Translations under genes and position numbers: made by a program
Notes under the pieces: model-generated
Seen by the model: the letters and a program-made list of their open reading frames with translations, nothing else
What the model was told of the DNA's origin: nothing
The model's database searches: none
Assembly (NCBI GenBank): GCA_927797885.1
Contig: OV696605.1
Span: forward strand, 2,641,157-2,705,156
Direction of reading: 5' to 3'
Length of the DNA: 64,000 nucleotides
Source of the DNA: Gloeomargaritales cyanobacterium VI4D9
Lineage (GTDB): Bacteria > Cyanobacteriota > Cyanobacteriia > Gloeomargaritales > Gloeomargaritaceae
Shown: positions 1-64,000 of the stretch, one piece after another
Position numbering within the stretch: position 1 is the stretch's first letter
Layout: the number at the start of each line of letters is the position of its first letter

Positions 1-69
1 GAACAGGTTTATGGAATTTATGACGCTGATCCAAAACTGCCAAACACCCCCGTAGAAACTAGCGACTGA
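1..69 (+). CDS. C-terminal end of a gene entering from the left
   Basis: The first 22 codons are open in frame 1 and end in TGA at 67-69. The visible tail is acidic and proline-rich (it includes YGIYDADPKLPNTP). I do not recognise the family. It is read as coding only because the frame is open from the window edge; its plus strand is opposite to the small-gene cluster that follows. Confidence 0.3.
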   Translation, partial: EQVYGIYDADPKLPNTPVETSD

Positions 70-415
70 CTACGCAAATGTGTAAGCCCAATCTGTACTA
101 ACACCCCCTGTAGAATGCCCGGCAATGCCCCAAAAAGAAAAGCCCGGTATGAATCTATCCGCAAGGTAGGGAAACTGGATACAGGTCATTCTAGGCGGCA
201 ATGCGTGAAAACCTGCTAAAACCGGGGATTCCCTATTGATATACAGCAGTTGTACTAACCAATGGTTGCGACTAACAAAATACATACTTGCAATGTTGCG
301 TGATAACAATGTTTACGCTGGTAAGCTCTCTGATAGACCTTCCAATTGTACTGCAATGCCCGCAAATCTGATAGGGGAAATGGGGTGAGCCGGGATTAGG
401 TGGGATAAGGCGGCA
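70..415. other. 346-bp gap with no supported gene
   Basis: A minus-strand reading frame spans 70-309, but it has no family resemblance, no convincing ribosome-binding site and a composition unlike a protein. I see no RNA gene and none of the repeat families found elsewhere in the window. It is probably intergenic DNA of the element at the left edge. Confidence 0.4.
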
Positions 416-610
416 TCACTTAAGGACGCTGGTAATAATGACCGTGAGCGTTGCACTAGCAATCAGGGTAAAAGCCAACTGCACCACCCACTGGGTAGCC
501 TTCTGATAGTTGTCGAACTTGTTGTTGAACTTCTCCAGCTCCAGGCGTAGCTGATCCAGTGCGGCGGCTAAACCCTCCAGGGTGGGTGGGGTATCGTTTC
601 TGTTCTCCAT
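416..610 (-). CDS. Small coiled-coil, single-TM protein (heptad-membrane family, member 1)
   Basis: A 64-residue protein. Residues 1-33 are polar and helix-forming with a heptad-like pattern (LDQLRLELEKFNNKFDNY), and residues ~40-63 form one hydrophobic span (QLAFTLIASATLTVIITSVL). GGAG lies 7 bases before the ATG. It is the short form of a family with two more members here, at 50293-50610 and 59258-59668; all share a Y/F-Q-K/A motif just before the membrane span. The function is unknown; a membrane-tethered oligomer is an inference. This copy sits among genes of the putative integrated element. Confidence 0.6.
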   Translation of the reverse strand: MENRNDTPPTLEGLAAALDQLRLELEKFNNKFDNYQKATQWVVQLAFTLIASATLTVIITSVLK

Positions 611-726
611 ACGGTTACTCCATCGGTAGTTCCAGTGTATCCCCCCACCAGGTCATGGGCACCGGCGGGGGATTTAAGAGAATTTGGGTACATTTGTACC
701 CAAACCCGATTTTGAGTTTGACAAAA

Positions 727-752
727 CCCCCACCATCAAGGGACGGTGGGGG
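727..752 (-). terminator. Hairpin after the 761-1141 gene
   Basis: CCCCCACC (727-734) pairs with GGTGGGGG (745-752) around a 10-base loop. On the minus strand the stem is followed by TTTTGT, which fits an intrinsic terminator 9 bases past the stop of the minus-strand gene. Confidence 0.6.
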
Positions 753-760
753 AATTGTGG

Positions 761-1141
761 TTACTGCTGGTGGCGATTCAGGTAGTGTTCCAGAACCTGC
801 TTGCCTAGCTTGGAAGCTTCCTCACGTTCACGTTCCAATTCTGCCAGGCGCTCCGGGGGCACCATATCTGCCAGCGTTTGATGTTCGGGGACATCTTGCT
901 GATGGGCACCCCCGGGGGGATGTTCCCGGTTGGTGCGGGCATGATCCTTCAAGACCGAAGCGATGGCATTAGCTTCTTCTTCCAACGCATTCAACGCCCA
1001 TGATGCGGCACTGACAGCGACATCTTGGTTGATTGGCGGGTCATGCCGATCCACCGCTTCCAACAACAGGCGGATACCATTGATGCCACTGGCTACACGC
1101 TCCAAGGATTGAACAAGAAAACTCAACAACGGACTATCCAT
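761..1141 (-). CDS. Hypothetical protein of the element
   Basis: A 126-residue, mostly helical, acidic protein with no family I recognise. Its start is well supported: GGAGG lies 7 bases upstream of the ATG at 1141. The C-terminal third (ERLAELEREREEASKLGKQ) looks coiled-coil. It is in the same minus-strand run as the Rad52-like gene and is bracketed by hairpins at 727-752 and 1174-1200, as expected for phage or plasmid-type accessory genes. No membrane segment or signal peptide is visible. Confidence 0.5.
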   Translation of the reverse strand: MDSPLLSFLVQSLERVASGINGIRLLLEAVDRHDPPINQDVAVSAASWALNALEEEANAIASVLKDHARTNREHPPGGAHQQDVPEHQTLADMVPPERLAELEREREEASKLGKQVLEHYLNRHQQ

Positions 1142-1173
1142 TTGAACCTCCAGAAATGAATGGGGACAAGAAA

Positions 1174-1200
1174 TGGGGGCGGTTTAACGTCATGCCCCCA
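1174..1200 (-). terminator. Hairpin after the Rad52-like gene
   Basis: TGGGGGC (1174-1180) and GCCCCCA (1194-1200) form a perfect 7-bp stem with a 13-base loop, 27 bases past the stop of the Rad52-like gene. No T-run follows on the minus strand, so it may stabilise or process mRNA rather than terminate. Confidence 0.45.
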
Positions 1201-1226
1201 GGACGCATGAATGGGTTCCTAATATG

Positions 1227-1643
1227 TCAGCGTTGGTACAGGTACAGCCCCAAGCCAAACCGGGCGCAACACCGGCGGAAGCACTGAGATTCAGCATTAG
1301 CCGCCGTTTCCCCATAACCAGAAGTATTCACCTTCTCACTGCCAGTTGATTCCCTGGTAATGGTGCCGTCACTGGTCGGGATTGATAACGAACCGGTCAT
1401 GACCAATTCATCCCCAATTTGCTGGACATTGGTAATCCGAAATTGCCAGCCGGGGGCGTATCTATCCAACACCAAACAAGCCCGATGCCAGGGGATATAG
1501 GTGATAGTCCTACCGCCTAACTTTTTGGTTTCTAAAACACTACTGGGGAGTGGTTTAGATAGGGCTTCAATCACTTGGGATAAACTCCATTCCCCCGGGG
1601 CGGTGGGGGCATTTACAGACGGTTTAACGGTGGTGTACGTCAT
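1227..1643 (-). CDS. Rad52/DdrA-type single-strand annealing protein
   Basis: The protein carries the core of the Rad52/22 single-strand annealing family: an early aromatic and basic segment (ITYIPWHRACLVLDRYAPGW), a beta-rich centre, and the family-typical tail in which a small-residue run precedes the ARFGLGLYLY motif. These proteins coat and anneal complementary ssDNA, usually for phage or plasmid recombination. I place the start at the internal ATG at 1643 because GGAG precedes it at normal spacing; an upstream ATG at 1658 has no ribosome-binding site. At 138 residues it is a minimal version lacking any C-terminal partner-binding region. Confidence 0.75.
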   Translation of the reverse strand: MTYTTVKPSVNAPTAPGEWSLSQVIEALSKPLPSSVLETKKLGGRTITYIPWHRACLVLDRYAPGWQFRITNVQQIGDELVMTGSLSIPTSDGTITRESTGSEKVNTSGYGETAANAESQCFRRCCARFGLGLYLYQR

Positions 1644-1695
1644 GGTTTTAGACTCCATTGTGCAGGGTTTAACGTTGTATGGACAATGCAGACAA

Positions 1696-1723
1696 GCCCC
1701 GCCTATCGGGTGACGGGCGGGGC
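1696..1723 (-). terminator. Hairpin after the 62-residue gene
   Basis: GCCCCGCC (1696-1703) pairs with GGGCGGGGC (1715-1723), starting 8 bases past the stop codon of the 1731-1919 gene. It has the same position and style as the other hairpins of this cluster. Confidence 0.45.
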
Positions 1724-1730
1724 ATTGCCG

Positions 1731-1919
1731 TTACCAATCGTGTCCCATAGCTTCCAACTCTTCCCAGGTTTCCACACCCCAAGCGGCTAACAGTTGTTCC
1801 TTCTGCATATCTTGGTAGTGGCACCACAATTCATATTCCTGATCCGGGGTTAATTGTTGGCAATCGGAGCGATATTCATCAGCACCGACATCCAGTAACC
1901 CATCCAGAAATTCATCCAT
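1731..1919 (-). CDS. Small acidic hypothetical protein of the element
   Basis: A 62-residue, very acidic and tryptophan-containing protein (WCHYQDMQKEQLLAAWGVETWEELE), preceded by GGAGG at good spacing. I do not recognise it. Strong negative charge and small size are seen in phage-encoded inhibitors and DNA mimics, but nothing here proves that. It is one of a minus-strand series of small genes each closed by a hairpin. Confidence 0.5.
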   Translation of the reverse strand: MDEFLDGLLDVGADEYRSDCQQLTPDQEYELWCHYQDMQKEQLLAAWGVETWEELEAMGHDW

Positions 1920-1952
1920 GATTCAGTCCTCCAAATTAAGTAAAAGTGAATA

Positions 1953-1978
1953 CGCCCCCAGCGGTAGTGCCAGGGGCG
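1953..1978 (-). terminator. Hairpin after the 132-residue gene
   Basis: CGCCCC (1953-1958) pairs with GGGGCG (1973-1978), directly past the stop of the 1986-2384 gene. It is part of the repeated gene-then-hairpin layout. Confidence 0.4.
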
Positions 1979-1985
1979 AGTGAAT

Positions 1986-2384
1986 TTAGCGGTTGTTGTA
2001 GGCGGCTTCCGTCAACTGATAACCAGCGACATCATCACCGCAGTCCCACCGGATTAGTCCCTCGATGAACTCAACTGGTGGCCGGTGCCATTTGATCTCG
2101 ATGGGAAATTCGGTGAGCCGTTCAGACTTCCGGGGGCGGGTGATGCCTTCCCCATCGTTAAACTGCTGGTCGGCATCCTTGGGGTAAGACCGCCATTTCC
2201 AATCGGGGCGACGCTTCAGGATGTGGCTGTAGAATTTATCCGCCGCCGCCTTGTCAGCAAAACCGATATAGGCGATGGACTTCCGCCGCTCAATATCCTC
2301 AATGGAACCGATACGGGGCGACCACCGCACCCAGGACATGGTGCTACTGATGGGGCGCACTCTAGCGTGTAGCTTGGTTTTCAT
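1986..2384 (-). CDS. Hypothetical basic protein of the element
   Basis: A 132-residue protein rich in Trp, Arg and Lys (WKWRSYPKDAD, RWDCGDD). AGGAG stands 8 bases before the ATG. No known domain is recognised. The first half (YIGFADKAAADKFYSHILKR) resembles a small alpha/beta fold with a helix that could bind nucleic acid, but this is only an impression. It lies between two other small genes of the minus-strand cluster, each followed by a hairpin. Confidence 0.5.
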   Translation of the reverse strand: MKTKLHARVRPISSTMSWVRWSPRIGSIEDIERRKSIAYIGFADKAAADKFYSHILKRRPDWKWRSYPKDADQQFNDGEGITRPRKSERLTEFPIEIKWHRPPVEFIEGLIRWDCGDDVAGYQLTEAAYNNR

Positions 2385-2417
2385 GGCAAACTCCTATTAG
2401 TACAATTGTTGGATTTG

Positions 2418-2449
2418 CCCCCCGGCGGTGAACCGGGGGGACTTTTTTT
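2418..2449. terminator. Strong GC hairpin with T-run
   Basis: CCCCCCGG (2418-2425) and CCGGGGGG (2433-2440) form an 8-bp stem, followed on the plus strand by AC and seven T. It lies just past the stop of the minus-strand gene 2448-2645. The T-run favours termination of plus-strand transcription, whereas the position favours the minus-strand gene; it may work in both directions. Confidence 0.55.
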
Positions 2450-2645
2450 ACTGCTGGTCGAGCAAATTGTCGTAAACCGTCCGGGACAGTTCACTCACCA
2501 AACCCGCCTGCTTCACCGGGTCAAGTTCCCGGAACAACAACCGGATTTGATCCAGCACCTCACATTCCCGGTCGGTAAACCGGGGGGACTTGATGCGAAG
2601 GTACTGCTGAATGTGCTTTGCCCTTTGCAAATCTTGATCCGTCAT
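2448..2645 (-). CDS. Small helical hypothetical protein, first gene of the minus cluster
   Basis: A 65-residue, all-helical protein (MTDQDLQRAKHIQQYL) with GGAG before its ATG. It is the promoter-proximal gene of the minus-strand cluster and faces the operator region 2646-2911, so its transcription probably falls under the same control as the divergent ribbon-helix-helix gene. No family is recognised and no membrane span is seen. Confidence 0.5.
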   Translation of the reverse strand: MTDQDLQRAKHIQQYLRIKSPRFTDRECEVLDQIRLLFRELDPVKQAGLVSELSRTVYDNLLDQQ

Positions 2646-2911
2646 AACCGCTCTCCAAAAACTACAGGGATTGGAAGGTCTCTATCCTTGGTGGGCACCT
2701 ATGCTATCCCTCAGGAGTGGATTTAGCCTTACCACCAGGGCTTATTTAATTCCCTTCCATATCTTTAATATACTCTGTATACAGAGTATATGCAAGCATT
2801 TTAGGGGATATTTTATATTAGAATTTTCTCTGTATACCGACCGGAGTTATAAGTTTGCGTTATCTCTGTAGACACGGTATTATCTCTGTATACCTACATT
2901 GGAAGTGAACG
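2646..2911. promoter_or_regulatory. Divergent control region with CTGTATAC operator array
   Basis: An AT-rich region between the minus cluster and the RHH gene. It holds a perfect 24-base palindrome (2768-2791, centre CTGTATACAG), and further copies of CTGTATAC or a one-base variant at 2830, 2866 and 2886. The last two are spaced exactly 20 bases apart, two helical turns. A further CTGTATACAG lies at 2982-2991 inside the RHH gene. I infer autoregulation by the adjacent RHH protein. Confidence 0.7.
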
Positions 2912-3268
2912 ATGCCTAGAGGGAACCCAAAACCGGTGCAGACAGATAAATTTAAGTCAACATGGTTCAAGCCCAAGGGTGCTGTATACAGTGATTATCC
3001 CTTAGCAGACAAGCCTACCCAAGTACGACTGGCAGAGGACATCACGGCGGCGGTGGATGCGTTGGGTGATAATAAGACCCCTTGGCTCCGGCGGGTAATC
3101 ACTGAAGCGGCACGGGCGGAACTGATGGGCGAATCCCCCCCCAATCCCCAGCAGGCGGAACCAGACCGGGCGGAACTGGTGGAGCTACTGGACACTGCGC
3201 TGGGGATGACCAAGGCCAAAGACATTAAACCCCTGCTAGAGAAAATGAGGGAACGGTTGACCCGGTAG
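2912..3268 (+). CDS. Ribbon-helix-helix DNA-binding protein, probable element regulator
   Basis: A 118-residue protein. Residues ~38-70 (TQVRLAEDITAAVDAL followed by TPWLRRVITEAARAEL) have the strand-helix-helix pattern of RHH repressors. A basic N-terminal arm (PRGNPKPVQTDKFKSTWFK) and a helical C-terminus flank it. RHH dimers bind direct or inverted short operators, and the upstream region carries five CTGTATAC-type sites, one of them in this gene's own coding region. It could be a plasmid copy-control or partition regulator, or the element's master repressor. No toxin partner is adjacent. Confidence 0.65.
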   Translation: MPRGNPKPVQTDKFKSTWFKPKGAVYSDYPLADKPTQVRLAEDITAAVDALGDNKTPWLRRVITEAARAELMGESPPNPQQAEPDRAELVELLDTALGMTKAKDIKPLLEKMRERLTR

Positions 3269-3333
3269 CAGGGGGGATTATCAAAAACGGGTGTAACTTG
3301 GATGTAAAAAGTGTGGGTGTAACCTTAAAACCC

Positions 3334-3401
3334 CGTATTCATGGTTATGGCATTACAGCTTCCCAAGCTGAACGTCGTGGGTTCGAGTCCCATCGCCCGC
3401 T
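3334..3401 (+). pseudogene. tRNA-Gly(CCC) 3' fragment, probable attachment site
   Basis: The anticodon arm (CAGC-TTCCCAA-GCTG, anticodon CCC at 3362-3364), the T arm (GTGGG-TTCGAGT-CCCAT) and the 3' acceptor strand CGCCCGC plus discriminator T (3394-3401) are intact. The matching 5' acceptor strand GCGGGCG is absent at the expected position, and the D arm is poor. Such a displaced tRNA 3' end is what integrative elements leave at their far end. The intact tRNA and the integrase should lie to the left of the window. Confidence 0.65.
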
Positions 3402-3489
3402 TACCCCATAAATAGAATTACAGGTCTTAGCCCATTAGACATCTCCGAGAATAATTGCTTTCGTGGATGTAGACTATCCTATCCAACTA

Positions 3490-3586
3490 TAGCAATCCTA
3501 AATAAGAATGGAACAGGGGTCGCAGGGGCACCGCCCCCGCCCCTGGTTCTGGGAAATTTGTGTTCGTTAATCAAATAGGATTGCTA
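3490..3586. repeat. R1 repeat copy
   Basis: It begins TAGCAATCCTA and ends TAGGATTGCTA as inverted ends, with the R1 core GGGGTCGCAGGGGCACCGCC and a GGTTCTGG segment. It overlaps the 3' end of the broken IS5-like transposase at 3571. Confidence 0.8.
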
Positions 3587-3833
3587 CAGAGCACGAACAC
3601 TCCTAGTCGGAATCGAACAAGACCGCCAATGGTCATAATTATCCGGTCGTACTTGTCTGGACTTAATCTAAATCGTTCCTGGGCGACTCTAAATATCTTT
3701 AATAAACGAATTAAATGCTCAACAAAAATCCGCTGGCAACCTAATCTGCAATTGCGCATCCTTAGTTAATTCTTTATTCCTTGGCTTTTTCTGGGGAGTT
3801 CTCATGGATTGCCCACCTTGATATGCCTTATCC

Positions 3834-4941
3834 CAGAAGTGTTGAAAGGTAGGTAAAGGCAGAAAAAGAGGGGTCAAAATATGGTATTCTAATTCATATA
3901 AACCAAAACATGAAACAACTATGAAATTCAATTCTTTTCCCGGGATTGTCAAATTTTTACTCAAAGACCTGCCAACTAATGATTATCCAGTTCTAAATTC
4001 TCGCTTATTTTGTTCAATCTGGTTTGCTGGCATTTTAGACAAAGGAATCAACAGTTTACGGGACTTATTTTACCAATTAAATCATGCGGGCATTAAGGTT
4101 GACTTATCCACGTTTTCTAAGGCGAACAAGACAAGAGACCCACAAATTTTTATGCATCTTTATCATAAATTATTGCATTATATTGAGGAAGCTCATCCTG
4201 AAAAGAGGTTGGTTTTATGTCCTTTTGATGCTACCGTAATACCGCTGATGAGTAAGTTATTTTGGCTCCAAGGCTATCGCCAAGTAAAGTTAATAACCAC
4301 TTTGAATCAAGATACGAAATCTACTGGTCATTTAATTGTTAGTCCTGGACAGGCACATGAGATTAATTTTGGTGAAGATATTGTGAAAATGCTACCGGAA
4401 AATGGAGTCGCAGTCGGGGATAGAGGGTTTTGCAGTCACAAAGTATTTGAACAATTTATCGAAAATGATGCCCTTTTTATTATCCGTATTAAGTCGAATT
4501 GGAAATGGGATGAAAACTATCATATCACCACAGAACGAGGTAAGGCGAGAGTAGTTTGTTTTGGCAATGTTCAACAGAAAGTAGACTATTATTTAGCTAC
4601 CAATATTCCTGAGGATGTAATGAGTAATGAAGAGATAGGGGAAGCCTATAGACAACGCTGGGCGATAGAGGTACTATGGAAATTTCTAAAGATGAACTTA
4701 AAGCTCGATAAAATGATGAGTAAAAATTTGAATGGAATTACCATTCAAATTTATGTAATTTTAATAGTTTACTTGATATTGCAACTGTTAAAAGTTCCAC
4801 GGATGTACGGAAGTAAATTGGCAGATAAGTTCCGATATATACAAATCTTAATACGGCAGGAGTGGAATTTTGTCCATTGGCTCAATCGGGTCGTCCCACG
4901 CCTAAATATGTAAAGTTTTATTGCAGGATTCAACACTTGTG
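3834..4941 (+). mobile_element. IS4-like insertion sequence, copy 1 (1108 bp)
   Basis: The ends CAGAAGTGTTGAA and, reverse-complemented, CACAAGTGTTGAA match at 12 of 13 bases. The flanks carry a perfect 9-bp direct repeat, GCCTTATCC, at 3825-3833 and 4942-4950. Removing the element restores the reading frame of the interrupted IS5-like transposase. One transposase gene fills the inside. Confidence 0.9.
3921..4913 (+). CDS. IS4-family transposase
   Basis: A 330-residue DDE transposase of the IS4 group found in many cyanobacteria. The first catalytic Asp lies in CPFDATVIPL (~residue 97), the second in VAVGDRGFCSHKVF (~residue 164), and the YREK-type region appears as EAYRQRWAIEVLWKFLKMNL (~residue 240) with the expected Glu. 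The gene is full length with no frameshift, and its terminal repeats and target duplication are intact, so the element may be active. It shares its N-terminal layout (LPTNDYPVLNSR) with copy 2 at 15709. Confidence 0.9.
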   Translation: MKFNSFPGIVKFLLKDLPTNDYPVLNSRLFCSIWFAGILDKGINSLRDLFYQLNHAGIKVDLSTFSKANKTRDPQIFMHLYHKLLHYIEEAHPEKRLVLCPFDATVIPLMSKLFWLQGYRQVKLITTLNQDTKSTGHLIVSPGQAHEINFGEDIVKMLPENGVAVGDRGFCSHKVFEQFIENDALFIIRIKSNWKWDENYHITTERGKARVVCFGNVQQKVDYYLATNIPEDVMSNEEIGEAYRQRWAIEVLWKFLKMNLKLDKMMSKNLNGITIQIYVILIVYLILQLLKVPRMYGSKLADKFRYIQILIRQEWNFVHWLNRVVPRLNM

Positions 4942-5060
4942 GCCTTATCCCCTTGAAACATTTGGTTGGGGGCAAATTCTGGTTGCCGTTCATCAAAAAT
5001 CTTTTTGTCGCTGGTTGGTCTTGGTTTACCTATCACCCAGTTGAACCCTGCAACAAAAGT

Positions 5061-5287
5061 TTATAAATTCGAGTCAGGCAAAACACTTAATGAGAAGATT
5101 TTTCGTTATAAATGAGAATTTAGCTCCTAAATGACAATGTTTTGTATCATCAGGTTAGATGCACATTTTGGCACAAACCCTCAAAATCTTAAGATTCAAC
5201 ACTTCTGCTGTGAAGGCTTAATCAAGACAAGTCAAACAAAAATCAGAATTTGTGGCATACGCTTCATCCTACGTAGAATCGCTTAAA
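5061..5287. repeat. Gap holding an R7 repeat copy (5149-5216)
   Basis: The stretch around GATGCACATTTTGGCAC and AACCCTCAAAATCTTAA at 5149-5216 recurs in reverse orientation at 56201-56264 with a few mismatches. I see no gene here. The remainder is AT-rich junk between two insertion sequences. Confidence 0.6.
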
Positions 5288-6530
5288 GGGCACCTCTATT
5301 AATTGATTTTGGGAGGGATTTGTGAGATAATTAGTATTAACGACGTGGAGAGGGAAAATGGGTCAAAAAGGATTTTGGGATGAGCAAGAGCGGCGGGAAA
5401 AACTCAATCAGAAAAAGCCCATGCTGAAGTGGCTCAATGAAAATATTAACTGGGAAGATTTCCGACCCATATTAGAAACCATATATGACAAGGAAAGAAA
5501 GAGTAATGCGGGTCGAAAACCCACCGACGTCATTGTGATGTTTAAATTGTTGATTCTCCAACAAATGTATGCCCTTAGTGACGATGAACTCGAGTTTCAA
5601 GTGAATGACCGTATCTCGTTCATGGAATTCCTAGGATTGGGTATCGAAGACGCTATCCCTGATGCCAAAACGGTCTGGCTATTTCGGGATAATCTCGCCA
5701 AGCACGATCTAGTCAAAGAAGTATTTGCTCACTTTGATAATTACCTGAGAGAAAAAGGATATATTGTCGAAGTTGGTCAGATTGTGGATGCCACTCTCAT
5801 TCCCGTGCCAGTCCAACGAAATACTCGGCAAGAAAATCAAGAAGTAAAGGAAGGGAAAATTCCTAAGCAATGGGAGGAAAAACCCCAGGTTTTACGGCAA
5901 AAGGATAGAGATGCCCGTTGGGTAAAGAAAAATGGTGTCAGCTATTTTGGCTATAAAAATCATATCAGTGTGGATGTAAAATATGGTTTTGTGCGTCATT
6001 ATGTGGTCACGGATGCCTCCGTGCATGACTCACAAGTATTCAGTCAACTGGTGGATATTGATGGGTCGGAAATCTGGGGAGATAGTGCCTATCACAGCAC
6101 GGATTTAGAATGGACGTTAGCCAGGATTGGATTTACCAGTCACATCCATGAAAAAGGCTACCGAAATCAGCCCCTAACCGCAGAGCAAAATGAAAAGAAT
6201 CGCATCAAATCTAAAGTGAGAGCCAAGGTGGAACACGTATTTGGTCAGTGGGTGATGTGTCTTGGGGGTAAATTCATGCGTCTGATTGGTAAAACCAGAG
6301 TAGAAGCGGCAATTGGTTTGAAAAATTTGGCTTATAATTTCCGCCGTTATGCGTTTTGGGAGCGGCAGTCCCTGGCCGATAATCTGTGAGTTTTGACCCC
6401 CTACTAAGTCTCTTTTCAATCATATCTACAGCAATCTATAAAACCCAGTCATCTTAGTACAAAAAAGTACTGAGCAATGCTATGCTGTTTTTGTGTTTCG
6501 TTCTCATATTTTGAATAAATAGAGGTGCCC
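5288..6530 (+). mobile_element. Intact IS5-family insertion sequence (1243 bp), parent of R2 MITEs
   Basis: Both ends read GGGCACCTCTATT inward. The element is flanked by the 4-bp target duplication TAAA (5284-5287 and 6531-6534). It contains one uninterrupted transposase gene. The same ends occur on the short R2 repeats elsewhere in the window, which points to this IS as their source of transposase. Confidence 0.9.
5358..6389 (+). CDS. IS5-family transposase
   Basis: A 343-residue transposase. An N-terminal helical domain (GFWDEQERREKLNQKK, then GRKPTDVIVMFKLLILQQMY) is typical of IS5. The DDE core follows: VDATLIPVPVQ (~residue 143), IWGDSAYHSTD (~residue 240), and the late RAKVEHVFGQW region with its catalytic Glu (~residue 290). 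The gene is uninterrupted. A purine-rich GGAGAGGGAAA precedes the ATG. Given the short R2 elements with matching ends, it probably also mobilises them in trans. Confidence 0.92.
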   Translation: MGQKGFWDEQERREKLNQKKPMLKWLNENINWEDFRPILETIYDKERKSNAGRKPTDVIVMFKLLILQQMYALSDDELEFQVNDRISFMEFLGLGIEDAIPDAKTVWLFRDNLAKHDLVKEVFAHFDNYLREKGYIVEVGQIVDATLIPVPVQRNTRQENQEVKEGKIPKQWEEKPQVLRQKDRDARWVKKNGVSYFGYKNHISVDVKYGFVRHYVVTDASVHDSQVFSQLVDIDGSEIWGDSAYHSTDLEWTLARIGFTSHIHEKGYRNQPLTAEQNEKNRIKSKVRAKVEHVFGQWVMCLGGKFMRLIGKTRVEAAIGLKNLAYNFRRYAFWERQSLADNL

Positions 6531-6869
6531 TAAAATGATTGCAAACAGGTTCTATATAATTTAGGGCTATTGAGAATAGCACCCGCATTATTGATAATCA
6601 CCAGGAGAGAATGGGGCTTCCAAGCCTGCCGTGTAAGTACAAAAATAACAGGTGGGAGTGCCTGATGTTGTACTGCGATAAACGCTCAAAACCCTTTCAC
6701 AGAGGCAGGTTTGTTAAAATCATGTCCCATACCATCATGAGTAAATTGAAACTCTTCAGAACCAAGTAGGGGGGCGATGCCCCTGCGACTCTTTCGTAGC
6801 GATAGTGTGGTCATACTCAGATTGCCAGATGGGAATGGGCTGTCACAGATTGTGGCTGGCAATGCTTTG
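6531..6869. repeat. Gap with decayed R2 and R1 repeats
   Basis: Positions ~6566-6660 match the R2 interior (TATTGAGAATAGCACCCGCA, TATTGATAATCACC, GTGTAAGTACAAAAAT) without clear ends. Positions ~6735-6840 match a worn R1 with its CAGAACCAAG and GCGATGCCCCTGCGAC core and a degenerate small dispersed repeat. No gene is seen. This lies downstream of rpoD. Confidence 0.5.
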
Positions 6870-7994
6870 CTAACGGATATATTCCTTGAGGATGCTGTTG
6901 CGGTTGGGATGGCGCAGTTTCCGCAGGGCTTTGGCTTCAATTTGGCGGATACGCTCCCGGGTGACATTAAACGTTTGACCGATTTCTTCTAGGGTCTTCA
7001 TGCGCCCGTCATCTAACCCATACCGGAGGCGTAACACATCCCGTTCCCGGGCACTCAAGGTACTCAACACACTTTCCAAATCTTCCCGCAGGAGATGCTT
7101 TGCCACCTGGTCCTCCGGGGTCTCCCCATCCGCTTCAATAAAATCCCCCAACCGGGAATCCTCTTCCTTGCCAATGGGGGTTTCTAGGGAAATGGGTAAC
7201 TGGGCAGATTTGGCAATAAACCGGAGCTTTTCGATGGTAATTTCCATGCGGGTAGCAATTTCTTCTTCAGTGGGTTTGCGCCCCATTTCCTGGGAGAGAA
7301 TTTTGGTGGTTTTTTTGATGCGAGAAATGGTTTCGTAAAGATGCACCGGCAGACGAATGGTACGGGACTGGTCGGCAATCGCCCGGGTGATGGCTTGGCG
7401 TATCCACCAGGTGGCATAGGTGGAAAATTTGTAGCCCTTTTCGTGGTCAAACTTTTCGGCGGCACGGATTAAGCCCAAACTGCCCTCTTGGATCAAATCC
7501 TGAAACGATAACCCCCGATTCATGTACTTTTTGGCAATGGAAACCACCAGCCGCAGGTTAGATTGCACCATTTTTTCCTTCGCCCGATACCCCTGGCGCA
7601 ACCGCCGCTGAAAATCCGCCAACGGTAAACCCACCAATTCTGCCCAGGTGCTTTCGCTTGGGAGACAGCCGTGCTGGTGAATCCAGTTCTCCCGTTGCCG
7701 TTCAAATTCCAGCAATTCCGCAATCTGCCGAGCCAGTTCAATCTCTTCATCCGCCCGCAACAGCCGAATCCGCCCAATTTCCTGCAAATACAGCCGAATT
7801 GAGTCTTCCGTATAGGGATTTTTCTTGGCTCCCGCCCGTTTGCGCCCGGAACGGCTCGGCGTACTGCCCTCCTCGTCCGGATCGTCCAATTCGTCCAGGA
7901 GTTCCAGGTCGCTCAGGTCATCTCCAGGGGCATCGCCCAAGTCATCGAGGGAAGGGTCGGCAAGGGTGGGGAGAGCATCACGCACCTGGGTCAT
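6870..7994 (-). CDS. rpoD: Primary (group 1) sigma-70 factor
   Basis: The housekeeping sigma factor (SigA), which directs RNA polymerase to -10/-35 promoters. Region 1.2 ([20 protein letters not shown]), region 2 ([20 protein letters not shown], then [14 protein letters not shown]), region 3 and region 4.2 ([17 protein letters not shown]) are all present in order. The acidic N-terminal ~50 residues are short, as in cyanobacterial SigA. I take the ATG at 7994 because AGGAG precedes it; an in-frame TTG at 8033 is less likely. 374 residues is normal for the family. The same strand carries the MinD-like gene 210 bp upstream. Confidence 0.95.
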
Positions 7995-8204
7995 CTTAAC
8001 GGGTACTCCTTGGTCTAAAATGAAGGTGGACAACCGCCTATGTTAGCAGGGGAACATGGAAAACTGAGGAATTTTATCCCCTCTTTCCCCGCAAGGCACT
8101 TTTATTGTAATCCCGGCAACAACAAAATCAATTCTATTTTGGCCTTTTTTTTGGGCTTTGACCGTAGAACCACCGAAAAATATCCGGCTAATTGTCATAT
8201 ATCG

Positions 8205-8975
8205 TTACATTTGACCTGCGGTGGTTGCCCCAATTTGGGCGACCACCTTGCGGACTTCTTGGGTGAAGGGGTGGTCGGGGTAGCGCAGGCAGAATACGCC
8301 ACTACTGGCGAGTTGCAACATTTCCTCGTTTTCAAAGAAAATGCCCGCCACCGTCGCCTGGTAGCTCTGTTCCACCTGTTGGCGAATTACGTCGGGGGCA
8401 AAAGCCTGGGGCATTTTGTTGACCAGGAGCAAAAGTTGGGGAATGTCCAGCTTGCGGGCGACTTCCACGGTGACGGCGGTGCCCTGGTAGTCCTGGCGGT
8501 CGGGGCGCAGAATCAGGAGTAAACAGTCAGAAATGGCAATGGAGAGCAGGGTTTCCTCATTCAACCCTGGGTGGGTGTCAATAAATAGGTAATCCAATTG
8601 GAGGGTGTCGATCAGGGCATCAAACCCTTCGCTCAGCAAACTCATGTCGAAGCCCTCCCGCAGTACCCGGGCGATTTCCCCGGCGCGCAAACTGGATGGG
8701 ATCAAAAAAATTTTCCCGGACTCTGGGGGCACCACCTCGGTGACATCCACGGCGGCTTCTTCGATGCGACAGCGACCCCACAGGTAATCATTCAGGGACA
8801 GGCGCATATCATCCTCATCCAGACCGAAGATGGCATGGATGCCCGGGGATTGAATATCCGTATCCACAATGCCCACCCGCCGTCCGCCCAGAGCCATCGT
8901 AACGGAAAGATTGGCGGTGAGATTGGATTTGCCCGTCCCCCCCCGGAAGGAATGGACAGAGATGATTTGGGACAT
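8205..8975 (-). CDS. MinD/ParA-type ATPase (cyanobacterial family)
   Basis: A 256-residue deviant-Walker ATPase. The P-loop reads FRGGTGKSN (~residues 10-18), so the signature lysine before GG is arginine. Switch I (DTDIQSPGIHAIFG) and the Walker B-like LFIDTHPGLNEETL follow. MinD/ParA proteins switch between monomer and dimer on membranes or nucleoid to position cargo. No minE, parB or mcdB partner is adjacent and no C-terminal amphipathic membrane helix is obvious, so its cargo is unknown. It appears to be a conserved cyanobacterial family distinct from septum-site MinD. It is divergent from cax. Confidence 0.8.
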   Translation of the reverse strand: MSQIISVHSFRGGTGKSNLTANLSVTMALGGRRVGIVDTDIQSPGIHAIFGLDEDDMRLSLNDYLWGRCRIEEAAVDVTEVVPPESGKIFLIPSSLRAGEIARVLREGFDMSLLSEGFDALIDTLQLDYLFIDTHPGLNEETLLSIAISDCLLLILRPDRQDYQGTAVTVEVARKLDIPQLLLLVNKMPQAFAPDVIRQQVEQSYQATVAGIFFENEEMLQLASSGVFCLRYPDHPFTQEVRKVVAQIGATTAGQM

Positions 8976-9079
8976 GGCTTGGCTCCTCCGCCACCCTCTG
9001 GGCTGATCTTACCAGGTCTGGGTCGGGTATATTGAAAACGGCACCGGCACCCTACACTCAGTTTGTGAGGAGAAGATTG

Positions 9080-10162
9080 ATGTTGCTGAAAACCAAGATT
9101 TTTCTGGGGTTATTAGTTTTTGTGCCGGTGGCCTTTTGGGTGGAAACCTTGCCGGTTTCTCCCTTGTTGGTGTTTGCCGTATCTGGGTTGGCGATTGTGC
9201 CTTTGGCGGGGTGGATTGCCAACAGTACCGAAGAAATTGCGGTGGTGACAGGGTCAACCATCGGCGGGCTACTGAATGCCACGTTTGGGAATGCGACGGA
9301 ATTGATCATTGCCCTTGTGGCATTGCAGGCGGGCTTGGTGGAAATTGTCGAAGCCAGTATCAGCGGTTCGATTATTGCTAATTTACTTCTGGCTCTGGGG
9401 TTGGGTGCCCTGCTGGGAGGATTGCGGGTGCCGGAGTTGGTGTTTCAATCCAGTACCGCCCGCATGAATGCCTCGTATTTGTTATTGGCGGTGACGGTGC
9501 TGTTGACCCCGACGTTGATTGTGGTTACGTCCCCCACCTTGGAGGCTGGTTCGATCCAGGGATTTTCGGTGGTGACCTCCGTATTACTGCTCATTTTCTA
9601 CGGCATGAGTATCCTGTTTTCCCTCAAACGCTCCCAAGAGACAGCGGCATTGGTGTCCGCCACAGCCAATGGGACGGGGCATGGGGAAACGGTTCATCAC
9701 CAGGTCAATATCCCCGTGCAGGTGGGCATTTTGTTAGTCGCTACGGTAGGCATGGTGTTTGTTTCGGAAATTTTGGTAGGCAGTTTGGAAAAAGCGACAA
9801 AGGATTTGGGGTTGAGTGAGTTATTTAGCGGCGTGATTTTGATTCCCCTATTCGCTGGGGTGGTGGAATACATTGCCTGTGTAACTTTTGCCTGGAAAAA
9901 TAAAATGGATTTGGCGTTTAATGTGGCGATTGGTTCCACGGTGCAAATCACCATGTTTGTCGCCCCCCTATTGGTCTTAGCCAGTTCCTTTTTCCCGAAA
10001 CCAATGAGTTTGCAGTTTAATCTCTTTGAGGTGTTGACGGTGGCGATGACGATTTTGATTACTAATTCCATTGTGAATGATGGGCAAATGAATTGGCTGG
10101 AGGGGCTTTTATTATTGGTAACCTATGCGGTGTTGGGGACGGCCTTTTACTTTCATGCTTGA
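9080..10162 (+). CDS. cax: Ca2+/H+ antiporter of the CaCA family
   Basis: About 360 residues with ten or eleven hydrophobic spans. The first alpha-repeat motif is canonical (GGLLNATFGNATELIIA, ~residues 64-80). The second (GVVEYIACVTFAWKNKMDLA, ~residue 260) keeps the Glu and KNKMDLA but replaces the usual Gly-Asn before the Glu. A short acidic loop lies between the halves. It exports cytosolic Ca2+ against H+. I start at the ATG at 9080, preceded by GAGGAGAAG; a TTG at 9032 is unlikely. The cysQ gene overlaps its last bases, so the two are probably co-transcribed. Confidence 0.9.
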   Translation: MLLKTKIFLGLLVFVPVAFWVETLPVSPLLVFAVSGLAIVPLAGWIANSTEEIAVVTGSTIGGLLNATFGNATELIIALVALQAGLVEIVEASISGSIIANLLLALGLGALLGGLRVPELVFQSSTARMNASYLLLAVTVLLTPTLIVVTSPTLEAGSIQGFSVVTSVLLLIFYGMSILFSLKRSQETAALVSATANGTGHGETVHHQVNIPVQVGILLVATVGMVFVSEILVGSLEKATKDLGLSELFSGVILIPLFAGVVEYIACVTFAWKNKMDLAFNVAIGSTVQITMFVAPLLVLASSFFPKPMSLQFNLFEVLTVAMTILITNSIVNDGQMNWLEGLLLLVTYAVLGTAFYFHA

Positions 10163-10931
10163 GGAACTAGCGGTTTTAGAACGGGCACTGCGGGAGGCGG
10201 GGCAGGCGGTGCGGCAAGTCGTCCAAACGGGGCTAAAAACCACGTATAAAACCGGGGATGACCCCCTGACCCAGGCGGATTTGGCGGCGAATCAGGTACT
10301 ACAGGAAACCTTGCTGGGGGCGTTTCCCACCGATGGCTGGCTCTCGGAGGAAACCCGGGATAACCCAGGGCGGTTGACCCAAGCCCGGGTGTGGGTGGTG
10401 GACCCGATTGACGGCACCCGGGAGTTGGTGCAGGGGATTCCCGAATATGCCCTGTCGGTGGCGTTGGTGGTGGCAGGGGCACCCCGGTTGGGCGGCGTGT
10501 ACAACCCGGCTAAGGATGAACTGTTCCTGGGGGTGGTGGGGGAGGGGGTGACCTGCAATGGTCGGGCGGTGCGGGCGGATCATGCCCTGGGCGAGATTCC
10601 CCTGGTGTTGGCGAGCCGCTCGGAGGTGCACCGGGGGGAATGGCGGCGATTTGAGGGACAGGTAACTATCCAGGTGGTGGGTTCGATTGCCTACAAGTTG
10701 GCGTTGGTGGCGGCGGGGCGGGCGGATGCGACCTTTAGCCTGGGACCGAAGCATGAATGGGATGTGGCGGGGGGCGTGGCTTTAGTTTTGGCAGGGGGGG
10801 GAATAGCGACGACGGCGGCGGGGCAAGCCCTGCGGTTTAACCAAATGCCTCCCCTGTTCCCCGATCTGGTGGCGACAACGGTGCAGGCTCAAGGGGTTAT
10901 TCAGCAGATTTTGGCTTCCGCATTAGGATAG
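10155..10931 (+). CDS. cysQ: 3'(2'),5'-bisphosphate nucleotidase / inositol monophosphatase family
   Basis: A Mg2+-dependent, Li+-sensitive phosphatase that most likely hydrolyses PAP, the by-product of sulfate assimilation. It shows GWLSEETRDN (metal-binding Glu, ~residue 67), DPIDGTRELVQG (~residue 83), and the C-terminal HEWDVAGGVALV (~residue 205). The ATG overlaps the cax stop by 8 bp, and DUF3067 follows 24 bp downstream, so this is one operon. The substrate could also be inositol phosphate; the compact CysQ-like form favours PAP. Confidence 0.85.
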   Translation: MLEELAVLERALREAGQAVRQVVQTGLKTTYKTGDDPLTQADLAANQVLQETLLGAFPTDGWLSEETRDNPGRLTQARVWVVDPIDGTRELVQGIPEYALSVALVVAGAPRLGGVYNPAKDELFLGVVGEGVTCNGRAVRADHALGEIPLVLASRSEVHRGEWRRFEGQVTIQVVGSIAYKLALVAAGRADATFSLGPKHEWDVAGGVALVLAGGGIATTAAGQALRFNQMPPLFPDLVATTVQAQGVIQQILASALG

Positions 10932-10955
10932 AAGGGAGCAGTGCGGGGGGCGGGG

Positions 10956-11276
10956 ATGAAAACGGCGGAGGACTTGCGGCGGTTGTTGCAAAGCAAGTGG
11001 GGCTATGCCTACGATGTGCAACTGCGGCCATTACGCAATCGGATGTACTTTCAGGTGATGTGGCGGTATTTGGAGCAGGTGTCGTTCCCCTTGAGTGAGG
11101 AGGAATATCTGGCACATTTGCAAGAGGTGCTGTTGTACTTGCATGAATGGCAGGTGCTGGAGCAGGTGTGGCATTGGTTGGAGCAAACCCGAGAACGGCC
11201 TCGGTTGGGGCGGGCGGTGAGTTTGCCGCTGAATTTGGGGCAACGGGCGGGGGAGTGGCTGGGGGAACCGGGATAA
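10956..11276 (+). CDS. DUF3067 family protein
   Basis: About 106 residues, matching the DUF3067 family of cyanobacteria and plastids: DLRRLLQSKWGYAYDVQLR at the start, QVMWRYLEQVSFPLSEEEYL in the middle and QTRERPRLGRAVSLPLNLG at the end. The role is unknown; its phylogenetic spread suggests a photosynthesis-related function. An upstream GTG at 10941 is possible. The stop TAA is immediately followed by the ATG of the LpxB-like gene. Confidence 0.85.
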   Translation: MKTAEDLRRLLQSKWGYAYDVQLRPLRNRMYFQVMWRYLEQVSFPLSEEEYLAHLQEVLLYLHEWQVLEQVWHWLEQTRERPRLGRAVSLPLNLGQRAGEWLGEPG

Positions 11277-12521
11277 ATGCCCACAGCGGATGTCCTGATT
11301 TTGACCAATGGGCCGGGGGAGGTGGCGACCTGGGTGCGGCCGGTGGTGGCGCAATTACATACGCTTTGGGGTTCAGCCCTGCGGATTTCGGTGGTGTTGT
11401 CCCCCTGTCCCCACAGCACTGGGACGGAGACGCATATCCTCCAACAGATGCCGGGGGTGGCACGGGTGCAGGCGGCAAAGGATTTTTGGCCGTTTCTGCT
11501 CTGGGGGCGCACGGCGCAGGGGTGGGATTGGTTGCCCCAGGGGGTGGTGCTGTTTTTGGGGGGGGACCCGTTCTATTCCCTGGTGTGTGGCCGCCGGTTG
11601 GGTTATGCCACCTTGGCCTATGCGGAGGTACAGGTGCGCTGGCCTGGTTGGTTTACGGCGCTGGCCTTGGCAAAAAAACATCTGTTGACCCAGGTTCCCC
11701 CACCCTACCGCTCTCGGGCTAAGGTGGTGGGGGATTTGATGGTGGCGGCGGCGGCGGAAGCCACTCCAACTCCTCGCCTGGGGCACATTGGCCTCCTCCC
11801 CGGCTCCAAGCCCAACAAACTCACCCAGGGGGTACCCTTTTGCCTGACGGTGGCGGCGGGATTGTTTGAGCGTGATCCGGCAGTGACGTTTGTCCTGCCT
11901 GTAGCTCCGACGTTGACCCTGCAAACCTTAGCTCGTTATGCCGACCCCCAGCACAATCCCATCATTTCCCGGTTGGGCTGGCAGTCGGCCACCCTGACGC
12001 AAATTGGTCAAGACCATTACTTTGTGCTGAACAATGGCCTGCGGGTGCGGTTGGTGCAGGCGTTTCCGGCCTATGAGTGCTTGCGGGAATGTTGCGCCTG
12101 TATTACCACCGTGGGGGCGAATACGGCGGAACTCTGTGCCCTGGGGGTGCCGATGATTGTCCTGGTTTTGACCCATCAGACGGTGGGGGAGGTGGCCCGG
12201 GCGTGGGATGGGATTCCGGGGATATTGGCGAATCTACCGGGCTTGGGTCAGGGATTTGCCACGGCCTACGGGGGGTGGATGCGGCGGCGGCTGGGGCTGC
12301 TAGCCTGGCCAAATATCTGGGCGGGGCGGCGGATTGTCCCGGAGTTGGTGGGGGCGATTGCCCCGGCGGCGGTGGTGGAAATGCTCTGCCAATGGTTAAC
12401 CCAACCGGAGACCCTCGCCCAGATGCGCCGGGAACTGTTGCAGGTGCGGGGGCCCTTGACCGCTGACCGGGCAGTGGCGGCAATGGTGGGGGAACTGCTG
12501 GCCAATGGTAGGATAGAGTGA
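11277..12521 (+). CDS. LpxB-like glycosyltransferase (GT19-related)
   Basis: A 414-residue GT-B-fold protein related to lipid-A-disaccharide synthase: ILTNGPGEVATWVRPVV at the N-terminus, then FLGGDPFYSLVCGRRLGY, IGLLPGSKPNKLTQGVPFC at the domain junction, and TTVGANTAELCALGVPMIV near the sugar-nucleotide site. It is divergent from true LpxB. A second, different LpxB-related protein is encoded at 60984-62150. It directly follows DUF3067 in one operon. The acceptor and sugar are unknown; a cell-envelope glycolipid is the likely product. Confidence 0.7.
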   Translation: MPTADVLILTNGPGEVATWVRPVVAQLHTLWGSALRISVVLSPCPHSTGTETHILQQMPGVARVQAAKDFWPFLLWGRTAQGWDWLPQGVVLFLGGDPFYSLVCGRRLGYATLAYAEVQVRWPGWFTALALAKKHLLTQVPPPYRSRAKVVGDLMVAAAAEATPTPRLGHIGLLPGSKPNKLTQGVPFCLTVAAGLFERDPAVTFVLPVAPTLTLQTLARYADPQHNPIISRLGWQSATLTQIGQDHYFVLNNGLRVRLVQAFPAYECLRECCACITTVGANTAELCALGVPMIVLVLTHQTVGEVARAWDGIPGILANLPGLGQGFATAYGGWMRRRLGLLAWPNIWAGRRIVPELVGAIAPAAVVEMLCQWLTQPETLAQMRRELLQVRGPLTADRAVAAMVGELLANGRIE

Positions 12522-12540
12522 TGGTATTTGCAGGTTCACC

Positions 12541-12912
12541 GTGTATTTTTACTACGAACCCCCCTACTTACTGCTGGTCATGGGGCTATTGGCGGCTCTG
12601 ACGGCGGGCACAGCGTTTAATGCCCTGCTCAAACAGTCGGTGCAGTCCTGGCAAGCCCAACATTCCACCCGGACGTTGGCGGATTTGCGGCGACAGCTTC
12701 AGCTACCCATTGTGGGGATTGCCGGGGGGATGACCAGTTTTTTGACCGCCGGGGTGAATATCTTTGGTTTTCCCTGGCAGTGGGCGTTGGGGGTGGCGAT
12801 GGGGTTGACCGTGGTCACGACCCTGCTGATTTGGGCACAGTTGAACCGCCTGTTGGTGGAGTTGGAGCGGGGCAATGGGTCAGCCTTGTCCTCGGATAAT
12901 TTATTCATGTAG
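12541..12912 (+). CDS. Conserved membrane protein
   Basis: A 123-residue protein starting at a GTG, with an N-terminal hydrophobic span (LLLVMGLLAALTAGTAF), a polar linker (SWQAQHSTRTLADLRRQ) and two more spans (GMTSFLTAGVNIFGF; WALGVAMGLTVVTTLLIW). I believe it is a cyanobacterial conserved family but cannot assign a function. It follows the LpxB-like gene by about 20 bp and may be the last gene of the cax-cysQ-DUF3067 operon. Confidence 0.65.
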   Translation: MYFYYEPPYLLLVMGLLAALTAGTAFNALLKQSVQSWQAQHSTRTLADLRRQLQLPIVGIAGGMTSFLTAGVNIFGFPWQWALGVAMGLTVVTTLLIWAQLNRLLVELERGNGSALSSDNLFM

Positions 12913-12949
12913 CGGCTCCTCCTATCATAAAATGTTGCATTTTTAATGA

Positions 12950-13475
12950 ACTACCCCGCCGCAAGCGGACGGGGTATCAGAATCAAAAAGGAGTAAGTTG
13001 CTCATATCTGTGTAACTGGAGATATTCATTGCCTTGATTCTTGACATACCTCGCAATCATACCTTCATCTCCGTGTTTACCAACAGTACTGGCAAAATAA
13101 CCATCACTCCAAAACTCTCCCCCCCATAGCTTTTGTTTCACGTGAGGACAGCGCTTGAACACTTCTTTTGCGCTTAAACTCTTAATCATCGTCACCAACT
13201 GGTCACGCTATAGGTTGGCACAGACTGGACGAGAAAATGCACATGGTCTTTGTCCACACCAATTTCGACAAACTTAACTTCATAACGCTTTTCGATGTCC
13301 AAGCAAATCTCCCGTAGAACCTCATCTACCTGCTCATCAAATACAACCCGTCGATATTTTGCTGAAAACATTTAAGTGGTATAGCAAAGTCGTTACATTA
13401 TGGCTCTTGTGAATGTACTCGCTCATAATCTGAAATTTACACCACTCTCAAGGCCGCCGCAAGCGGCGGGGAATT
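12950..13475 (-). mobile_element. Decayed IS200/IS605-type element
   Basis: A broken Y1 transposase gene sits between two short GC hairpins: CCCCGCCGCAAGCGGACGGGG (~12954) and CCGCCGCAAGCGGCGG (~13453). Subterminal hairpins without terminal inverted repeats are the hallmark of IS200/IS605. No tnpB is present. Confidence 0.7.
12983..13426 (-). pseudogene. tnpA: IS200 tnpA (Y1 HUH transposase) with two frameshifts
   Basis: Reading across three frames gives a near-complete TnpA: MSEYIHKSHNVTTLLYHL, then FSAKYRRVVFDEQVDEVL, the HUH motif DKDHVHFLVQ, and after a second frameshift near 13197 MIKSLSAKEVFKRCPHVK and the C-terminal FWSDGYFASTVGKHG with YVKNQG carrying the catalytic Tyr. One frameshift lies near 13372 and one near 13197. 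The protein cannot be made intact, so the element is dead unless helped in trans. Confidence 0.85.
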
Positions 13476-13512
13476 GACCCAAGAGATTAACATGGGCAGG
13501 GGGGTGCCGGAG

Positions 13513-13818
13513 ATGACGAAATTTGCAATCCCAACCCCGTTGGGCATTTGTGTTCGCACCTCTGAAGGGTACTGGCAAAAGCTGATTATCAAACATCCAG
13601 ACATTGCCGCTCTTGAGGCGAAGGTTATCGAAACGTTAACCCAACCAGACGAAATCCGTCAGAGCAACTGTGACCCTAACATCATTTTGTTTTACCTTAC
13701 CCTTAGGACAAAACGTTGGGTTGTGGTTGTAGTGCGGCGCCTCAATGGCGATGGATTTGTAATCACGGCATACCAAACTGATGCAATCAAGGAAGGAGAC
13801 ACCATATGGCGCAAATAA
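13513..13818 (+). CDS. Putative toxin: PBECR/DUF4258-like nuclease-fold protein
   Basis: About 101 residues, with IIKHPDIAALEAKVIETL, PDEIRQSNCDPNIILFYL, and RWVVVVVRRLNGDGFVITAY leading to DAIKEGDTIW. This is the small beta-rich domain found beside DUF2283 proteins in cyanobacteria and predicted to be a Barnase/RelE-like nuclease. I start at the ATG at 13513, preceded by GGTGCCGGAG. The downstream DUF2283 gene overlaps by 13 bp, the usual arrangement of a toxin-antitoxin pair. It lies immediately downstream of the IS200 end. Confidence 0.65.
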   Translation: MTKFAIPTPLGICVRTSEGYWQKLIIKHPDIAALEAKVIETLTQPDEIRQSNCDPNIILFYLTLRTKRWVVVVVRRLNGDGFVITAYQTDAIKEGDTIWRK

Positions 13819-14033
13819 AAATCTACTACGAGCCGGAAATGGAATTACTCACGGTATTCTGGCAACCACCGCGTCACAACCAAATTGCGACCGAACTGGG
13901 GGATGGGGTGGTTTTAATCAAAGACGACACGACAGGGGAACCGATTGGTATGGAAATTCTCGCCTATCGTCCCAATGACCAGCGATTGGATGCCATAAGC
14001 GTAGAAGTGGGACGACCTGCTGAAAGGGTTTAG
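13806..14033 (+). CDS. DUF2283 protein, putative antitoxin
   Basis: A 75-residue DUF2283 protein: IKIYYEPEMELLTVFW, then GDGVVLIKDDTTGEPIGMEIL, ending in a short basic tail. The domain is typically encoded next to DUF4258/PBECR-type proteins and is thought to neutralise them. AAGGAGA stands before the ATG, inside the upstream gene, and translation is probably coupled. Confidence 0.75.
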   Translation: MAQIKIYYEPEMELLTVFWQPPRHNQIATELGDGVVLIKDDTTGEPIGMEILAYRPNDQRLDAISVEVGRPAERV

Positions 14034-14267
14034 ATACAAATCAGAAAATCCCTAATCCCTATCAGGATGCAGATGCTACGTTTGGGTGTTCGCTTCTGGA
14101 CAAATTCCTGGGGGCTATGGATAGCCAAGGGCTTGGTAAGACCGCCTGCATCCGGGTCTAACCACTTTGAACCTCTGCCCCCTTGGTCAAACGCTGGGAA
14201 CTTTCCTAGACAAGAAATCTGTGTCCGATTCCCTGTCACTGGAGCCGCATTCGTCATCACCTAAAGG
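14034..14267. other. Gap between DUF2283 gene and R5 repeat, nothing recognised
   Basis: Open frames exist on both strands, but neither has a ribosome-binding site or a familiar protein. This is probably remnant DNA. Confidence 0.4.
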
Positions 14268-14380
14268 GGGCATTGCTGAATCTGGGTATGATTTTTCAAA
14301 AATCACACGGGGAAAACTCCACTTACAGCGACGGTTGAATTAGCAACGTGCGTAGTTTCATACTTTCAATCAGCAATCCC
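14268..14380. repeat. R5 MITE-like element (113 bp)
   Basis: It begins GGGCATTGCTGAATCTGGGT and ends, reverse-complemented, GGGATTGCTGATTGAAAGTA, giving imperfect terminal inverted repeats of about 23 bp. It cuts the CHAT gene at its 3' end. A related piece lies near 30367. Confidence 0.7.
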
Positions 14381-15619
14381 ACTTGGCAATGGTTTCCCCT
14401 TCAATAGCCGTGGCGGGTAAGGGCGTAAATTTCAGGGTAGCTAAATCTATCGAACGTAAATTGCCCCGGTCGGCACTGGCAATTTGTATTGGGCTACTGC
14501 CGGGTTTGTCAAAGGTGGGGTTGGCGACAATCAAAGGGGGATTGGCTTTGGGAGGGGCAGTTTGCAAGCGCAGTAAATCTCGCCCGGAAGTCAGGTAAGT
14601 AATTAGATAATTTTCAACAAGGTATTGGTTTTTTTCATCCACTAAAGCGGCGAAGGACACCAGATTGAGTTGCCCGTCGGGGGCGATGAGCAGATGGTTA
14701 ACATTGTTACCCACCAATTGCCGCACGGGTGCCATGATTTTGGCATCAAGGGTACGGGCGGCGGCTTGGGCTTCGCTGATGGGTCGCCTGGGGTCGAGGG
14801 TGGCATGGCGATACTGGCGAACTAGGGCATCAATTTCACTGATACTGCCCAAATCGGCATAGCGGGGTTCCCCGGTAGAGGTGAGGACATAAACCGCATA
14901 GTGGGGGGAACCCCAACGTTGACTTAGCGGTGCTTTGGGATTGAAGGGTTGGTACTCGATAAACTCGACCAAAGCGGCGTTGGCAGGGATGGCTTTTTGA
15001 ACGGCTTCTAGGGTGACTTTTGGGGTGGTTTGGGCGAAGGCGGCATTGCTCCGGCTGAGTTCCGTTTCAATTTGTTCTGCCTGGGTGTTTAAGAGTTGCA
15101 ACTGCTGGCGTTGTTGGTCAGTGGGGTTGGGGTTGAAGGCGATTTGAGCGGCTTGGGTACGGAGCGCGGATAGGCGGGTGAGCCGTTCCTGGTCGGCAGG
15201 GCTGAGTTGTTGGCGCAAGCGATTCAAGTTTTGGCTGAGGGTGTCGAGTACCCGTCCTTTCCGCCGCAAAATAGTGGTTAAGGCAAGGCGCGTTGCCTCT
15301 GTATTTTTGAGAACAAATTGCAAGTGAAAGGAGATGATTCTATTGGTTGAAGCGGAAAAGGTCTTGAGGTAGGCACGTTTGTCCTCTTCCGAGCCGGTGA
15401 CCAGATTTTGTGCCAGGTTGGTTTCTTTGATGTCCAAAGCCCGGATGAAACGGGTTAAGGCGGGTTCAGTTTGGTTTTGGCTCCAATACAACCCCGCCAA
15501 GTTGTGGAGGGATAATGCCACAGCCGGGTGGTTTTTGCCCAGGGCTTGTTCATAAATCGCCAAACTGCGCTGGAACAACGGCTCCGCTTTCTGGTATTGC
15601 CCTTGGGCTTGATAGAACC
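14370..15619 (-). pseudogene. TPR-CHAT protease-like gene, truncated at both ends
   Basis: The surviving ~415 residues hold TPR units (EPLFQRSLAIYEQALGKNHP, ALSLHNLAGLYWSQNQ), the long helical linker, and the first part of a CHAT domain (LIAPDGQLNLVSFAALVDE, YLVENYLITYLTSGRDLL). The 5' end is cut by the IS4-like element at 15620. The 3' end is cut by R5, which supplies the stop at 14370 straight after EGETIAKW. The CHAT catalytic His and Cys lie after that point in the family, so they are lost. The fragment cannot be an active caspase-like protease. Confidence 0.85.
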
Positions 15620-15708
15620 CAGAAGTGTTGAATGTTAACGAAAGGGTGGAAAAGGGAGACTAAAAATGGTATTTTAGATTGGTAGAAACCACGAGTAATA
15701 GTATTTTT

Positions 15709-16680
15709 ATGAGACGACAAATTCAGGGACTTATCAAGCCATTGCTCAACCTTCTTCCCAAAAACGACTATCCAGTCTTAGATACCCGCCTGTTTGTCCT
15801 CATCTGGATACACTTTATTTTAGATGCGAGAGTCTCCACGATGCGGGGCTTATTTTTTCTCTTAAACCATCTTAATTTCAGAGTTGATATATCTACATTT
15901 TCTAAAGCGTGTAAACATCGTAGCACTGAACCGTTTCAATTAATTTTAAGAGAACTACAAAAGCGGCTTAAAAATCATCAAGGGGAAAGATGGCTACGCC
16001 ACGCAAGCTATAAGCACTTATTTCCATTAGATTCCACTGTGATAACCCTAACTAGCAAATTGTTTTGGCAACACAAACAGGTCAAGCTAGCTCTTGGCTT
16101 TGACATAAATGAGGGTAACATCGGGGATGAATCGATTGTATTTGGAGAAACTAATGACCACAAGATTGGTCATATTATGATTGGAACGATACCCGAGAAT
16201 GCCATTGGCATCATGGATAGAGGCTTTGCATCTTGGAAATTGATGGATGAAATGTGCCAAAGAAATACATTGTCTATTGTACGGATTAAAAATAATATGA
16301 AGTTGCAACCTGATAACCCTAATATTCGGGTAGTTCAATTTTTTAGTTCAGAGGAAAATACGGAATATAGACTTGCGACAAATGTAACCTCTATGAGGGA
16401 TGAAGAGGTTTGTTTAGCCTATCGTTTGCGCTGGCGAATCGAACTGCTTTGGAAGGCGTTGAAGATGCACCTAAAATTGGATAGAATTATTACTAAAAGT
16501 GAGAACGGTGTGCGGCTACAGATTTATGCTGTATTGATTGGTTATCTGATTTTGAAATTACTAAAGATAGGTCAGAATAAGACTTATGAACTTACGGATA
16601 AGTTGCGATATTTACAGATAGAAATAGGCAGGCACTGTACCTTGATGGAACTTGTGGGTGTAGAGCCCCTGGTAGGGTAA
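15709..16680 (+). CDS. IS4-family transposase carrying an in-frame small-repeat insertion
   Basis: A 323-residue DDE transposase homologous to that of copy 1 (LLPKNDYPVLDTR, FPLDSTVITLTSKLFW, IGIMDRGFASWKLMD, AYRLRWRIELLWKALKMHL). Between ~residues 94 and 103 it has 7-8 extra residues (WLRHASYK), encoded by 15991-16014, which match the ~24-bp small dispersed repeat of this genome. The insertion keeps the frame and lies just before the first catalytic Asp. Whether the enzyme still works is unknown. I start at the ATG at 15709, which aligns with copy 1. Confidence 0.88.
   Translation: MRRQIQGLIKPLLNLLPKNDYPVLDTRLFVLIWIHFILDARVSTMRGLFFLLNHLNFRVDISTFSKACKHRSTEPFQLILRELQKRLKNHQGERWLRHASYKHLFPLDSTVITLTSKLFWQHKQVKLALGFDINEGNIGDESIVFGETNDHKIGHIMIGTIPENAIGIMDRGFASWKLMDEMCQRNTLSIVRIKNNMKLQPDNPNIRVVQFFSSEENTEYRLATNVTSMRDEEVCLAYRLRWRIELLWKALKMHLKLDRIITKSENGVRLQIYAVLIGYLILKLLKIGQNKTYELTDKLRYLQIEIGRHCTLMELVGVEPLVG
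15991..16014 (-). repeat. Small dispersed repeat (SDR-like) inserted in frame in the transposase
   Basis: GGCTACGCCACGCAAGCTAT is the reverse complement of the motif found at many intergenic sites (GCGTGGCGTAGCCATA type). Alignment with transposase copy 1 is gap-free once this segment is removed. Confidence 0.75.
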
Positions 16681-16727
16681 CTCTGACCTTTTATGTTAAG
16701 TTTTGTTACGGACATTCAACACTACTG

Positions 16728-16769
16728 GATTTGACTAATCAGCTTTTGTCGTAGTTCGATCGTTGTCAT
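16728..16769 (-). pseudogene. N-terminal stub of an antitoxin-like gene
   Basis: Fourteen codons (MTTIELRQKLISQI) after an AAGGAG site at good spacing, cut by the IS4-like element. The sequence resembles the start of small cyanobacterial addiction-module antitoxins. The rest of the gene is gone. Confidence 0.55.
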
Positions 16770-16979
16770 TGTCTTATCTCCTTTTTCTTTAAGAACATAC
16801 AAATACCTTGCTGAACATCAAACACATTCTTATCCTTTATACCATTTGTACCAAAAAAACATCAGGAGAACCTGGGGTTTAATTTCTTGCCAGTTTGTGG
16901 ACAGCACATCATGGGTTAGCCAGTCATACTTGCTGTTGCGGGTGCCGTAGAGGTGGGTATGGTAGATTTGGGTCATTGG
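16767..16979 (-). pseudogene. Fragments of a large adenine methyltransferase/restriction gene
   Basis: The minus strand first encodes IYHTHLYGTRNSKYDWLTHD and NWQEIKPQ, then, in altered order and frame, GIKDKNVFDVQQGICMF. Both are motifs of type ISP/IIG-like restriction-methyltransferase proteins, where the NVFDIQQG block normally comes before the YGTR block. The upstream part of the same kind of gene is at 18100-18239, so the MntA/HepT and HicAB genes lie between the halves. Confidence 0.65.
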
Positions 16980-17222
16980 CTAATCGAATAACTGTTTAAG
17001 CAAATTGTCTCGACTAATCTTCAAATGAGAAGCAACACTCTTCAAGATAGCATTAAGTGTTCCTGTTTTGAGAGGTGAATGATTTGGGATAGTAATATGA
17101 TGTTCACCTTCCCTTTGGGTCGTGAGGCGAATATGGCTACCCGTTTGACGCACTGTTTCATAGCCCAAACGATTGAGAGCGATTGCCAACGTTTCCCCTG
17201 TAATGTCGCGGGGTAGCTTCAT
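16980..17222 (-). CDS. hicA: HicA-type mRNA interferase toxin
   Basis: An 80-residue HicA/YcfA toxin: MKLPRDITGETLAIALNRLG, then TGSHIRLTTQREGEHHITIP containing the catalytic His (GSHIRL), and a helical C-terminus. HicA cleaves mRNA and is neutralised by HicB. The true start is the ATG at 17222; a longer frame upstream is out of family. It overlaps the hicB stop by 4 bp (ATGA), which gives translational coupling in antitoxin-toxin order. Confidence 0.85.
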   Translation of the reverse strand: MKLPRDITGETLAIALNRLGYETVRQTGSHIRLTTQREGEHHITIPNHSPLKTGTLNAILKSVASHLKISRDNLLKQLFD

Positions 17223-17464
17223 AAAGCAAAAACTTCGTCTCGCACAATGTGTAGCCGAATAAGCCGAGGTCGTTCCTCTGGATTGAGGAAGTGACATTCT
17301 ACAGCATCTCTAACCATTAATCGCAGAGTTTCAAGATCATCAGCTTGTGTGAAAATGGATTCTCCTAATGCCTGGGCAAAATAACCGCCTTCTACAGCTT
17401 CTTCAACCAAAAAAATAATTTCCTTAATTTGACTAGATAGCTGATTTACTTGCTGTGCTGTCAT
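17219..17464 (-). CDS. hicB: HicB-like antitoxin
   Basis: An 81-residue protein with a partial HicB fold (IFLVEEAVEGGYFAQALGES, then QADDLETLRLMVRDAVECHF). It lacks an obvious C-terminal DNA-binding domain, like the short cyanobacterial HicB/DUF1902 forms paired with HicA. AGGAG precedes the ATG. It overlaps hicA by 4 bp and follows the HepT gene by 15 bp on the same strand. Confidence 0.8.
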   Translation of the reverse strand: MTAQQVNQLSSQIKEIIFLVEEAVEGGYFAQALGESIFTQADDLETLRLMVRDAVECHFLNPEERPRLIRLHIVRDEVFAL

Positions 17465-17479
17465 TCTGTTAAACTCCTT

Positions 17480-17812
17480 TTAGATCAATTCCTTCAAACT
17501 ACTGTATAGCATCGGTAAATCGGACTGGATCGTTTCCCATATGATTGTCAAATCCACCTGAAAGTATTCATGTACGGTTATGTTTCGCATTCCTCGCATT
17601 TGTTTCCAAGGAATCTGTGGATACAGTGTTGCCACCTCTGGCAACAAATTTGCAGCCGCTTCCCCTATCACAGCCAAGCTATAGAGCGTTGCCTTAATCG
17701 TGCGCCGATCTTGACAAAACTCTGCAAAACTCAAATCAGACACCATTTGTTGAATCTCCTCAATTTCAATCAAAATATCTTGTAAACGTTCTTGCAAACT
17801 CCTAGAAGGCAC
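17480..17812 (-). CDS. hepT: HepT-type HEPN toxin (DUF86)
   Basis: A 110-residue HEPN-domain protein. The RNase-type motif R-x4-H-x-Y is present as RNITVHEYF (~residues 75-83), after LAVIGEAAANL and WKQMRGM. HepT is an RNase-like toxin that the partner MntA inactivates by adenylylating the Tyr of this motif. It overlaps mntA by 11 bp. All key residues are present, so this looks functional although it sits inside a wrecked gene. Confidence 0.88.
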   Translation of the reverse strand: MPSRSLQERLQDILIEIEEIQQMVSDLSFAEFCQDRRTIKATLYSLAVIGEAAANLLPEVATLYPQIPWKQMRGMRNITVHEYFQVDLTIIWETIQSDLPMLYSSLKELI

Positions 17813-18095
17813 GAATTGCCTCCTCTAATACCGCATCTTTCAATGCTGGACGCAACGACTGGGGAGTCCCTAAATCAACTGGACAGTGTAGAATTTCTTC
17901 TAAATACTCTTTTAGCTCAATAAAGGTAAACAAACCTACAGGCTTTTCAAACTCCACAAGCAAATCAACATCACTTTCAGGATGGGCTTCATCCCGCGCC
18001 ACTGATCCAAACAATAGCAGTGTGCTAACCGCAAACCTCTTAAGCTGTTCTTTGTGATTGACTAATGTTTGTATGACAAGTTGGCGACTCAGCAT
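17802..18095 (-). CDS. mntA: MntA-type minimal nucleotidyltransferase antitoxin
   Basis: A 97-residue minimal nucleotidyltransferase with the GSVARDEAHPESDVDLLVEF motif (GS-x10-DxD, ~residues 30-45), which binds ATP and Mg2+. It is the antitoxin enzyme of the MntA/HepT pair. The gene order mntA-hepT with an 11-bp overlap is typical. It is followed 3' by hepT and then hicB/hicA, a double toxin-antitoxin block of about 1.1 kb. Confidence 0.88.
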   Translation of the reverse strand: MLSRQLVIQTLVNHKEQLKRFAVSTLLLFGSVARDEAHPESDVDLLVEFEKPVGLFTFIELKEYLEEILHCPVDLGTPQSLRPALKDAVLEEAIRAF

Positions 18096-18099
18096 TCAA

Positions 18100-18239
18100 G
18101 CTAACCTCCTAATGTTTTGATTAAAAAAACACACCGAAACACCTTGCTGAATGTCAAACACATTTTCATCCTTGGAGCCATCCGGTGCCACTTCCTTTTT
18201 CTTGGTATTTCCATGTAAATTTACCACATAAATTTGATT
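18100..18239 (-). pseudogene. Restriction-methyltransferase fragment upstream of the toxin-antitoxin block
   Basis: The minus strand encodes NQIYVVNLHGNTKKKEVAPD and GSKDENVFDIQQGVSV before a stop at 18096-18098. This is the conserved block of type ISP/IIG-like restriction-methyltransferases. Its 5' side is cut exactly at the end of the R6 element, and its 3' side runs into the MntA start region. Confidence 0.7.
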
Positions 18240-18520
18240 GGTAGTGCTATCCAAGTAATTGTTTGTTATTATAAAATAATTATAAATGACACGATAGGTT
18301 GCCAACGAAGTCCCTGCCGTTGCCGAGGGTGGGCGGTCTAACTCCCTAGGCAAATTAGGGGAGCAATTCCCAAAAAACTTTATCTCATGGGCATGGGAGC
18401 AATCCATCATCCCCCATTGCCCTCCCGTTGGCTCCTCGTTGGTTGCCTTAAATGCCACACGACTTATCCCCCTAAAAATCCTTGTGACTCTTTTTTGAGC
18501 ATTACAAAGATAGCACTACC
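18240..18520. repeat. R6 MITE-like element, copy 1 (281 bp)
   Basis: It begins GGTAGTGCTATCCAAGTAAT and ends, reverse-complemented, GGTAGTGCTATCTTTGTAAT, giving terminal inverted repeats of about 20 bp. It lies between the methyltransferase fragment and the IS630 transposase fragment and interrupts both. A second copy is at 30716-31080. Confidence 0.8.
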
Positions 18521-19017
18521 TCTGTTTTCACAAATTCTAAAAAATCCTGTTTCTTCATGGAGCCTTTGATGATTTTATGACAAACAATGCCATCCACAGA
18601 TATAGCACCAATTAACGTGTATTTTTGACCCTTGTTTTTCTGGCGATAACTATAAACTTTTTTCCCTTGTAAACTCCGTGCAACTTGCCTCTCCATGCCC
18701 TCCCTTCTGTTTCATCTACGGCAACTATATCTTCGGCTGGAACGCTTCCAATCTTATGCCAGTATTCTAAGCGTTCTGCACAACTTCACTCTTGACTTTT
18801 TCACTGCGGAATGTCTTTTTTTTTAGAGTGATTTTATGCTTTTTCAAGAAAGAATGCAATGTGCTAATACTCACTTCCTAGCCTTTCTCCGATTATCTCA
18901 ACATATTGCCACAAACACTTATCTGGATACTCTTCAACAATGGCTAAAATCTCAACTTGATTTTGTTCTAAAATTCCAACTCGTTTTGTCCCTACTTTTT
19001 TAGGTGTTAAGTCTTGA

Positions 19018-19138
19018 GGGCACCTCTATTAATTCACGGCTGTTGCGAATGACCCCTGAGTTATTGATAATTGCTAACGAGAGAATGGGGCTTCCATCTC
19101 TGCTGTGTAAGTACAAAAATTAATAAATAGAGGTACCC
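19018..19138. repeat. R2 MITE (121 bp) with TTGA target duplication
   Basis: The ends GGGCACCTCTATTAATT and, reverse-complemented, GGGTACCTCTATTTATT match the ends of the IS5-family element at 5288-6530. The flanking TTGA (19014-19017 and 19139-19142) is a perfect 4-bp duplication, the same size as that of the IS. It has no coding capacity. Confidence 0.9.
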
Positions 19139-19190
19139 TTGAGTCTGTTTATACTGTTGTACCAGGCGATGTACTGTCCTTTTAGTTACC

Positions 19191-19215
19191 AATGGCTTCG
19201 CCACGCTTCGCTATA
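19191..19215 (-). repeat. SDR-like insertion in the IS630 gene
   Basis: AATGGCTTCGCCACGCTTCG CTATA interrupts codons of the IS630 helix-turn-helix region; deleting it joins the two halves of the motif. Confidence 0.65.
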
Positions 19216-19355
19216 AACCGCTTAGCTACTTCCCGGATTGTTCTCCCGCTTGGTATGCAGCTACAATTCTTTGCCGTAAATCTAAGGAATGTGTAGGCAT
19301 CTCTTTGTCCTCTCATTTCTATGGTTTGTATCCCATAATAGCATAAAAGACTGTA

Positions 19356-19375
19356 CCCCGCCGCTTGCGGCAGGG
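19356..19375. repeat. IS200-like end hairpin
   Basis: The GC hairpin CCCCGCCGCTTGCGGCAGGG resembles the hairpins bordering the IS200 remnant at 12950-13475. It is probably a leftover element end. Confidence 0.45.
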
Positions 19376-19420
19376 AGTTTCATTTAGGGCAACCCACCCA
19401 ACTGTTCTAAATCAAACTGT

Positions 19421-19510
19421 AGAAATCCTAAATGAAAGTAGAATAGGGGTCGCAGGGGCATCGTCCCCCGTGCTTGGTTTTGGGGAATTTCTGTTCGTTA
19501 GTAAATTGCC
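19421..19510. repeat. R1 repeat copy
   Basis: It starts AGAAATCCTAAATGAAAGTA and keeps the GGGGTCGCAGGGGCATCGTC core; its right end is worn. It lies just downstream of the DUF554 gene. Confidence 0.7.
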
Positions 19511-19518
19511 ATATTTTA

Positions 19519-20202
19519 TCAGCGCATCCCCTGCGCCCAGGCCAGCCACACCCCCTGCACGAGAAAGGCGGGTAAAAAATTCACCACCGGCATTTTTTTG
19601 ATCTCCAACACATCCAGCCCCGTCGCCAGCAGGAGCAGTCCCCCCAGGGCATTCACTTCCCGTACCACCGTTTCTGGCAACCCCTGCCCCCACCCATAGG
19701 CCAACAGGGTCAACCCCGCCTGGTAAAGGAACAGGGGAATCGCCGCCCAGGCCACCCCCACCCCCAAGGTACTCCCCAACAGCAGGGCGGCCACCCCATC
19801 CATCAGCGTTTTTTGGAGCAAAATCAGGGGGAATTGCCCCAACCCGGCCTCGAAACTGCCCAGCAGGGTCATGGCACCCACACAAAACAGCAAAAATCCC
19901 CGGCTCATCCCCGCCGATGCACCGGCGCATTTGCCCCCAAGCCAGGCATTCAGACGGGCTTCCAGACCTAGCCCTTCCCCTAGGGTCGCACCCCCCAACA
20001 GGCTCAATCCCAACACCAACGGGGCACGGGTGGGCAGTACCAACCCCATCCCCAAAGCCAAAAGAAACACCCCCAACCCCTGCACCCACCGCTCTAGCAA
20101 GGCCGCAGGCAAATAACGTCGCCCGTACCAGCCCAGCCAACCCGCCACCAGCACGGTCAGGGCATTCACCCCGCTCGGCCAGAGAACCCACAGCCACGCC
20201 AT
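19519..20202 (-). CDS. DUF554 family membrane protein
   Basis: About 227 residues, with seven or so hydrophobic spans and glycine-rich repeats (LGLSLLGGATLGEGLGLEAR, GFLLFCVGAMTLLGSFEAGL, TLMDGVAALLLGSTLG). It matches the DUF554 (YqgA/YdfK-like) family, which is thought to be a transporter or channel of unknown substrate. The start is the ATG at 20202, 10 bp after the stop of the pentapeptide gene, so the two are probably co-transcribed. Confidence 0.8.
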   Translation of the reverse strand: MAWLWVLWPSGVNALTVLVAGWLGWYGRRYLPAALLERWVQGLGVFLLALGMGLVLPTRAPLVLGLSLLGGATLGEGLGLEARLNAWLGGKCAGASAGMSRGFLLFCVGAMTLLGSFEAGLGQFPLILLQKTLMDGVAALLLGSTLGVGVAWAAIPLFLYQAGLTLLAYGWGQGLPETVVREVNALGGLLLLATGLDVLEIKKMPVVNFLPAFLVQGVWLAWAQGMR

Positions 20203-20212
20203 CAACAGACCA

Positions 20213-21352
20213 TCACGGTGAATAGCGTTTATCAAGGGTGGTGCGACCATCAGGCATTTGTGTCCCCACCAATTTGGCACCCGTGAGATTCGCTCGCCCC
20301 AGGTTCGCTCGGGTCAAATTTGCCTCGGTCAAATCCGCATACCAGAGATTGGCGCGACTCAAATCCGCCCCCACCAGATTCGCCCGTTTGAGATTGGTAC
20401 GGCTGAGGTTTGCCCCCGTAAAATTAGCCCCATCAAACGTACCCCAACTCAAATCCGCCTTGTTCAACGTACATTCAACAAAAGAACAGAGCTTAGCATT
20501 CACCCGGGTGAGGATAGCACCGGTTAAATTCGCCTGATCCAAACAGGCTTCTTCGAGGGCGGCACGGGTCAAATCCGCCTGGGTCAAATTCGCCCGCAGG
20601 AGGGTGGCTTTTTTGAGGTTGGTACTAATGGGAACGGCGGCTCCCACCAGGCTATTCACCGCCTGACCTCCCAATTTCATACATCCAAAATTTGCCCCGC
20701 TCAAATCCGCTTCGGTCAAATCCGCTTCAATTAAATTTGCCCCCGCAAAATTGGCATTTTTCAGAATTGCCCCTGCCATTTTAATGCGCCGCAGTACCGC
20801 CCGACTCAAATCCGCATCCTGCAAAATAATTTCATTCAAAACCGCATCAATTAACGAGACCTGAATTAACTTGACCCCGGTAAAATCCCGCACCCCTTTT
20901 TGATACCGCCGCAATAATTCCTCCGCATAGGTTTCCAGGGGTATATCCACCTCATCACTGGTGAGGTTCAGCGGGCTACCGGACTGATATACCCCATCGG
21001 TAATAGTGGCGGTGGGGCGGGGGGGGGATGGGGTGTGGGGGGGAATGCTATCCTCCGGTGTCCCCAAACTAAATACCTCCATCCATTCCGGGAAGGTTTC
21101 CCCCGCTTGCAGGGCATAGACTTTCACCGTGCGGATGGACGGCACTTCCAAACGGGTCAAGCCCTGGCGAATGATATGCAGACATTGCCGCTGGTCGGGG
21201 GTCGTTGCTCCCGAAAGCACCACCTCCAAACAGCCCTGCCGTAATTTCGCTTGCGCCGTCACCCCCTGGGCGGTCAGGGCTTGGGTCATCAGGGTGGCGA
21301 TGGCTTGCGGGTCACCCTGTTTTGCCCGTTGCAGGAGGTTGGCAATGTTCAT
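20213..21352 (-). CDS. Pentapeptide-repeat protein with cyanobacterial N-terminal domain
   Basis: About 379 residues. The N-terminal ~85 residues (NIANLLQRAKQGDPQAIATL, RTVKVYALQAGETFPEWMEV) match a domain often fused to other modules in cyanobacteria. After a Pro-rich linker, residues ~150-375 are A(D/N)LxxA pentapeptide repeats (ANFAGANLIEADLTEADLSG and many more), which fold as a right-handed beta-helix. GGAG before the ATG at 21352 fixes the start. The function is unknown; no signal peptide is seen. Confidence 0.85.
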   Translation of the reverse strand: MNIANLLQRAKQGDPQAIATLMTQALTAQGVTAQAKLRQGCLEVVLSGATTPDQRQCLHIIRQGLTRLEVPSIRTVKVYALQAGETFPEWMEVFSLGTPEDSIPPHTPSPPRPTATITDGVYQSGSPLNLTSDEVDIPLETYAEELLRRYQKGVRDFTGVKLIQVSLIDAVLNEIILQDADLSRAVLRRIKMAGAILKNANFAGANLIEADLTEADLSGANFGCMKLGGQAVNSLVGAAVPISTNLKKATLLRANLTQADLTRAALEEACLDQANLTGAILTRVNAKLCSFVECTLNKADLSWGTFDGANFTGANLSRTNLKRANLVGADLSRANLWYADLTEANLTRANLGRANLTGAKLVGTQMPDGRTTLDKRYSP

Positions 21353-21729
21353 GTCACAAGGCTCCGATGGGGTATTCCAAGGACAGGCTGATAGCAATTG
21401 CCAGGACTACCATGAGAACAACCGCAAAAATACGGAAAAAAGCAGGCTCACCTTGGCTTCATCTTACACGAATTTCCAGTACCCTGGGGGAGCTTTCTAT
21501 GCAGGCTCTGTTGGGAACTTTTCAGTGTGATATTTCATCCCAATGAATGCAGTTACGTCGCCGCACAGGTTTCGTACAGGATTTATTTAAGGCACGACTT
21601 TACTAAATTTGGTTGGCGTGCCGGAGTGACCTCGCCCTCACCTGTGGGAAATTGCCGAGAAATCCGTTAAGGTAGCTCTAGCGGCATCCCATCGGAATTT
21701 CCAAAATCACTTCCAACGGGGTGCGCTGT
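21353..21729. other. 377-bp intergenic region between divergent genes
   Basis: It must hold the promoters of the pentapeptide gene (leftward) and tamB (rightward). No R1-R7 repeat is seen. On the minus strand, codons just before the pentapeptide ATG read as a hydrophobic peptide ending TGA-C-ATG (FFRIFAVVLMVVLAIAISL), but no start codon opens it, so I do not call it. Confidence 0.4.
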
Positions 21730-24700
21730 ATGGCATTTGGGTTGATACGTTTGGCAAAGAGCATGGCACGGCTGGAGGAGAGGGGTCAGCCCCGGTGGGG
21801 TTGGTGGATGGCGGGGGCAATTCTCCTGGGCACCGGTGCCGGTCTGTGGACAGGGGGTAGTTTCTTCGTGCGGGAAAAGTTGGCACCCCTGATTTCCCAG
21901 GAATTGAGTCGCACTCTGAACCGCCCGGTTACTCTGGGCAAGGTGGAACGGTTTGGCTGGACGGGGGTACGCTTTGGGGCTTCCACCATCCCAGCGACGG
22001 CGACGGACCCGGATTATCTCCACCTCCAGGGGATTGAGGTGCAGTTTCAACCCTGGCAGTTGTTCCAAGCCCGCCGGTTAGATATTCAGGTGAATTTAAT
22101 CCAACCGTCAGCCGTATTGCACCAGTCCTCAGATCGGCGCTGGCTCCGCATTACCCCTGCGATTCAAGAACAGACCAGTCCTCCCCCCATCCAGGTGCAG
22201 GTGACCCAGGTGCGCTTGAGCGGGGGGCAGGTGACCTTGGTGCCCTGGGCAACCCGGCGGGCGCAGACCTACGCACAGATTCAGGCTCAGGTGCGTCCGG
22301 GGACAGAACAAATTACCTTTCAAACCCAAGCCCAAGCCCCGGGGGGCGGCTCCCTGAACTTGGCAGGAACTTGGGATTTGGGGACAGGTTCCCTCCAGGC
22401 GCACCTCCAAACCCAGGAGATGGCACTCCCGCCGGTGGGGGAATTGGTGGGCAGTTATACCCCATTGCCCGTGACGTTGCGCCAGGGACGGATGACCAGC
22501 GACCTCAACCTGGCGTGGCAGATGGGGCAAATGCCGCAGATTACGGGACCGGTGCAGGTGCGGGGGGGGGTGGTGGCGGCTCCCCAATGGGGACAGGTGC
22601 AACCGGAAGTGAATGCCCGTTTCCAACTTACCCCCCAGCAGGTGCAAGTGACCCAGGGGCAAATTCGCCTGGTTGGGGTGGAGGTGGGGGTCACTGGGAG
22701 CATCCACTTCCAACGGGGTTATGACCTGACGGCGCAGGTACCAGGGGTAGCCCTTGCCCAGGTGACGCAATCCTTGGGGCTAACATCCCCCGTCCAGGGG
22801 CGGGTGCAATCCGAGTGGGTGGTGCGGGGTGTCCTGGCGCAACCCTCTATCCGGGGGCGACTGACTGCCCTAGGTGCCCTAAAAATTGACCAAACCACCC
22901 TGGAGCAGGCAACTGCCGAGGTGGTGCTGACCCCAGGGGGGGTGGATATTCCTCGTTTTCAGGTGGGGTTGGCTGGGGCGCAGGTGCGGGGCGCAGGGCG
23001 GATTGACCCCCAACAACGCCTCGCCATTCGCTTCCAGGGTACTGCCCAACCGGAGCGATTCCTACCCCCGGGGGAAACCCTGCCGGTGCCGGTGGGAAAT
23101 GTGATGATCCAGGGGGAAGTGCGGGGAACCTTACCCCAGCCCCAGGTCTCGATGGATTTTCAAGCTCCCCAAGCCCAAATGCCTCTGCGGGGGCAACTCC
23201 AATGGCAGGCAGAGCGGTTGCAATTTCGGGCACAAGGGGAACAGGTGCAGGCGATGGGGGAAGTGAATACCCGCACCCTAGCCGCCGATGTGCAAGTGCA
23301 GGTGCGCCAGTACGACCTCAAACGGTTGCCCCTGGCATTGCCCTTGGATTTGGCTTTGCGGGGGGAAGTGGATTTCCAGGGACGCCTGCGGGGGAATTTG
23401 CGGCAACCGGAAATTAGTGGGGATTTGGGGCTGATCGGTCTGCGGGTGAACCATTGGCAGTTTGAACCGCAATTGCGGGGGACAGCCAGTTTTGCCACCA
23501 ACTCCGGGGTGCGGTTGGATGTGCGGGGCGTGCAGGACCAGGTGGCGGTGAATGTGATCCCTGGGTCAATGCCCCGCCGGGTGACGATTCGCCGGGGTCA
23601 GGCGGTCATCGAAGGACAGGGGCGGGATGGCACACTGGCGGTGAATTTCCGCCATATTCCCCTAGCTTTGTTCAGCGGCGGTCTGTTGCAGGGGGATTTG
23701 CAGGGGACGGGGCTGTGGGATGGGGTGCAACAACGGGCAACGGGGCAGTTGCAGGTGGATCAAGCCCGCTGGGGGAATCTGGTGGCGACCAAGCTGGGCG
23801 GGCAGTTCCAGTGGCGCAATCAGGAACTCACCCTCAGCCGGGGGGAACTGCACCAACGCCAGAGCCGTTATCACTTTGAGGGACAGGCACGGTTCCAGCC
23901 CCAACTGCACTGGCAGGCGCGGATTCAGGCGGTCGAGGCGGACATTCAAGACCTGGTACCGGCACTGCTTCATACACCCCAACCCGGTGCCAATGCCCTA
24001 GCGGTCACCCCGGTTGGGGAACCGAACCTCCCCCTGGGGGAACAATTGGCGTATTTTAACCAGGTGCAGGCGCAGGTGCAACAGTACGTCGCCAACCAAC
24101 AAAAAGCCCTGGGGTTACCCGATCTGCAGGAATTGCGGGGGCGATGGCAGGGGCAGGCGACCCTGGAGGGCAACCACCGGGGCGAACTGGCGGCGAATTT
24201 TGACCTACGGGGGCGGGATTGGGCGTGGGGGCAGTACAAAGCCGAACGTTTAACTCTGCAGGGACGTTATGAGGGCACGCTACAACAGGGGCGATTGACC
24301 CTTCAGCCTTTGCAGCTGGTGCAGGGGGAAAGCCAAATGCTTTTCACCGGGGTACTGGGGGGGCAACAGCAGACCGGGCAACTCCTGCTCAGCCAGATTC
24401 CCATTGCCTACCTGACCCAACTGCTCCCCATCCCAGGGGAATTGACCGGCTTGGTGAGCGGCATGGCCACCTTGGGGGGAAGCCAAGCCAACCTCCAAGC
24501 CAAGGGAGAGGTGCGGATTCAGGATGGCACCTGGGACAATACCCCCATTCAGGTGGCCCAGTCCAGTTTTAGCTACAACCAAGGGCGGTTGGACTTTGGG
24601 GCGGAACTGTTGGTGAGTGACCAAACCAGCGGCGTGGAGCCAGTGCGAGCCAGAGGCAGTCTGCCGCTCCAGTTGCCCTTTAGCACGGCTAAGGCGACCG

Positions 24701-26136
24701 ACGACCAGATTCAACTCAGCCTCCAGGTCAAAAATAGCGGACTCAACCTGATTAATAACTTGAATCCCTTTGCCCGGTGGCAGGGGGGCGCGGGGGAAAT
24801 CCAGGTGGAGGTGGCGGGCACTTGGCGGGAACCCCGTTTGAGCGGGCTGGCGCGCTTCCAAGGAGCCAAGGTTGCTCTGGCTGGGGTGGAAGACCCACTG
24901 GAAAATATCACCGGGGAAATTCAGTTTTTGGATGACCGCCTCGCCGCCAAGCAACTGCAAGCCCAACTCAACGGCGGCACCCTGACCCTGGAGGGCATTT
25001 TACCCATCAGCCGCCCCCTCACCCCGGCAGACCCAGCCTTCAAACAACCCCTCACCCTCGCCCTGTTACCCGCCCGCATCGAACAGAAAAATATCTACGC
25101 AGGCACAGCCAGTGCCCAGATCACCATCACCGGCAGTGCCCAAGCCCCGGTGGTGGGGGGAGAGATTGCACTCAGCCAAGGGCGGGTCATGCTTGCCGAT
25201 GAATTGCTGGGAAATCCAGGGGAACCCCCATCCCCCAATGGCAATGGGCAAAAAAATGGTCACAAAGCCCGGTTTCAGGACTTAAAAATTCGCTTGGGTC
25301 AGGGGTTACAGGTGGTGCGTAGCCCGAACTTGAATGTCACCACCGAGGGCACCCTCACCCTCAACGGTTCTTTAGCGCAACCCCAACCCAGCGGCACCCT
25401 GACCCTCGACCGGGGGGAAGTGAACCTATTTCTCACCCGTTTTCGTTTGGACCGCACCTACAAAAATCAGGTGGTTTTTGACCCCCGCTATGGCTTTGAC
25501 CCGGAACTGGATTTACGCCTGACCACCACCGTCACCCAGGGAGCCAACCAACTAGAAGGAACTATCCTACAGCGGCAGGGGAACTTCCCCAATGAGGTGC
25601 CCATTACCGTAGCGGAACGGGTGCAGGGGCTAGAGGCGGTACGGATTCAAGCCAGTATTGCCGGTCGTGCCAGCCGTTTGCCCAACGGGTTGACCTTGAG
25701 CAGTAGCCCCAGCCGCACCCAGGAACAAATTGTTGCCCTACTGGGGGGGTTTTCCGCCAATTCCAGTCCTGAATCTGCCCAATTATTCCTCACCAGCCTC
25801 GCCAGTCAAACCCTGTTAAATGAAATTTCCCGTTCTTTTGAAACGGATTTTGGCGGCATTTCCTGGCGGTTTTTCCCCACCGTATTACCCGCCCTGCCCG
25901 ATAGTCGCAATTTACAACAGTCTGCCCTGGCTTTGGGGGGGGAAGTGCGGTTGGATGTTCGCCGGTTTTCTGCTTCTTTTCTGCAAATGTTCACCAGTTT
26001 TGGCAATTCGGTCAGCGACCCCAATTTATCCCAGTTGACCTTGGCTTACCGGATTAATAACCAGCTACGGATTCGGGCGGTGGGTTCTTCCGACCGGGAT
26101 AATCGGGTAATTATTGAATACAATAAACAATTTTAA
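21730..26136 (+). CDS. tamB: TamB-like translocation/assembly module protein (DUF490)
   Basis: About 1468 residues. One N-terminal membrane anchor (WWMAGAILLGTGAGLWTGGS, ~residues 22-45) is followed by a very long region of beta-strands in repeats and the C-terminal TamB domain (PQPSGTLTLDRGEVNLFLTR, FDPELDLRLTTTVTQGANQL, RIRAVGSSDRDNRVIIEYNK). TamB-like proteins span the periplasm and move lipids or help insert outer-membrane proteins together with an Omp85 protein; none is adjacent. The ATG at 21730 is chosen over a GTG 9 bases upstream. It is shorter than many cyanobacterial homologues. Confidence 0.88.
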   Translation: MAFGLIRLAKSMARLEERGQPRWGWWMAGAILLGTGAGLWTGGSFFVREKLAPLISQELSRTLNRPVTLGKVERFGWTGVRFGASTIPATATDPDYLHLQGIEVQFQPWQLFQARRLDIQVNLIQPSAVLHQSSDRRWLRITPAIQEQTSPPPIQVQVTQVRLSGGQVTLVPWATRRAQTYAQIQAQVRPGTEQITFQTQAQAPGGGSLNLAGTWDLGTGSLQAHLQTQEMALPPVGELVGSYTPLPVTLRQGRMTSDLNLAWQMGQMPQITGPVQVRGGVVAAPQWGQVQPEVNARFQLTPQQVQVTQGQIRLVGVEVGVTGSIHFQRGYDLTAQVPGVALAQVTQSLGLTSPVQGRVQSEWVVRGVLAQPSIRGRLTALGALKIDQTTLEQATAEVVLTPGGVDIPRFQVGLAGAQVRGAGRIDPQQRLAIRFQGTAQPERFLPPGETLPVPVGNVMIQGEVRGTLPQPQVSMDFQAPQAQMPLRGQLQWQAERLQFRAQGEQVQAMGEVNTRTLAADVQVQVRQYDLKRLPLALPLDLALRGEVDFQGRLRGNLRQPEISGDLGLIGLRVNHWQFEPQLRGTASFATNSGVRLDVRGVQDQVAVNVIPGSMPRRVTIRRGQAVIEGQGRDGTLAVNFRHIPLALFSGGLLQGDLQGTGLWDGVQQRATGQLQVDQARWGNLVATKLGGQFQWRNQELTLSRGELHQRQSRYHFEGQARFQPQLHWQARIQAVEADIQDLVPALLHTPQPGANALAVTPVGEPNLPLGEQLAYFNQVQAQVQQYVANQQKALGLPDLQELRGRWQGQATLEGNHRGELAANFDLRGRDWAWGQYKAERLTLQGRYEGTLQQGRLTLQPLQLVQGESQMLFTGVLGGQQQTGQLLLSQIPIAYLTQLLPIPGELTGLVSGMATLGGSQANLQAKGEVRIQDGTWDNTPIQVAQSSFSYNQGRLDFGAELLVSDQTSGVEPVRARGSLPLQLPFSTAKATDDQIQLSLQVKNSGLNLINNLNPFARWQGGAGEIQVEVAGTWREPRLSGLARFQGAKVALAGVEDPLENITGEIQFLDDRLAAKQLQAQLNGGTLTLEGILPISRPLTPADPAFKQPLTLALLPARIEQKNIYAGTASAQITITGSAQAPVVGGEIALSQGRVMLADELLGNPGEPPSPNGNGQKNGHKARFQDLKIRLGQGLQVVRSPNLNVTTEGTLTLNGSLAQPQPSGTLTLDRGEVNLFLTRFRLDRTYKNQVVFDPRYGFDPELDLRLTTTVTQGANQLEGTILQRQGNFPNEVPITVAERVQGLEAVRIQASIAGRASRLPNGLTLSSSPSRTQEQIVALLGGFSANSSPESAQLFLTSLASQTLLNEISRSFETDFGGISWRFFPTVLPALPDSRNLQQSALALGGEVRLDVRRFSASFLQMFTSFGNSVSDPNLSQLTLAYRINNQLRIRAVGSSDRDNRVIIEYNKQF

Positions 26137-26152
26137 TACACAATTTTTTTTA

Positions 26153-26268
26153 GGGCACCTCTATTCATTCACGGCTATTGAGAATAGCTCCTACGTTATT
26201 AATAATTGCCAAGGAGAGAATAGGGTTTCCAAGCCTGCCGTGTGAGTACAAAAATTAATCAATAGAGG
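26153..26268. repeat. R2 MITE copy
   Basis: It starts GGGCACCTCTATTCATTCAC and ends near AATCAATAGAGG, with the usual interior (TATTGAGAATAGC, GTGTGAGTACAAAAATTAAT). The right tip is followed by extra sequence, and no clean target duplication is seen. Confidence 0.8.
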
Positions 26269-26325
26269 AAGTAGAGGTTCCCTCAAGAGAGCCTGTGTAA
26301 GGCGTTGCATAGCACCAAGATGGCT

Positions 26326-26447
26326 CTAGCAATACCATTCGATTAACGAACCGAAATTTCCCAGAACCAATACGGGGCAGTACCCCTGCAACCCCTGTGC
26401 TCATAGCGATAGCGTGGCGTAGCCATACTCGTTCAGGATTGCCAAAG
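26326..26447. repeat. R1 repeat with internal SDR
   Basis: An R1 copy in reverse orientation (CAGAACCAATACGGGG core). An insertion at about 26402-26430 reads AGCGATAGCGTGGCGTAGCC ATACTC, the small dispersed repeat. Confidence 0.75.
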
Positions 26448-26535
26448 GAGAGCCTGCTTGCATTCAATTCTGTTGTCAATAACGGCACCCGAAACCAGGA
26501 TTGGTCACGATAGGTGTGAAAGTATTGCGCAACCA

Positions 26536-27060
26536 TTAACCCCCTAGCCGTTCTTGCATCCAGGTACGCAGAGATTGCAATTCCCCCCGCAGTTGGGCAA
26601 CTTGCGCTTCCAATGCCTGCACCCGCGCCTCCACATCCGCACTCACGGGCTTGGGACTAGGGGCGACCTGCTGGCGTTTTAGCCGCTCACTGGCAAACCG
26701 GGTGGCTAACCGGATGGCTTCAAACAACTCCGCCTTTTCAAAAGGTTTGGAAACAAAGGCGAAATAATCAAAGGGTTCCGGGATTTTTTCGACCACTTCT
26801 TCTTTGCGTCCCGACATAATCACCAGGGCAATGGGGTGCAGATGGGCATCCTGTTGAATTTCTTGAAAAATGTCCCAGCCCCCCTTTTTCGGGAGAATAA
26901 AATCCAGCAAAATTAAATTTGGCTGATGTTGGCGGATCATTTTCATGCCTTCCACCCCATCCCGGGCTTCCAGCAGTTCCAAACCTTCCTGGGGCATCAT
27001 CTCCTTCACCCGCATCCGAATCACTCGGCTGTCATCAATCACCAAAACTTTTCTGGTCAT
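26536..27060 (-). CDS. CheY-like response regulator with C-terminal coiled coil
   Basis: A 174-residue protein. The receiver domain carries KVLVIDDSRVIRMRVKEMMP, the phospho-acceptor Asp in LILLDFILPKKGG (~residue 54), and the conserved Lys in AFVSKPFEKAEL (~residue 105). After a Pro-rich linker, the last ~40 residues form a coiled coil (VEARVQALEAQVAQLRGELQ). No DNA-binding output domain is present, so it acts through protein partners. No kinase is adjacent; the nearest one in the window is at 40246-41490. Confidence 0.85.
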   Translation of the reverse strand: MTRKVLVIDDSRVIRMRVKEMMPQEGLELLEARDGVEGMKMIRQHQPNLILLDFILPKKGGWDIFQEIQQDAHLHPIALVIMSGRKEEVVEKIPEPFDYFAFVSKPFEKAELFEAIRLATRFASERLKRQQVAPSPKPVSADVEARVQALEAQVAQLRGELQSLRTWMQERLGG

Positions 27061-27148
27061 AACGCCCTACGGTTTGGCATTCACTTCCGATTTAACCACA
27101 TAATTTGCGGGCTGTAACCTCAAATCCCGTTTTTGCGCCCAAGCGGAT

Positions 27149-27829
27149 TCACCCCGACCAGCACCACGCCATATCCGCAGACAAAGCCGCCTGTTTCAGA
27201 CATTCCGGGGCATGGATGTCCGCCACATGGGGAAATTGAGCCACGATGGGCACCCCCGTCAGTTGTTGGATCAGCCCCACCGGTGCCCAATCCTGCTGTT
27301 GTTCTGGGGTCAGGGGTGCTAACTCATTCAAGACCAATCCCCGCAAAGGCACCCCCACCTGCCGCGCCAAGGCGACCTGCGCCACCGCCTGCCCAATCGC
27401 CCCCAACCGCACGGGGATCACCACGATGGTTGGCAACCGCCACTGGGCGCACACATCCGCCGCTGTCCACTCCCAGGTCACAGGCGAACCCAACCCCCCC
27501 GCCCCTTCGATCAACACCCGGGGAAACCGCTGCCGCAGTTGGGTTAAACTTTGCCACGCCTGGGCTAGGTCCACCGTCCGTCCCTCCCGCTGCGCCGCCA
27601 AGGGGGGAGCCAGGGGAGCGGCAAAATACAGGGGATTTAATTCCGTCGGGCTTTGGTCTAACGCTAAAATTTTTTGGTAATACTCCCGGTCGCCCGTCCC
27701 CGCCTGCACCAGTTTCATCACCCCCACCTGCCCACTGGTCAAAGCCAGAGCCGCCGTGACCACCGTTTTCCCCGCATCCGTATCACTCCCACTGATAAAC
27801 AGGCACCGACCCAAGGGGGAATGCGTCAT
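27149..27829 (-). CDS. bioD: Dethiobiotin synthetase
   Basis: A 226-residue ATP-dependent carboxylase that closes the ureido ring of dethiobiotin in biotin synthesis. The P-loop variant SGSDTDAGKTVVTAALAL (~residues 13-30) matches BioD, as do VLIEGAGGLGSPVTWEWTAA (~residue 105) and LVLNELAPL (~residue 165). The length is normal. No other bio gene is adjacent, so the pathway is scattered, as is common in cyanobacteria. It is divergent from the lptA-like gene, with 32 bp between the starts. Confidence 0.92.
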   Translation of the reverse strand: MTHSPLGRCLFISGSDTDAGKTVVTAALALTSGQVGVMKLVQAGTGDREYYQKILALDQSPTELNPLYFAAPLAPPLAAQREGRTVDLAQAWQSLTQLRQRFPRVLIEGAGGLGSPVTWEWTAADVCAQWRLPTIVVIPVRLGAIGQAVAQVALARQVGVPLRGLVLNELAPLTPEQQQDWAPVGLIQQLTGVPIVAQFPHVADIHAPECLKQAALSADMAWCWSG

Positions 27830-27861
27830 TTAAGATAAACAGTAGTGTTGCAGTCACCATT

Positions 27862-28311
27862 ATGAAAGGATTTGCCATTGGTGTGTTGGGGAGTCTCAGC
27901 TTGCTGACCGCCATGATGCCCCTGTTGGCACAACCTAGCCCCGCCCCCAACCGCGGTGGTCCCTTGACCATCACTTCCGATACCCAGGAGGGGAACGCCC
28001 GTTCTGGGATTTTTATCGCCCGGGGCAATGTCCGCATGGTCTATCCCAGCCGCCAGGTGGATGCGGTTTCCGATATGGCAGAATACGACACCCGTCGCCG
28101 GATTATCACCCTGCGGGGGAATGTCTTGGTTCAACAGGAAAACAATACCCTGCGGGCGGATGTGGTGGTTTATACCATTGACACGGGCAAAATCGAAGCC
28201 CTACCGGTGCCCCAAAAGCAAGTGCAGTCCGTGTACATGATCAAAGAAAACCCGGAAAAACCCGCCCCCCAAATCAGCCCGACTCCCGCCCCCGGTGCGA
28301 CCATTCCCTGA
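27862..28311 (+). CDS. lptA: LptA/OstA-like periplasmic LPS-transport protein
   Basis: A 149-residue protein with a signal peptide (GVLGSLSLLTAMMPLLAQ). The OstA-like beta-jellyroll follows: LTITSDTQEGNARSGIFIAR, GNVRMVYPSRQVDAVSDMAE, RRRIITLRGNVLVQQENNTL. LptA forms the periplasmic bridge that carries lipopolysaccharide to the outer membrane. The C-terminus is a Pro-rich tail. No lptB or lptC is adjacent. Confidence 0.8.
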   Translation: MKGFAIGVLGSLSLLTAMMPLLAQPSPAPNRGGPLTITSDTQEGNARSGIFIARGNVRMVYPSRQVDAVSDMAEYDTRRRIITLRGNVLVQQENNTLRADVVVYTIDTGKIEALPVPQKQVQSVYMIKENPEKPAPQISPTPAPGATIP

Positions 28312-28389
28312 CCCCTTGCCGGAAGGGGCGATTAATTCCTAAAGTGGAACAGGTGGGTTTGTTTGGCTGTACTAACGAGGTTTTGGCAT

Positions 28390-28875
28390 ATGGCTTTAGT
28401 CGCACAGGTAATTTTGCAAGCGGATGAGGAGTTGCGTTACCCCACCAGCGGGGAATTGCAGTCCATTCGGGATTTTTTTGCCACCGGTGAACAACGGCTT
28501 CGCATCGCCAGCACCCTGGCGGAAAATGAGAAAAAAATTATTGACAAGGCGGTACAACAACTCTGGCAGTTGCACCCGGACTACATCCTCCCCGGCGGCA
28601 ATGCCTACGGTCAGCGGCAACGGGCGTTGTGTCTGCGGGATTATGGCTGGTATTTGCGGTTGATTTCCTACGGGATTGTGGCGGGGGATAAAGCCCCCAT
28701 TGAGAGCATTGGATTGGTGGGGGTGCGGGAAATGTACAACTCCCTGGGGGTGCCGGTGGTGGGGATGGCGGATGCGATTCGCTGTCTAAAAACCGCTTCC
28801 CTGGCGCTGTTGGATGCGGAAGATGCGGATACAGCCAGTGACTACTTTGACTACGTGATCCAAGCCATGTCCTAG
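28390..28875 (+). CDS. apcD: Allophycocyanin alpha-B subunit
   Basis: A 161-residue core phycobilisome subunit: [20 protein letters not shown] at the start, chromophore-binding Cys in [18 protein letters not shown] (~residue 80), [20 protein letters not shown], and the C-terminal [10 protein letters not shown]. It resembles ApcD more than ApcA. ApcD is a terminal emitter that passes energy from the phycobilisome, mainly to photosystem I. The ATG at 28390 matches the family start; codons further upstream do not. It stands alone, not in the apcABC cluster, as is usual. Confidence 0.92.
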
Positions 28876-28934
28876 GCATGGGGGGTCAAGTACAGTCGTT
28901 GTATGGTTGATGTAGGGCAAACCAATTCGGTGTG

Positions 28935-29549
28935 ATGGGGCGTAAACGGGTGGTGAGGTCGTCAGGGGGTCATTCCTTCTGGGCGGCAATGGTGTTTGGT
29001 TTAGGGGTTGGCTGTTGGCCGCTCCTGCAACCCTGGTTGCTCACCCGCTGGCTCTCGCCGCCTTTGGTGATGCGGGGGGGTGACCCCTACGTGCGGGCGT
29101 TGATGCGGACAATCACCGTGAGTGAAGCCTACGGCCCCCAGGGGTACAGCCGTCTGTATGGGGGGGGGCATATCCCTAATTTCACCCGCCATCCCGACCA
29201 GTGTGTGGCGATTCGTCCCGGTTGGTGTTCTACAGCGGCGGGGCGTTATCAACTGCTTTCTACCACTTGGTACGAAAAAGCCCGGCGTTACCATCCCCAG
29301 GCTCAGGGTTTTAGCTTTGCGCCGGAATTTCAAGACCAGGTGGTGTACCATTGGCTGAGTGACCCTACCGCCTGGAATCTGGATGTGGCGGCAAGCCTGC
29401 GGCGGGGAGAATTGGAGTCGGTGTTGCGCGCCCTATCCCCCACCTGGACAAGCCTGGGCTACGGGAGCGAATCCAATCGGTTGACACCCCTGTTACCCTG
29501 GATTTATCGGCAGGTTTTGCGGGAAGAATTGGCGCAACAACAACGATAA
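28935..29549 (+). CDS. Lysozyme-like muramidase (GH104/lambda endolysin-like)
   Basis: About 204 residues. An N-terminal hydrophobic segment (WAAMVFGLGVGCWPLLQPW) acts as signal or anchor. The catalytic domain has ALMRTITVSEAYGPQGYSRL (candidate catalytic Glu in SEAY), then YGGGHIPNFTRHPD and TAAGRYQLLSTTWYEKARRY, a pattern of lambda-type endolysin muramidases. It probably cuts peptidoglycan in the periplasm for wall remodelling. A GTG 3 bases upstream of the ATG is an alternative start. Confidence 0.75.
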   Translation: MGRKRVVRSSGGHSFWAAMVFGLGVGCWPLLQPWLLTRWLSPPLVMRGGDPYVRALMRTITVSEAYGPQGYSRLYGGGHIPNFTRHPDQCVAIRPGWCSTAAGRYQLLSTTWYEKARRYHPQAQGFSFAPEFQDQVVYHWLSDPTAWNLDVAASLRRGELESVLRALSPTWTSLGYGSESNRLTPLLPWIYRQVLREELAQQQR

Positions 29550-29571
29550 TTAAAACAATAATTAAACAATA

Positions 29572-29705
29572 GGGCATCTCTATTTATTTGAGCCAACCCA
29601 TAGCCTGCGTGGCGTAGCCATAAATCTCATCGTTGGAATAATCATAATTACTTAGAACCTACTTAGAACCACGGACGGGGGCGGTGCCCTGCGACCCCTA
29701 CGTTA
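29572..29705. repeat. Composite repeat (R2 end + SDR + R1 half)
   Basis: It opens GGGCATCTCTATTTATTTGA, continues with the small dispersed repeat (TAGCCTGCGTGGCGTAGCCA at 29601-29620) and ends in an R1 half (CTTAGAACCACGGACGGGGG). The same composite occurs at 59828-59968. Confidence 0.8.
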
Positions 29706-29709
29706 TCCA

Positions 29710-29812
29710 TAGCAATTCTATTTGATTAATTAACGAACAAAAACTCTCCAGAACCACGGACGGGGGCGGTGCCCCTGTGACCCCTATTGGATTCTCACTT
29801 AGTATTGCTATA
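29710..29812. repeat. R1 repeat copy
   Basis: TAGCAATTCTATTTGATTAA to TTAGTATTGCTA, with the CAGAACCACGGACGGGGGCG core. It directly follows the composite repeat and precedes the cheW-like gene. Confidence 0.8.
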
Positions 29813-29853
29813 GTTACTGAATTATTTACTCATCAACAAAGGAGGCACAGAGC

Positions 29854-30336
29854 ATGACCAGAACCCCTGTGGCTGTCCCTCCCCAGGAATGTTTTGCGGT
29901 GCGGCTGGGGAAAAACGTGCGTTTGGCACTCCCGGCGGAGGTGGTGCGAGAGGTGGCGCAAATCTCCCCGCCAGAAATTTGTCCCCTACCGGGGGTACCC
30001 GCCGCCCTGTTGGGGGTGGTCAACCGCGCTGGTCAACTCTGTTGGGTGCTGGATTTGGGGGCATTTCTCCATATCCCTGGGGCAACCCCAAGCGAACATC
30101 TGCCCCTGACGACGGTGGTGGTTACTACAGGGAATCACCGATTGGCTTTGGTGGTGACGGCTTTGGAAGGACTATTTACGGCGGATCAATCCCAGCTTGT
30201 CCCCATGCCCCCGCAGTTGCACGCCTGGTATCGGGAATTATTCCAGGGATTGGTTTATCGCCAGAGGGAAGCCTTGGCTCTGTTGTTGCCAACGGCGGTG
30301 CTGGCACGGCTGGCACAAGGGGATACGCCTAATTGA
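29854..30336 (+). CDS. CheW-domain protein
   Basis: A 160-residue CheW-like adaptor: FAVRLGKNVRLALPAEVVRE, GVPAALLGVVNRAGQLCWVL with the family Gly-x-hydrophobic-N-R-G-like turn, and HRLALVVTALEGLFTADQSQ. CheW links chemoreceptors to a CheA kinase; in cyanobacteria such systems steer phototaxis and type IV pili. It is preceded by AAGGAGG, the strongest ribosome-binding site in the region. No cheA or receptor lies nearby, and repeats isolate it on both sides. Confidence 0.8.
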   Translation: MTRTPVAVPPQECFAVRLGKNVRLALPAEVVREVAQISPPEICPLPGVPAALLGVVNRAGQLCWVLDLGAFLHIPGATPSEHLPLTTVVVTTGNHRLALVVTALEGLFTADQSQLVPMPPQLHAWYRELFQGLVYRQREALALLLPTAVLARLAQGDTPN

Positions 30337-30506
30337 TTAATTGATTCCCAGCCATCGGGTCAGGGGGTCGCTGAATCTGAGGGTCATACCATCCAAGCCA
30401 TAGTTAATTAGACCAGAGTTTCAATTTACTAATGACAGCATGGGACGCAATTTCAACAAACCCCTCTCTGTGAAAGGATTTTGAGTGTTTATCGCAGTAC
30501 AAAATC

Positions 30507-30625
30507 GGGCACCTCTACCTATTGATTTTTTATTGATTTTTACACTTACAGGGCAGGCTCGGAAGTCCATTCTCCCGTTGGTAATTGTCAATAACCTAGG
30601 GGTCATTTTCAATAGCCATGAATCA
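30507..30625. repeat. R2 repeat, one end only
   Basis: It starts GGGCACCTCTACCTATTGAT and keeps the R2 interior in reverse orientation (GTTGGTAATTGTCAATAACC). The far inverted repeat is lost. Confidence 0.7.
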
Positions 30626-30715
30626 CTCCCCTCCCGGCGTAGAAGCAGACCTACGGCTTGCTGTCTGCATGGATTTTTTTCGATTTCAAGACTTCTAATT
30701 TTGGGGTAGTAGAGG

Positions 30716-31080
30716 GGTAGCGCTATCTTTGTAATGCTCAAGAAATGGTCACAAGGATTTGCCGTTAGGTCGGTGGCTTTGCCTCTCTAAGCAGAAGCGT
30801 CATGGGTGAATAGTGGATGAGACATTGCTCAAATACCCATGAGATAAGGCTTTGCGAGAATTATAGCTAAACACGCAAAGGTTGACATAGATATGGGTCG
30901 CAGGACGTAACCACGCACTGGTTCTCCAGGATTTTTGAGGCGACAACCTAACCGTACTTAGCTATAACTACCGAGAACTTAGAGAGCCTATCGTCTGGAA
31001 TGGCATCCACTCCTTTGGGAAGACATGATGCTAATTGTAATAAAATTGTAATAATAAACAATTACTTGGATAGCACTACC
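30716..31080. repeat. R6 MITE-like element, copy 2 (365 bp)
   Basis: It starts GGTAGCGCTATCTTTGTAAT and ends ATTACTTGGATAGCACTACC, inverted relative to copy 1. The flanks share AGTAGAGG (8 bp, with one offset base), consistent with an 8-9-bp target duplication of the kind made by IS1-family transposases. An R4 element is nested inside. Confidence 0.78.
30862..30966. repeat. R4 repeat copy 1, nested in R6
   Basis: The ends TATAGCTAA and TTAGCTATA are inverted. The interior AAAGGTTGACATAGATATGG and GGCGACAACCTAACC recurs at 36292-36416. Confidence 0.75.
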
Positions 31081-31100
31081 GAGTAGAGGTATCTATCATT

Positions 31101-31201
31101 ACAGCCTGTTCACAGATTAAAGAATACAACGTATTTCCAAGGTTGCGCTTTAACGTTAGAGCCGTTGACAACCGTATCCCATAACCCCTTAATAGGCTGT
31201 A
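31101..31201. repeat. R3 repeat copy
   Basis: It runs from ACAGCCTGTTCACAGATTAA through TTTCCAAGGTTG and ACAACCGTATCCCATAACCC to AATAGGCTGTA. The two ends are inverted (TACAGCCT / AGGCTGTA). Confidence 0.75.
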
Positions 31202-31217
31202 TTACTTGAGACTCTCG

Positions 31218-32513
31218 TTAAATGTTCAGCCGTTGATAGATGGCCTCCAAATGTTGCAAATGGGTTTCGGGGTCAAAACAGGCCGCAATTGCTTCAGGGG
31301 ATAAATACTTTTGAATCGTGGCATCCCGTTCGACCAAAGCCCGAAAATCCCCCTCCTCCCGATTCCAGGCTTGATGGGCAAGTCCCTGAACTAATTGATA
31401 AGCATCTTCCCGGCTCATCCCCTTTTGCACCAGGGATAACAGGACTTGTTGACTAAAAATCACCCCGCCGTAGCGATACAAATTCCGGCGCATATTCTCC
31501 GGGTAAATCTGTAGGGTTTGCACCAAATCCGTCAATTCCACCAACATAAAATGCGCCACAATACTTGCATCCCCCATCGCCACCCGCTCCACCGCACTGT
31601 GGGAAATATCCCGCTCATGCCAGAGGGCAACATTTTCTAAACCAGCAGTCGCATACCCCCGCAGTAACCGTGCCAGGCCAGTGAGCCGCTCCGAACGGAT
31701 GGGATTGCGTTTGTGGGGCATGGCGGACGACCCCTTCTGTCCTGGGGCGAAAAATTCCTCCACCTCCAGCACCTCCGTCCGTTGCAGATGCCGAATTTCC
31801 ACCGCAAACCGCTCTAGGGAAGCCCCCAACAGTGCCAGCCCTTGCAGGTATTCCGCATGGCGGTCCCGGCTGATCACCTGGGTCGAGGCGCAATCCGGGG
31901 TCAAGCCCAAACTCTGACAGGCCAGTACCTCCACCCGGGGGTCGAGATGAGCATAGGTACCCACCGCCCCGGAAATTTTCCCCACTGCCACCTGGGTGCG
32001 TAGGCGGGTCAACCGCTCCCGTTGTCTCAGCAATTCCGCCAACCAGCCCGCCAACTTAAACCCAAAGGTGATTGGTTCAGCGTGAATGCCGTGGGAACGC
32101 CCCACCATCACCGTGTGCCGATGCCGTTGCGCCTGGGTGCGCACCACCTGGATCAACTGCTCCACCTGCGCCAGGAGCACCTCCAAACTCCCCACCAGCT
32201 GCAACGCCAACCCGGTATCTAACACATCCGAACTGGTTAAGCCCAAATGTACATAACGCCCCGCCTCCCCCAGGGATTCATTAAGGTTTGTTAAAAATGC
32301 GATCACATCATGGCGCACCGTCTGTTCGATTTCTTGGATGCGTTGGGGGTCGAACCGAGCCTGTTGGCGAATCTGGGCCATGATGTCAACGGGAATATTG
32401 CCCAGGGTGGTTTGGGCTTCACACACCGCCAATTCCACCTGGAGCCAGGTCTGAAACTTGGCCGTCTCCGTCCAAAACCTACCCATAGCGGGCAGGGTAT
32501 AGCGTTCGATCAC
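31218..32513 (-). CDS. purB: Adenylosuccinate lyase
   Basis: A 431-residue fumarase-superfamily lyase acting twice in purine synthesis (SAICAR and adenylosuccinate cleavage). The superfamily signature is exact, GSSAMPHKRNPIRSERLTGL (~residues 262-281), and HLGLTSSDVLDTGLALQL and GRSHGIHAEPITFGFKLAGW carry active-site His and Ser/Thr residues. The length is normal. It opens with a GTG at 32513. It lies alone between repeat-filled gaps. Confidence 0.95.
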   Translation of the reverse strand: MIERYTLPAMGRFWTETAKFQTWLQVELAVCEAQTTLGNIPVDIMAQIRQQARFDPQRIQEIEQTVRHDVIAFLTNLNESLGEAGRYVHLGLTSSDVLDTGLALQLVGSLEVLLAQVEQLIQVVRTQAQRHRHTVMVGRSHGIHAEPITFGFKLAGWLAELLRQRERLTRLRTQVAVGKISGAVGTYAHLDPRVEVLACQSLGLTPDCASTQVISRDRHAEYLQGLALLGASLERFAVEIRHLQRTEVLEVEEFFAPGQKGSSAMPHKRNPIRSERLTGLARLLRGYATAGLENVALWHERDISHSAVERVAMGDASIVAHFMLVELTDLVQTLQIYPENMRRNLYRYGGVIFSQQVLLSLVQKGMSREDAYQLVQGLAHQAWNREEGDFRALVERDATIQKYLSPEAIAACFDPETHLQHLEAIYQRLNI

Positions 32514-32536
32514 AGGGAATGTTCCAGCACAGCAGT

Positions 32537-32566
32537 TCTATCCTATCGCTTGCGTGGCGTCGCCAT
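32537..32566. repeat. SDR-like element upstream of purB
   Basis: TATCGCTTGCGTGGCGTCGC CATAGC, 24 bp before the purB start, where it could overlap the purB promoter or leader. Confidence 0.6.
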
Positions 32567-32754
32567 AGCCCCAAGTGCGCCAAATCACCGCCAGGGGTTA
32601 GTTCCCATCACTGTTATGCCCGCACCCCTCGGTTAATCTAGGATTAAGAACGAATGTCTGGAACATCTATCCGATGTCCGCCTTCGTACTATTCAGCAGT
32701 TGAGACCAGTCCGATTCCCGGTTTAATTGTGTCGAATTTCTTAGGAGTACTCCC

Positions 32755-33516
32755 ATGATGGCTCGCCTCCAATCTCTGTTGACCGCCACCACTTTGGCTG
32801 TAACCTTGGCGGCGGCCCCCGCCCAAGCCAATCCGCTCCAAAATTGGGCTGGCCGCCTGTTGGAATGGGGTCAGAGACGACCCACCGCCAGTACCACCAG
32901 CGTAACCGGGTTTGTCCCACCCGCCGGGGGATTGCCCGCCAATCGGGAAGGGGGTGCCGCCCGGGGTGCTGTCTGTCCCCTTAGCAACCAACGGCTCACC
33001 GCCCTCCTGCCCAGTTCCAATCTGGGGTTAACCGTTGCGGCTCGCCCCAGCCTGTTTTTCTACCTGCCTCCCACCGAAGGCCGCAGTGTCGAGTTTCTCC
33101 TCCAGGACAGCCGGGGGGTGGAACTATACCAAAGCACCACCCGCATTAACCAATCGGGGATTGTGCGGATTGACCTGCCCAGCAATGCCCCGGAACTGGA
33201 AGTGGGACAGACCTACCAATGGTACCTGTCGGTGATCTGTGACCCGAAAGACCGCACCGCTGATTTGTATGTCCAGGGCTGGGTGCAACGGGTGGCCATG
33301 CCGGAGAACCTGCAACGGCAATTGCAACAGGCACCCGCCAATGAACGCCCCTACATCTACGCCAGTGCCGGTTTGTGGCATGAAACCCTGGCCTCTCTGT
33401 TTGAGTTACGCCAAGCCCAACCAGGCAATACCACCTTGCAAGCTGACTGGATGTCCCTCCTGCGGATGGAAGGTCTGGATAAGGTGGCGCAGGAACCCCT
33501 CGCTGGTCGGCTATAG
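32755..33516 (+). CDS. DUF928 secreted protein
   Basis: A 253-residue protein with a clear signal peptide (LLTATTLAVTLAAAPAQANP). The DUF928 domain follows: LTALLPSSNLGLTVAARPSL, FFYLPPTEGRSVEFLLQDS, TYQWYLSVICDPKDRTADLY, LWHETLASLFELRQAQP. The family is cyanobacterial, periplasmic and of unknown function, and often sits near TPR-CHAT genes; here a TPR membrane protein follows in the opposite direction. AGGAG precedes the ATG. Confidence 0.85.
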   Translation: MMARLQSLLTATTLAVTLAAAPAQANPLQNWAGRLLEWGQRRPTASTTSVTGFVPPAGGLPANREGGAARGAVCPLSNQRLTALLPSSNLGLTVAARPSLFFYLPPTEGRSVEFLLQDSRGVELYQSTTRINQSGIVRIDLPSNAPELEVGQTYQWYLSVICDPKDRTADLYVQGWVQRVAMPENLQRQLQQAPANERPYIYASAGLWHETLASLFELRQAQPGNTTLQADWMSLLRMEGLDKVAQEPLAGRL

Positions 33517-33573
33517 GCTGTCGGGTTTTGACCATTACCCAGCTAACCCAGGGTAACATCAGCTTCCTGAGCC

Positions 33574-34446
33574 TCAATCCGACGGATCGGCTGGGGAGTG
33601 GTTGCCCTGGCGTAATTTTTCTAAGGTTGCTTCCCAATGCTGGTGAATCTGGCTGGCCTGGGGCTGGAGGGAGAGAGCCTGTTCAAAGCTATTCAGGGCT
33701 TCGGCGTACCGATGCAAGTGATTGAGGGCTAGACCCAGGTGGTACCAGTGTTCCCAGGCTTCTGGTTGCGCTTCACTCGCCCGTTCGTAGTAGGACAAAG
33801 CCTGTTCCCATTTCCCCAACCGTTGCCACACCTGCCCCAACAGCAGGCAATCCGCCCCGGTCAGCGGGGTTTCCGGCGACCAATTCACCAGAGCCTGATA
33901 CAGGGCAGGGGGTAAGTCGGTGCGATCCTCGCTGAGCCAATGCCGCAACTGCTGGAGGATCGAGGTGGAACTGGAGGGAGCAAGGGGCACTCGCTCCGTT
34001 ACGTCCTGTAGGGTATTCAGCCGGTTTTGCCATTCCTGTTCGAGGCTTTGGCGGCTCTGGGCATGGAGGGCGGCTAGGGTGATTTGGTAATGGGTGAGTT
34101 GTTGGGCGAAAACCTCGGCAATGGTGGCTTCCGCCTGGGCTTTGATCTGCTTCTGCGCTTCATCCGCCGCCGTTTGCACCAATTGAAGAATGATACTCCG
34201 CCGCAGACCCCACAACCCCAAACCGATGGCAATCGGCAGGAGGAGTAAAACCAACAGCAAAAGATTTAGGAGAATGGTCGTGTGGCGAAATGCCCGGTCC
34301 ACTTCGGTTTGCACCAGTTCGGTACGCAGTTCCGTCCCCAAGGGATTGGGTTCGGCGCGGTTGCCACCCCCCCCACCACTCCCCTGGGCGAAAACCGGGC
34401 AGACCACCAGCGGTATCCACAACCCCAGCCAAATCCACCGAACCAT
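33574..34446 (-). CDS. TPR protein with signal peptide and one membrane span
   Basis: About 290 residues: a signal peptide (WIWLGLWIPLVVCPVFAQG), a Gly-rich linker, a strong membrane span (ILLNLLLLVLLLLPIAIGLG, ~residues 60-80), a coiled-coil region (AQKQIKAQAEATIAEVFAQQ) and C-terminal TPRs (ALSYYERASEAQPEAWEHWY, AEALNSFEQALSLQPQASQI). It is probably a membrane-anchored scaffold. The ATG at 34446 is used. It is convergent with the DUF928 gene, with 57 bp between the stops. Confidence 0.75.
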   Translation of the reverse strand: MVRWIWLGLWIPLVVCPVFAQGSGGGGGNRAEPNPLGTELRTELVQTEVDRAFRHTTILLNLLLLVLLLLPIAIGLGLWGLRRSIILQLVQTAADEAQKQIKAQAEATIAEVFAQQLTHYQITLAALHAQSRQSLEQEWQNRLNTLQDVTERVPLAPSSSTSILQQLRHWLSEDRTDLPPALYQALVNWSPETPLTGADCLLLGQVWQRLGKWEQALSYYERASEAQPEAWEHWYHLGLALNHLHRYAEALNSFEQALSLQPQASQIHQHWEATLEKLRQGNHSPADPSD

Positions 34447-34555
34447 AGGCAATCTCGGCTTTGTCTTAATTTTAGCTTTGGGTGCAGGGGGCGAATAGAA
34501 GGATTAAAATGCGAAATGAGCGTTTCGTCCACCCCTCGATAGATTGGTTGCCTTG

Positions 34556-35044
34556 ATGTCCCCTTGCCCTGTCCCGACCGAACAACAACCCCTCAATGAA
34601 TACGAGGCACTGCGGGATTCCTGGTTTTACCGCTGGCCATCCCTGGGTTGGGGGGAATACGGGCAACGCTTGGGTTGGGTCGCCGGGGTGGGGGCGGTGG
34701 TGGCGCTACCGGTGGCAGCGGCGAGTTTTGACCCCCATACCCACTTCTGGGGATTCACCTTGGCGGCGGTGGCAGGGGTAGGGGTATTGCCGGGATTGTT
34801 ACTCCTTCAGCTATACCTGGGGTGGCGGTATGTGCGCCAGCGGCTCGCCAGTCGGGTAATTGTTTACGAAGAATCCGGTTGGTATGATGGGCAAACCTGG
34901 GAAAAACCCCCGACCGTGTTATTACAAGAGCAGTTGGTGAGTGCGTACCAAGTGGAACCGCTCCTCCGAAGGTTGCGCCGCAGTCTGGCGGGTTTAGCCA
35001 TCCTCTACGGCGCAGTCGCACTGCTGGGGTGGCTGTGTCTTTAG
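34556..35044 (+). CDS. CGLD27 family protein (DUF1230)
   Basis: About 162 residues, matching the CGLD27 family (conserved in green lineage and diatoms): CPVPTEQQPLNEYEALRDSW at the start, two or three membrane spans (VAGVGAVVALPVAAASF; LAAVAGVGVLPGLLLLQLYL), then YVRQRLASRVIVYEESGWYD and GQTWEKPP. Plant and algal homologues are linked to growth under iron limitation. The ATG at 34556 fits the family. The asparaginase gene overlaps its end by 16 bp. Confidence 0.88.
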   Translation: MSPCPVPTEQQPLNEYEALRDSWFYRWPSLGWGEYGQRLGWVAGVGAVVALPVAAASFDPHTHFWGFTLAAVAGVGVLPGLLLLQLYLGWRYVRQRLASRVIVYEESGWYDGQTWEKPPTVLLQEQLVSAYQVEPLLRRLRRSLAGLAILYGAVALLGWLCL

Positions 35045-35994
35045 CCCGCGGGAAACGTACCCTGGCGGAGCCGCTCACCGTGCATCTGTTGCGGGAGGGG
35101 ATCATGGAGTCCATGCACCATGTCCATGCGGCTTTGTGTGATGAACGGGGGCGGTTGTTGGCGGTGGCGGGGGATGGGGAAACCACGACCTTTGCCCGCA
35201 GTAGTTTCAAACCCTTTCAAGCCCTGGCGGTGGTGGTCACCGGCACCCTGGAGCAATTTAAGCTGGGGGAACGGGATTTGGCGGTGATTTGTAGTTCCCA
35301 CCGGGGACAGATTGAGGCGACCCGCCAGGTGTTTCATATCCTGTGGCAGGCGGATATTGACCCTACGGAGTTGCAATGCCCCATTCCTCCAGGGCAGCGG
35401 AGTCCCTTGACCCACGGCTGTTCAGGGAAACACGCAGGCATGTTAGCCGTGTGCGCCAGATATGGCTGGCCGCGCAATACCTATCTCCACCGGCAACACC
35501 CGGTACAGGAATTAATCTTGAGCCAGGTGGGGGAGTTGTTGGGGGTACCGGGGGCGGAATTGATCGCCGTGCATGACGATTGCGGGGCACCCACCTATCT
35601 ATTACAACTGCATCAACTGGCCGCCCTTTATGGCCGGATGGCCGCCGGTCAACACCTGGGGCTGGAGCAAATTACCCGTGCCATGACCCAGCAGGCGGAT
35701 TTGGTGGCGGAGCCGGGGCATTTTGATACCCAGGTGATGCAACTGACCCAGGGCACCCTAGTCAGCAAGGCGGGGGCGGAGGGGGTGCAATGTCTGGCCA
35801 ATTTGGAAACCGGCATGGGTTTGGCGGTGCGGGTGTTGGATGGTGCCAAACGGGCAAAGTATGCGACGGCTATCCATCTTTTACACCAATTGGGGTGGAT
35901 TTCGCCGACGGTGCGGGAACGGTTGGCAGAACAGTTTGTCCAGTTGGGGGCGTACCTGCGTTTGGAGGTGCAGGGGGAACTGTCCTTGCTTTAG
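35029..35994 (+). CDS. Asparaginase (AnsII-type, PF06089 family)
   Basis: A 321-residue protein homologous to the thermolabile/Rhizobium-type L-asparaginase family, unrelated in fold to EcAII: LREGIMESMHHVHAALCDER, FARSSFKPFQALAVVVTG with the conserved Ser-Ser-Lys-Pro, LTHGCSGKHAGMLAVCARYG with conserved Cys and His, and AVHDDCGAPTYLLQLHQLA. It hydrolyses asparagine to aspartate and ammonia. The start is a GTG overlapping CGLD27, so translation is probably coupled. All key motifs are present. Confidence 0.85.
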   Translation: MAVSLARGKRTLAEPLTVHLLREGIMESMHHVHAALCDERGRLLAVAGDGETTTFARSSFKPFQALAVVVTGTLEQFKLGERDLAVICSSHRGQIEATRQVFHILWQADIDPTELQCPIPPGQRSPLTHGCSGKHAGMLAVCARYGWPRNTYLHRQHPVQELILSQVGELLGVPGAELIAVHDDCGAPTYLLQLHQLAALYGRMAAGQHLGLEQITRAMTQQADLVAEPGHFDTQVMQLTQGTLVSKAGAEGVQCLANLETGMGLAVRVLDGAKRAKYATAIHLLHQLGWISPTVRERLAEQFVQLGAYLRLEVQGELSLL

Positions 35995-36041
35995 GTGGGT
36001 TGTCGTTGTGGGGGTTTTTGCGCTAAGGTAGTAATCTACAT

Positions 36042-36115
<74 letters not shown>

Positions 36116-36197
36116 TTGCAAGGTCACCACAAAGCCCATGCCCACGTTAACTACTACCAGTAATTTTGAGGATATTCCCCAGGTACAGTCTTTTGGG

Positions 36198-36286
36198 TGG
36201 TTATGGGATACAGTTGAACCCCGCTTGCCGTAGGTCAATCATGCTAAGCCTTTGGGATAATCGCGGCTTTTTGTATCCTTTAATTG
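36198..36286. repeat. Partial R3 repeat
   Basis: GGTTATGGGATACAGTTGAA to TTTTTGTATCCTTTAATTGA matches R3 in reverse orientation without its outer tips. Confidence 0.6.
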
Positions 36287-36291
36287 ATAAA

Positions 36292-36416
36292 TATAGCTAA
36301 GCATACAAAGGTTGACATGATATGGGTCGCTGGGCGTAGCCCCACATTGGTTTCCCATAGCAAAGCGTGGCGTAGCCATGAATCTTAAGGCGACAACCTT
36401 AACCTACCTAGCTATA
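36292..36416. repeat. R4 repeat copy 2 with SDR insertion
   Basis: The TATAGCTAA ... CTAGCTATA ends and the interior (CAAAGGTTGACATGATATGG, GGCGACAACCTTAACC) match copy 1. A ~24-bp insertion at 36357-36380 reads ATAGCAAAGCGTGGCGTAGC CATG. Confidence 0.8.
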
Positions 36417-36450
36417 GACTGTAGTAAACCGTCATCAGCGCGCCTACTGC

Positions 36451-36563
36451 TTTTGTACTTACACAGCGGACTTGACAGCGTAGCTATAAGCCCCATTCCT
36501 TCGTTGACAATTATCAATAACATAGGGATTATTCTCAATGGTTGTGAATTAATAGAGGTGCCC
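36451..36563. repeat. R2 MITE copy, one clear end
   Basis: In reverse orientation, from TTTTGTACTTACACAGCG to AATTAATAGAGGTGCCC. It carries about 12 extra bases of SDR-like sequence (GCGTAGCTATAAGCC). Confidence 0.75.
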
Positions 36564-36701
36564 TGAAGCTGTAAAAAATTCGATTTGCCTAACGTTGTTT
36601 AAAAATCTCAATTTGGAAAAGCCCACCGATGCAGGGGATTCAGTCCATCACCACAGTCAATTTCCTTGCACCCACGAGCCATACCAACCACCCCAAAACA
36701 C

Positions 36702-36745
36702 AATACCGTAGTAGTCAGAGGACATTCCCCAACCACCACGGTATT
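36702..36745 (-). terminator. Terminator-like hairpin after petD
   Basis: AATACCGT (36702-36709) and ACGGTATT (36738-36745) form an 8-bp stem. On the minus strand it is followed by GTGTTTTGGGG, 17 bp past the petD stop. Confidence 0.5.
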
Positions 36746-36761
36746 GGCCATGCCCCACCGA

Positions 36762-37244
36762 CTAAAACAGCCCTAGGGTCACGGCTTTGCTAATTGGCAT
36801 CGTTGCCCCAATCCCCAACCAAATCGTCACGAACGTACCCACCAAAAACACCGTAGTTGCCACGGGACGGCGGAAGGGATTTTGGAACTTGTTCACATTC
36901 TCGATAAACGGCACCAAGGCCAAGCCCAGGGGCACGGAAGCCATCGCCAACACCCCTAGCAACTTGTTGGGCAGAACCCGCAGGAGATTAAACGTGGGGT
37001 AGAAGTACCATTCCGGCAGAATTTCCAGGGGCGTGGCAAACGGGTCGCCCGGTTCCCCTAACATACTGGGGTCGAGCACTGCCAAACTCACCACACAGGC
37101 AAAGGTGCCCATGATCACCACCGGGAAAATGTACAGAAGGTCGTTTGGCCAGGCCGGTTCCCCGTAGGAACTATGCCCCAAACCCTTGGCCAGTTTCAGC
37201 CGCAATTTGGGGTCGGACAAATCGGGTTTTTTAATGTTGGACAT
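36762..37244 (-). CDS. petD: Cytochrome b6-f complex subunit IV
   Basis: A 160-residue, three-span thylakoid membrane subunit that, with cytochrome b6, forms the quinol-oxidising core of the b6-f complex. [20 protein letters not shown] opens the protein. The Qo-site PEWY motif is intact in [20 protein letters not shown] (~residue 77). GAGGCG precedes the ATG. It lies 44 bp downstream of petB in the usual petBD operon. No deviations are seen. Confidence 0.97.
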
Positions 37245-37288
37245 AAAATTCGCCTCGCAGATGGAATCCAGGGTAACACAGCGTCAAC

Positions 37289-37957
37289 CTAAAGGGGGCC
37301 CGAAATCCCTTGTTTGCGGATCATCAGGAAGTGCATCAGCATGAACACCGCCGTCAACCAGGGCAGCACAAAGGTATGGGCACTGTAAAACCGGGTCAAG
37401 GTGCCTTGCCCAACGGCCACACCCCCCCGCAACAGTTCGACGACCAGGGAACCGACCACTGGCACCGCTTCCGGCACCCCGGTCACGATTTTCGCCGCCC
37501 AGTAGCCCACCTGGTCCCAGGGGAGGGAATAGCCCGTCACCCCGAAGGATACGGTCAGCACCGCCAGCACCACCCCCGTCACCCAGGTCAATTCCCGGGG
37601 CTTTTTGAACCCACCGGTCAGATAGACCCGGAAGACGTGCAGGATCATCATCAACACCATCATGCTGGCGGACCACCGGTGAATCGAACGGATCAACCAG
37701 CCAAAATTCACCTGGGTCATTAAATAGGACACGGAGTTAAACGCTTCCGCCACCGTGGGCCGGTAGTAGAAGGTCATGGCAAACCCGGTCGCAAACTGGA
37801 TCAAAAAGCAAGTCAATGTAATGCCACCCAAGCAGTAAAAGATATTGACATGGGGGGGGACATACTTGCTGGCAATATCATCGGAAATCTCCGTTAGGTC
37901 AAGCCGTTCATCGAACCACTTGTACACGGGAGAATCAGTCACCTGTTTGGTAAACAT
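37289..37957 (-). CDS. petB: Cytochrome b6
   Basis: A 222-residue, four-span haem protein of the b6-f complex. Bis-His ligands for the two b haems lie in [20 protein letters not shown] (~residues 83-100) and in the later [20 protein letters not shown] (~residues 184-203). The N-terminal Cys that binds haem cn covalently is in [17 protein letters not shown] (~residue 35). The length is normal. It is the first gene of petBD. Upstream, a 227-bp region separates it from divergent rseP and holds a structured rod. Confidence 0.97.
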
Positions 37958-37997
37958 AAGTGCGGCTTCTCAAATGGATGTCGGCGGGCTAATACCC

Positions 37998-38150
37998 AAC
38001 CAATTTACATCTTTTAATGTATCGCAAATGTTGGGGTTCTGGTATCCCGGAAGCGGTGGGTACTGCCAGCACGCCCGTTCCCTGGGATTGGCAAACCAAG
38101 TCAGGGGGGTGCGCCTGTCCTGAACCAGTGGAGGCTCCTGAAATTGGGTT
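37998..38150. ncRNA. Candidate structured RNA in the petB-rseP intergenic region
   Basis: The segment folds on paper as a long rod. AACCAATTT (37998-38006) pairs with AAATTGGGTT (38141-38150), GGTTC (38035-38039) with GAACC (38122-38126), CCCTG (38080-38084) with CAGGG (38102-38106), and the apex TTGG-CAAA-CCAA is at 38088-38099. A 6S-like RNA or a petB leader are possibilities. The strand is unknown; a weak 63-codon frame on the minus strand is not convincing. Confidence 0.3.
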
Positions 38151-38184
38151 AAGATAGACAAACTGGTATTCCAAAAAAATTTTT

Positions 38185-39261
38185 ATGTCCATTTTGGCGG
38201 CGGTCGGCGTTTTAGCCATTCTCATTGCGGTACATGAGTTGGGGCATTTTTTGGCCGCCCGGGTGCAGGGGATTCGGGTCAGTCAGTTCTCCCTGGGGTT
38301 TGGCCCGGCGCTTTGGTCGTACCAGGGGAAGGAGGTGCAGTACGCCATCCGGGCAATTCCCCTGGGGGGCTATGTGGGTTTTCCCGAGGAGGACCCGGAA
38401 AGTGGCATTGCCCAGGATGACCCGAATTTGCTCCGCAACCGTCCGATTGCCGACCGGGCGGTGGTGATCAGTGCCGGGGTGTTGGCGAATTTACTGTTTG
38501 CGTATTTGATTTTGACTACCCAGGTCTTGACCGTGGGCATTCCCCAAGTGGTTTATCAACCGGGGGTGCGGATTCCCCAAATTGCTCTGGATACCAGTGC
38601 GGTGGCGCAACGGGCGGGTTTACGGGCGGGGGATGTGATCCTGGCGGTGGATGGTCAGGCTTTGGCACCGGGGAAAGGAGCGGTGAATCGGGTGGTGGAG
38701 GCGATTCAATCCCGACCGAATCAGGCGGTGCGCTTACAAATTCAACGGCAGAATCAAATGCTTGAACTCACGGTCATCCCGGAGCGCACCCCCAATGGGC
38801 AGGGACGGATCGGGGTGCAGTTGCAGGACAATGTGAGTGTAGGCACCCGTTATTCCCGCAATCTTGGGGAGGCGATTGGGTTGGGGGCGCAGGAATTTCA
38901 TCGCCTGTTGACGACTACGGTGCAGGGGTATTGGGAGTTGGTGCAACATTTCCGGGAGACGGCTGATCAGGTGGCGGGGCCGGTGGCGATTGTGGCGATG
39001 GGGGCGGGGTTGGCTCGGTCGAGTTGGGCGAGTTTACTGCAATTTTCGGCTCTGATTAGCATCAATTTGGCGGTGATTAATATTTTGCCCTTGCCTGCCC
39101 TGGATGGGGGGCAATTGGTGTTTTTAGGGATTGAAGCCTTGCGGGGACGGCCTTTACCGGCACGGGTGCAAGAGGGGGTGATGCAAACCGGGTTACTGTT
39201 GTTGCTGGGGTTGGGGGTGTTTTTAATCATTCGGGATACGGTGCGGCTGGTGGGTTCCTAG
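38185..39261 (+). CDS. rseP: RseP-like site-2 intramembrane metalloprotease
   Basis: A 358-residue M50 protease. The zinc motif HELGH is at ~residues 17-21 in the first span (AILIAVHELGHFLAARVQGI). A PDZ domain follows (VAQRAGLRAGDVILAVDGQA), and the third zinc ligand region is NLAVINILPLPALDGGQLVF (~residue 295). In cyanobacteria such proteases cleave membrane-tethered regulators or transporters. All catalytic residues are present. Its start faces petB across the structured region. Confidence 0.93.
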   Translation: MSILAAVGVLAILIAVHELGHFLAARVQGIRVSQFSLGFGPALWSYQGKEVQYAIRAIPLGGYVGFPEEDPESGIAQDDPNLLRNRPIADRAVVISAGVLANLLFAYLILTTQVLTVGIPQVVYQPGVRIPQIALDTSAVAQRAGLRAGDVILAVDGQALAPGKGAVNRVVEAIQSRPNQAVRLQIQRQNQMLELTVIPERTPNGQGRIGVQLQDNVSVGTRYSRNLGEAIGLGAQEFHRLLTTTVQGYWELVQHFRETADQVAGPVAIVAMGAGLARSSWASLLQFSALISINLAVINILPLPALDGGQLVFLGIEALRGRPLPARVQEGVMQTGLLLLLGLGVFLIIRDTVRLVGS

Positions 39262-39290
39262 GGCATTTTGAGATTTGGCTCGGTGGGTTT

Positions 39291-39374
39291 AGAAAATCGA
39301 GGGTCGCAGGGCACTGCCCCGTTTTTGGTTCTAAGTGGCCTGGTTATTCCCATAAATCTCTTGGGATTGCTATA
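39291..39374. repeat. R1 repeat copy, shortened
   Basis: AGAAAATCGAGGGTCGCAGG then GGCACTGCCCCGTTTTTGG and the right end GGGATTGCTATA. It abuts the R2 copy that follows. Confidence 0.7.
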
Positions 39375-39379
39375 TTCGT

Positions 39380-39502
39380 TTTTGTACTTACACAGCGAGT
39401 CTGATAATGTAGCCTAGCGTAGCCATAAGCCCGATTCCTTGGTTGGTAATTATCAATAACCTGGGGGCATTCTCAATAGTCACGAATTAGGAGAAGTGCC
39501 TT
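39380..39502. repeat. R2 copy with SDR insertion
   Basis: The reverse-oriented R2 interior (TTTTGTACTTACACAGCG, TATCAATAACCTGGGGGC) ends in AGGAGAAGTGCC. About 20 extra bases (TAGCCTAGCGTAGCCATAAG, 39410-39429) are the small dispersed repeat. Confidence 0.7.
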
Positions 39503-39581
39503 AAATTCAATTAGGATTGCCATATCTAAGTAAAATTGTCTAATCACTGCTATCTCTGGACGTTTGCGGGCATCCCAGGCT

Positions 39582-40286
39582 ATGTTCACCGATGACCAAC
39601 CGGATTTGGCCAGCCCTCTGGATACCTGGCAGGAGACTCCTCAGCCGGACCCGGAGGTGATGTTGGCGCAGTTGACCGCCAGTGAACCTTTGCAACGGAT
39701 GCAGGCCGCCCGGGCGTTTTGTGAATTGCAGGATGAGCGGGTGGGGGAACGGTTGATTCCCCTGCTGCAGGATGCCTGTCCCTTGGTGCGGGTGAGTGCT
39801 GCCTATGCTTTAGGACGCAATCCCACGCCAGCCGCCGTGCCATTCCTGATCCAGCAGTGGCGCCATGAGGCGAATGGGTATGTCCGCAAGGGGATTGTTT
39901 GGGCGTTGGGCTATAGTCGGTCGGCGCAGGCGGTGCCTACCTTGATCAACGCCCTCCAGTGGGACATTCCGGCGGTGCGGTTGTGGGCGGCGAGTGCTTT
40001 GGCGCAACTGCTGCCTGCCCAGCCCGAGCTATTGCCCCAGGTGGTGCAAACCCTCTGCCATACCCTGCAACAGGACCCGGTGGCCGCCGTGCGGAGCAAC
40101 TGTACCTGGGCGTTGGGGCAAATTCCCGCCGAGCAGTTACCGGAAAACCTCTATCTGCAAGTGGTGGAAGCCCTGCGCCAAGGGTTGCAGGATGGGGATG
40201 CGGGGGTGCGGGACGATAGCTGGACTGCCCTGCTGAATTTGGGGGTCACCGCCGGTCTGCCGACCCCCGATGAGTTAGCCCTTTGA
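39582..40286 (+). CDS. HEAT-repeat protein (possibly IaiH-like)
   Basis: About 234 residues, with five or six HEAT/PBS-lyase-type helical pairs: MQAARAFCELQDERVGERLI, PLVRVSAAYALGRNPTPAAV, GYVRKGIVWALGYSRSAQAV, PAVRLWAASALAQLLPAQPE, AVRSNCTWALGQIPAEQLPE. It resembles a cyanobacterial HEAT protein that has been linked to iron-sulfur cluster regulation (IaiH) and the phycobilin-lyase superfamily; I cannot decide between roles. Its last 41 bp overlap the 3' end of the convergent histidine kinase gene. Confidence 0.7.
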   Translation: MFTDDQPDLASPLDTWQETPQPDPEVMLAQLTASEPLQRMQAARAFCELQDERVGERLIPLLQDACPLVRVSAAYALGRNPTPAAVPFLIQQWRHEANGYVRKGIVWALGYSRSAQAVPTLINALQWDIPAVRLWAASALAQLLPAQPELLPQVVQTLCHTLQQDPVAAVRSNCTWALGQIPAEQLPENLYLQVVEALRQGLQDGDAGVRDDSWTALLNLGVTAGLPTPDELAL

Positions 40287-41490
40287 AGCGGGGAAGGGTG
40301 AGCGTCACCAAGGTGCCTTGGCCAGGCTGACTGGTGAGGTGAAGGGTTCCCTGGTGCGCCTGGACAATGCTTTGGGCAATCGCCAACCCCAGCCCACTAC
40401 CCCCATTGGAACCCCTGGCTCGATCCACCCGATAAAACCGGTCAAACACCCGGGGCAACTCCGCCGGGTCAATTCCCACCCCCGTATCCTGCACAGTCAC
40501 CGTGAGGCTGTCCCCCTGGGGTTGCAACCGCACCCACACCTGCCCCCCGGACGGCGTATATTGCCAGGCATTACGGATCACATTGGTCAACAGCCGCCCC
40601 AACTGGCTGTAATTCCCCCAAACTGTCAATGTATCAGGATTATCCAGCGTGGGTAATTCCAGATGTATCTTTACTCCCTGCGCCTGCGCCAACGCGACCT
40701 GTTCCTGGGTCACCTCCATCACCAGGGCATCCACAGGACAGGGTTCCGCCGCCGCCACCCCCTGGCTATCCTGCCGAGCCAAAAAGAGCAAATCATCCAC
40801 CAAGCGACCCAACCGTTGGAGCAAGCCGCCCATCGCCTGCACCTGGGGGTGCTGGGGATACTGAGTATGTAACAACTCCCAATTCATCTGCAAGCTGGTT
40901 AAAGGACTCCGCAGCTCGTGGGACGCATCGGCGGTAAACTGCTCCAGCCGTTGATAGGACTGCCGCACGGGCTCCATCGCCAAACCGGACAGAAACCACC
41001 CCGCCCCCGCCACCAACGCCAGTGCCACCAGCCCCCCCACCGTCAAATCCAGCAACAGTTGGCGCACCGGCTTCGTTACCTCAAACCAGGGGTGACTGAC
41101 CCGCAAATACCCTAGTAATTGCCCCTCTCGATAGACAGGCTGGGTCACCTGCCGGATCGCCTCATCCCCGCTCAGGGTCACCGTTTCCCGCCAAATCCCT
41201 GGATGCAAGCGGGGCACCACCGTCATATCCAACGTACTCCAAAGACGCTCCCCCGTCGGGGCAAACCATTCCAAAGCCACCCGGTCTTCCGCCACATCCG
41301 CTGGCTCCTGGGGCGGTTCACTGGGCAAAGTTGCCACCACCACCTCCGCCACATGGTCTAACGTGTCATCAATCCGTTCGCTGAGAGTGCTTTGCACGTA
41401 CAGATAACCCGCCAACGCAAACACAAGGAGCAAAACTGCCGTCACCCCCACATACCAAAGTGCCAGACGGCGACGCATTTGTTGAAACAT
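40246..41490 (-). CDS. Sensor histidine kinase (RppB/ManS-like)
   Basis: A 414-residue membrane kinase. TM1 is LWYVGVTAVLLLVFALAGYL (~residues 11-30). A ~120-residue periplasmic sensor follows, then TM2 LTVGGLVALALVAGAGWFLS. The H-box is FTADASHELRSPLTSLQM with the phosphoryl His. N-box LLTNVIRNAWQYTPSGG and G boxes TVQDTGVGIDPAELPRVFDR and GGSGLGLAIAQSIV complete it. It resembles cyanobacterial redox or metal sensors. No response regulator is adjacent, so it is an orphan here. The 3' end overlaps the HEAT gene by 41 bp in a tail-to-tail arrangement. Confidence 0.88.
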   Translation of the reverse strand: MFQQMRRRLALWYVGVTAVLLLVFALAGYLYVQSTLSERIDDTLDHVAEVVVATLPSEPPQEPADVAEDRVALEWFAPTGERLWSTLDMTVVPRLHPGIWRETVTLSGDEAIRQVTQPVYREGQLLGYLRVSHPWFEVTKPVRQLLLDLTVGGLVALALVAGAGWFLSGLAMEPVRQSYQRLEQFTADASHELRSPLTSLQMNWELLHTQYPQHPQVQAMGGLLQRLGRLVDDLLFLARQDSQGVAAAEPCPVDALVMEVTQEQVALAQAQGVKIHLELPTLDNPDTLTVWGNYSQLGRLLTNVIRNAWQYTPSGGQVWVRLQPQGDSLTVTVQDTGVGIDPAELPRVFDRFYRVDRARGSNGGSGLGLAIAQSIVQAHQGTLHLTSQPGQGTLVTLTLPRFKGLTHRGSADRR

Positions 41491-41658
41491 GGGAATTTTA
41501 AGACACTAGACCCCTTGCAAGGGTAATTTATATCTACAGAAGTTGGGCATACTGCCAGCTCCGACAAAAAAACTTGATAAGATTCTTCTCAAGTGCCCTA
41601 TGTCCATTATGCAAGAGGTCTAATCTGGAAGGATACCTTGGGGGCATGACGCTCGGAT

Positions 41659-42444
41659 TCAGCGGCGGGTCACTTTTGGCACATTTTTTGTAGTGCCTTT
41701 GCGAGTAGGTTTCTTGATTTGCCAAATCAGAGTAGGTCCATACCTATCACCAGCATAGCCTACACAAGTAAATGTCCTTCCTTCCTTATCAGTAAATGGC
41801 TGTACGGATTGTAAGATTTCACCTGGATCATTTTGGAACTTCTCCTTGCGATATTTCGTAAACTGATGATACTCGCCGCGACTTTTGCCCTGAGAACCAT
41901 CGGTAACAATCAATCCACCATCAATCAATTTTTTGCACACTTCACGGACATGATCTGGCGCTAACCACCAATTGCCACTACCGCCTTCGCCTTGACTATC
42001 GCCACGATAGAAAAAAACTCCAAGAGACCGTATGTGCTTTCTAAAAGCCGAGAAGCCATACCCTCGACGACGATGAATTATGACCTTTTCTTTGCTGGGA
42101 ATATGCACATAAGTTTCTGTCAAAATACAGGGGCTAATATCATAACAATTTGGATTCCAACTCACGGGCCCATCAATCCTGGTATCGATCAGTTGATAAT
42201 CATTATCTCCCTGTAAGAGTGGAGCCTGTTTATCAGCAGGAGCGTCATATCCATAAGGTCTTGAATCCTGGTGACCAGGTGAAAAGTAAGCTCTGTCAAC
42301 AAACCAGAAATCAGTCACAAATGGCGAAAAAAGTCGGATAGGAACGAATAAGTCGTTTCCACTACAGGGATAAAATAATGTGGAACCTTGGATCATGAGT
42401 AAGGTTTCTTTCTTCAAGATGTAATGTTCATTCACTGGTGTCAT
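41659..42444 (-). CDS. Hypothetical protein, AT-rich and possibly acquired
   Basis: A 261-residue protein I cannot assign. STLFYPCSGNDLFVPIRLFS then FVTDFWFVDRAYFSP looks like the nucleotide-binding start of a Rossmann-type (methyltransferase-like) fold. KVIIHRRRGYGFSAFRKHIR and SLGVFFYRGDSQGEGGSGNW follow, and the C-terminal part is basic. The composition is AT-richer than its neighbours. It stands alone between repeat-bearing gaps. An ATG at 42396 (MIQGSTLFYP) is a possible shorter start. Confidence 0.55.
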   Translation of the reverse strand: MTPVNEHYILKKETLLMIQGSTLFYPCSGNDLFVPIRLFSPFVTDFWFVDRAYFSPGHQDSRPYGYDAPADKQAPLLQGDNDYQLIDTRIDGPVSWNPNCYDISPCILTETYVHIPSKEKVIIHRRRGYGFSAFRKHIRSLGVFFYRGDSQGEGGSGNWWLAPDHVREVCKKLIDGGLIVTDGSQGKSRGEYHQFTKYRKEKFQNDPGEILQSVQPFTDKEGRTFTCVGYAGDRYGPTLIWQIKKPTRKGTTKNVPKVTRR

Positions 42445-42811
42445 CTGTTACGTTCAATCTGCCTTTAATCAGGTTGGTAGAATTATAGCATTAAATAATT
42501 ACGTAACAAGCATTTATAGAAACTAAATTCCAGCGCACTTGTGATTACTGTTTCAATATCTAATAGGATTGATATAGAACCAAAACCGGGGGCGGTGCCC
42601 CGGCGACCCCGATTTTGATAGCGATAACGTGGTGCAGCCATACTCAGTTAAGGTTACTAGGGAGTTGCCCTACTAATCACTTGATTGGAAATTGATTGGA
42701 AATAACTGGGAATAACCGGTTGCAAAACCCCCAAGCATCTTCCCCCTCAACGTGGTAGATTACTAAAATCATATAAAATCGGACAAAATCAGTTTATGCA
42801 AGCCCTGCTCC
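42445..42811. repeat. Gap with R1 repeat (42561-42656) and internal SDR
   Basis: TAATAGGATTGATATAGAAC, then CCAAAACCGGGGGCGGTGCC, then the SDR-like GCGATAACGTGGTGCAGCCA at 42620-42639. The rest is the ffh promoter region; ATATAAAATC at 42769-42778 could be its -10. Confidence 0.6.
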
Positions 42812-44203
42812 ATGTTTGAAGCCCTCTCTGAACAACTCGAAGCCGCTTGGAAAAAACTCCGAGGTCAAGACAAACTCACCCCCAGCAACATCCAAGAAGC
42901 TCTGAAGGTTGTCCGCCGTGCCCTGATTGATGCGGATGTGAACGTGCAGGTGGTGCGGGAATTCATCCAGGGGGTGGAAGCCCGGGCGGTGGGCAAGGAA
43001 GTCATCGCCGGAGTGCGCCCGGATCAGCAATTTATTAAGGTTGTTTACGACGAACTCGTGCAGGTGATGGGCACGGAACAGGCTCCCTTGATGGAAGCCC
43101 CCGAAGCTCCCAGCATTATTCTCATGGCCGGTTTGCAAGGAACCGGGAAAACCACCGCCGCCGCCAAACTGGCTTTGTACTTAAAAAAACAAGACAAGAA
43201 ACCGTTGCTGGTGGCGACTGATATTTACCGTCCGGCGGCCATTGACCAACTGCAAACCCTGGGGCGGCAGATTCAGGTGCCTGTGTTTGCCCTGGGGACG
43301 GACGTAAACCCGGTGAGCATTGCGGAGCAGGGGGTCGCCCATGCCCGAAGTGAGGGCTACGACTGGGTGATTGTGGACACGGCGGGGCGGTTGCAAATTG
43401 ACCAGGACATGATGGCCGAACTCGCCCAGATCAAAGCGGCCATTCAACCCCAGGAAGTCCTGCTGGTGGTGGATGCCATGACCGGTCAGGAGGCGGCCAA
43501 CCTCACCCGCACCTTCCATGAGCAAATTGGCATTACCGGGGCAATTTTGACCAAATTGGATGGGGATTCCCGGGGTGGGGCGGCGCTGTCCGTGCGGCAT
43601 ATTTCTGGTCAGCCGATCAAATTCATGGGCACTGGGGAGAAGGTGGAAGCCCTGCAACCTTTTTACCCTGAGCGAATGGCCTCCCGGATTTTGGGGATGG
43701 GGGATGTGCTGACCCTGGTGGAAAAAGCCCAGGAAGCGGTGGATTTAGCCGATGCGGAACGGATGCAGGAGAAAATCCTGCGGGCGCAGTTTGATTTCAC
43801 GGATTTTGTCCAGCAGTTGCGCCTGCTCAAAAATATGGGTTCTTTGGGGGGGTTTCTCAAACTCATCCCCGGTATGAATCAGATCAAACCGGAGCAAATC
43901 CAACAGGCGGAAAAGCAGTTAAAACGTGCCGAAGCGATGATCAATTCCATGACCCCGATGGAACGGCAACAGCCGGATATTCTGGCCAGTAGTCCCTCCC
44001 GTCGCCGCCGCATTGCCCGGGGTTCGGGACACACGGAAGCGGAGGTACAAAAACTGGTGCAGGATTTTCAACAGATGCGTACTATGATGCAACGGATGAG
44101 CATGGGGGGAATGCCAAACATGGCCGCAACCGGAATGGGTTCAGGACGGTCGGCTCGCCGTAAACAACAACCCAAAAAACGTAAGGGCTTTGGTCAATTA
44201 TAG
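42812..44203 (+). CDS. ffh: Signal recognition particle protein Ffh (SRP54)
   Basis: A 463-residue GTPase that delivers nascent membrane proteins to FtsY at the membrane. The N domain comes first, then G domain G1 LMAGLQGTGKTTAAAKLALY (~residues 105-124), G3 VIVDTAGRLQIDQDMM and G4 ILTKLDGDSRGG (TKLD). The Met-rich M domain that binds 4.5S RNA and signal peptides follows (MGSLGGFLKLIPGMNQ, QQMRTMMQRMSMGGMPNM). The basic Lys-rich tail is normal for the family. Length and motifs are complete. Confidence 0.97.
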   Translation: MFEALSEQLEAAWKKLRGQDKLTPSNIQEALKVVRRALIDADVNVQVVREFIQGVEARAVGKEVIAGVRPDQQFIKVVYDELVQVMGTEQAPLMEAPEAPSIILMAGLQGTGKTTAAAKLALYLKKQDKKPLLVATDIYRPAAIDQLQTLGRQIQVPVFALGTDVNPVSIAEQGVAHARSEGYDWVIVDTAGRLQIDQDMMAELAQIKAAIQPQEVLLVVDAMTGQEAANLTRTFHEQIGITGAILTKLDGDSRGGAALSVRHISGQPIKFMGTGEKVEALQPFYPERMASRILGMGDVLTLVEKAQEAVDLADAERMQEKILRAQFDFTDFVQQLRLLKNMGSLGGFLKLIPGMNQIKPEQIQQAEKQLKRAEAMINSMTPMERQQPDILASSPSRRRRIARGSGHTEAEVQKLVQDFQQMRTMMQRMSMGGMPNMAATGMGSGRSARRKQQPKKRKGFGQL

Positions 44204-44213
44204 GGTAATTTCA

Positions 44214-44350
44214 TAGCAACACTAAGTGAGAATAGAATAGGGGTCGCAGGGGCACCGCCCCCGTCAAAGAAGCACCTGCGGTGTATGGTTCTGGAAAATT
44301 TTTGTATGCCTACGGCACGCAAGCTAATGTAAATCAAGTAGGATTGCTAT
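44214..44350. repeat. R1 repeat with two insertions
   Basis: The ATAGCAACACTAAGTGAGAA start, GGGGTCGCAGGGGCACCGCC core and TAGGATTGCTAT end are clear. It carries an extra AAGAAGCACCTGCGGTGT, and an SDR-like TATGCCTACGGCACGCAAGC TAATG at 44304-44328 that is absent from the copy at 48111-48208. Confidence 0.8.
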
Positions 44351-44393
44351 AGATGTGCCCATTTACAGGCAAGTTCTTTAACTTTATCAAAAC

Positions 44394-44509
44394 TACAGCC
44401 TGTTCACAAATTAAAGGATACAAAAATTCTGTTTCCAAGGCTTGACCTAAGTAGGGTTTAGAGCAAGCGAGTTTACAACCGTATCCCGTAACCCCTCAAT
44501 AGGCTATAT
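44394..44509. repeat. R3 repeat copy
   Basis: TACAGCCTGTTCACAAATTA, then GTTTCCAAGGCTTGACC, GTTTACAACCGTATCCCGTA, ending AATAGGCTATA. The tips are inverted repeats. Confidence 0.8.
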
Positions 44510-44651
44510 CTCTATTTCTATCCCATAATTACCTTAATCATAGGGATAATACGGAACCTTTTGATAACTTGTGAATATCTACCTGTTACTTAAAACTGTT
44601 TATCCATCGAGTTTTTGGGGTGTTGCGGTACTGCATGGGGAGCTAAGGATA

Positions 44652-44724
44652 TGGAGAATAGGAGATTCGAACTCCTGACCTCTGCGGTGCGATCGCAGCG
44701 CTCTACCAACTGAGCTAATTCCCC
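44652..44724 (-). tRNA. tRNA-Ala (anticodon CGC)
   Basis: A 73-base cloverleaf on the minus strand. The acceptor GGGGAAT/ATTCTCC contains the G3-U70 wobble that specifies alanine. The anticodon arm CTGCG-ATCGCAC-CGCAG gives anticodon CGC. The T arm AGGAG-TTCGAAT-CTCCT is intact. The HIP1 octamer GCGATCGC (44689-44696) covers part of the anticodon loop and stem. Confidence 0.95.
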
Positions 44725-44740
44725 GAATGGGCATTTTTTA

Positions 44741-45670
44741 TCATAGCGGGTCTGGATGAAACTCTGCTTTCAAATCTCGCCCCATGAGTTCAAACACTGC
44801 CTGCTGGGGGGTGACCCGCTGTTGGAGCAATTGATACACCTGTTGGGCAATGGGCACCCGAATCCCCCGTTGATCCGCCAACTGCACCAATACGTGCGTG
44901 GTATTCACCCCCTCCACTGTGGTTTGGAGTTCCTGCAAAATCGTTGCCACGCTCTGCCCCTGCGCCAACCCATAACCGAGGCGGTAATTGCGGCTGAGGG
45001 GACTGTTACAGGTCGCCAACAAATCCCCCAGTCCAGAGAGGCCATACAAGGTGTGGGCATGGGCACCCAATGCCACCGCCACCCGCACCATTTCCGCCAG
45101 GGCACGGGTAATCAAACTGGCCTTAGCATTCGCCCCTAAATGGAGACCGTCACACACCCCGGCGGCAATCGCCATCACATTTTTCAATGCTCCCCCCAAC
45201 TCCGTGCCCAGGGGGTCATCATTGGTATAAACCCGGAATCGCTCGGAGGCTAAAATCTGCTGTACCCGTTGCGCCGACTCCGCCCGCACACTGGCCGCTA
45301 CCGTTGCCGCTGGTAAGCCCTGGGCAATCTCCGCCGCTAAATTGGGGCCGGAAAGAGCCACCACCCCATGCTCAGGAAATGCCCTTTGCCAAACCTGGGT
45401 AGGCGTACTGCAACTGTCAGGTATTAAACCTTTGGTGGTACTGACCAGAATGGCATCGGGGGGCAAGGTTGTTAGCCCCTGCATGACCGGTAAAACCCCA
45501 GCTACGGATACCGCCACCACCACCACCGTAGCGGGTTGCACCACCGCCTGCATATCCCCACCCTGCCGTCGGGACCATACCTGCACCGGATAGCCGTTGC
45601 GCCGGATCAGTTCCGCCAGCAGGGAACCCCACGTCCCACCTCCCAATACCGCCACCACCTCTGGGGTCAT
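44741..45670 (-). CDS. gpsA: Glycerol-3-phosphate dehydrogenase [NAD(P)+]
   Basis: A 309-residue enzyme that makes sn-glycerol-3-phosphate for membrane lipids. The Rossmann start is VVAVLGGGTWGSLLAELIRR (first Gly motif GGGTWG). Then come ILVSTTKGLIPDS, VVALSGPNLAAEIAQGLPAA, and the catalytic-Lys region LGTELGGALKNVMAIAAGVC with LGANAKASLITRALAEMVRV. Family marks are complete. Its ATG overlaps the stop of the upstream TPR lipoprotein gene (ATGA), so the two form an operon. Confidence 0.95.
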   Translation of the reverse strand: MTPEVVAVLGGGTWGSLLAELIRRNGYPVQVWSRRQGGDMQAVVQPATVVVVAVSVAGVLPVMQGLTTLPPDAILVSTTKGLIPDSCSTPTQVWQRAFPEHGVVALSGPNLAAEIAQGLPAATVAASVRAESAQRVQQILASERFRVYTNDDPLGTELGGALKNVMAIAAGVCDGLHLGANAKASLITRALAEMVRVAVALGAHAHTLYGLSGLGDLLATCNSPLSRNYRLGYGLAQGQSVATILQELQTTVEGVNTTHVLVQLADQRGIRVPIAQQVYQLLQQRVTPQQAVFELMGRDLKAEFHPDPL

Positions 45671-46449
45671 CGGACGATCTGTTGGATTAAACGGCTGACT
45701 TGGTTCAACCCATCCTGATCCCCCTGTTTTTTGAATAACTGTGCCGCCTGTTCCCAGGCTTCGATTGCCTGTTGCCGTTCCCCCAACGCCCGATGGGCCA
45801 CCCCTTTTTGGGCGTAGGCGGGTGCCAATTGCGGGTTATAACGCAGGGCTTGGTTTAAATCCTCAATCGCTTTGCGGTAGTCTTTCATCGCCAACCAGGT
45901 ACTCCCCCGCTGGTAATAGCCCTGGGCGAAATCCGGTTGTTTTTGTAAAATTGCATTACAATCAGCAAGGGATGCCTGATAATTGCCCTGGAGCCGGTAC
46001 GCCTTCGCCCGGTTAATATAGGCATCGGCAAAATTGGGGTCAATCCGCAGGGCTTGGCTAAAATCGGCAATGGCTTGGGCGTAGTTATTCCCCCGGGCGT
46101 AGGTGATGCCCCGGTTGTTGTAGGCACTGACCAGTTTGGGGTTGAGTTGAATCGCCTGGGTAAAATCCTGAATCGCCTCGTTGGGTTTGCCCATGTCGCT
46201 GTACACAGAACCGCGATTGTAGTAAAGTTCCGCATCCTGGGGAAATCGCTCAATCGCCTGGGTTAGAAGCTGAATCGCCCCGACATAATCCTTGGCGTGG
46301 GCTTTTTCCACCCCTTGTCGGTTTAATTGATCCCGCTGGGCTTGCTGAGCCTTAGAAAGACCGCTCGAGGGCAATAAACCCCATTGACACCCCGCCACCC
46401 AGACCAGCACCAGCACCCACCAGGGGAATTGTTTGTTGAACTGCGTCAT
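45667..46449 (-). CDS. TPR lipoprotein
   Basis: A 260-residue protein with a lipoprotein signal (PWWVLVLVWVAGCQWGLLPS; lipobox VAGC) followed by five or six TPR units (YVGAIQLLTQAIERFPQDAE, PNEAIQDFTQAIQLNPKLVS, YAQAIADFSQALRIDPNFAD, YRKAIEDLNQALRYNPQLAP). It is probably anchored in a membrane as a protein-interaction scaffold. It is co-translated with gpsA through a 4-bp overlap; a link to lipid synthesis is not established. It is divergent from psaF, and its start lies 6 bp from the HLR1 site. Confidence 0.88.
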   Translation of the reverse strand: MTQFNKQFPWWVLVLVWVAGCQWGLLPSSGLSKAQQAQRDQLNRQGVEKAHAKDYVGAIQLLTQAIERFPQDAELYYNRGSVYSDMGKPNEAIQDFTQAIQLNPKLVSAYNNRGITYARGNNYAQAIADFSQALRIDPNFADAYINRAKAYRLQGNYQASLADCNAILQKQPDFAQGYYQRGSTWLAMKDYRKAIEDLNQALRYNPQLAPAYAQKGVAHRALGERQQAIEAWEQAAQLFKKQGDQDGLNQVSRLIQQIVR

Positions 46450-46454
46450 AAAAA

Positions 46455-46472
46455 GTTACATTGTGTTACAAG
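46455..46472 (+). promoter_or_regulatory. HLR1-type RpaB-binding site upstream of psaF
   Basis: GTTACATTGTGTTACAAG matches the HLR1 direct repeat (two G/T-TTACA-W-W units two bases apart) except at the last base. A third GTTTACA follows at once (46472-46478). RpaB binds HLR1 near photosystem I genes and controls their response to high light. The site is ~120 bp before the psaF start. Confidence 0.75.
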
Positions 46473-46592
46473 TTTACAGAACATTGCGACGGCGGGGGGA
46501 AGGGCGCAGGTCACGATATAGTGAATGCCGATGTGGGGAATGTGGATTCTCCCACCAATTGGACATTTTATCCGTGATGAGAGGAAATGGAT

Positions 46593-47147
46593 ATGGCAAA
46601 AGTCCTGGCTTTGGTCTTGGCGCTGATCCTGTGGTGTACCTGGACACCAGCGGCTCAGGCGGACGTGGCGGGCTTAACCCCTTGTCGGGAGTCGGCGGCG
46701 TTTCAACAACGTTTGAAGAGTGAGGTGGCGACCCAGGAAGCCCGATTGTCTTTGTATGCGGCGGGAAGTCCCCAGGCGGCGGCGGTGGAGCGGCGGATTG
46801 CCCAGACCCAGGCCCGTTTTAACCGCTATGCCGACCAAGGGTTGTTGTGCGGGGCAGATGGCTTGCCGCATTTGATTGCGGATGGTCGTTGGTCCCATGC
46901 CGCTGAATTTACCCTGCCAGGGGTGTTGTTTTTGTACATTGCCGGTTGGATTGGCTGGGTGGGGCGTGCCTATCTGATTGCGGTGCGGACGGAAAAAGAC
47001 CCAACGGAAAAAGAAATTATCATTGATGTACCCCTGGCGATTCGCTGTATGTTGTCCGGTTTTAGCTGGCCGCTGATGGCGTTCCGTGAATTGACCACTG
47101 GGCAATTGACCGTTAAAGACAACGAAATTCCCGTATCCCCCCGTTAG
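46593..47147 (+). CDS. psaF: Photosystem I subunit III (plastocyanin-docking)
   Basis: About 184 residues. A signal peptide ([20 protein letters not shown]) sends the N-terminal domain to the lumen. [20 protein letters not shown] and [20 protein letters not shown] carry the conserved Cys pair, and a membrane span ([20 protein letters not shown]) follows. GAGG is 8 bases from the ATG at 46593 and only 2 from the ATG at 46587, so the former is chosen. It is the first gene of psaF-psaJ-psaL. Confidence 0.95.
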
Positions 47148-47158
47148 GAGTGACTCCC

Positions 47159-47284
47159 ATGCAGGATTTTTTGAAGTATCTCTCGTTTGCGCCGGTATTA
47201 TTGACCGTTTGGATGTTTCTCATTGCCGGTATTTTGATTGAGGTCAATCGGTTTTATCCCGATGCTTTGGCTTTGCCTTTTTAG
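47159..47284 (+). CDS. psaJ: Photosystem I subunit IX
   Basis: A 41-residue, single-span protein ([20 protein letters not shown], then [17 protein letters not shown]). The N-terminal FLKYLS and the E-x-NRF-PD motif are typical of PsaJ, which stabilises PsaF and binds chlorophyll. GGAG precedes the ATG, 11 bp after psaF. It is too short for most automatic calls but the identity is clear. Confidence 0.95.
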
Positions 47285-47350
47285 GCTTTTTTAGGTTGTC
47301 GTTCCATTGATGCACGTCCCAAACGTTCCAATTGTTAAGAGGTGATGTCC

Positions 47351-47818
47351 ATGAGTGAAGATTTTGTACGCCCCTGGCGGGGGGATGCCCAACTCGGCCA
47401 TCTGGAAACCCCGGTCAGTGCGGGTTTGGGGATGGTTTTAGTGAATAATTTGCCAGCCTATCGTCCCGGCTTGGAACCCTCGCGGCGGGGTTTGGAGGTG
47501 GGCATGGCGCACGGGTATTTGTTGGTGGGGCCATTTTACAAACTCGGACCCCTGCGGGATTCGGAATATGCCCTGGTTGCGGGTGTATTAGCCGCTTTGG
47601 GGTTGGTGTTGATTTTGACCGTTTGTTTGTCCCTATACGGCAGTGTTTCCTTTGATAAGCCGACCCCGGGCGCAACGGATCAATTGCAAACCGCCGAGGG
47701 CTGGAGTAGCTTTACCGGCAGTTTTCTGATTGGGGGTGCCGGTGGGGTGATGTTTGCCGGTGTACTGCTGTTTTTCCTGCCCGTTTTGGAAGGGATTGGC
47801 GGCAATTTGTTTAATTAA
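47351..47818 (+). CDS. psaL: Photosystem I subunit XI
   Basis: About 155 residues with three membrane spans. LGHLETPVSAGLGMVLVNNL and PAYRPGLEPSRRGLEVGMAH are the conserved N-terminal block. PLRDSEYALVAGVLAALGLV and GAGGVMFAGVLLFFLPVLEG are spans. PsaL forms the centre of the photosystem I trimer. I choose the ATG at 47351 with AGAGG 8 bases upstream; an ATG at 47345 is possible. It follows psaJ by 66 bp. No psaI is seen next to it. Confidence 0.95.
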   Translation: MSEDFVRPWRGDAQLGHLETPVSAGLGMVLVNNLPAYRPGLEPSRRGLEVGMAHGYLLVGPFYKLGPLRDSEYALVAGVLAALGLVLILTVCLSLYGSVSFDKPTPGATDQLQTAEGWSSFTGSFLIGGAGGVMFAGVLLFFLPVLEGIGGNLFN

Positions 47819-47846
47819 TTCCGTCGTTCCGATGGGCAAAAATGGG

Positions 47847-47876
47847 GGAGCTAGAATGACTTTCTGGCTCCTTTTT
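47847..47876 (+). terminator. Intrinsic terminator of psaFJL
   Basis: GGAGCTAGAA and TTTCTGGCTCC form a ~10-bp stem with a TGAC loop, followed by five T. It lies 28 bp after the psaL stop. Confidence 0.85.
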
Positions 47877-47904
47877 ATTGGTTGGATTTATTAATTGGCA
47901 TTGC

Positions 47905-48019
47905 TACAGCCTGTTAAGGGGTTGCGGGATACGGCTGTAAACCCAGTTGTTCTAACCTCATTGGGGTCAAGCCTTGGAAACACGATTTTTTGTATCCTTT
48001 AATCTATGAACAGGCTGTA
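47905..48019. repeat. R3 repeat copy (reverse orientation)
   Basis: TACAGCCTGTTAAGGGGTTG, then GGGATACGGCTGTAAACCC, GGTCAAGCCTTGGAAACACG, ending TATGAACAGGCTGTA. The outer tips are near-perfect inverted repeats. Confidence 0.82.
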
Positions 48020-48110
48020 AGGGTTTACAGAGTATCACCCCGTTGTGGTTCGGATAGCCTGGGTGGTGTAGCCAGGTAATTTTGTTGTCACCTAAATCAT
48101 TTGAGATATA

Positions 48111-48208
48111 TAGCAATCCCAAATGAGTTTAGAACAAGGGTCGCAGGGGCACCGCCCCCGTCCTTGGTTCTGGAAAATTCTTGTTTATAAATCAAGTAGG
48201 ATTGCTAT
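48111..48208. repeat. R1 repeat copy (clean, no insertion)
   Basis: TAGCAATCCCAAATGAGTTT to AAGTAGGATTGCTA, with the full GGGTCGCAGGGGCACCGCCC core. It is a good reference copy because it lacks the SDR insertion present at 44214 and 56275. Confidence 0.85.
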
Positions 48209-48363
48209 GGCTGTGATTTACTGAATTAATCATTTCCCCCGGTCAGGGATTGTTCCCCTGTTTTTATACATATTTCTTAAATTACTGAAGAAATCCTTAA
48301 ACATTGGCAACCGGAGCGACCGGGGCATCTATAAAGGTAGGGTGACGTTACCCGTGAGTGTCC

Positions 48364-49290
48364 ATGCTTGGTATCCAGTTCACCGCATCCGAGTCCTTGA
48401 GGGGGTGGGTGCCCCGGTTGGTGGTACGGCGATGGCTCTGGTTCTTGGCGACCATGACCTGGGGCTTGATGGCTCTGGGTAGTGCGACCCGGGTGATGGA
48501 GGCGGGGTTAGCCTGTCCCGATTGGCCGCTCTGTTTTGGTCAGGTACTGCCCGCCCAGCAGATGGATTTGCAGGTGTTTTTGGAGTGGTTTCACCGCTTG
48601 GTGGCGGCGACGGTGGGATGCGGGGTGTTGATCCTGGTGGGAATGACTTGGGGGTGGCGCTCCCATTTACCCCGGTGGTTGCCCTGGGGAGCGACGGCGG
48701 CGTTGGGCTTGGTGCTGTGGCAGGGGATTTTGGGGGGGCTGACCGTGACCCAATTGCTCCGGTTTGACATTGTGACGGCGCACCTGGGGACGGGGCTGGC
48801 GTTTTTTAGCCTGTTGTTGACCCTGGCGGTGGCACTGCTGGAAATACCGGCGGTCACCCAACCGTTACCCAGATTTTTGCCGGGTTTCGCCTTAGTTGCG
48901 ACCCTGATTGTGTATGGTCAAAGTCTGCTGGGGGGACTGGTGGCTTCCCGCTGGGCGGCGCACCAATGTTTCCTGGGGCGGGAACTGTGCCAAGTCCTGC
49001 ACTGGCATTTGTTGGGGTTGATTCCGGCGACGCTCGTGACGCTGGGGGTGGGGGTCATCACCCTGCGGCAAAAACGGGTCGTGCCAGGGTTGGGACGGTT
49101 GGGGCATGGGGTCTTGATGCTGTTGGCGGTGCAGATTGGGGTGGGGGTGGCGACCTACCAATTGCGGCTTCAGGTCGAGCCGTTGACCGTGACCCATCAG
49201 GCGGTGGGTGCCCTGTTGTTGGGCAGTCTATTGGTACTAACGGTGTCTTTACAACGCATGACTCGCCAAGTAACCGCAACCACAATTTAA
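48364..49290 (+). CDS. ctaA: Haem A synthase (COX15/CtaA)
   Basis: About 308 residues with eight membrane spans. It oxidises haem O to haem A for cytochrome oxidase. Conserved haem-ligand His residues lie in FLEWFHRLVAATVGCGVL, RFDIVTAHLGTGLAFFSL, LCQVLHWHLLGLIPATL and VEPLTVTHQAVGALLLGSLL. EAGLACPDWPLCFGQVLP near the N-terminus is the family Cys motif. The ATG at 48364 is used; a GTG lies 6 bases before. Nine bp separate it from ctaB. Confidence 0.93.
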   Translation: MLGIQFTASESLRGWVPRLVVRRWLWFLATMTWGLMALGSATRVMEAGLACPDWPLCFGQVLPAQQMDLQVFLEWFHRLVAATVGCGVLILVGMTWGWRSHLPRWLPWGATAALGLVLWQGILGGLTVTQLLRFDIVTAHLGTGLAFFSLLLTLAVALLEIPAVTQPLPRFLPGFALVATLIVYGQSLLGGLVASRWAAHQCFLGRELCQVLHWHLLGLIPATLVTLGVGVITLRQKRVVPGLGRLGHGVLMLLAVQIGVGVATYQLRLQVEPLTVTHQAVGALLLGSLLVLTVSLQRMTRQVTATTI

Positions 49291-49299
49291 GGAGCAATT

Positions 49300-50250
49300 A
49301 TGCAGGTCGCTAGGTGGGAAATGGGAACCCCGTGGGTCAGGGTGCAGGACTATATCCAACTGATGAAACCTCGGATTATTGTTCTGCTGTTGGTGACGAC
49401 GGCGGGGGCGATTTGGTTGGCTTCCCAGGGCGAGCCGGATGTAAACATTTTACTGACAACGTTATTCACGGGCACGTTGGCGGCGGGGTCAGCCAATACG
49501 ATCAACTGTCTGTACGACCGGGATATTGACCAGGTGATGGTGCGTACCCAAAGGCGACCGATTCCGGCGGGGCGGATCACCCCGTTCCAGGCGTTGGTGT
49601 TTGCGGTGGTTTTGGCGGTGGGGGCGTTGGTTCTGCAAACCTGGCGGGTGAATCTCCTGAGTGGGTTGTTGGAATGGGCGGGGATTTTGGTGTATGTGCT
49701 GGTTTACACCCATTGGCTCAAGCGTTCGAGTCCCCAAAACATTGTCATTGGGGGGGCGGCGGGGGCGATTCCGCCTTTGGTGGGTTGGGCGGCGGTGACG
49801 GGGGAATTATCCGCCTGTGCCTGGATTTTGTTTGCGATTATTTTTATCTGGACACCGCCCCATTTTTGGGCATTGGCGTTGATGATTCGGGAGGATTATG
49901 CCCAGGTGGGGGTGCCCATGTTGCCGGTGGTGGCGGGTTCGGAGCAGACAACCCAGCAAATTTTGCTCTACACCTTACTGCTGATTCCCACCAGTTTGCT
50001 GTTGGTTTATCCCTGTGGGGTGGTGGGGGGATTGTACGCCCTGATTGCCCTAGCCTTGGGGGGGATTTTTCTATACAAAGTATTGCAATTATTTACCCAA
50101 CCCCAAGAAATTTCCCTGGCTCGTTCGGTGTTTAAGTATTCGATTTTATATTTGATGTTGCTGTCTTTGGGAATGGGATTGGATCGTTGGCCGTTGATGC
50201 ACACCTGGCAGCATGTGCTGGTGCAAAAAGCGGCGCATTGGTGGGGGTAA
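49300..50250 (+). CDS. ctaB: Protohaem IX farnesyltransferase
   Basis: A 316-residue, UbiA-family membrane prenyltransferase that makes haem O from haem b and farnesyl-PP. The first Asp-rich motif NTINCLYDRDIDQVMVRTQR (~residues 66-85) and the conserved FIWTPPHFWALALMIREDYA (~residues 182-201) are intact. It is preceded by AAGGAG. ctaA and ctaB form an operon; the oxidase subunits ctaCDE are not in the window. Confidence 0.95.
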   Translation: MQVARWEMGTPWVRVQDYIQLMKPRIIVLLLVTTAGAIWLASQGEPDVNILLTTLFTGTLAAGSANTINCLYDRDIDQVMVRTQRRPIPAGRITPFQALVFAVVLAVGALVLQTWRVNLLSGLLEWAGILVYVLVYTHWLKRSSPQNIVIGGAAGAIPPLVGWAAVTGELSACAWILFAIIFIWTPPHFWALALMIREDYAQVGVPMLPVVAGSEQTTQQILLYTLLLIPTSLLLVYPCGVVGGLYALIALALGGIFLYKVLQLFTQPQEISLARSVFKYSILYLMLLSLGMGLDRWPLMHTWQHVLVQKAAHWWG

Positions 50251-50292
50251 ATTCGGGGTAAACTCATCAGCAGTCAGAGGCGAGTCAAAACC

Positions 50293-50610
50293 ATGACCGA
50301 ACCGTCCCCAGTGACCCTAGAAACCATTGCCCAAACCTTGGCGGAGTTTCGTCAGGAGGTGAATAGCCGCTTGGATCCGTTGGAAACCCGATTAGACCAA
50401 GTGGAAAACCGATTGAATAAAGTGGAAAACCGTTTAGATGCCCTAGAGGGGGATTTCCGGCAATTTCAGGCGGTGAATGAAGCCTATCAGAAAGCCGCTG
50501 ACCGGGTAGCGAATTTGGCCTTTACGGTGGTGACCGCCTCTGCCGCCGTGATTGTCTTGGCACCTGCGGTCAAGGTTTTAGCCGAGTATGTGACCCGTTT
50601 GCCCGCGTGA
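50293..50610 (+). CDS. Heptad-repeat, single-TM protein (heptad-membrane family, member 2)
   Basis: A 105-residue protein. Residues ~20-55 are a heptad array (RLDPLETRLDQVENRLNKVE, NRLDALEGDFRQF). The shared pre-membrane motif NEAYQKAADRVANLAFTVV follows, with one hydrophobic span to ~residue 97. It is homologous in layout and motif to the proteins at 416-610 and 59258-59668, which differ mainly in the number of heptads. The topology suggests an oligomeric coiled coil at a membrane; the role is unknown. It follows ctaB by 42 bp on the same strand. Confidence 0.65.
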   Translation: MTEPSPVTLETIAQTLAEFRQEVNSRLDPLETRLDQVENRLNKVENRLDALEGDFRQFQAVNEAYQKAADRVANLAFTVVTASAAVIVLAPAVKVLAEYVTRLPA

Positions 50611-50668
50611 GGGAGTCTGACGAACCGCAACCGAGGGGGTCGCCCCAGCTCTGAAAACTAGGTGATAA

Positions 50669-50697
50669 AGCCCGCCGGGTTGGCTTAGTTTTTTTAA
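50669..50697 (+). terminator. Probable intrinsic terminator
   Basis: AAGCC (50670-50674) and GGCTT (50685-50689) form a short stem with an inner CCGG-like loop, followed by AG and seven T. It lies 60 bp after the member-2 gene. Confidence 0.5.
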
Positions 50698-50820
50698 TTT
50701 GGGAACTTTTGGGCGAACTTCGGTAAAAAAAAATACTGTACTGCTTATGCCCAGGGATCAAGCGCATTGGTAGAGGTTTTCTGATAAACTCTTAATGAAA
50801 TGTAAAAAACTCATTAAGAC

Positions 50821-51828
50821 ATGAATATTTTGGTGGTGGGGGCGACGGGCACCCTCGGGCGGCAGGTGGTACGGCGGGCATTGCAATCAGGACATCGGGT
50901 GCGGTGTTTGGTGCGGACATTGCCCAAGGCGACTTTTTTGCGGGAGTGGGGGGCGGAACTGGTGCCGGGAAATCTCTGTCGCCCGGAGACCCTGACCGAT
51001 GCCCTGGCGGAAATGGATGTGGTGGTGGATGCGGCGACGGCCCGCCCGACGGATGGGATTGGCATTCGGGAGGTGGATTGGCAGGGCAAGGTGAGTCTGG
51101 TGCAGGCGATGGTGCGGGCGGGGGTGAAGCGTTTGCTCTTTTTCTCCATCCTGGGCTGTGAACGCTATCCCCATGTGCCGTTGATGAGTGTCAAGGCGGC
51201 GACGGAGGCTTTTTTGGCGGAGTCGGGCTTGGACTACACGATTTTGGCACCGGCGGGGTTTTTCCAGGGGTTGATCGGCCAGTTTGCCATTCCCATTTTG
51301 GAGGAGCAGTCCGTGTGGCTGACGGGGACGTCGGCGGCGGTGGCCTATATGGATACCCAGGATGTGGCTCGGTTTGCCCTGCGCTGTCTGGAGGTGCCGG
51401 AGACGATTGGGCAAAAACTGCCGGTGGTGGGTGCCAAAGCCTGGACTTCCGAGGAAATTATTGCCCTGTGTGAGCGGCTGAGCGGCAAAAATGCCCGGAT
51501 TCTCCGCATTCCCCTGGGGGTTTTGACCGCAACCCGGCAGGTATTACGGGGGTTTCAATGGACGTGGAATATCGCCGACCGGTTAGCCTTTGCCGCCGTT
51601 TTGGCCGGGGGCGAGACCCTGACGGCCGAGATGGACGGGGTGTATGCCCAGTTGGGTTTGAACCCGGAGGAGACGGGCAGTTTGGAGGACTATTTAGCGG
51701 AATATTTTGGCCGGATTTTGCAAAAACTCAAGGAGCGCAACTATGAACTAGACCGGCAAAAGCGCAAGGAACAGGAACAACGCAAACGCCGCCGCCCCTT
51801 CAAGACCTCCGCCAAAACCGGTAGCTAA
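50821..51828 (+). CDS. ycf39: Ycf39/HCF244-type photosystem II assembly factor
   Basis: A 335-residue atypical short-chain dehydrogenase. [20 protein letters not shown] is the NAD(P)-binding start, with [20 protein letters not shown] following. [20 protein letters not shown] and [20 protein letters not shown] match Ycf39. Ycf39 helps insert chlorophyll into newly made D1 with high-light-inducible proteins. The C-terminal ~30 residues are a basic tail ([17 protein letters not shown]). nadK follows 41 bp downstream. Confidence 0.9.
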
Positions 51829-51869
51829 ATTGTTCATTTTATAATCCCATATACAACCGGCTGGGGGGC

Positions 51870-52781
51870 GTGGTGGGCAAAATCGGCATTATTTACAACG
51901 ATGACAAACCGGAAGCCGAGCGAGCCGCCGGGGAATTGCGGACACTCCTGGAGCAACGGGGGCGGCAAGTCTGTGTGGCAACGGGGGTGGGGGGCTTGCT
52001 GGGCTATGCCCAACCGGGGAGTCCCGTCTGTCACACGCCGATTGAATGGTTGACCCCGCCAGGGTTTGACCAGGATGTGGAATTTACGATTGTCCTGGGG
52101 GGGGATGGCACGGTGCTGTCCGCCAACCGCCAATGTACGCCCCTGGGGATTCCCCTCTTAACCGTCAATACGGGACATTTGGGTTTTTTGACGGAGACCT
52201 ATTTGGAATCCTTGCCCACCGCCCTCGATGCCCTCTTGAGTGGGGATTATCAGGTGGAAGAGCGCATCACTTTAGCAGTACAGGTCTGGGAAGGTCAAAC
52301 CCGGATTTGGGAAGCCCTAGCCTTGAATGAGGTGGTACTGCACCGGGAACCCCTAGCGAAACTCTGCCATTTTGAGGTGCAGGTGGGGAGTCATGCCCTG
52401 GTGGATATTCCCGCCGATGGGGTGATTTTGTCCACGCCCACGGGTTCCACCGCCTATGCCCTGTCCGCCGGGGGGCCGGTGTTGTCGCCGGGGGTGGCGG
52501 CGCTGTTGATGATCCCCATTTGTCCCCATTCCCTCGCCTCCCGGGCTTTGGTATTTGACGACCGGGAACAGGTGCAGATCGTGGCGGCCAACCGCTCCCG
52601 TTTGGTGTTGGTTGCCGATGGGAATGCGGGCTGTTATGTCCAGCCGGACAACCACGTCACCATCCAGCGTTCCCCCTACCCCGCCCGGTTTGTGCGCCTG
52701 CGCCCGCCGGAATTTTTCCATCTCCTGCGGCAAAAGTTGGGCTGGGGATTGCCCCATCAAGCCAAGCCCAAAACACCCTGA
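51870..52781 (+). CDS. nadK: NAD kinase
   Basis: A 303-residue kinase that makes NADP+ from NAD+. The [12 protein letters not shown] motif (catalytic Asp, ~residue 78) and the substrate loop [20 protein letters not shown] are present, as is [20 protein letters not shown] (~residue 190). It starts at a GTG. Placement after ycf39, whose fold binds NADP(H), may be functional or incidental. It is convergent with the EAL gene; the stops are 9 bp apart. Confidence 0.93.
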
Positions 52782-52790
52782 GGGTTAGGG

Positions 52791-53921
52791 TTAACGCACC
52801 GTGAGCCTTTGAGCCAAAAAGGGCAACACCTGGGTCGCGGGTAACGGGCGGGCAAACAGATACCCCTGAGCCAGGGGACAGCCCAACCGTTGTAGCCAGA
52901 GCCTCTGCATCTCCGTTTCCACCCCCTCCGCCACTACGGTCAGACCCAAACTGGCACCCAAATTCACCATCGCCGCCACAATTGCCTGCGCCCGTGGCCC
53001 CATCCCCACCAAAAAAGAACGGTCAATTTTCAGATATTGGATCGCCAAATCGTGCAGTCGCCCTAGGGAAGAATAACCCGTGCCAAAATCATCCAGCCCC
53101 ACCGGCACCCCACATTCCCGCAAGCGAGACAGGGTATCATGCACAGCGGTCAATCCTCCCACCAACACCCCCTCCGTGATCTCCAAAACTAACTGCTGGG
53201 GCTGTAACCCGGCGGACTGCAACCCAGCCACCACATCCGAGACAAAATCTGGGTCAGTCAATTGTACTGGCGCCACATTGACGTGCATTTGTAAGCGGAG
53301 CCAGTCCGGCAACCTTGCCTGCCATTCAGCCAACTGTCGCAATGCCTGCCGCAATACCCACCGCCCCAGGGGCACCATCAACCCCCTGGCCTCCGCCAAA
53401 GGGATAAACTCCCCCGGCCCCAGTAGCCCCCGCTGGGGATGTTGCCAGCGCATCAAAGCTTCAAACCCCACCGTTGCCCCCGTCGCCACATCCACCACCG
53501 GCTGGTAATGCAGGACAAACTGCTGTTGTGTCAAAGCCAAATTCAGGTCGTACATGCCTCCTTGCACCTGGGTTACCTCCTCATCAAAAGGCACCTCCTG
53601 GTCAATGGTTGTGGCCGTAATCACCACCGCCCGCACCCCCAAATTGGTCAATTCATTTAGGAAGGTCAACTCCAACTTCCTATTCTGAGTCCGCAGAGCA
53701 CACCACCCCGAAACCCTGACCCCCGGTGCCTGGAGCACCTGATCCCAGACCGCCCTCATTTCCGCTAAATCCCTGGGGTGGACGTAATCCCACCAGTGAT
53801 GTCCGCACAGCTCTGACCCCTCCCGCCCCAGCAGGGGTTGCCAACTGCCCAGAGTATCAATGATTACCCCAGCAGAATTTACCAGTAAAACCGGTTCCCT
53901 GGGAGCGAAATGAGACAACAT
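52791..53921 (-). CDS. Cyclic-di-GMP phosphodiesterase (PAS-EAL)
   Basis: A 376-residue protein. Residues ~10-115 form a PAS-like sensor (LLVNSAGVIIDTLGSWQPLL, DYVHPRDLAEMRAVWDQVLQ). Residues ~125-375 are an EAL domain with GFEALMRWQHPQRGLLGPGE, MHVNVAPVQLTDPDFVS, LVLEITEGVLV, GLDDFGTGYSSLGRLHDL, YLKIDRSFLVG and VVAEGVETEMQ. All metal-binding and catalytic residues are present, so it should hydrolyse c-di-GMP. No GGDEF domain is attached. The signal sensed by the PAS domain is unknown. Confidence 0.9.
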   Translation of the reverse strand: MLSHFAPREPVLLVNSAGVIIDTLGSWQPLLGREGSELCGHHWWDYVHPRDLAEMRAVWDQVLQAPGVRVSGWCALRTQNRKLELTFLNELTNLGVRAVVITATTIDQEVPFDEEVTQVQGGMYDLNLALTQQQFVLHYQPVVDVATGATVGFEALMRWQHPQRGLLGPGEFIPLAEARGLMVPLGRWVLRQALRQLAEWQARLPDWLRLQMHVNVAPVQLTDPDFVSDVVAGLQSAGLQPQQLVLEITEGVLVGGLTAVHDTLSRLRECGVPVGLDDFGTGYSSLGRLHDLAIQYLKIDRSFLVGMGPRAQAIVAAMVNLGASLGLTVVAEGVETEMQRLWLQRLGCPLAQGYLFARPLPATQVLPFLAQRLTVR

Positions 53922-54218
53922 AGAACTAAGCTAGGGTTGAGTGGGCGAAAGGAACACAATATTAAGGCTAATTCAAGATTTAATCCTTAAAAAAGCCTCA
54001 ACCTTTAAGGGTAATTAACTTTTGTGGACTATATTATCGGTCACTTTACAAAATAACAGATTTGGATTTGGGAATAATCCGTAAAAATGCTCAAAAAAAC
54101 CACGCCGCCATCTCCGTAAAAACTCGTTGATTTAATCAAAAATTAACTCTTAGGGAACAATGTGATACTGTTGTTATGACAGAATTTAGCAGCCTATGCC
54201 GTGGTCATCATGATCCAT
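53922..54218. other. AT-rich gap between the EAL and xth genes
   Basis: 297 bp. It lies upstream of the EAL gene (leftward) and downstream of the xth gene. No repeat family or RNA is recognised; the AT-richness suits promoter DNA. Confidence 0.4.
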
Positions 54219-55037
54219 TCATGATCCATCTGAACCAACCGCATCCACCGCCTGAGGAAGGAGTTCCAAAACCACCGGGGTATGATCACTGGGTTGTTCC
54301 CAACTACGGGGTTCCCGGTCAATCCAACAGTTCTTTACCCCAGGACGCAAGGAAGCACTAATCAAAATATGGTCAATCCGCCAGCCCTGGTTACGGCGAA
54401 ATGAACCCGCCCGGTAGTCCCACCAGGTAAATTGTCCCGCCTCCTGGGAAAATAACCGCAAACCATCATAAAAATTCAGGCTTAAAAAATTCGCAAATGC
54501 CTGCCGTTCCGGGGGAGAAGCCATAATATGTTCCGCTTTATTCTCAGGGTCATAAATATCCAAATCCGTCGGGGCAATGTTCCAATCCCCACAGACACAC
54601 ACCGGGGCGGCTGACTCGGATAAATGACTTAAATACTGATGCAATGCCCCTAACCAACGCAATTTATAACCATACTTCTCACTGCCCACACTTTGCCCAT
54701 TAGGAACGTAGATATTAATGATTTCTAAGCTGTTAATTTTCACATGGATCAGTCGTTTTTGGGCATCCAAATCCCCAACCGCTTCTGCCCCTAAAACCGG
54801 CGTAAATCCAACGGAGATAGCTGTGGGTACTGTCCTACTTAAAATAGCCACCCCATTGTAGGATTTCTGCCCGGCAATGGCACAGGTGTAACCAGGAAAA
54901 CTATCCTGGGGAAATTGCTCATCCACTACTTTCGTTTCCTGTAAACATAAAATATCCACGGGATTTTTTTGTAACCACTTTTGAATATGCCCTAGACGAG
55001 TCCGAATTGAATTCACATTCCAGGTGGCAATTTTCAT
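54219..55037 (-). CDS. xth: Exodeoxyribonuclease III / AP endonuclease
   Basis: A 272-residue EEP-fold nuclease for base-excision repair. MKIATWNVNSIRTRLGHIQK, LCLQETKVVDEQFPQDSF (metal Glu), INIYVPNGQSVGSEKYGYKL, CVCGDWNIAPTDLDIYDP and the C-terminal GWRIDHILIS with PSDHTPVVLEL (catalytic Asp-His) are all intact. The length is typical. Confidence 0.93.
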   Translation of the reverse strand: MKIATWNVNSIRTRLGHIQKWLQKNPVDILCLQETKVVDEQFPQDSFPGYTCAIAGQKSYNGVAILSRTVPTAISVGFTPVLGAEAVGDLDAQKRLIHVKINSLEIINIYVPNGQSVGSEKYGYKLRWLGALHQYLSHLSESAAPVCVCGDWNIAPTDLDIYDPENKAEHIMASPPERQAFANFLSLNFYDGLRLFSQEAGQFTWWDYRAGSFRRNQGWRIDHILISASLRPGVKNCWIDREPRSWEQPSDHTPVVLELLPQAVDAVGSDGS

Positions 55038-55157
55038 CGTTAACTTGACTAAAAACTATCCGTAGTATAGCACCGCACCCAAGCGGTTTTATCAACAGGA
55101 AAATACCCCTACGCATTCCCCAAGTTCCACACTAAACTAAAGTTATCAGGTTCATCA

Positions 55158-55967
55158 ATGGGGGAATGGGCTATGCCTTGGGGAATTGGTTTAGGGATGG
55201 TCATCCTCGGCATCGGGTTACTTTCCGGTTTGAAACTGGATCGGGAGTACCAACGGGGGGTGATTTTTCGCCTCGGACGCTTAACCGGGATTCGGGGGCC
55301 GGGAATATATTGGCTAATCCCGATTTTAGAGCAAAAAATCCAGGTGGATATTCGCACCAAAACCGTGGATATTCAACCCCAAGAAACCGTTACTGCTGAT
55401 AGTGTTACCATCCGGGTCAATGCGGTTTTATACTATCGGATTGTGGATGCGGCTAAGGCGATCAATCGGGTGGAAAATTACCATCAAGCGGTGTATTTGG
55501 CGGCTCAAACTACCCTACGAAATGTAGTCGGTCAAAATATCTTGGATGATGTGCTAAAAAATCGGGATAAGGTGAATCTGCGGATTCAGGAAATTGTGGA
55601 CGAAATCACCGAACCCTGGGGCATTGAAATCGAGCGGGTGGAAATGCGGGATGTGGAAATCCCCCTGGCGATGCAGAGGGCGATGGCAAAAGAGGCGGAA
55701 GCGGTGCGGGAAAAACGGGCACGGTTAATCAAAGCCGCCGCTGAGCAGGATGCTTCGGTGCAACTGGCCGCTGCCGCTAAGGAAATTACTGCTAATCCCG
55801 CCGCTTTGGAATTGCGCCGCCTGCAAATGCTGACGGAAATTGGGGCGGAAAACAACACCACCACGATTATTATGGTGCCTGCGGATTTCGTGAATTTGGC
55901 TAAACGTTGGGCAGAATCCTCTTCCCCTGTTTCTACTCCCGGGGAATCCCCTTACGAATCGGTTTAA
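55158..55967 (+). CDS. Slipin (SPFH/stomatin-like membrane protein)
   Basis: A 269-residue protein. One N-terminal membrane hairpin or span (WGIGLGMVILGIGLLSGL) is followed by the SPFH domain (EYQRGVIFRLGRLTGIRGPG, TKTVDIQPQETVTADSVTIR, QNILDDVLKNRDKVNLRIQE) and a coiled C-terminal region (AEAVREKRARLIKAAAEQD). Slipins form ring-like membrane scaffolds and often regulate FtsH or NfeD-type proteases; no nfeD gene is adjacent. An ATG at 55173 is an alternative start. Confidence 0.9.
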   Translation: MGEWAMPWGIGLGMVILGIGLLSGLKLDREYQRGVIFRLGRLTGIRGPGIYWLIPILEQKIQVDIRTKTVDIQPQETVTADSVTIRVNAVLYYRIVDAAKAINRVENYHQAVYLAAQTTLRNVVGQNILDDVLKNRDKVNLRIQEIVDEITEPWGIEIERVEMRDVEIPLAMQRAMAKEAEAVREKRARLIKAAAEQDASVQLAAAAKEITANPAALELRRLQMLTEIGAENNTTTIIMVPADFVNLAKRWAESSSPVSTPGESPYESV

Positions 55968-56063
55968 TTATCCCCATCTCATAGGATGGGTGAACTGATA
56001 GAACCCTAAGTTTTTTGACCTCTGCCCCACCAATAGCCCACCCTCACCCAAAAGCCGGTTAAT

Positions 56064-56198
56064 TACAACCTGTTCACAAAAGGAAGGATACAAAAAATCG
56101 TGTTTCCAAGGCTTGACCCCAACAATAAACAATAGCAAGAATAAAGTTAGAACAAGTGGGTTTACAACCGTATCCCATAACCCCTTAATAGGCCGTAT
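56064..56198. repeat. R3 repeat copy (longest)
   Basis: TACAACCTGTTCACAAAAGG, then GTTTCCAAGGCTTGACCCCA, TTTACAACCGTATCCCATAA, ending TTAATAGGCCGTA. It is about 20 bp longer in the middle than the other copies. Confidence 0.78.
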
Positions 56199-56200
56199 TT

Positions 56201-56264
56201 CTTCAGAGTAATGCTGAATTTTAAGACTTTGAGGGTTTGCGCCGAAATGTGCATCTAGCCTGAT
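56201..56264 (-). repeat. R7 repeat copy 2
   Basis: CTTCAGAGTAATGCTGAATT then GACTTTGAGGGTTTGCGCCG matches the reverse complement of 5149-5216 over its whole length with scattered mismatches. Confidence 0.65.
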
Positions 56265-56274
56265 AATATAAAGT

Positions 56275-56394
56275 ATAGCAATCCTAAATGAAAATAGAAC
56301 AGGGGTCGTAGGGGCACCGCCCCCGTACTTGGTTCTGGAAAACTTTTGTATGCCTACGGCACGCAAGCTAATGTAAATCAAGTAGGATTGCCAT
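56275..56394. repeat. R1 repeat with SDR insertion
   Basis: TAGCAATCCTAAATGAAAAT to CAAGTAGGATTGCCATA. The SDR-like ATGCCTACGGCACGCAAGCT is at the same place as in the copy at 44214-44350, so both derive from one parent copy. Confidence 0.82.
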
Positions 56395-56430
56395 ATATCC
56401 CACAACCACTCAAAAGCAAAAGACTGTAAT

Positions 56431-56535
56431 TTACAGCTATTGAGAATGACCCCTGCGTTATTGATAATTACCAACAAGAGAAGGGGGCTTCCGAGCCTGC
56501 CGTGTAAGTACAAAAATCCATAAGTAGAGGTGCCC
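56431..56535. repeat. R2 MITE copy, right end intact
   Basis: TTACAGCTATTGAGAATGAC to AAGTAGAGGTGCCC. The left inverted repeat is missing, apparently lost at the junction with R1. Confidence 0.75.
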
Positions 56536-56578
56536 TAAGTATTTTACCTGCCATTGAAGTACACCCTGATCTGATTGA

Positions 56579-57664
56579 TTACAACTGACAATCTACAACC
56601 CAACGCAGTCCGGTAAACATATGTCGGATATGGGGGTGATACCAATTGCGAAAACTGGGGCGTTGTAGATAAGCATGGGTTGCCCAACTCCCACCCCGCA
56701 TGACTTTGTGCTGATAGTCAAAGTAATTGGCTGAGTAGCCGGGATAGGGATAGGCGGTGAAGTTTGGGTAAGGAGCAAACCAAGAATCCGTCCATTCCCA
56801 CACCCACCCCTGCGCCGGTAATCCCTGTTGCGCCGCCCATTCCCACTCCATCTCCGTCGGTAATCGTTTCCCCACAAACCGGCAATAGGCTTCGGCTTCG
56901 TAATAGCTAATGCCACACACCGGCAGAGCTTCATCTGCTGATTGCCAGTACAATGGCTGAGTGATGTTATGTTTTTGCACCCACACCCATCCATTCTCTG
57001 ACCACCAACGGGGTTCCTGATAACCACCAGCGGCGATAAATTCCGCAAATTCGGCTTGGGTGACAGGAGTGTTACGAATCTGAAAACTGTCAATGTCTTG
57101 GGTATAAGTCGGACGTTCATTATCCAGCGCATTCACCCCATGATTACCAAGAATCGCTTGTCCAGTGGGAATAGAAATTAGCTTTTTTGGCACGGTAACT
57201 GGTGGGATTTTGGGTGTTAAATTCTTTTGTAGAACCCGGATGACAGTCATGGTTTCTTGGTGTTGCATTTCATGTTGAATCACCCAGTGCCACATCCGCT
57301 CTTGTTCAGGAGTAATTGTGGATAAATTGGCTAAAATTTTCTCACGAATAGTATGCACATATTCCCACAACAATTGCGGGGATGGTAACATAGACCCACG
57401 CTGGGATTTGGCATACCCATCCACCCGAAAAATCGGCGTGAGTTCAGGATAGGGTAATGGTTCCCCTAATAACCACAGGGCTTCTGTATAGGCAATATGC
57501 CCAAAATGCCAGCCTAATGGACTGAGTTCAGGATGGACTTGTTGTTGCAGTTCTGACAGGGTTAAATCCGCAACTAAAGCCAAGGTTTTCTGCCGACAAT
57601 CCTGATATAAATGGTATAAAAATTCCCGCTTGTCCATGAGGTTATTTATCGGCATAGAATTCAT
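56579..57664 (-). CDS. egtB: EgtB-like non-haem iron sulfoxide synthase
   Basis: A 361-residue protein with an N-terminal DinB-like domain carrying the iron-binding HEMQHQETM motif (~residues 131-139) and a C-terminal FGE-sulfatase domain (IPTGQAILGNHGVNALDNER, LPTEMEWEWAAQQGLPAQGW, YQHKVMRGGSWATHAYL, FTGLRWVVD). EgtB joins a thiol to hercynine in ergothioneine synthesis; the related SenA uses selenium. No egtD or senB gene lies in the window, so the exact substrate is open. The start could be the ATG at 57664, 57655 or 57637. Confidence 0.82.
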   Translation of the reverse strand: MNSMPINNLMDKREFLYHLYQDCRQKTLALVADLTLSELQQQVHPELSPLGWHFGHIAYTEALWLLGEPLPYPELTPIFRVDGYAKSQRGSMLPSPQLLWEYVHTIREKILANLSTITPEQERMWHWVIQHEMQHQETMTVIRVLQKNLTPKIPPVTVPKKLISIPTGQAILGNHGVNALDNERPTYTQDIDSFQIRNTPVTQAEFAEFIAAGGYQEPRWWSENGWVWVQKHNITQPLYWQSADEALPVCGISYYEAEAYCRFVGKRLPTEMEWEWAAQQGLPAQGWVWEWTDSWFAPYPNFTAYPYPGYSANYFDYQHKVMRGGSWATHAYLQRPSFRNWYHPHIRHMFTGLRWVVDCQL

Positions 57665-57692
57665 GTCAAATTAATGACTAGCTAATTAGTAA

Positions 57693-58511
57693 CTAATCCA
57701 AAATTTTTTCCAATCCATAAACCAATTGTTTGAGTTGGCGTACCTTGCGAATGGCGAGTAAAACTCCTGGCATATAACAACTGCGGTCACTCGTGTCATG
57801 GCGCAGGGTATAGAGTTCCCCTGGGGCACCAAAAATTACTTCCTGGTGAGCAATCAGTCCCGGCAAACGGACACTATGAATGCGGATGTGTTCTGGTGCC
57901 AATCCCCCCCGTACGCCGGGTAACGTTTCAGTTTCGTTAACCGTAGCAGGGTTATAGGTTTTGCCCATTTCCGCTAACATTTGGGCGGTTTTGAGGGCGG
58001 TTCCACTAGGGGCATCGGCTTTTTGGTTGTGGTGTAATTCGATGATTTCCACATGGTCAAAATAACGACACGCTTGAATCGCCGCCTGTTGCAATAACAC
58101 CATACCAATCGAAAAATTGGGAGCAATAATACAGCCCATGCTCGCCTTGTCACAAAATTCCGCCAAATCTTGAATTTGTTCTAAACTTAAACCGGTCGTA
58201 CCCACCACCGGATACACCCCATAGGCAATTGCCGCCCGCACATTTTCATAAACGCTTTGGGGATGGGTAAAATCCACCAGCACCCCTGCTTGTTTTTCCT
58301 GAGCCACCAGGGCACACAGGGACTGCAAATCCGGCGTAATCGGTACTTCCAATGCCCCGATGCCCGCCACTTCCCCCGCATCTTCCCCCAGGTGATGCCG
58401 ATCCACCGCTCCCATTAGTATAAAGTCATTACTACTAGCCACGGCTTTAACCACCTGGCGACCCATTTTTCCGGCGGCACCGGTGATGATGACGGGGATA
58501 GGTTGATTCAT
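57693..58511 (-). CDS. dapB: 4-hydroxy-tetrahydrodipicolinate reductase
   Basis: A 272-residue NAD(P)H enzyme of lysine and diaminopimelate synthesis. [20 protein letters not shown] binds NAD(P)[37 protein letters not shown] and [12 protein letters not shown] follow. The active-site block [20 protein letters not shown] (~residues 155-174) holds the His-His-x-x-K motif and the PSGTA loop. All are intact. It lies upstream of egtB on the same strand, 28 bp apart. Confidence 0.95.
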
Positions 58512-58617
58512 AGTCCATCTGTTCGTCGTTCCTGAGCTATTGTAAAGGACACTTAGGGCGGTTGGTTACGTCCTCAAAAGATTGAGGCACAATAGAAAAA
58601 TATCTGGGGGTACAACA

Positions 58618-59199
58618 ATGATTCGCTCAAGTTTGGCGGGAAAATCCCGTCGGGTGTGGTGGGTGGCTCTGGCGGCTTCCGTATGTGTGGGTGCAGTAGG
58701 AGGTGGTGCAGTCTGGTGGGTGCAACATTCCCGGCAACCGGCATCCCAGCGGTTTGTGGTCACGGCGGAGCAACCCCGTTTGTACTGGTTGAAGGTGCAA
58801 CAGGGGCAGGAAATGTTGGTCAGCGACCCGTTGCTCAACGCCCCCAAGGACGACCCTACAGCGGCGCTCCGGCAGGCGATGAATCTCATTCTCAGTACGC
58901 CCCCCAACGGTATGACCACCGCCATTCCCAGTGGCACCCGGTTGCTCAGTTTGGAATTGAAAAACGGTGCCGTTTATGTCAATCTCTCACGGGAATTTGT
59001 TACTGGCGGGGGCAGTTATTCGGTGATTTATCGGGTAGCCCAGGTGATTTATACCGCCAGCAGTTTGAACCCCCAAGCCCCCATTTATCTACAAATTGAA
59101 GGGCAACCTGCGCCGCCCATTGCTGGGGAAGGATTGGTCATTGATTACCCGACCACTCGCCGTCAGTTTGCCCAGGATGCGGGGTTACCGTTGATTTAA
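58618..59199 (+). CDS. GerMN-domain protein with membrane anchor
   Basis: About 193 residues. The N-terminal span is WWVALAASVCVGAVGGGAVW. The GerMN domain is at ~residues 55-190 (LYWLKVQQGQEMLVSDPLLN, LRQAMNLILSTPPNGMTTAI, GTRLLSLELKNGAVYVNLSR, EFVTGGGSYSVIYRVAQVIY). GerMN domains bind peptidoglycan-related ligands and occur in cyanobacterial envelope proteins. The ATG at 58618 is preferred over an upstream in-frame start that lacks a site. It is divergent from dapB. Confidence 0.82.
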   Translation: MIRSSLAGKSRRVWWVALAASVCVGAVGGGAVWWVQHSRQPASQRFVVTAEQPRLYWLKVQQGQEMLVSDPLLNAPKDDPTAALRQAMNLILSTPPNGMTTAIPSGTRLLSLELKNGAVYVNLSREFVTGGGSYSVIYRVAQVIYTASSLNPQAPIYLQIEGQPAPPIAGEGLVIDYPTTRRQFAQDAGLPLI

Positions 59200-59257
59200 T
59201 TGCGCTTTAATTTCCTGCAATCATTGACAATTAGGACAATAGCGAAATATTCCCCTT

Positions 59258-59668
59258 ATGCCAATGGAATTATCACCCCAAGAGTTTCAGAATCAAGTGC
59301 TTACGGAATTGCGTGGCATTAGCACCCGCTTGGATAAGGTAGAAAGCCGTTTGGACAAACTCGAGAGCCGTTTGGATAACATAGAGACGCGGGTGGGAAA
59401 CTTGGAAACTCGGGTAGGGAACTTAGAGACTCGGGTAGGGAACTTAGAAACTCAGGTAGGCAATTTGGAAGCTCAAGTAAGTAAGTTAGAAACCCAAGTG
59501 GAAAACCAGGACTATAAATTTGATGTGTTTCGTCAGGCTACGGATAACCTTACGCGCTTGGCGACGACAATTATTATCACCGCTGGAACTGTGACGGTAT
59601 TGGCGAATTTAGGACCATCACTGCTGAATTTAGCTGTCCGGCTTACTGAACTGGCTACTAAGAGTTAA
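59258..59668 (+). CDS. Heptad-repeat, single-TM protein (heptad-membrane family, member 3)
   Basis: A 136-residue protein. Residues 24-79 are eight exact heptads (RLDKVES, RLDKLES, RLDNIET, RVGNLET three times, QVGNLEA, QVSKLET), a long parallel coiled coil. The family pre-membrane motif follows (YKFDVFRQATDNLTRLAT), then one hydrophobic span (TIIITAGTVTVLANLGPSLL). The heptads are encoded by a 21-bp tandem repeat. It is related to the proteins at 416-610 and 50293-50610. Unknown role; the variable rod length suggests a spacer or sensor stalk. Confidence 0.65.
   Translation: MPMELSPQEFQNQVLTELRGISTRLDKVESRLDKLESRLDNIETRVGNLETRVGNLETRVGNLETQVGNLEAQVSKLETQVENQDYKFDVFRQATDNLTRLATTIIITAGTVTVLANLGPSLLNLAVRLTELATKS
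59327..59494 (+). repeat. 21-bp tandem repeat (8 units) inside the coiled-coil gene
   Basis: Eight consecutive 21-bp units; units 4, 5 and 6 (59390-59452) differ by only a few bases (CGGGTAGGGAACTTAGAGAC T type), which indicates recent duplication. Confidence 0.85.
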
Positions 59669-59727
59669 TCCGGGGTATTTGGCAGTAATAGTCCAAAGAT
59701 TTTTGGGAATTGCAAATTTTTAATATA

Positions 59728-59826
59728 TAGCAATCCTATTTGATTAACCAACAAAAATTTCCCAGAACCAAGAACGGGGGCGGTGTCCCTGCGACTCCCT
59801 ATTCCATTTTCATTTAGGATTGCTAT
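59728..59826. repeat. R1 repeat copy
   Basis: TAGCAATCCTATTTGATTAA to CATTTAGGATTGCTA with the CAGAACCAAGAACGGGGGCG core; it has a full inverted-end structure. Confidence 0.85.
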
Positions 59827-59827
59827 C

Positions 59828-59968
59828 GGGCATCTCTATTTATTTGAGCCAACCTATAGCCTGCGTGGCGTAGCCATAAATCTCATCGTTAGCATACCCA
59901 TATTACCCAGAACCAAGGGCGGGGGTGCCCCTGCGACCCGTATTCCATTTTCATTTAGGATTGCTATA
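59828..59968. repeat. Composite repeat (R2 end + SDR + R1 half), copy 2
   Basis: GGGCATCTCTATTTATTTGA, then TAGCCTGCGTGGCGTAGCCA TAAATCTCATC, then the R1 half ending CATTTAGGATTGCTATA. It is nearly identical to 29572-29705. Confidence 0.8.
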
Positions 59969-59970
59969 TA

Positions 59971-60068
59971 GAAATTTTACTTGATTAATCAACAGAAATC
60001 TCCCAGAACCAAGGATGGGGGCGTTGCCCCTGCAACCCCTATTCTACTTTCATTTAGGATTGTTACAT
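59971..60068. repeat. R1 repeat copy
   Basis: GAAATTTTACTTGATTAATC to CATTTAGGATTGTTACATA, with CCCAGAACCAAGGATGGGGG in the core. It is the third R1-type unit in a row. Confidence 0.8.
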
Positions 60069-60291
60069 AGCCATTCTTACTGCCAAGGCGCATCTCAGGT
60101 CTTTTGCATGAGAAGTACTGCGGATAAATTCTCCTAAAAGAGCGGCCATTTTTAGTTTTGTACAGGTCGGCATTCTTACCTCCCTAGTTATGCCTCTTAC
60201 GCTTTAATTTATTAGCCCACACAAGGACGGCTATCCCTACTGCCTCTTAGCGGTGATTCTCTTACCATGAAGGTAGTGATGTTCTCAAAGA

Positions 60292-60987
60292 ATGACCATG
60301 TTTTATTTTGACCCATTGTATTTTATCTTTGCGATACCCGGTTTGCTTCTAGGGCTGTGGGCGCAATTTCGGGTACAATCGGCTTTCCAAGAATACTCTC
60401 AAGTGGGAACCCGTCTGACCGGTGCCCGTGCCGCCCGGATGTTGTTGGACCGCTATGGGTTGCAGGGTGTCCGAGTGGAGCGGGTGGATGGTTTCCTGAG
60501 CGACCACTACAACCCCCTCACCCGGGAATTGCGCCTGAGTCCGACGGTGTATGATGGGGCAACGGTGGCTTCTGTGGGGGTAGCGGCGCATGAGGCGGGT
60601 CATGCCATCCAGCACGCTGAGGAGTACACCCCCCTGCAATTTCGGTCGGCGATTGTCCCCGGCGTGGTCGTGGGGAGTTGGTTGGGACCACTGCTGTTTT
60701 TTGTGGGGTTCATTTTTAGTTCCCTACGGGTGCTGGCTTGGGTTGGCGTGGGGGTCTTTGCCCTGGTCGCCCTGTTTTCCCTGGTCACTTTGCCGGTGGA
60801 GTTTGATGCCAGCAACCGGGCGAAGAAACTGCTGGTATCCGAAGGGATTTTAGACAGCCAAGAAATGACCGGGGTGAATGCGGTGTTGGATGCCGCCGCT
60901 TTGACCTACGTGGCTGCCGCCGTGCAAGCGGTGATGAACCTGCTGTACTACGTCTTTCTGCTGACCGGCAGTCGGCGCAACGATTAA
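60292..60987 (+). CDS. Membrane zinc metallopeptidase (YugP-like)
   Basis: A 231-residue protein. After one N-terminal span (YFIFAIPGLLLGLWAQFRVQ), the zinc motif HEAGH lies in GVAAHEAGHAIQHAEEYTPL (~residue 102). Further membrane spans follow (LGPLLFFVGFIFSSLRVL; VGVGVFALVALFSLVTL), then VEFDASNRAKKLLVSEGILD with the third zinc ligand. It matches the Zn_peptidase_2/YugP family; substrates are unknown. Its stop codon overlaps that of the convergent LpxB-related gene by 3 bp. Confidence 0.9.
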   Translation: MTMFYFDPLYFIFAIPGLLLGLWAQFRVQSAFQEYSQVGTRLTGARAARMLLDRYGLQGVRVERVDGFLSDHYNPLTRELRLSPTVYDGATVASVGVAAHEAGHAIQHAEEYTPLQFRSAIVPGVVVGSWLGPLLFFVGFIFSSLRVLAWVGVGVFALVALFSLVTLPVEFDASNRAKKLLVSEGILDSQEMTGVNAVLDAAALTYVAAAVQAVMNLLYYVFLLTGSRRND

Positions 60988-62150
60988 CCTCGGCAAAGTT
61001 GATAGAGGGCTTGGGCAATTCCTAATGCACCACCGCCCCTGCCCACCCGTTCTTGACCATTCCGCTGACATTGGCGCAGGTACTCCGGGTTCTCCATTGC
61101 CCGTACTGCCCACTCGGCGGCTAACCGTAACTCAGTTGCTCCCGCTACGCCCCGCCCGACCGTTTGCACAGAGCAACCCAACAAACGCATCTGCGCCTCG
61201 GCAAACCGGTAGGTAAATTGGGGGCCCCGCCCAGGAATTTGGATCACCGGCTTGCCCAACCCCACCGCCTGTTCAATCGCCGTCCCCGCCATGCCCACCA
61301 CCACCCGACTGGCTTGGAGAATATCCACAAACCGCTCCCGGGCGCAATGCACGACCCCCGCCGGACAATGTAATTCCCCCGATTGATACTGCCAGCCCCG
61401 TTTCATGGCTAATTGCATTAACAATTCATCCGTAAAACCTGACACCAACGCCGCCCATACCTGCACCTGCGGACGTAGGGTGAATAAATATTCACAAAAG
61501 CCTAACAAAAGCTGGAAATTGTCCTTGGCTTCTGGCAGGCGACTGCCCGGTAATAGGGCGATCACGGGGTGATTCTCATCAGCACCCAACAATGTGCCCG
61601 TCGGTTCCAGTCCATCCATGATCGGATAACCGGCAAACACCGCCTTATCCATGCCCCGTTTTTGCAACTGGTGCGCCGTAAATTCATCCCGGGTAAACAC
61701 CTGTAAACAGCGGGGTGCGGTCAACCCCCACCAGGTCAGCCCCGGCAATTTCAACTCCCCCTCGTAATAACTCGAAGTGGATACGATAAACGCCGTATAG
61801 GGTCGCCCCGACAGGCGGGCAAAACCCAAGGGCACCCCATCCCCCACCGCCACCAGCAGGTCACAGGTCGCCGCCACCCGCCGTAACGCTTGCCATTGCC
61901 GCCAGGTCAACGCCAACAACCCACCGCCCACATCCCGCACCAGCAACCAGGGATTCATATAAAAAATCCCCCCGGAGGGCAGGCTACGGGTGGGTGCAAT
62001 AATTGGAATGCCCAACCGGCGATAGGCGTGTCCCTCCCCCACCATCGGTAAAGCGAGTACCTGTGCGCCCAAATTTTGGCAGGCTTGGGCAATCAAACTG
62101 GCATTTAAGTCCTCCCCATGCCCGTTGCTGAGAAATAAAATGGTGGTCAT
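60984..62150 (-). CDS. Lipid-A-disaccharide synthase-related protein (TIGR03492 type)
   Basis: About 388 residues, GT-B fold. TILFLSNGHGEDLNASLIAQ opens the protein, with LPMVGEGHAYRRLGIPIIAP, ALLPGSRLPEAKDNFQLLLG and VVGMAGTAIEQAVGLGKPVI in the family positions. It belongs to the cyanobacterial/plant LpxB-related family rather than true LpxB. The enzyme activity is unproven; a sugar-nucleotide transferase role is inferred from the fold. I use the ATG at 62150; a longer frame runs into a repeat. It is distinct from the LpxB-like protein at 11277-12521. Confidence 0.8.
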   Translation of the reverse strand: MTTILFLSNGHGEDLNASLIAQACQNLGAQVLALPMVGEGHAYRRLGIPIIAPTRSLPSGGIFYMNPWLLVRDVGGGLLALTWRQWQALRRVAATCDLLVAVGDGVPLGFARLSGRPYTAFIVSTSSYYEGELKLPGLTWWGLTAPRCLQVFTRDEFTAHQLQKRGMDKAVFAGYPIMDGLEPTGTLLGADENHPVIALLPGSRLPEAKDNFQLLLGFCEYLFTLRPQVQVWAALVSGFTDELLMQLAMKRGWQYQSGELHCPAGVVHCARERFVDILQASRVVVGMAGTAIEQAVGLGKPVIQIPGRGPQFTYRFAEAQMRLLGCSVQTVGRGVAGATELRLAAEWAVRAMENPEYLRQCQRNGQERVGRGGGALGIAQALYQLCRG

Positions 62151-62177
62151 GGGTGCAACATCATCTCCCTCATTTAT

Positions 62178-62283
62178 GGACACCTCTATTTATTCACAAC
62201 GATACAAAATTATCTCGCTGGAACCCTTATATCCAGGAGAACCAGAAGGGCTACGCCCCTGCGACCCATTTTTAGAAGTGCCC
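62178..62283. repeat. R2-type ends enclosing an R1-type core
   Basis: GGACACCTCTATTTATTCAC at the left and TTTTTAGAAGTGCCC at the right are R2-like inverted ends. Between them, CCAGAAGGGCTACGCCCCTG CGACCC is R1-like. It is a chimera of the two families. Confidence 0.6.
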
Positions 62284-62413
62284 TTATACTAAAATCCATT
62301 CTGGCTCAAGGAATCACCTATTCCTGTAAAATTTCACTTGATAATACTGGTGGGGTGAACCCATGTTCAAAAGCACCAAAAATTATTTTCCTAAATTTAA
62401 TTAAGGTTGCGCC

Positions 62414-63499
62414 ATGACCTATTTTCCTCCCAAACAACCGGCATTTAATTATTTACACCATTTGGCACTCATGTATGGGGATGCCCAACAGCCCTGGACT
62501 GTGGATGACTTGAGCTTCTATGTCGTCCATCAATCGGCACCGGGCATTTGGCAAGATTGGTTATTTGATTCTTTTTTGTTTTTGAATATCGCCAGTAAAA
62601 ATAAACGGGACTACCGGGCAGATATTAATTTAGGTACGACGATGAGCGGGGAAGGGGATTTTTTTGCCGCCTGTTCTCCCCAACCGGCAGGGGTCGCAGA
62701 GTGGGAAGAATTGCTGGACTTTTACAGCGATGCGGTGCGAACCTTAAACCAAACCATCAAACAACTCATTCCCCATATTAACACCCCCTTAACCACCCAA
62801 CGGAATGCGGTGTTGATGATCCCCTACCCCCACATCACCCAGGTGGATTTCGGTCGTTCCGGCTGGAATTTTTCCACCCAAGGGCAAAATTTAGACCAGG
62901 CTACCCGTGCCCGTTTAAGTGCCTGTCAATGGTTTATTGAGGAATTAAAAAAACGCTTACCCGCCTGTGAATATGTACATATTTTGGGGGTCTATTGGAT
63001 GTTTGAAACCGTATTTCGCAGTTGGGAAGTGGATGACCATTGGTTGTTAAAAGAATTACGTCCATTCATTCATCAAATGGGATATAAATTCCTCTGGATT
63101 CCCTTTTATAGTACCTATAACATTCACCTGTTAGATGATTATCAAAACTATTATTTTGACCTGGCTTTCTTGCAACCCAATTATATGTTTTATCAACGGG
63201 GGGTCAATTTAGCCCAAGCTGCCCAAGCCGCCCAAAAACGCCAAGCCGGTTTAGAAATTGAATACTACTTAGAATTAGATGAACCCATTGCCGTCCAAGG
63301 GGAACGCCACCAGCGGTTTCGAGAATATTTGGATGGGGGAGTGACCTATGGGTATATGCGAGAATCTGCCTGTGCTTATTTTTTAGGTCAAAAATCCTTA
63401 GAACGAATGGCTATTCATCCTGACCCCCAGGAATGGGAATTTTATCAAGATATTTATCACTTTATCCGGGGCACCTATATCCCCAAATCCCTACGCTAA
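62414..63499 (+). CDS. DUF4855 family protein
   Basis: A 361-residue protein without a signal peptide. YLHHLALMYGDAQQPWTVDD and WQDWLFDSFLFLNIASKNKR match the start of DUF4855, and LMIPYPHITQVDFGRSGWNF, GVYWMFETVFRSW and KFLWIPFYSTYNIH continue the TIM-barrel-like, glycosidase-like pattern. The family is known mostly from other bacterial phyla, and its activity is unknown. Acidic and aromatic residues (FDSF, EVDDHW, DLAFLQPNYMF) could line a sugar site. No glycan-utilisation genes are adjacent. Confidence 0.7.
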   Translation: MTYFPPKQPAFNYLHHLALMYGDAQQPWTVDDLSFYVVHQSAPGIWQDWLFDSFLFLNIASKNKRDYRADINLGTTMSGEGDFFAACSPQPAGVAEWEELLDFYSDAVRTLNQTIKQLIPHINTPLTTQRNAVLMIPYPHITQVDFGRSGWNFSTQGQNLDQATRARLSACQWFIEELKKRLPACEYVHILGVYWMFETVFRSWEVDDHWLLKELRPFIHQMGYKFLWIPFYSTYNIHLLDDYQNYYFDLAFLQPNYMFYQRGVNLAQAAQAAQKRQAGLEIEYYLELDEPIAVQGERHQRFREYLDGGVTYGYMRESACAYFLGQKSLERMAIHPDPQEWEFYQDIYHFIRGTYIPKSLR

Positions 63500-63526
63500 A
63501 TTAGAGACACTGATTATTCCTTGCTC

Positions 63527-63916
63527 ATGGCACCAGAGTCCGTCCCCACCGAGATTTTACTCAACCAGTCCGCCCAACCCTTGGGGGAATTTTTACTTCC
63601 TGACCGTCCCCAACCCGGCAGTCCTGTGGAGGTGAACGGGCAACTTTACACCGTCCTCGAACGGCGGCATCGCTATCACTATCGGGGCGGTCGTTATCAA
63701 CTGCACAAGATGGCACTCCTGGTACAGGTTGCCCACCCTGACCGGAATCGTTGGCAAGGGCGATGGATCATTGGAGATGGTCGTTGTCAGTATAATGCCC
63801 TATCGGAATTAGTACGATGTGCCGTGAACCCCTCGGGTCCTTGCCGAGACTGTCCGAGTTTTGCGCCCGCTTCCGGTACAATCAGGGATGGCTCAGAGGG
63901 GAAACCATCGTGCTAG
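63527..63916 (+). CDS. DUF6464 family protein
   Basis: About 129 residues. VEVNGQLYTVLERRHRYHYR and GGRYQLHKMALLVQVAH, then a C-terminal segment with several Cys (GDGRCQYNALSELVRCAVN, CRDCPSFAP), match the DUF6464 family of cyanobacteria. The four Cys could bind a metal. The function is unknown. It overlaps the start of serS by 7 bp, so the two are likely co-transcribed. Confidence 0.75.
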   Translation: MAPESVPTEILLNQSAQPLGEFLLPDRPQPGSPVEVNGQLYTVLERRHRYHYRGGRYQLHKMALLVQVAHPDRNRWQGRWIIGDGRCQYNALSELVRCAVNPSGPCRDCPSFAPASGTIRDGSEGKPSC

Positions 63917-64000
63917 ACCTCAAACTCATCCGGGAACAGCCTTTACAGGTAGCCGAGCGGTTGGCGACCCGGCACGGGGAAGTTGATTTGCAACCGATTC
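63910..64000 (+). CDS. serS: Seryl-tRNA synthetase (N-terminal part)
   Basis: A GTG at 63910 after GAGGGG opens a frame to the window end: LDLKLIREQPLQVAERLATR then HGEVDLQPI. This is the typical start of SerS, whose N-terminal coiled coil follows outside the window. The enzyme charges tRNA-Ser. Confidence 0.85.
   Translation, partial: MLDLKLIREQPLQVAERLATRHGEVDLQPI

Follow-up and report, generated by a model that had tools for sequence, protein, structure and literature searches.

How a sequence of 21 nt, which is too short to code for any enzyme, comes to stand in frame in an intact transposase gene and at many other places in the same genome is the question raised by this locus. The source genome (G000) is one contig of 3,162,419 bp, from which the window, the whole stretch of DNA that was analyzed, takes 64,000 nt; the genomes compared with it as G001 to G006, including G003 and G004, belong to the same genus. 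The repeat is a cleanly inserted, hairpin-forming 21-base unit, the hosts of which are transposases, mini-transposons, and ordinary sequence.

Sequence, copies, and distribution of the unit

With its flanks counted in, the unit reads TAGC-YT-GCGTGSCGTAGSCAT (21 nt), and in its variants, which are 22 or 23 nt long, YT is replaced by GAA, AAA, GTA, GATA, or GTTA. The 16-mer core GCGTGGCGTAGCCATA has 11 matches in the window at up to 3 mismatches (mean 0.36 and maximum 2 in shuffles), and ten clear copies of the unit were counted there. The copies are listed below by coordinates and strand, with the corresponding empty sites (^ marks the insertion point).

15990-16010, minus: 21-nt element, in frame in the IS4 transposase gene (about 15709-16680, plus); empty in the G003 copies, net 21 bp
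19192-19213, minus: 22-nt variant TAGCGAAGCGTGGCGAAGCCAT in an IS630-type gene; every copy found is filled
26404-26426, plus: 23-nt variant TAGCGATAGCGTGGCGTAGCCAT in the right arm of mini-transposon R1; empty arms read CTCA^AC..., net 23 bp
29601-29621, plus: 21-nt element in composite repeat site B; same place filled in G003, some family copies empty
32546-32566, plus: 21-nt element immediately upstream of purB; filled in G000, G003, and G004, empty in G005 and G006
36358-36379, plus: 22-nt variant in repeat R4; exact empty form CTCCA^GAAT in L035
42619-42641, plus: decayed 23-nt copy in an R1 right arm; core with 3 mismatches
44306-44326, minus: copy with a TGCC/GGCA stem in an R1 left arm; R1 left arms without the unit give net 21 bp
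48055-48075, plus: strongly decayed copy, by sequence match
56350-56370, minus: copy with a TGCC/GGCA stem in an R1 left arm; compared with empty R1 left arms
59857-59877, plus: 21-nt element in composite repeat site B; compared with site B copies lacking the unit

Several entries differ from those of an earlier note on this DNA. The borders of the transposase element, given there as 15991-16014, are corrected to 15990-16010 (minus), and the predicted in-frame gain of 7-8 residues amounts to 7 (RWLRHAS). The list of hosts holds for R1, R4, the composites, IS630, purB, and the transposase and fails for R2, the two copies of which were not upheld as clean insertions (36472 is without the core and 39412 is degenerate). 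The R1 copy placed near 42617 is present in a decayed state (42627; core with 3 mismatches), and the decayed copy at about 48055 had been overlooked. The IS630 copy given at 19191 is a 22-nt variant for which no empty partner was seen among the copies found.

Across G000, near-matches of the core at up to 2 mismatches number 190, versus 6 for a reversed control pattern, and the exact 21-mer occurs 99 times with no strand preference (43 forward, 56 reverse). Exact copies number 91 in G004, 60 in G003, and 2 in G005, with none in G001, G002, or G006. The exact 21-mer is present in 20 of 390 cyanobacterial genomes, the control pattern in none; beyond the genus it is found almost only in family f32 (up to 27 copies), plus outliers with one copy, and the named contigs among the matches listed belong to Anabaena, Dolichospermum, Trichormus, Brasilonema, Nodularia, and their relatives. 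One-copy outliers aside, the range of the unit among the 390 genomes is this genus and the Anabaena family. An Rfam search of the window returned tRNAs only and no RNA family over the unit, the exact 21-mer was not found in the viral contigs of IMG/VR, and a literature search with the unit sequence yielded only unrelated Helicobacter papers.

Regarding its structure, the core folds as TGGC-GTA-GCCA, and in the R1 subfamily as TGCC-GTA-GGCA. Among 33 distinct cores, a sample gathered by likeness to both main forms, the middle pair is swapped in 11 and original in 15, cells changed on both sides number 12 (5.3 in shuffles), 89% of cells are paired (26-60% after sliding of the partner), and copies with a single-change intermediate number 2 versus 21 with the double change. 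Since the sample was picked by similarity and the double change is confined to one pair, mostly in one subfamily, the hairpin is supported and the case for covariation is not strong. Fold energies were not better than those of shuffles, one variant excepted.

Borders and target of the insertions

Filled and empty sites were compared in targeted stretches around copies, which makes for a partial genome-wide catalogue of sites. At 14 paired sites, 11 in this genus and 3 of Anabaena type, the net insertion is exactly 21 bp (22 or 23 bp for the variants), with borders identical to the base, and the recurrent, precise insertion of a very small repeat claimed by the earlier note was thus confirmed. 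The unfilled copies that it reported for R1, R4, and the transposase were recovered (R1 in both arms), together with those of both composite sites. Between fixed flanks, the R1 left arm measures 26 nt filled and 5 nt empty, and the right arm 26 nt with the 23-nt variant and 3 nt empty; the figures are 24 versus 3 nt at composite site B, 23 versus 2 nt at site C, and 23-24 versus 2-3 nt in R4. Empty forms that are changed nowhere else read CTCA^AC (R1 right), CTCGA^TAATATGG (site C), CTCCA^GAAT (R4), CTTGA^AATC (IS630), and CCTA^AGCC, the last of which, in G006, is the cleanest form upstream of purB. The IS630 gene of G004 has a 22-nt insertion with an empty copy at G004:2156840, at a different place in the gene from the copy at 19192 of the window.

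The IS4 transposase of the window is intact (323 residues, NCBIfam IS4_1) and reads GE-RWLRHAS-YK where the G003 copies read GE-FK. The four G000 copies examined, which form two subtypes approximately 86% alike, all carry the unit at this first site; it is missing there from the G003 copies, whose likeness to one of these subtypes is 96-97%, and from more distant transposases (G164 and others). A second insertion in the G000 copies is absent from G003. Because differences between the two subtypes lie within 6-8 bp of the unit at both of its ends, ordinary conversion would require a tract shorter than about 35 bp; the filling of both may reflect recurrent insertion, a very short conversion, or ancestral presence with loss. 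One G000 copy (L031) carries two units, at 5111 and 5335, and the transposase is expanded in G003, with more than 20 near-identical copies versus approximately four in G000.

An unannotated gene of 69 residues holds the unit in frame in G003 and is empty in G000 (L262); the reverse applies to a further site, where G000 has the unit and G003 (L267) lacks it. The strain comparison proposed earlier thus found three sites that differ between G000 and G003, the shared DNA of which is approximately 92-97% alike, and movement has therefore been fairly recent. In three host repeats of Nostocales, the empty form is A or AA and the filled form ATAGCTTGCGTGGCGTAGCCAT(A), the empty sites being TTTGA^ACAAA, TATGA^AGATG, and TTTGA^AAAAT; the R1 left arm and Nostocales site N1, which are similar places in similar mini-transposons, may represent one event.

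Some junctions carry substitutions within 3 nt. Examples are a change of AA to CT at the first of the two transposase sites and changes of A to T in the R1 left arm and at the second transposase site, those of A to T preceding units of the TGCC/GGCA type. The description of each copy as a clean insertion consequently holds for the net 21, 22, or 23 bp and is not absolute at the junctions, and the exchanged tract may be slightly longer than the unit. Nor was each copy inserted separately, since many R1 and composite copies are duplicates of the host repeat.

Immediately before the insertion, all 14 empty sites have A; position -3 is occupied by C or T in 13 of them (the filled partner of the exceptional site has C), and the first base after the insertion is A in 10 and C in none. 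Distinct filled contexts from three genomes have a pyrimidine at -3 in 64 of 64 cases, a set that includes mutated descendants of each other. The alignments of borders suggested earlier thus point to a target preference, YNA^, which describes aligned sites and not a measured specificity; a target duplication was sought at every junction and not found, and no direct repeat flanks the unit. A 2-bp TA at site C was considered as a target duplication and rejected because all other sites disagree, and HIP1 (GCGATCGC) was not seen as a target.

Several copies merit description in their own right. The copy upstream of purB, kept in three species that are 11-16% divergent nearby, has changed within the core only in the loop (GTC versus GAC) and may act as a leader hairpin. 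In R4 (36358-36379 of the window, L034 at 3673, and L043 at 3398), the flanks are nearly identical and the interior of the unit is TT, GAA, or AAA, a pattern that resembles an in-place replacement of the unit. In G004, the R1 right arm contains tandem or nested 17-nt units, TAGCGTGCCGTAGGCAT and TAGCGTGGCGTAGCCAT (L051-L070, e.g., L066 at 3139-3205).

Possible mechanism of movement

We consider it probable, at roughly two chances in three, that the repeat is a mobile, non-coding hairpin unit of 21 nt (22-23 nt in variants) that is inserted whole, 3' of YNA on the target strand and with no target-site duplication, and that later spread within host repeats. Since 21 nt cannot encode an enzyme, the inserting activity would be supplied in trans. 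The intermediate would be a short structured single strand, for which RNA is our tentative choice, with single-stranded DNA and some other form each being possible at a somewhat lower level, and most later copies would have arisen when host repeats (R1 and the composites) transposed with the unit inside.

Two resident enzymes were candidates for the mover. An RNA intermediate copied by a reverse transcriptase, which Elhai and colleagues reportedly proposed in 2008 for the small dispersed repeats (SDRs) of Nostoc, accords with the compensated and G-U changes in the stem and with the retron-type reverse transcriptases of G000 and G003, one in each; however, the search for such an enzyme recommended by the earlier note gave no RVT_1 match in G004, which has its 91 exact copies all the same, so that a resident reverse transcriptase was rejected as the mover. 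The retron locus, moreover, has no copy of the unit, and this route by reverse transcription is doubtful. The retron-type enzyme (L224 at 1270-2388, L223) has 372 residues, its best models being RT-Protease_XI and RT-TIR_XII, and no recognized effector domain; an adjoining gene of 249 residues may be part of the locus. Movement of the unit as single-stranded DNA by a Y1 transposase (HUH class, IS200/IS605 or RAYT type) is unlikely, even if such enzymes leave no target duplication, the hairpin is small, the insertion lies 3' of a short motif, and Y1 proteins, which occur in G000, G003, G004, and G005, are absent from G001, G002, and G006, the genomes without copies. The Y1 matches of G000 are fragments with no intact gene seen, which led us to reject a resident Y1 transposase, and the long copies in G003 carry a stop codon; moreover, the association is confounded because carriers generally seem richer in repeats and insertion sequences. 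Elements of the IS200/IS605 type have a subterminal hairpin at each end and a fixed target of four or five nucleotides, whereas the unit has YNA^ and a single hairpin. A broken Y1 transposase remnant (IS200-type) lies at 13034-13386 of the window. As reverse transcriptases are not general among carriers and Y1 is broken in G000, we prefer insertion in trans, the inserted material being a short, structured strand of RNA or single-stranded DNA.

A few ancient insertions dispersed by hitch-hiking in R1, composite, and transposase copies and by gene conversion would account for the location of most copies in R1, site B, site C, R4, or IS contexts and for the purB copy shared by three species, but this is quite unlikely in view of at least 13 separate target sequences with an identical unit and border, the other contexts of the unit in Nostocales, and sites outside the R repeats at which one genome carries the unit and a relative does not, which already weaken it. 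Template switching during replication, through short homology, fits the A-A junctions and the occasional substitutions nearby and is very unlikely, since random switching predicts variable lengths and borders and the unit is constant across distant genera. The least credible alternative, precise excision from sites that were once filled, would explain how the transposase site is filled in both G000 subtypes and empty in the G003 copies that closely resemble one of them; against it, the unit is absent from distant transposases and from G005 and G006 at purB, from which the empty state is ancestral at these two sites. Gain rather than precise loss has outgroup support at some sites only, namely these.

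Returning to the preferred insertion in trans, a dedicated, undescribed enzyme may insert the short structured strand 3' of YNA, as part of a system transferred between Nostocales and the lineage to which this genus belongs, an extension that we regard as doubtful. If true, the identical filling of two transposase subtypes would be recurrent insertion at one nucleotide.

Relationship to known small repeats

The closest counterparts are the SDRs; Elhai and colleagues are said to have described SDR1-SDR8 in 2008 from Nostoc punctiforme and its relatives as precisely inserted hairpins of 21-27 nt. The likeness extends to size (21-23 nt here), dispersal in many contexts with 99 exact copies in G000, precise insertion, here by filled and empty pairs at 14 sites, a hairpin with compensatory changes (here a double change in one pair, mostly in one subfamily), nested copies (the G004 arrays), a position in mini-transposons (R1), and occurrence in Nostocales. 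The unit is densest, in contrast, in a genus outside Nostocales. Nostoc SDRs are cited in PMC4390886 and PMC3116915, and the former reports SDR5 between bases 3 and 4 of HIP1, a target of GCG^ATCGC that differs from YNA^. By its features rather than by a match to the SDR1-SDR8 sequences, the repeat fits the SDR kind, in support of the earlier reading, which the defined 21-nt unit, the lack of a target duplication, and the presence in Nostocales bear out; within this kind it is a further member or a wide extension of range. The novel points are the exact unit, the target rule YNA^, and how densely the unit occurs in an unrelated genus.

REP/REPIN sequences with their RAYTs are likewise very small hairpins scattered through bacterial genomes (PMC3116915, PMC3733652), and in Anabaena variabilis REP dimers lie within a similar palindromic repeat (PMC3733652). 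The unit differs from them in having no GTAG/CGTC tag beside the palindrome and in occurring also inside coding genes, and an intact Y1 protein was not seen in G000. Rickettsia palindromic elements are similarly inserted in frame into protein genes, but at approximately 100-150 bp they are five times larger. MITEs such as Nezha of cyanobacteria are also non-coding, dispersed, and mobilized in trans, and the host repeat R1 is MITE-like; however, MITEs measure 70-300 bp and have terminal inverted repeats and target duplications, neither of which the unit has.

The movement of the smallest mobile DNA units on record has been an open question since 2008. The present genus offers a compact test bed: carrier genomes of approximately 3 Mb hold 60-99 exact copies, sister species hold no copy, the unit and a target rule are defined, and the pairs of filled and empty sites extend beyond repeats. 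Genes common to the carriers and missing from the non-carriers could indicate the enzyme.

What the first reader, a model, noticed from the sequence alone, without database searches (positions are those of the whole stretch)
59258..59668. A heptad-membrane protein family that changes rod length by 21-bp duplication
Three genes in this window (416-610, 50293-50610, 59258-59668) encode the same plan: a polar N-terminus, heptads, a shared F/Y-x-K/Q-A motif, and one C-terminal membrane span. They differ mainly in heptad number (about 2, 4 and 8). In the longest, the heptads are DNA-level tandem 21-mers with three nearly identical units, so the rod grows by slippage. One member is inside the putative mobile element. 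I know no described function.
Basis: partly seen in the sequence, partly recalled or inferred. Interest (0 to 1): 0.6.

Follow-up and report, generated by a model that had tools for sequence, protein, structure and literature searches.

The report
Membrane rods that change by heptads
Cyanobacteria carry a family of small membrane-anchored, rod-shaped proteins whose rods gain and lose exact seven-residue units between sister species while both ends stay almost unchanged, and whose front ends can be swapped; the family already has a database name but its function is unknown.

Summary
The three window genes are homologous and belong to one cyanobacterial family with an existing NCBIfam model, NF053525 "ssr2422 family thylakoid membrane protein". 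This genome has about 10 copies; a profile of the C-terminal anchor finds the family in 124 of 334 good Cyanobacteriia genomes. Each protein is cap + heptad rod + one C-terminal membrane span.

Of seven orthologous pairs between this genome and a sister species (~92% DNA identity, shared flanks), six differ in rod length by exactly one or two heptads (21 or 42 bp); in the seventh the units are rearranged. Ordinary genes in the same blocks have no such indel in 22 kb. The rest of each protein is under strong purifying selection (pooled dN/dS 0.09). The rule recurs in other genera.

New here: caps are exchanged. At one syntenic locus the cap was replaced while the 5' flank, rod and anchor stayed orthologous.

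Not shown: slippage versus unequal crossing-over, oligomeric state (trimer suggested by R-hxxhE motifs), membrane, function. My best functional guess is a trimeric spacer or tether. Length change by 21-nt heptad repeats has a close precedent, the Mycoplasma pneumoniae RepMP1/DUF16 genes.

The parts
59258..59668 (+). longest window member, P0001, 136 aa; ssr2422 family
   Evidence: ORF; NF053525 78.6 bits, cut-off 38; orthologue in sister species G003 is 129 aa, exactly one heptad shorter
59258..59326 (+). N-terminal cap (LSPQEFQNQVLTELRGIST), residues 1-23
   Evidence: cap type FQxQVLxELRxIxxRLD recurs with several different anchors and across Cyanobacteriia
59327..59494 (+). heptad rod, 8 units of 21 bp (residues 24-79)
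   Evidence: TRF rows 59326-59387 and 59378-59493; unit table; six R-hxxhE motifs; AF2 continuous helix 7-115, pLDDT above 90 over most of the rod
59510..59665 (+). neck and C-terminal anchor (YKFDVFRQATDNLTRLATTIIITAGTV...), residues 85-136
   Evidence: homologous anchor alignment A2; hydropathy peak at residues 105-123; anchor model confidence low
50293..50610 (+). second window member, P0002, 105 aa, 4 heptads
   Evidence: NF053525 57.4 bits; orthologues 98 aa in G003 and 111 aa in G004, rod indels of 7 and 14 aa
50365..50448 (+). heptad rod of P0002, four R-hxxhE units
416..610 (-). third window member, P0003, 64 aa, near-rodless, anchor type II
   Evidence: NF053525 86.6 bits; 65% identical relative on an IMG/VR contig

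Best explanation
These are members of the ssr2422 family: tail-anchored cyanobacterial proteins made of an N-terminal cap, a coiled-coil rod and one C-terminal membrane helix. Shown: the rod-coding DNA gains or loses whole 21-bp units, so rod length steps by one heptad (about 1 nm) without disturbing cap or anchor, and cap cassettes have been exchanged between paralogues, the repeats being the shared sequence on one side. Inferred: the rods are parallel trimers (repeated R-hxxhE motifs) standing on the cytosolic side of thylakoid or plasma membrane, acting as spacers or tethers that hold the cap's partner at a set distance, with several cap/length/anchor versions per cell. I put the architecture and mode of evolution at about 0.9, the trimer at about 0.6, and the spacer/tether function at about 0.3.
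For: All three window genes pass the NF053525 cut-off. G000 has about 10 copies. In seven orthologous pairs G000/G003 placed by flanking DNA, rod differences are 7, 14, 7, 14 and 7 aa, one extra unit in the cap-swapped pair, and one pair rearranged by +7/-7. Control in the same blocks: 2 indels of 1 bp in 22,238 bp of other ORFs, none of 21 bp. dN/dS pooled 0.09, window gene 0.03. The same rule in other genera: internal gaps are 7 or 14 in nearly all comparisons. Adjacent units share codons beyond a synonymous shuffle, 540 against 502 +- 9. Cap swap: L114 (G000) and L138 (G003) share 5' flank, rod and anchor (1.9 kb, 92.5%), but the stretch from just after GGAGTA to the first heptad differs; both caps, with the DNA just upstream, occur in G004 on another anchor. 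R-hxxhE in 59 of 105 members against 6.3 +- 2.4 in polar-residue shuffles. AF2 gives one unbroken helix 7-115. The closest solved sequence is the reovirus sigma-1 fibre coiled coil, a trimer by my own knowledge.
Against: No structure, localisation or phenotype was available. The thylakoid location rests only on the NCBIfam name, and no held paper treats ssr2422. R-hxxhE also occurs in some dimers (PMC3653964), and members such as P0003 lack it. AF2 was run as a monomer and confidence in the anchor is low. Codon similarity of adjacent units is not significant in the window gene alone. A few inter-species gaps are not multiples of 7 (4 and 1 aa). The neighbours sampled show no constant partner.
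Confidence: 0.55

Rival explanations
1. The rod is a neutral linker: any length works, so 21-bp slippage products simply drift to fixation, and length has no functional meaning.
For: Nearly every orthologous pair differs in length, as expected if length is unconstrained; caps and anchors are strongly conserved.
Against: Rod residues themselves stay conserved and in heptad register; but no test here separates drift from selection on length.
Confidence: 0.4
2. Heptads look alike because selection on a coiled coil converges, not because DNA units duplicate.
For: In the window gene adjacent units share synonymous codons only slightly above chance.
Against: Orthologues differ by clean 21/42-bp indels, which point changes cannot make, and pooled codon sharing is above the shuffle.
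Confidence: 0.05
3. A phage-derived lysis or anchoring factor of the XhlA kind, spread by prophages or contractile-injection clusters.
For: XhlA model 30.0 bits on P0001 and PHROG hemolysin families match; P0003 lies between phage-type recombination genes; one relative sits on an IMG/VR contig beside tail-hub-like and LysM-like genes.
Against: XhlA is below its cut-off of 34.7 and the anchors alone give no such match. No match of P0003 in 50,697 phage records. G000 and G003 hold no sheath gene yet many copies. Many copies sit among housekeeping genes.
Confidence: 0.08
4. A diversity-generating surface or decoy family whose caps and lengths vary to escape phages or predators.
For: Many paralogues, cap exchange and length variation.
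Against: Protein sequence is highly conserved rather than diversifying (dN/dS 0.09); no signal peptide is apparent by eye, so the cap is probably cytosolic.
Confidence: 0.05

Closest known systems
NCBIfam NF053525, ssr2422 family thylakoid membrane protein
   Same: All three window genes and most homologues tested score above the cut-off of 38 bits; cyanobacterial.
   Different: The 77-position model fits neck and anchor with a short rod; its name says nothing of variable rod length, paralogue number or cap exchange. The L116-type member (30.6 bits) falls below the cut-off.
Mycoplasma pneumoniae RepMP1 / DUF16 coiled-coil proteins (PMC3472980)
   Same: Large paralogous family of unknown function; 21-nt tandem repeats code for heptads; strains differ by 7 or 14 residues; parts of two genes fused by recombination.
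   Different: DUF16 scores only 28.3 bits against a cut-off of 40 on the window gene, matched on rod and neck; unrelated phylum; I saw no YQKA-type anchor described there.
XhlA haemolysin (PF10779)
   Same: Short heptad coiled coil followed by one C-terminal membrane span (from my own knowledge).
   Different: 30.0 bits, below the cut-off of 34.7, best stretch on the rod only.
DUF7310 (PF23991) and FlaC_arch (PF05377)
   Same: Both models pass their cut-offs on P0001 (43.1 and 31.5 bits).
   Different: Both match only the heptad rod; the anchor alone matches neither. Taken as generic coiled-coil similarity.

Membership tests
NF053525 ssr2422 family | profile score above the curated cut-off (38 bits) | tested here: met
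   P0001 78.6, P0002 57.4, P0003 86.6 bits
NF053525 ssr2422 family | occurs in cyanobacteria | tested here: met
   of 14 well-known control genomes only Synechococcus elongatus matches; 124 of 334 good Cyanobacteriia genomes by anchor profile
NF053525 ssr2422 family | single hydrophobic C-terminal segment | tested here: met
   hydropathy peaks 1.68, 2.26, 2.15 near the C-terminus; AF2 anchor uncertain
NF053525 ssr2422 family | located in the thylakoid membrane | not testable with these tools
   only the model's name; no paper found
DUF16 / UPF0134 (Mycoplasma) | Pfam DUF16 score above its cut-off (40) | tested here: not met
   28.3 bits
DUF16 / UPF0134 (Mycoplasma) | 21-nt heptad repeats varying in copy number | tested here: met
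   a shared mode of change, not membership
XhlA (PF10779) | score above its cut-off (34.7) | tested here: not met
   30.0 bits
parallel trimeric coiled coil with R-hxxhE | R-h-x-x-h-E motif with R at g and E at e | tested here: met
   six in P0001, four in P0002, none in P0003; 59 of 105 members
parallel trimeric coiled coil with R-hxxhE | three-stranded state | not testable with these tools
   AF2 was run as a monomer only

The most novel reading that the evidence does not exclude
The family is a combinatorial kit: exchangeable cap cassettes, a rod whose length is set in 1-nm steps by 21-bp repeat number, and several anchor types, which together let a cyanobacterium retune spacing at its membranes within the time of speciation.
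Probability: 0.25. Interest if true: 0.75.

Novelty: new variant of a known kind. Interest (0 to 1): 0.5.

Why it matters
Exact heptad steps with conserved ends are an unusually clean natural series for asking whether coiled-coil length is a tuned property or neutral slack. The family is widespread, small, and named after a Synechocystis-style gene (ssr2422), so deletion, localisation and length-swap tests are cheap. If length is functional, it would be a natural molecular ruler at cyanobacterial membranes; if not, it is a clear case of neutral repeat drift between constrained ends.

Tried and rejected
Literature on ssr2422: none in the held library; the single hit is a plant SSR marker. Contractile-injection-system anchor: raised because an IMG/VR relative lies beside tail-hub-like and LysM-like genes; rejected as the general role because G000 and G003 have no sheath gene but many copies. 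Phage lysis protein: no phage-record match, XhlA below cut-off. Constant gene partner: the neighbours sampled are unrelated (UbiA, NmrA-like, GerMN, ferrochelatase, LMW phosphatase, zf-HC2, TPS/DUF4347). The genome-contig scan with P0001 returned nine places, all outside cyanobacteria, which I take as generic heptad similarity. Single-linkage clustering of caps merged the classes and was not used for counts; the shuffle rests on direct comparison of sequences. A literature search on Gloeomargarita coiled coils gave nothing relevant.

Full report
What is there. The finding's main gene, 59258-59668 (+), encodes 136 aa: a short N-terminal cap, eight heptads, a neck and one hydrophobic C-terminal segment. 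50293-50610 (+) encodes 105 aa with four heptads. 416-610 is on the minus strand and encodes 64 aa, almost only neck and anchor. Tandem Repeats Finder independently-bp arrays in the two longer genes.

They are one family. Searching the window's own genome (G000, one contig of 3.16 Mb) with each protein, and then with an alignment, gives about ten loci. The neck-anchor module is clearly homologous among them and among homologues in other genera. NCBIfam already holds a model for it, NF053525 'ssr2422 family thylakoid membrane protein'; the three window genes score 78.6, 57.4 and 86.6 bits against a cut-off of 38. Pfam models that pass their cut-offs on the longest gene (DUF7310, FlaC_arch) match only the rod, and the anchors alone match no Pfam family above its cut-off. 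With the anchor profile the family is found in 124 of 334 good Cyanobacteriia genomes and 63 of 160 genera, with up to 13 matches in one genome. The NF053525 model rings in only one of 14 well-known control genomes, Synechococcus elongatus.

Rod length changes by whole heptads. Flanking DNA identifies orthologues in G003, a species of the same genus at about 92% DNA identity. The longest window gene has 129 aa there: one clean 21-bp gap, everything else aligned. P0002 differs by 7 aa, and three other loci by 14, 7 and 14 aa. A sixth locus, where the cap also differs, has one unit more in G003, and a seventh has equal length with +7/-7 rearrangement. As a control, other ORFs of the same aligned blocks carry two gaps of 1 bp in 22,238 bp and none of 21 bp. 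The proteins are under strong purifying selection outside the indels: pooled dN/dS is 0.09, and 0.03 for the longest gene. Orthologue-like sets in other cyanobacterial genera follow the same rule: of 58 internal gaps in pairwise comparisons (not independent events) 41 are of 7 and 9 of 14 residues, the exceptions being 4 and 1.

Is it DNA duplication? Units 5 and 6 of the window gene differ at one base. Over the whole rod of that gene the sharing of synonymous codons between neighbours is not significant (p = 0.18 and 0.09 by two tests); over 46 members it is (540 shared codons against 502 +- 9 in 500 shuffles). Slippage and unequal crossing-over cannot be told apart here.

Caps move. At one locus the sister species share 1.9 kb at 92.5% identity, including the upstream flank, most of the rod and the whole anchor, but the stretch from just after the putative ribosome-binding site (GGAGTA) to the first heptad is different. 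Both alternative caps, together with the DNA just upstream, exist in a third species (G004), on a different anchor type. More widely, the anchor TGERLERLATSLIAGATIAVIAGVV or its close variants occurs with at least three caps, and the anchor GLDGMVRMATTIIITTGTVIVIGNLV with three.

How it probably works. AlphaFold2 gives one unbroken helix from residue 7 to 115 with high confidence over the rod and low confidence in the anchor. The rods are rich in R-hxxhE, the motif for parallel trimers (definition in PMC3653964): six copies in P0001 and four in P0002; 59 of 105 members carry one, against 6.3 +- 2.4 when polar residues are shuffled. The nearest solved sequence is the reovirus sigma-1 fibre. No signal peptide is apparent by eye and the only strongly hydrophobic segment is C-terminal, so the rod should stand on the cytosolic side (inference). 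I therefore propose an upright trimeric spacer or tether, the cap being the working end. The neighbours sampled do not point to a partner. Neutral drift of a permissive linker remains a serious rival.

Known or new. Copy-number change of 21-nt heptad repeats in a large paralogous coiled-coil family is described for Mycoplasma pneumoniae RepMP1/DUF16 genes, including 7- and 14-residue changes between strains and one gene fusion (PMC3472980). The present family is not DUF16 by its score. I found no paper on ssr2422. The combination of a conserved tail anchor, exact heptad steps between sister species and cap exchange appears undescribed, as far as the held library shows.

The mobile-element remark. 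The gene at 416-610 lies between a RusA-like resolvase gene and an ORF with a weak Sak-type annealing-protein match, with transposase genes nearby. A 65% identical relative lies on an IMG/VR contig with tail-hub-like and LysM-like genes. This supports mobility for that one member. A wider link to contractile injection systems is not supported, since G000 and G003 lack a sheath gene.

Organism.

Noticed in passing
window 59724-60075 and G000 genome-wide: A MITE-like intergenic repeat with ends TATATAGCAATCCTA / TAGGATTGCTATATA lies just downstream of the main gene in partial copies; its core TTCATTTAGGATTGCTAT has 40 exact copies in the genome, none for the reversed control. Three of about ten family genes (near C1:47945, 2244092, 2700821) have an exact copy within 500 bp, against about 0.2 expected by my rough estimate.
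   Followed up: partly
L224 (IMGVR_UViG_3300039417_000008): A contig filed as viral carries a 69-aa ssr2422-like gene between a LysM-like tail gene and a 751-aa tail-hub/peptidase-like gene, with a TnpB-like gene inserted; it could be a contractile injection cluster rather than a phage.
   Followed up: partly
L124 (G004:C1:9000-26000): Three family genes follow one another within 1.3 kb, downstream of a TPS/DUF4347 gene, with a fourth 3.2 kb upstream: a cluster of paralogues with different caps and anchors.
   Followed up: partly
L140:5139-5579 (G001:C12): One family member has lost its anchor, apparently by a frameshift just before the membrane span; a possible pseudogene or assembly error.
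   Followed up: no
L145:4833-5198 (G006:C192): A standard cap and rod end in an unrelated hydrophobic C-terminus (DVIKWVGGISAGLSISAAIALVGLV), so even the anchor can be replaced.
   Followed up: no
window 3921-4913, 5358-6389, 15679-16680: Three DDE transposase genes in the first quarter of the window.
   Followed up: no
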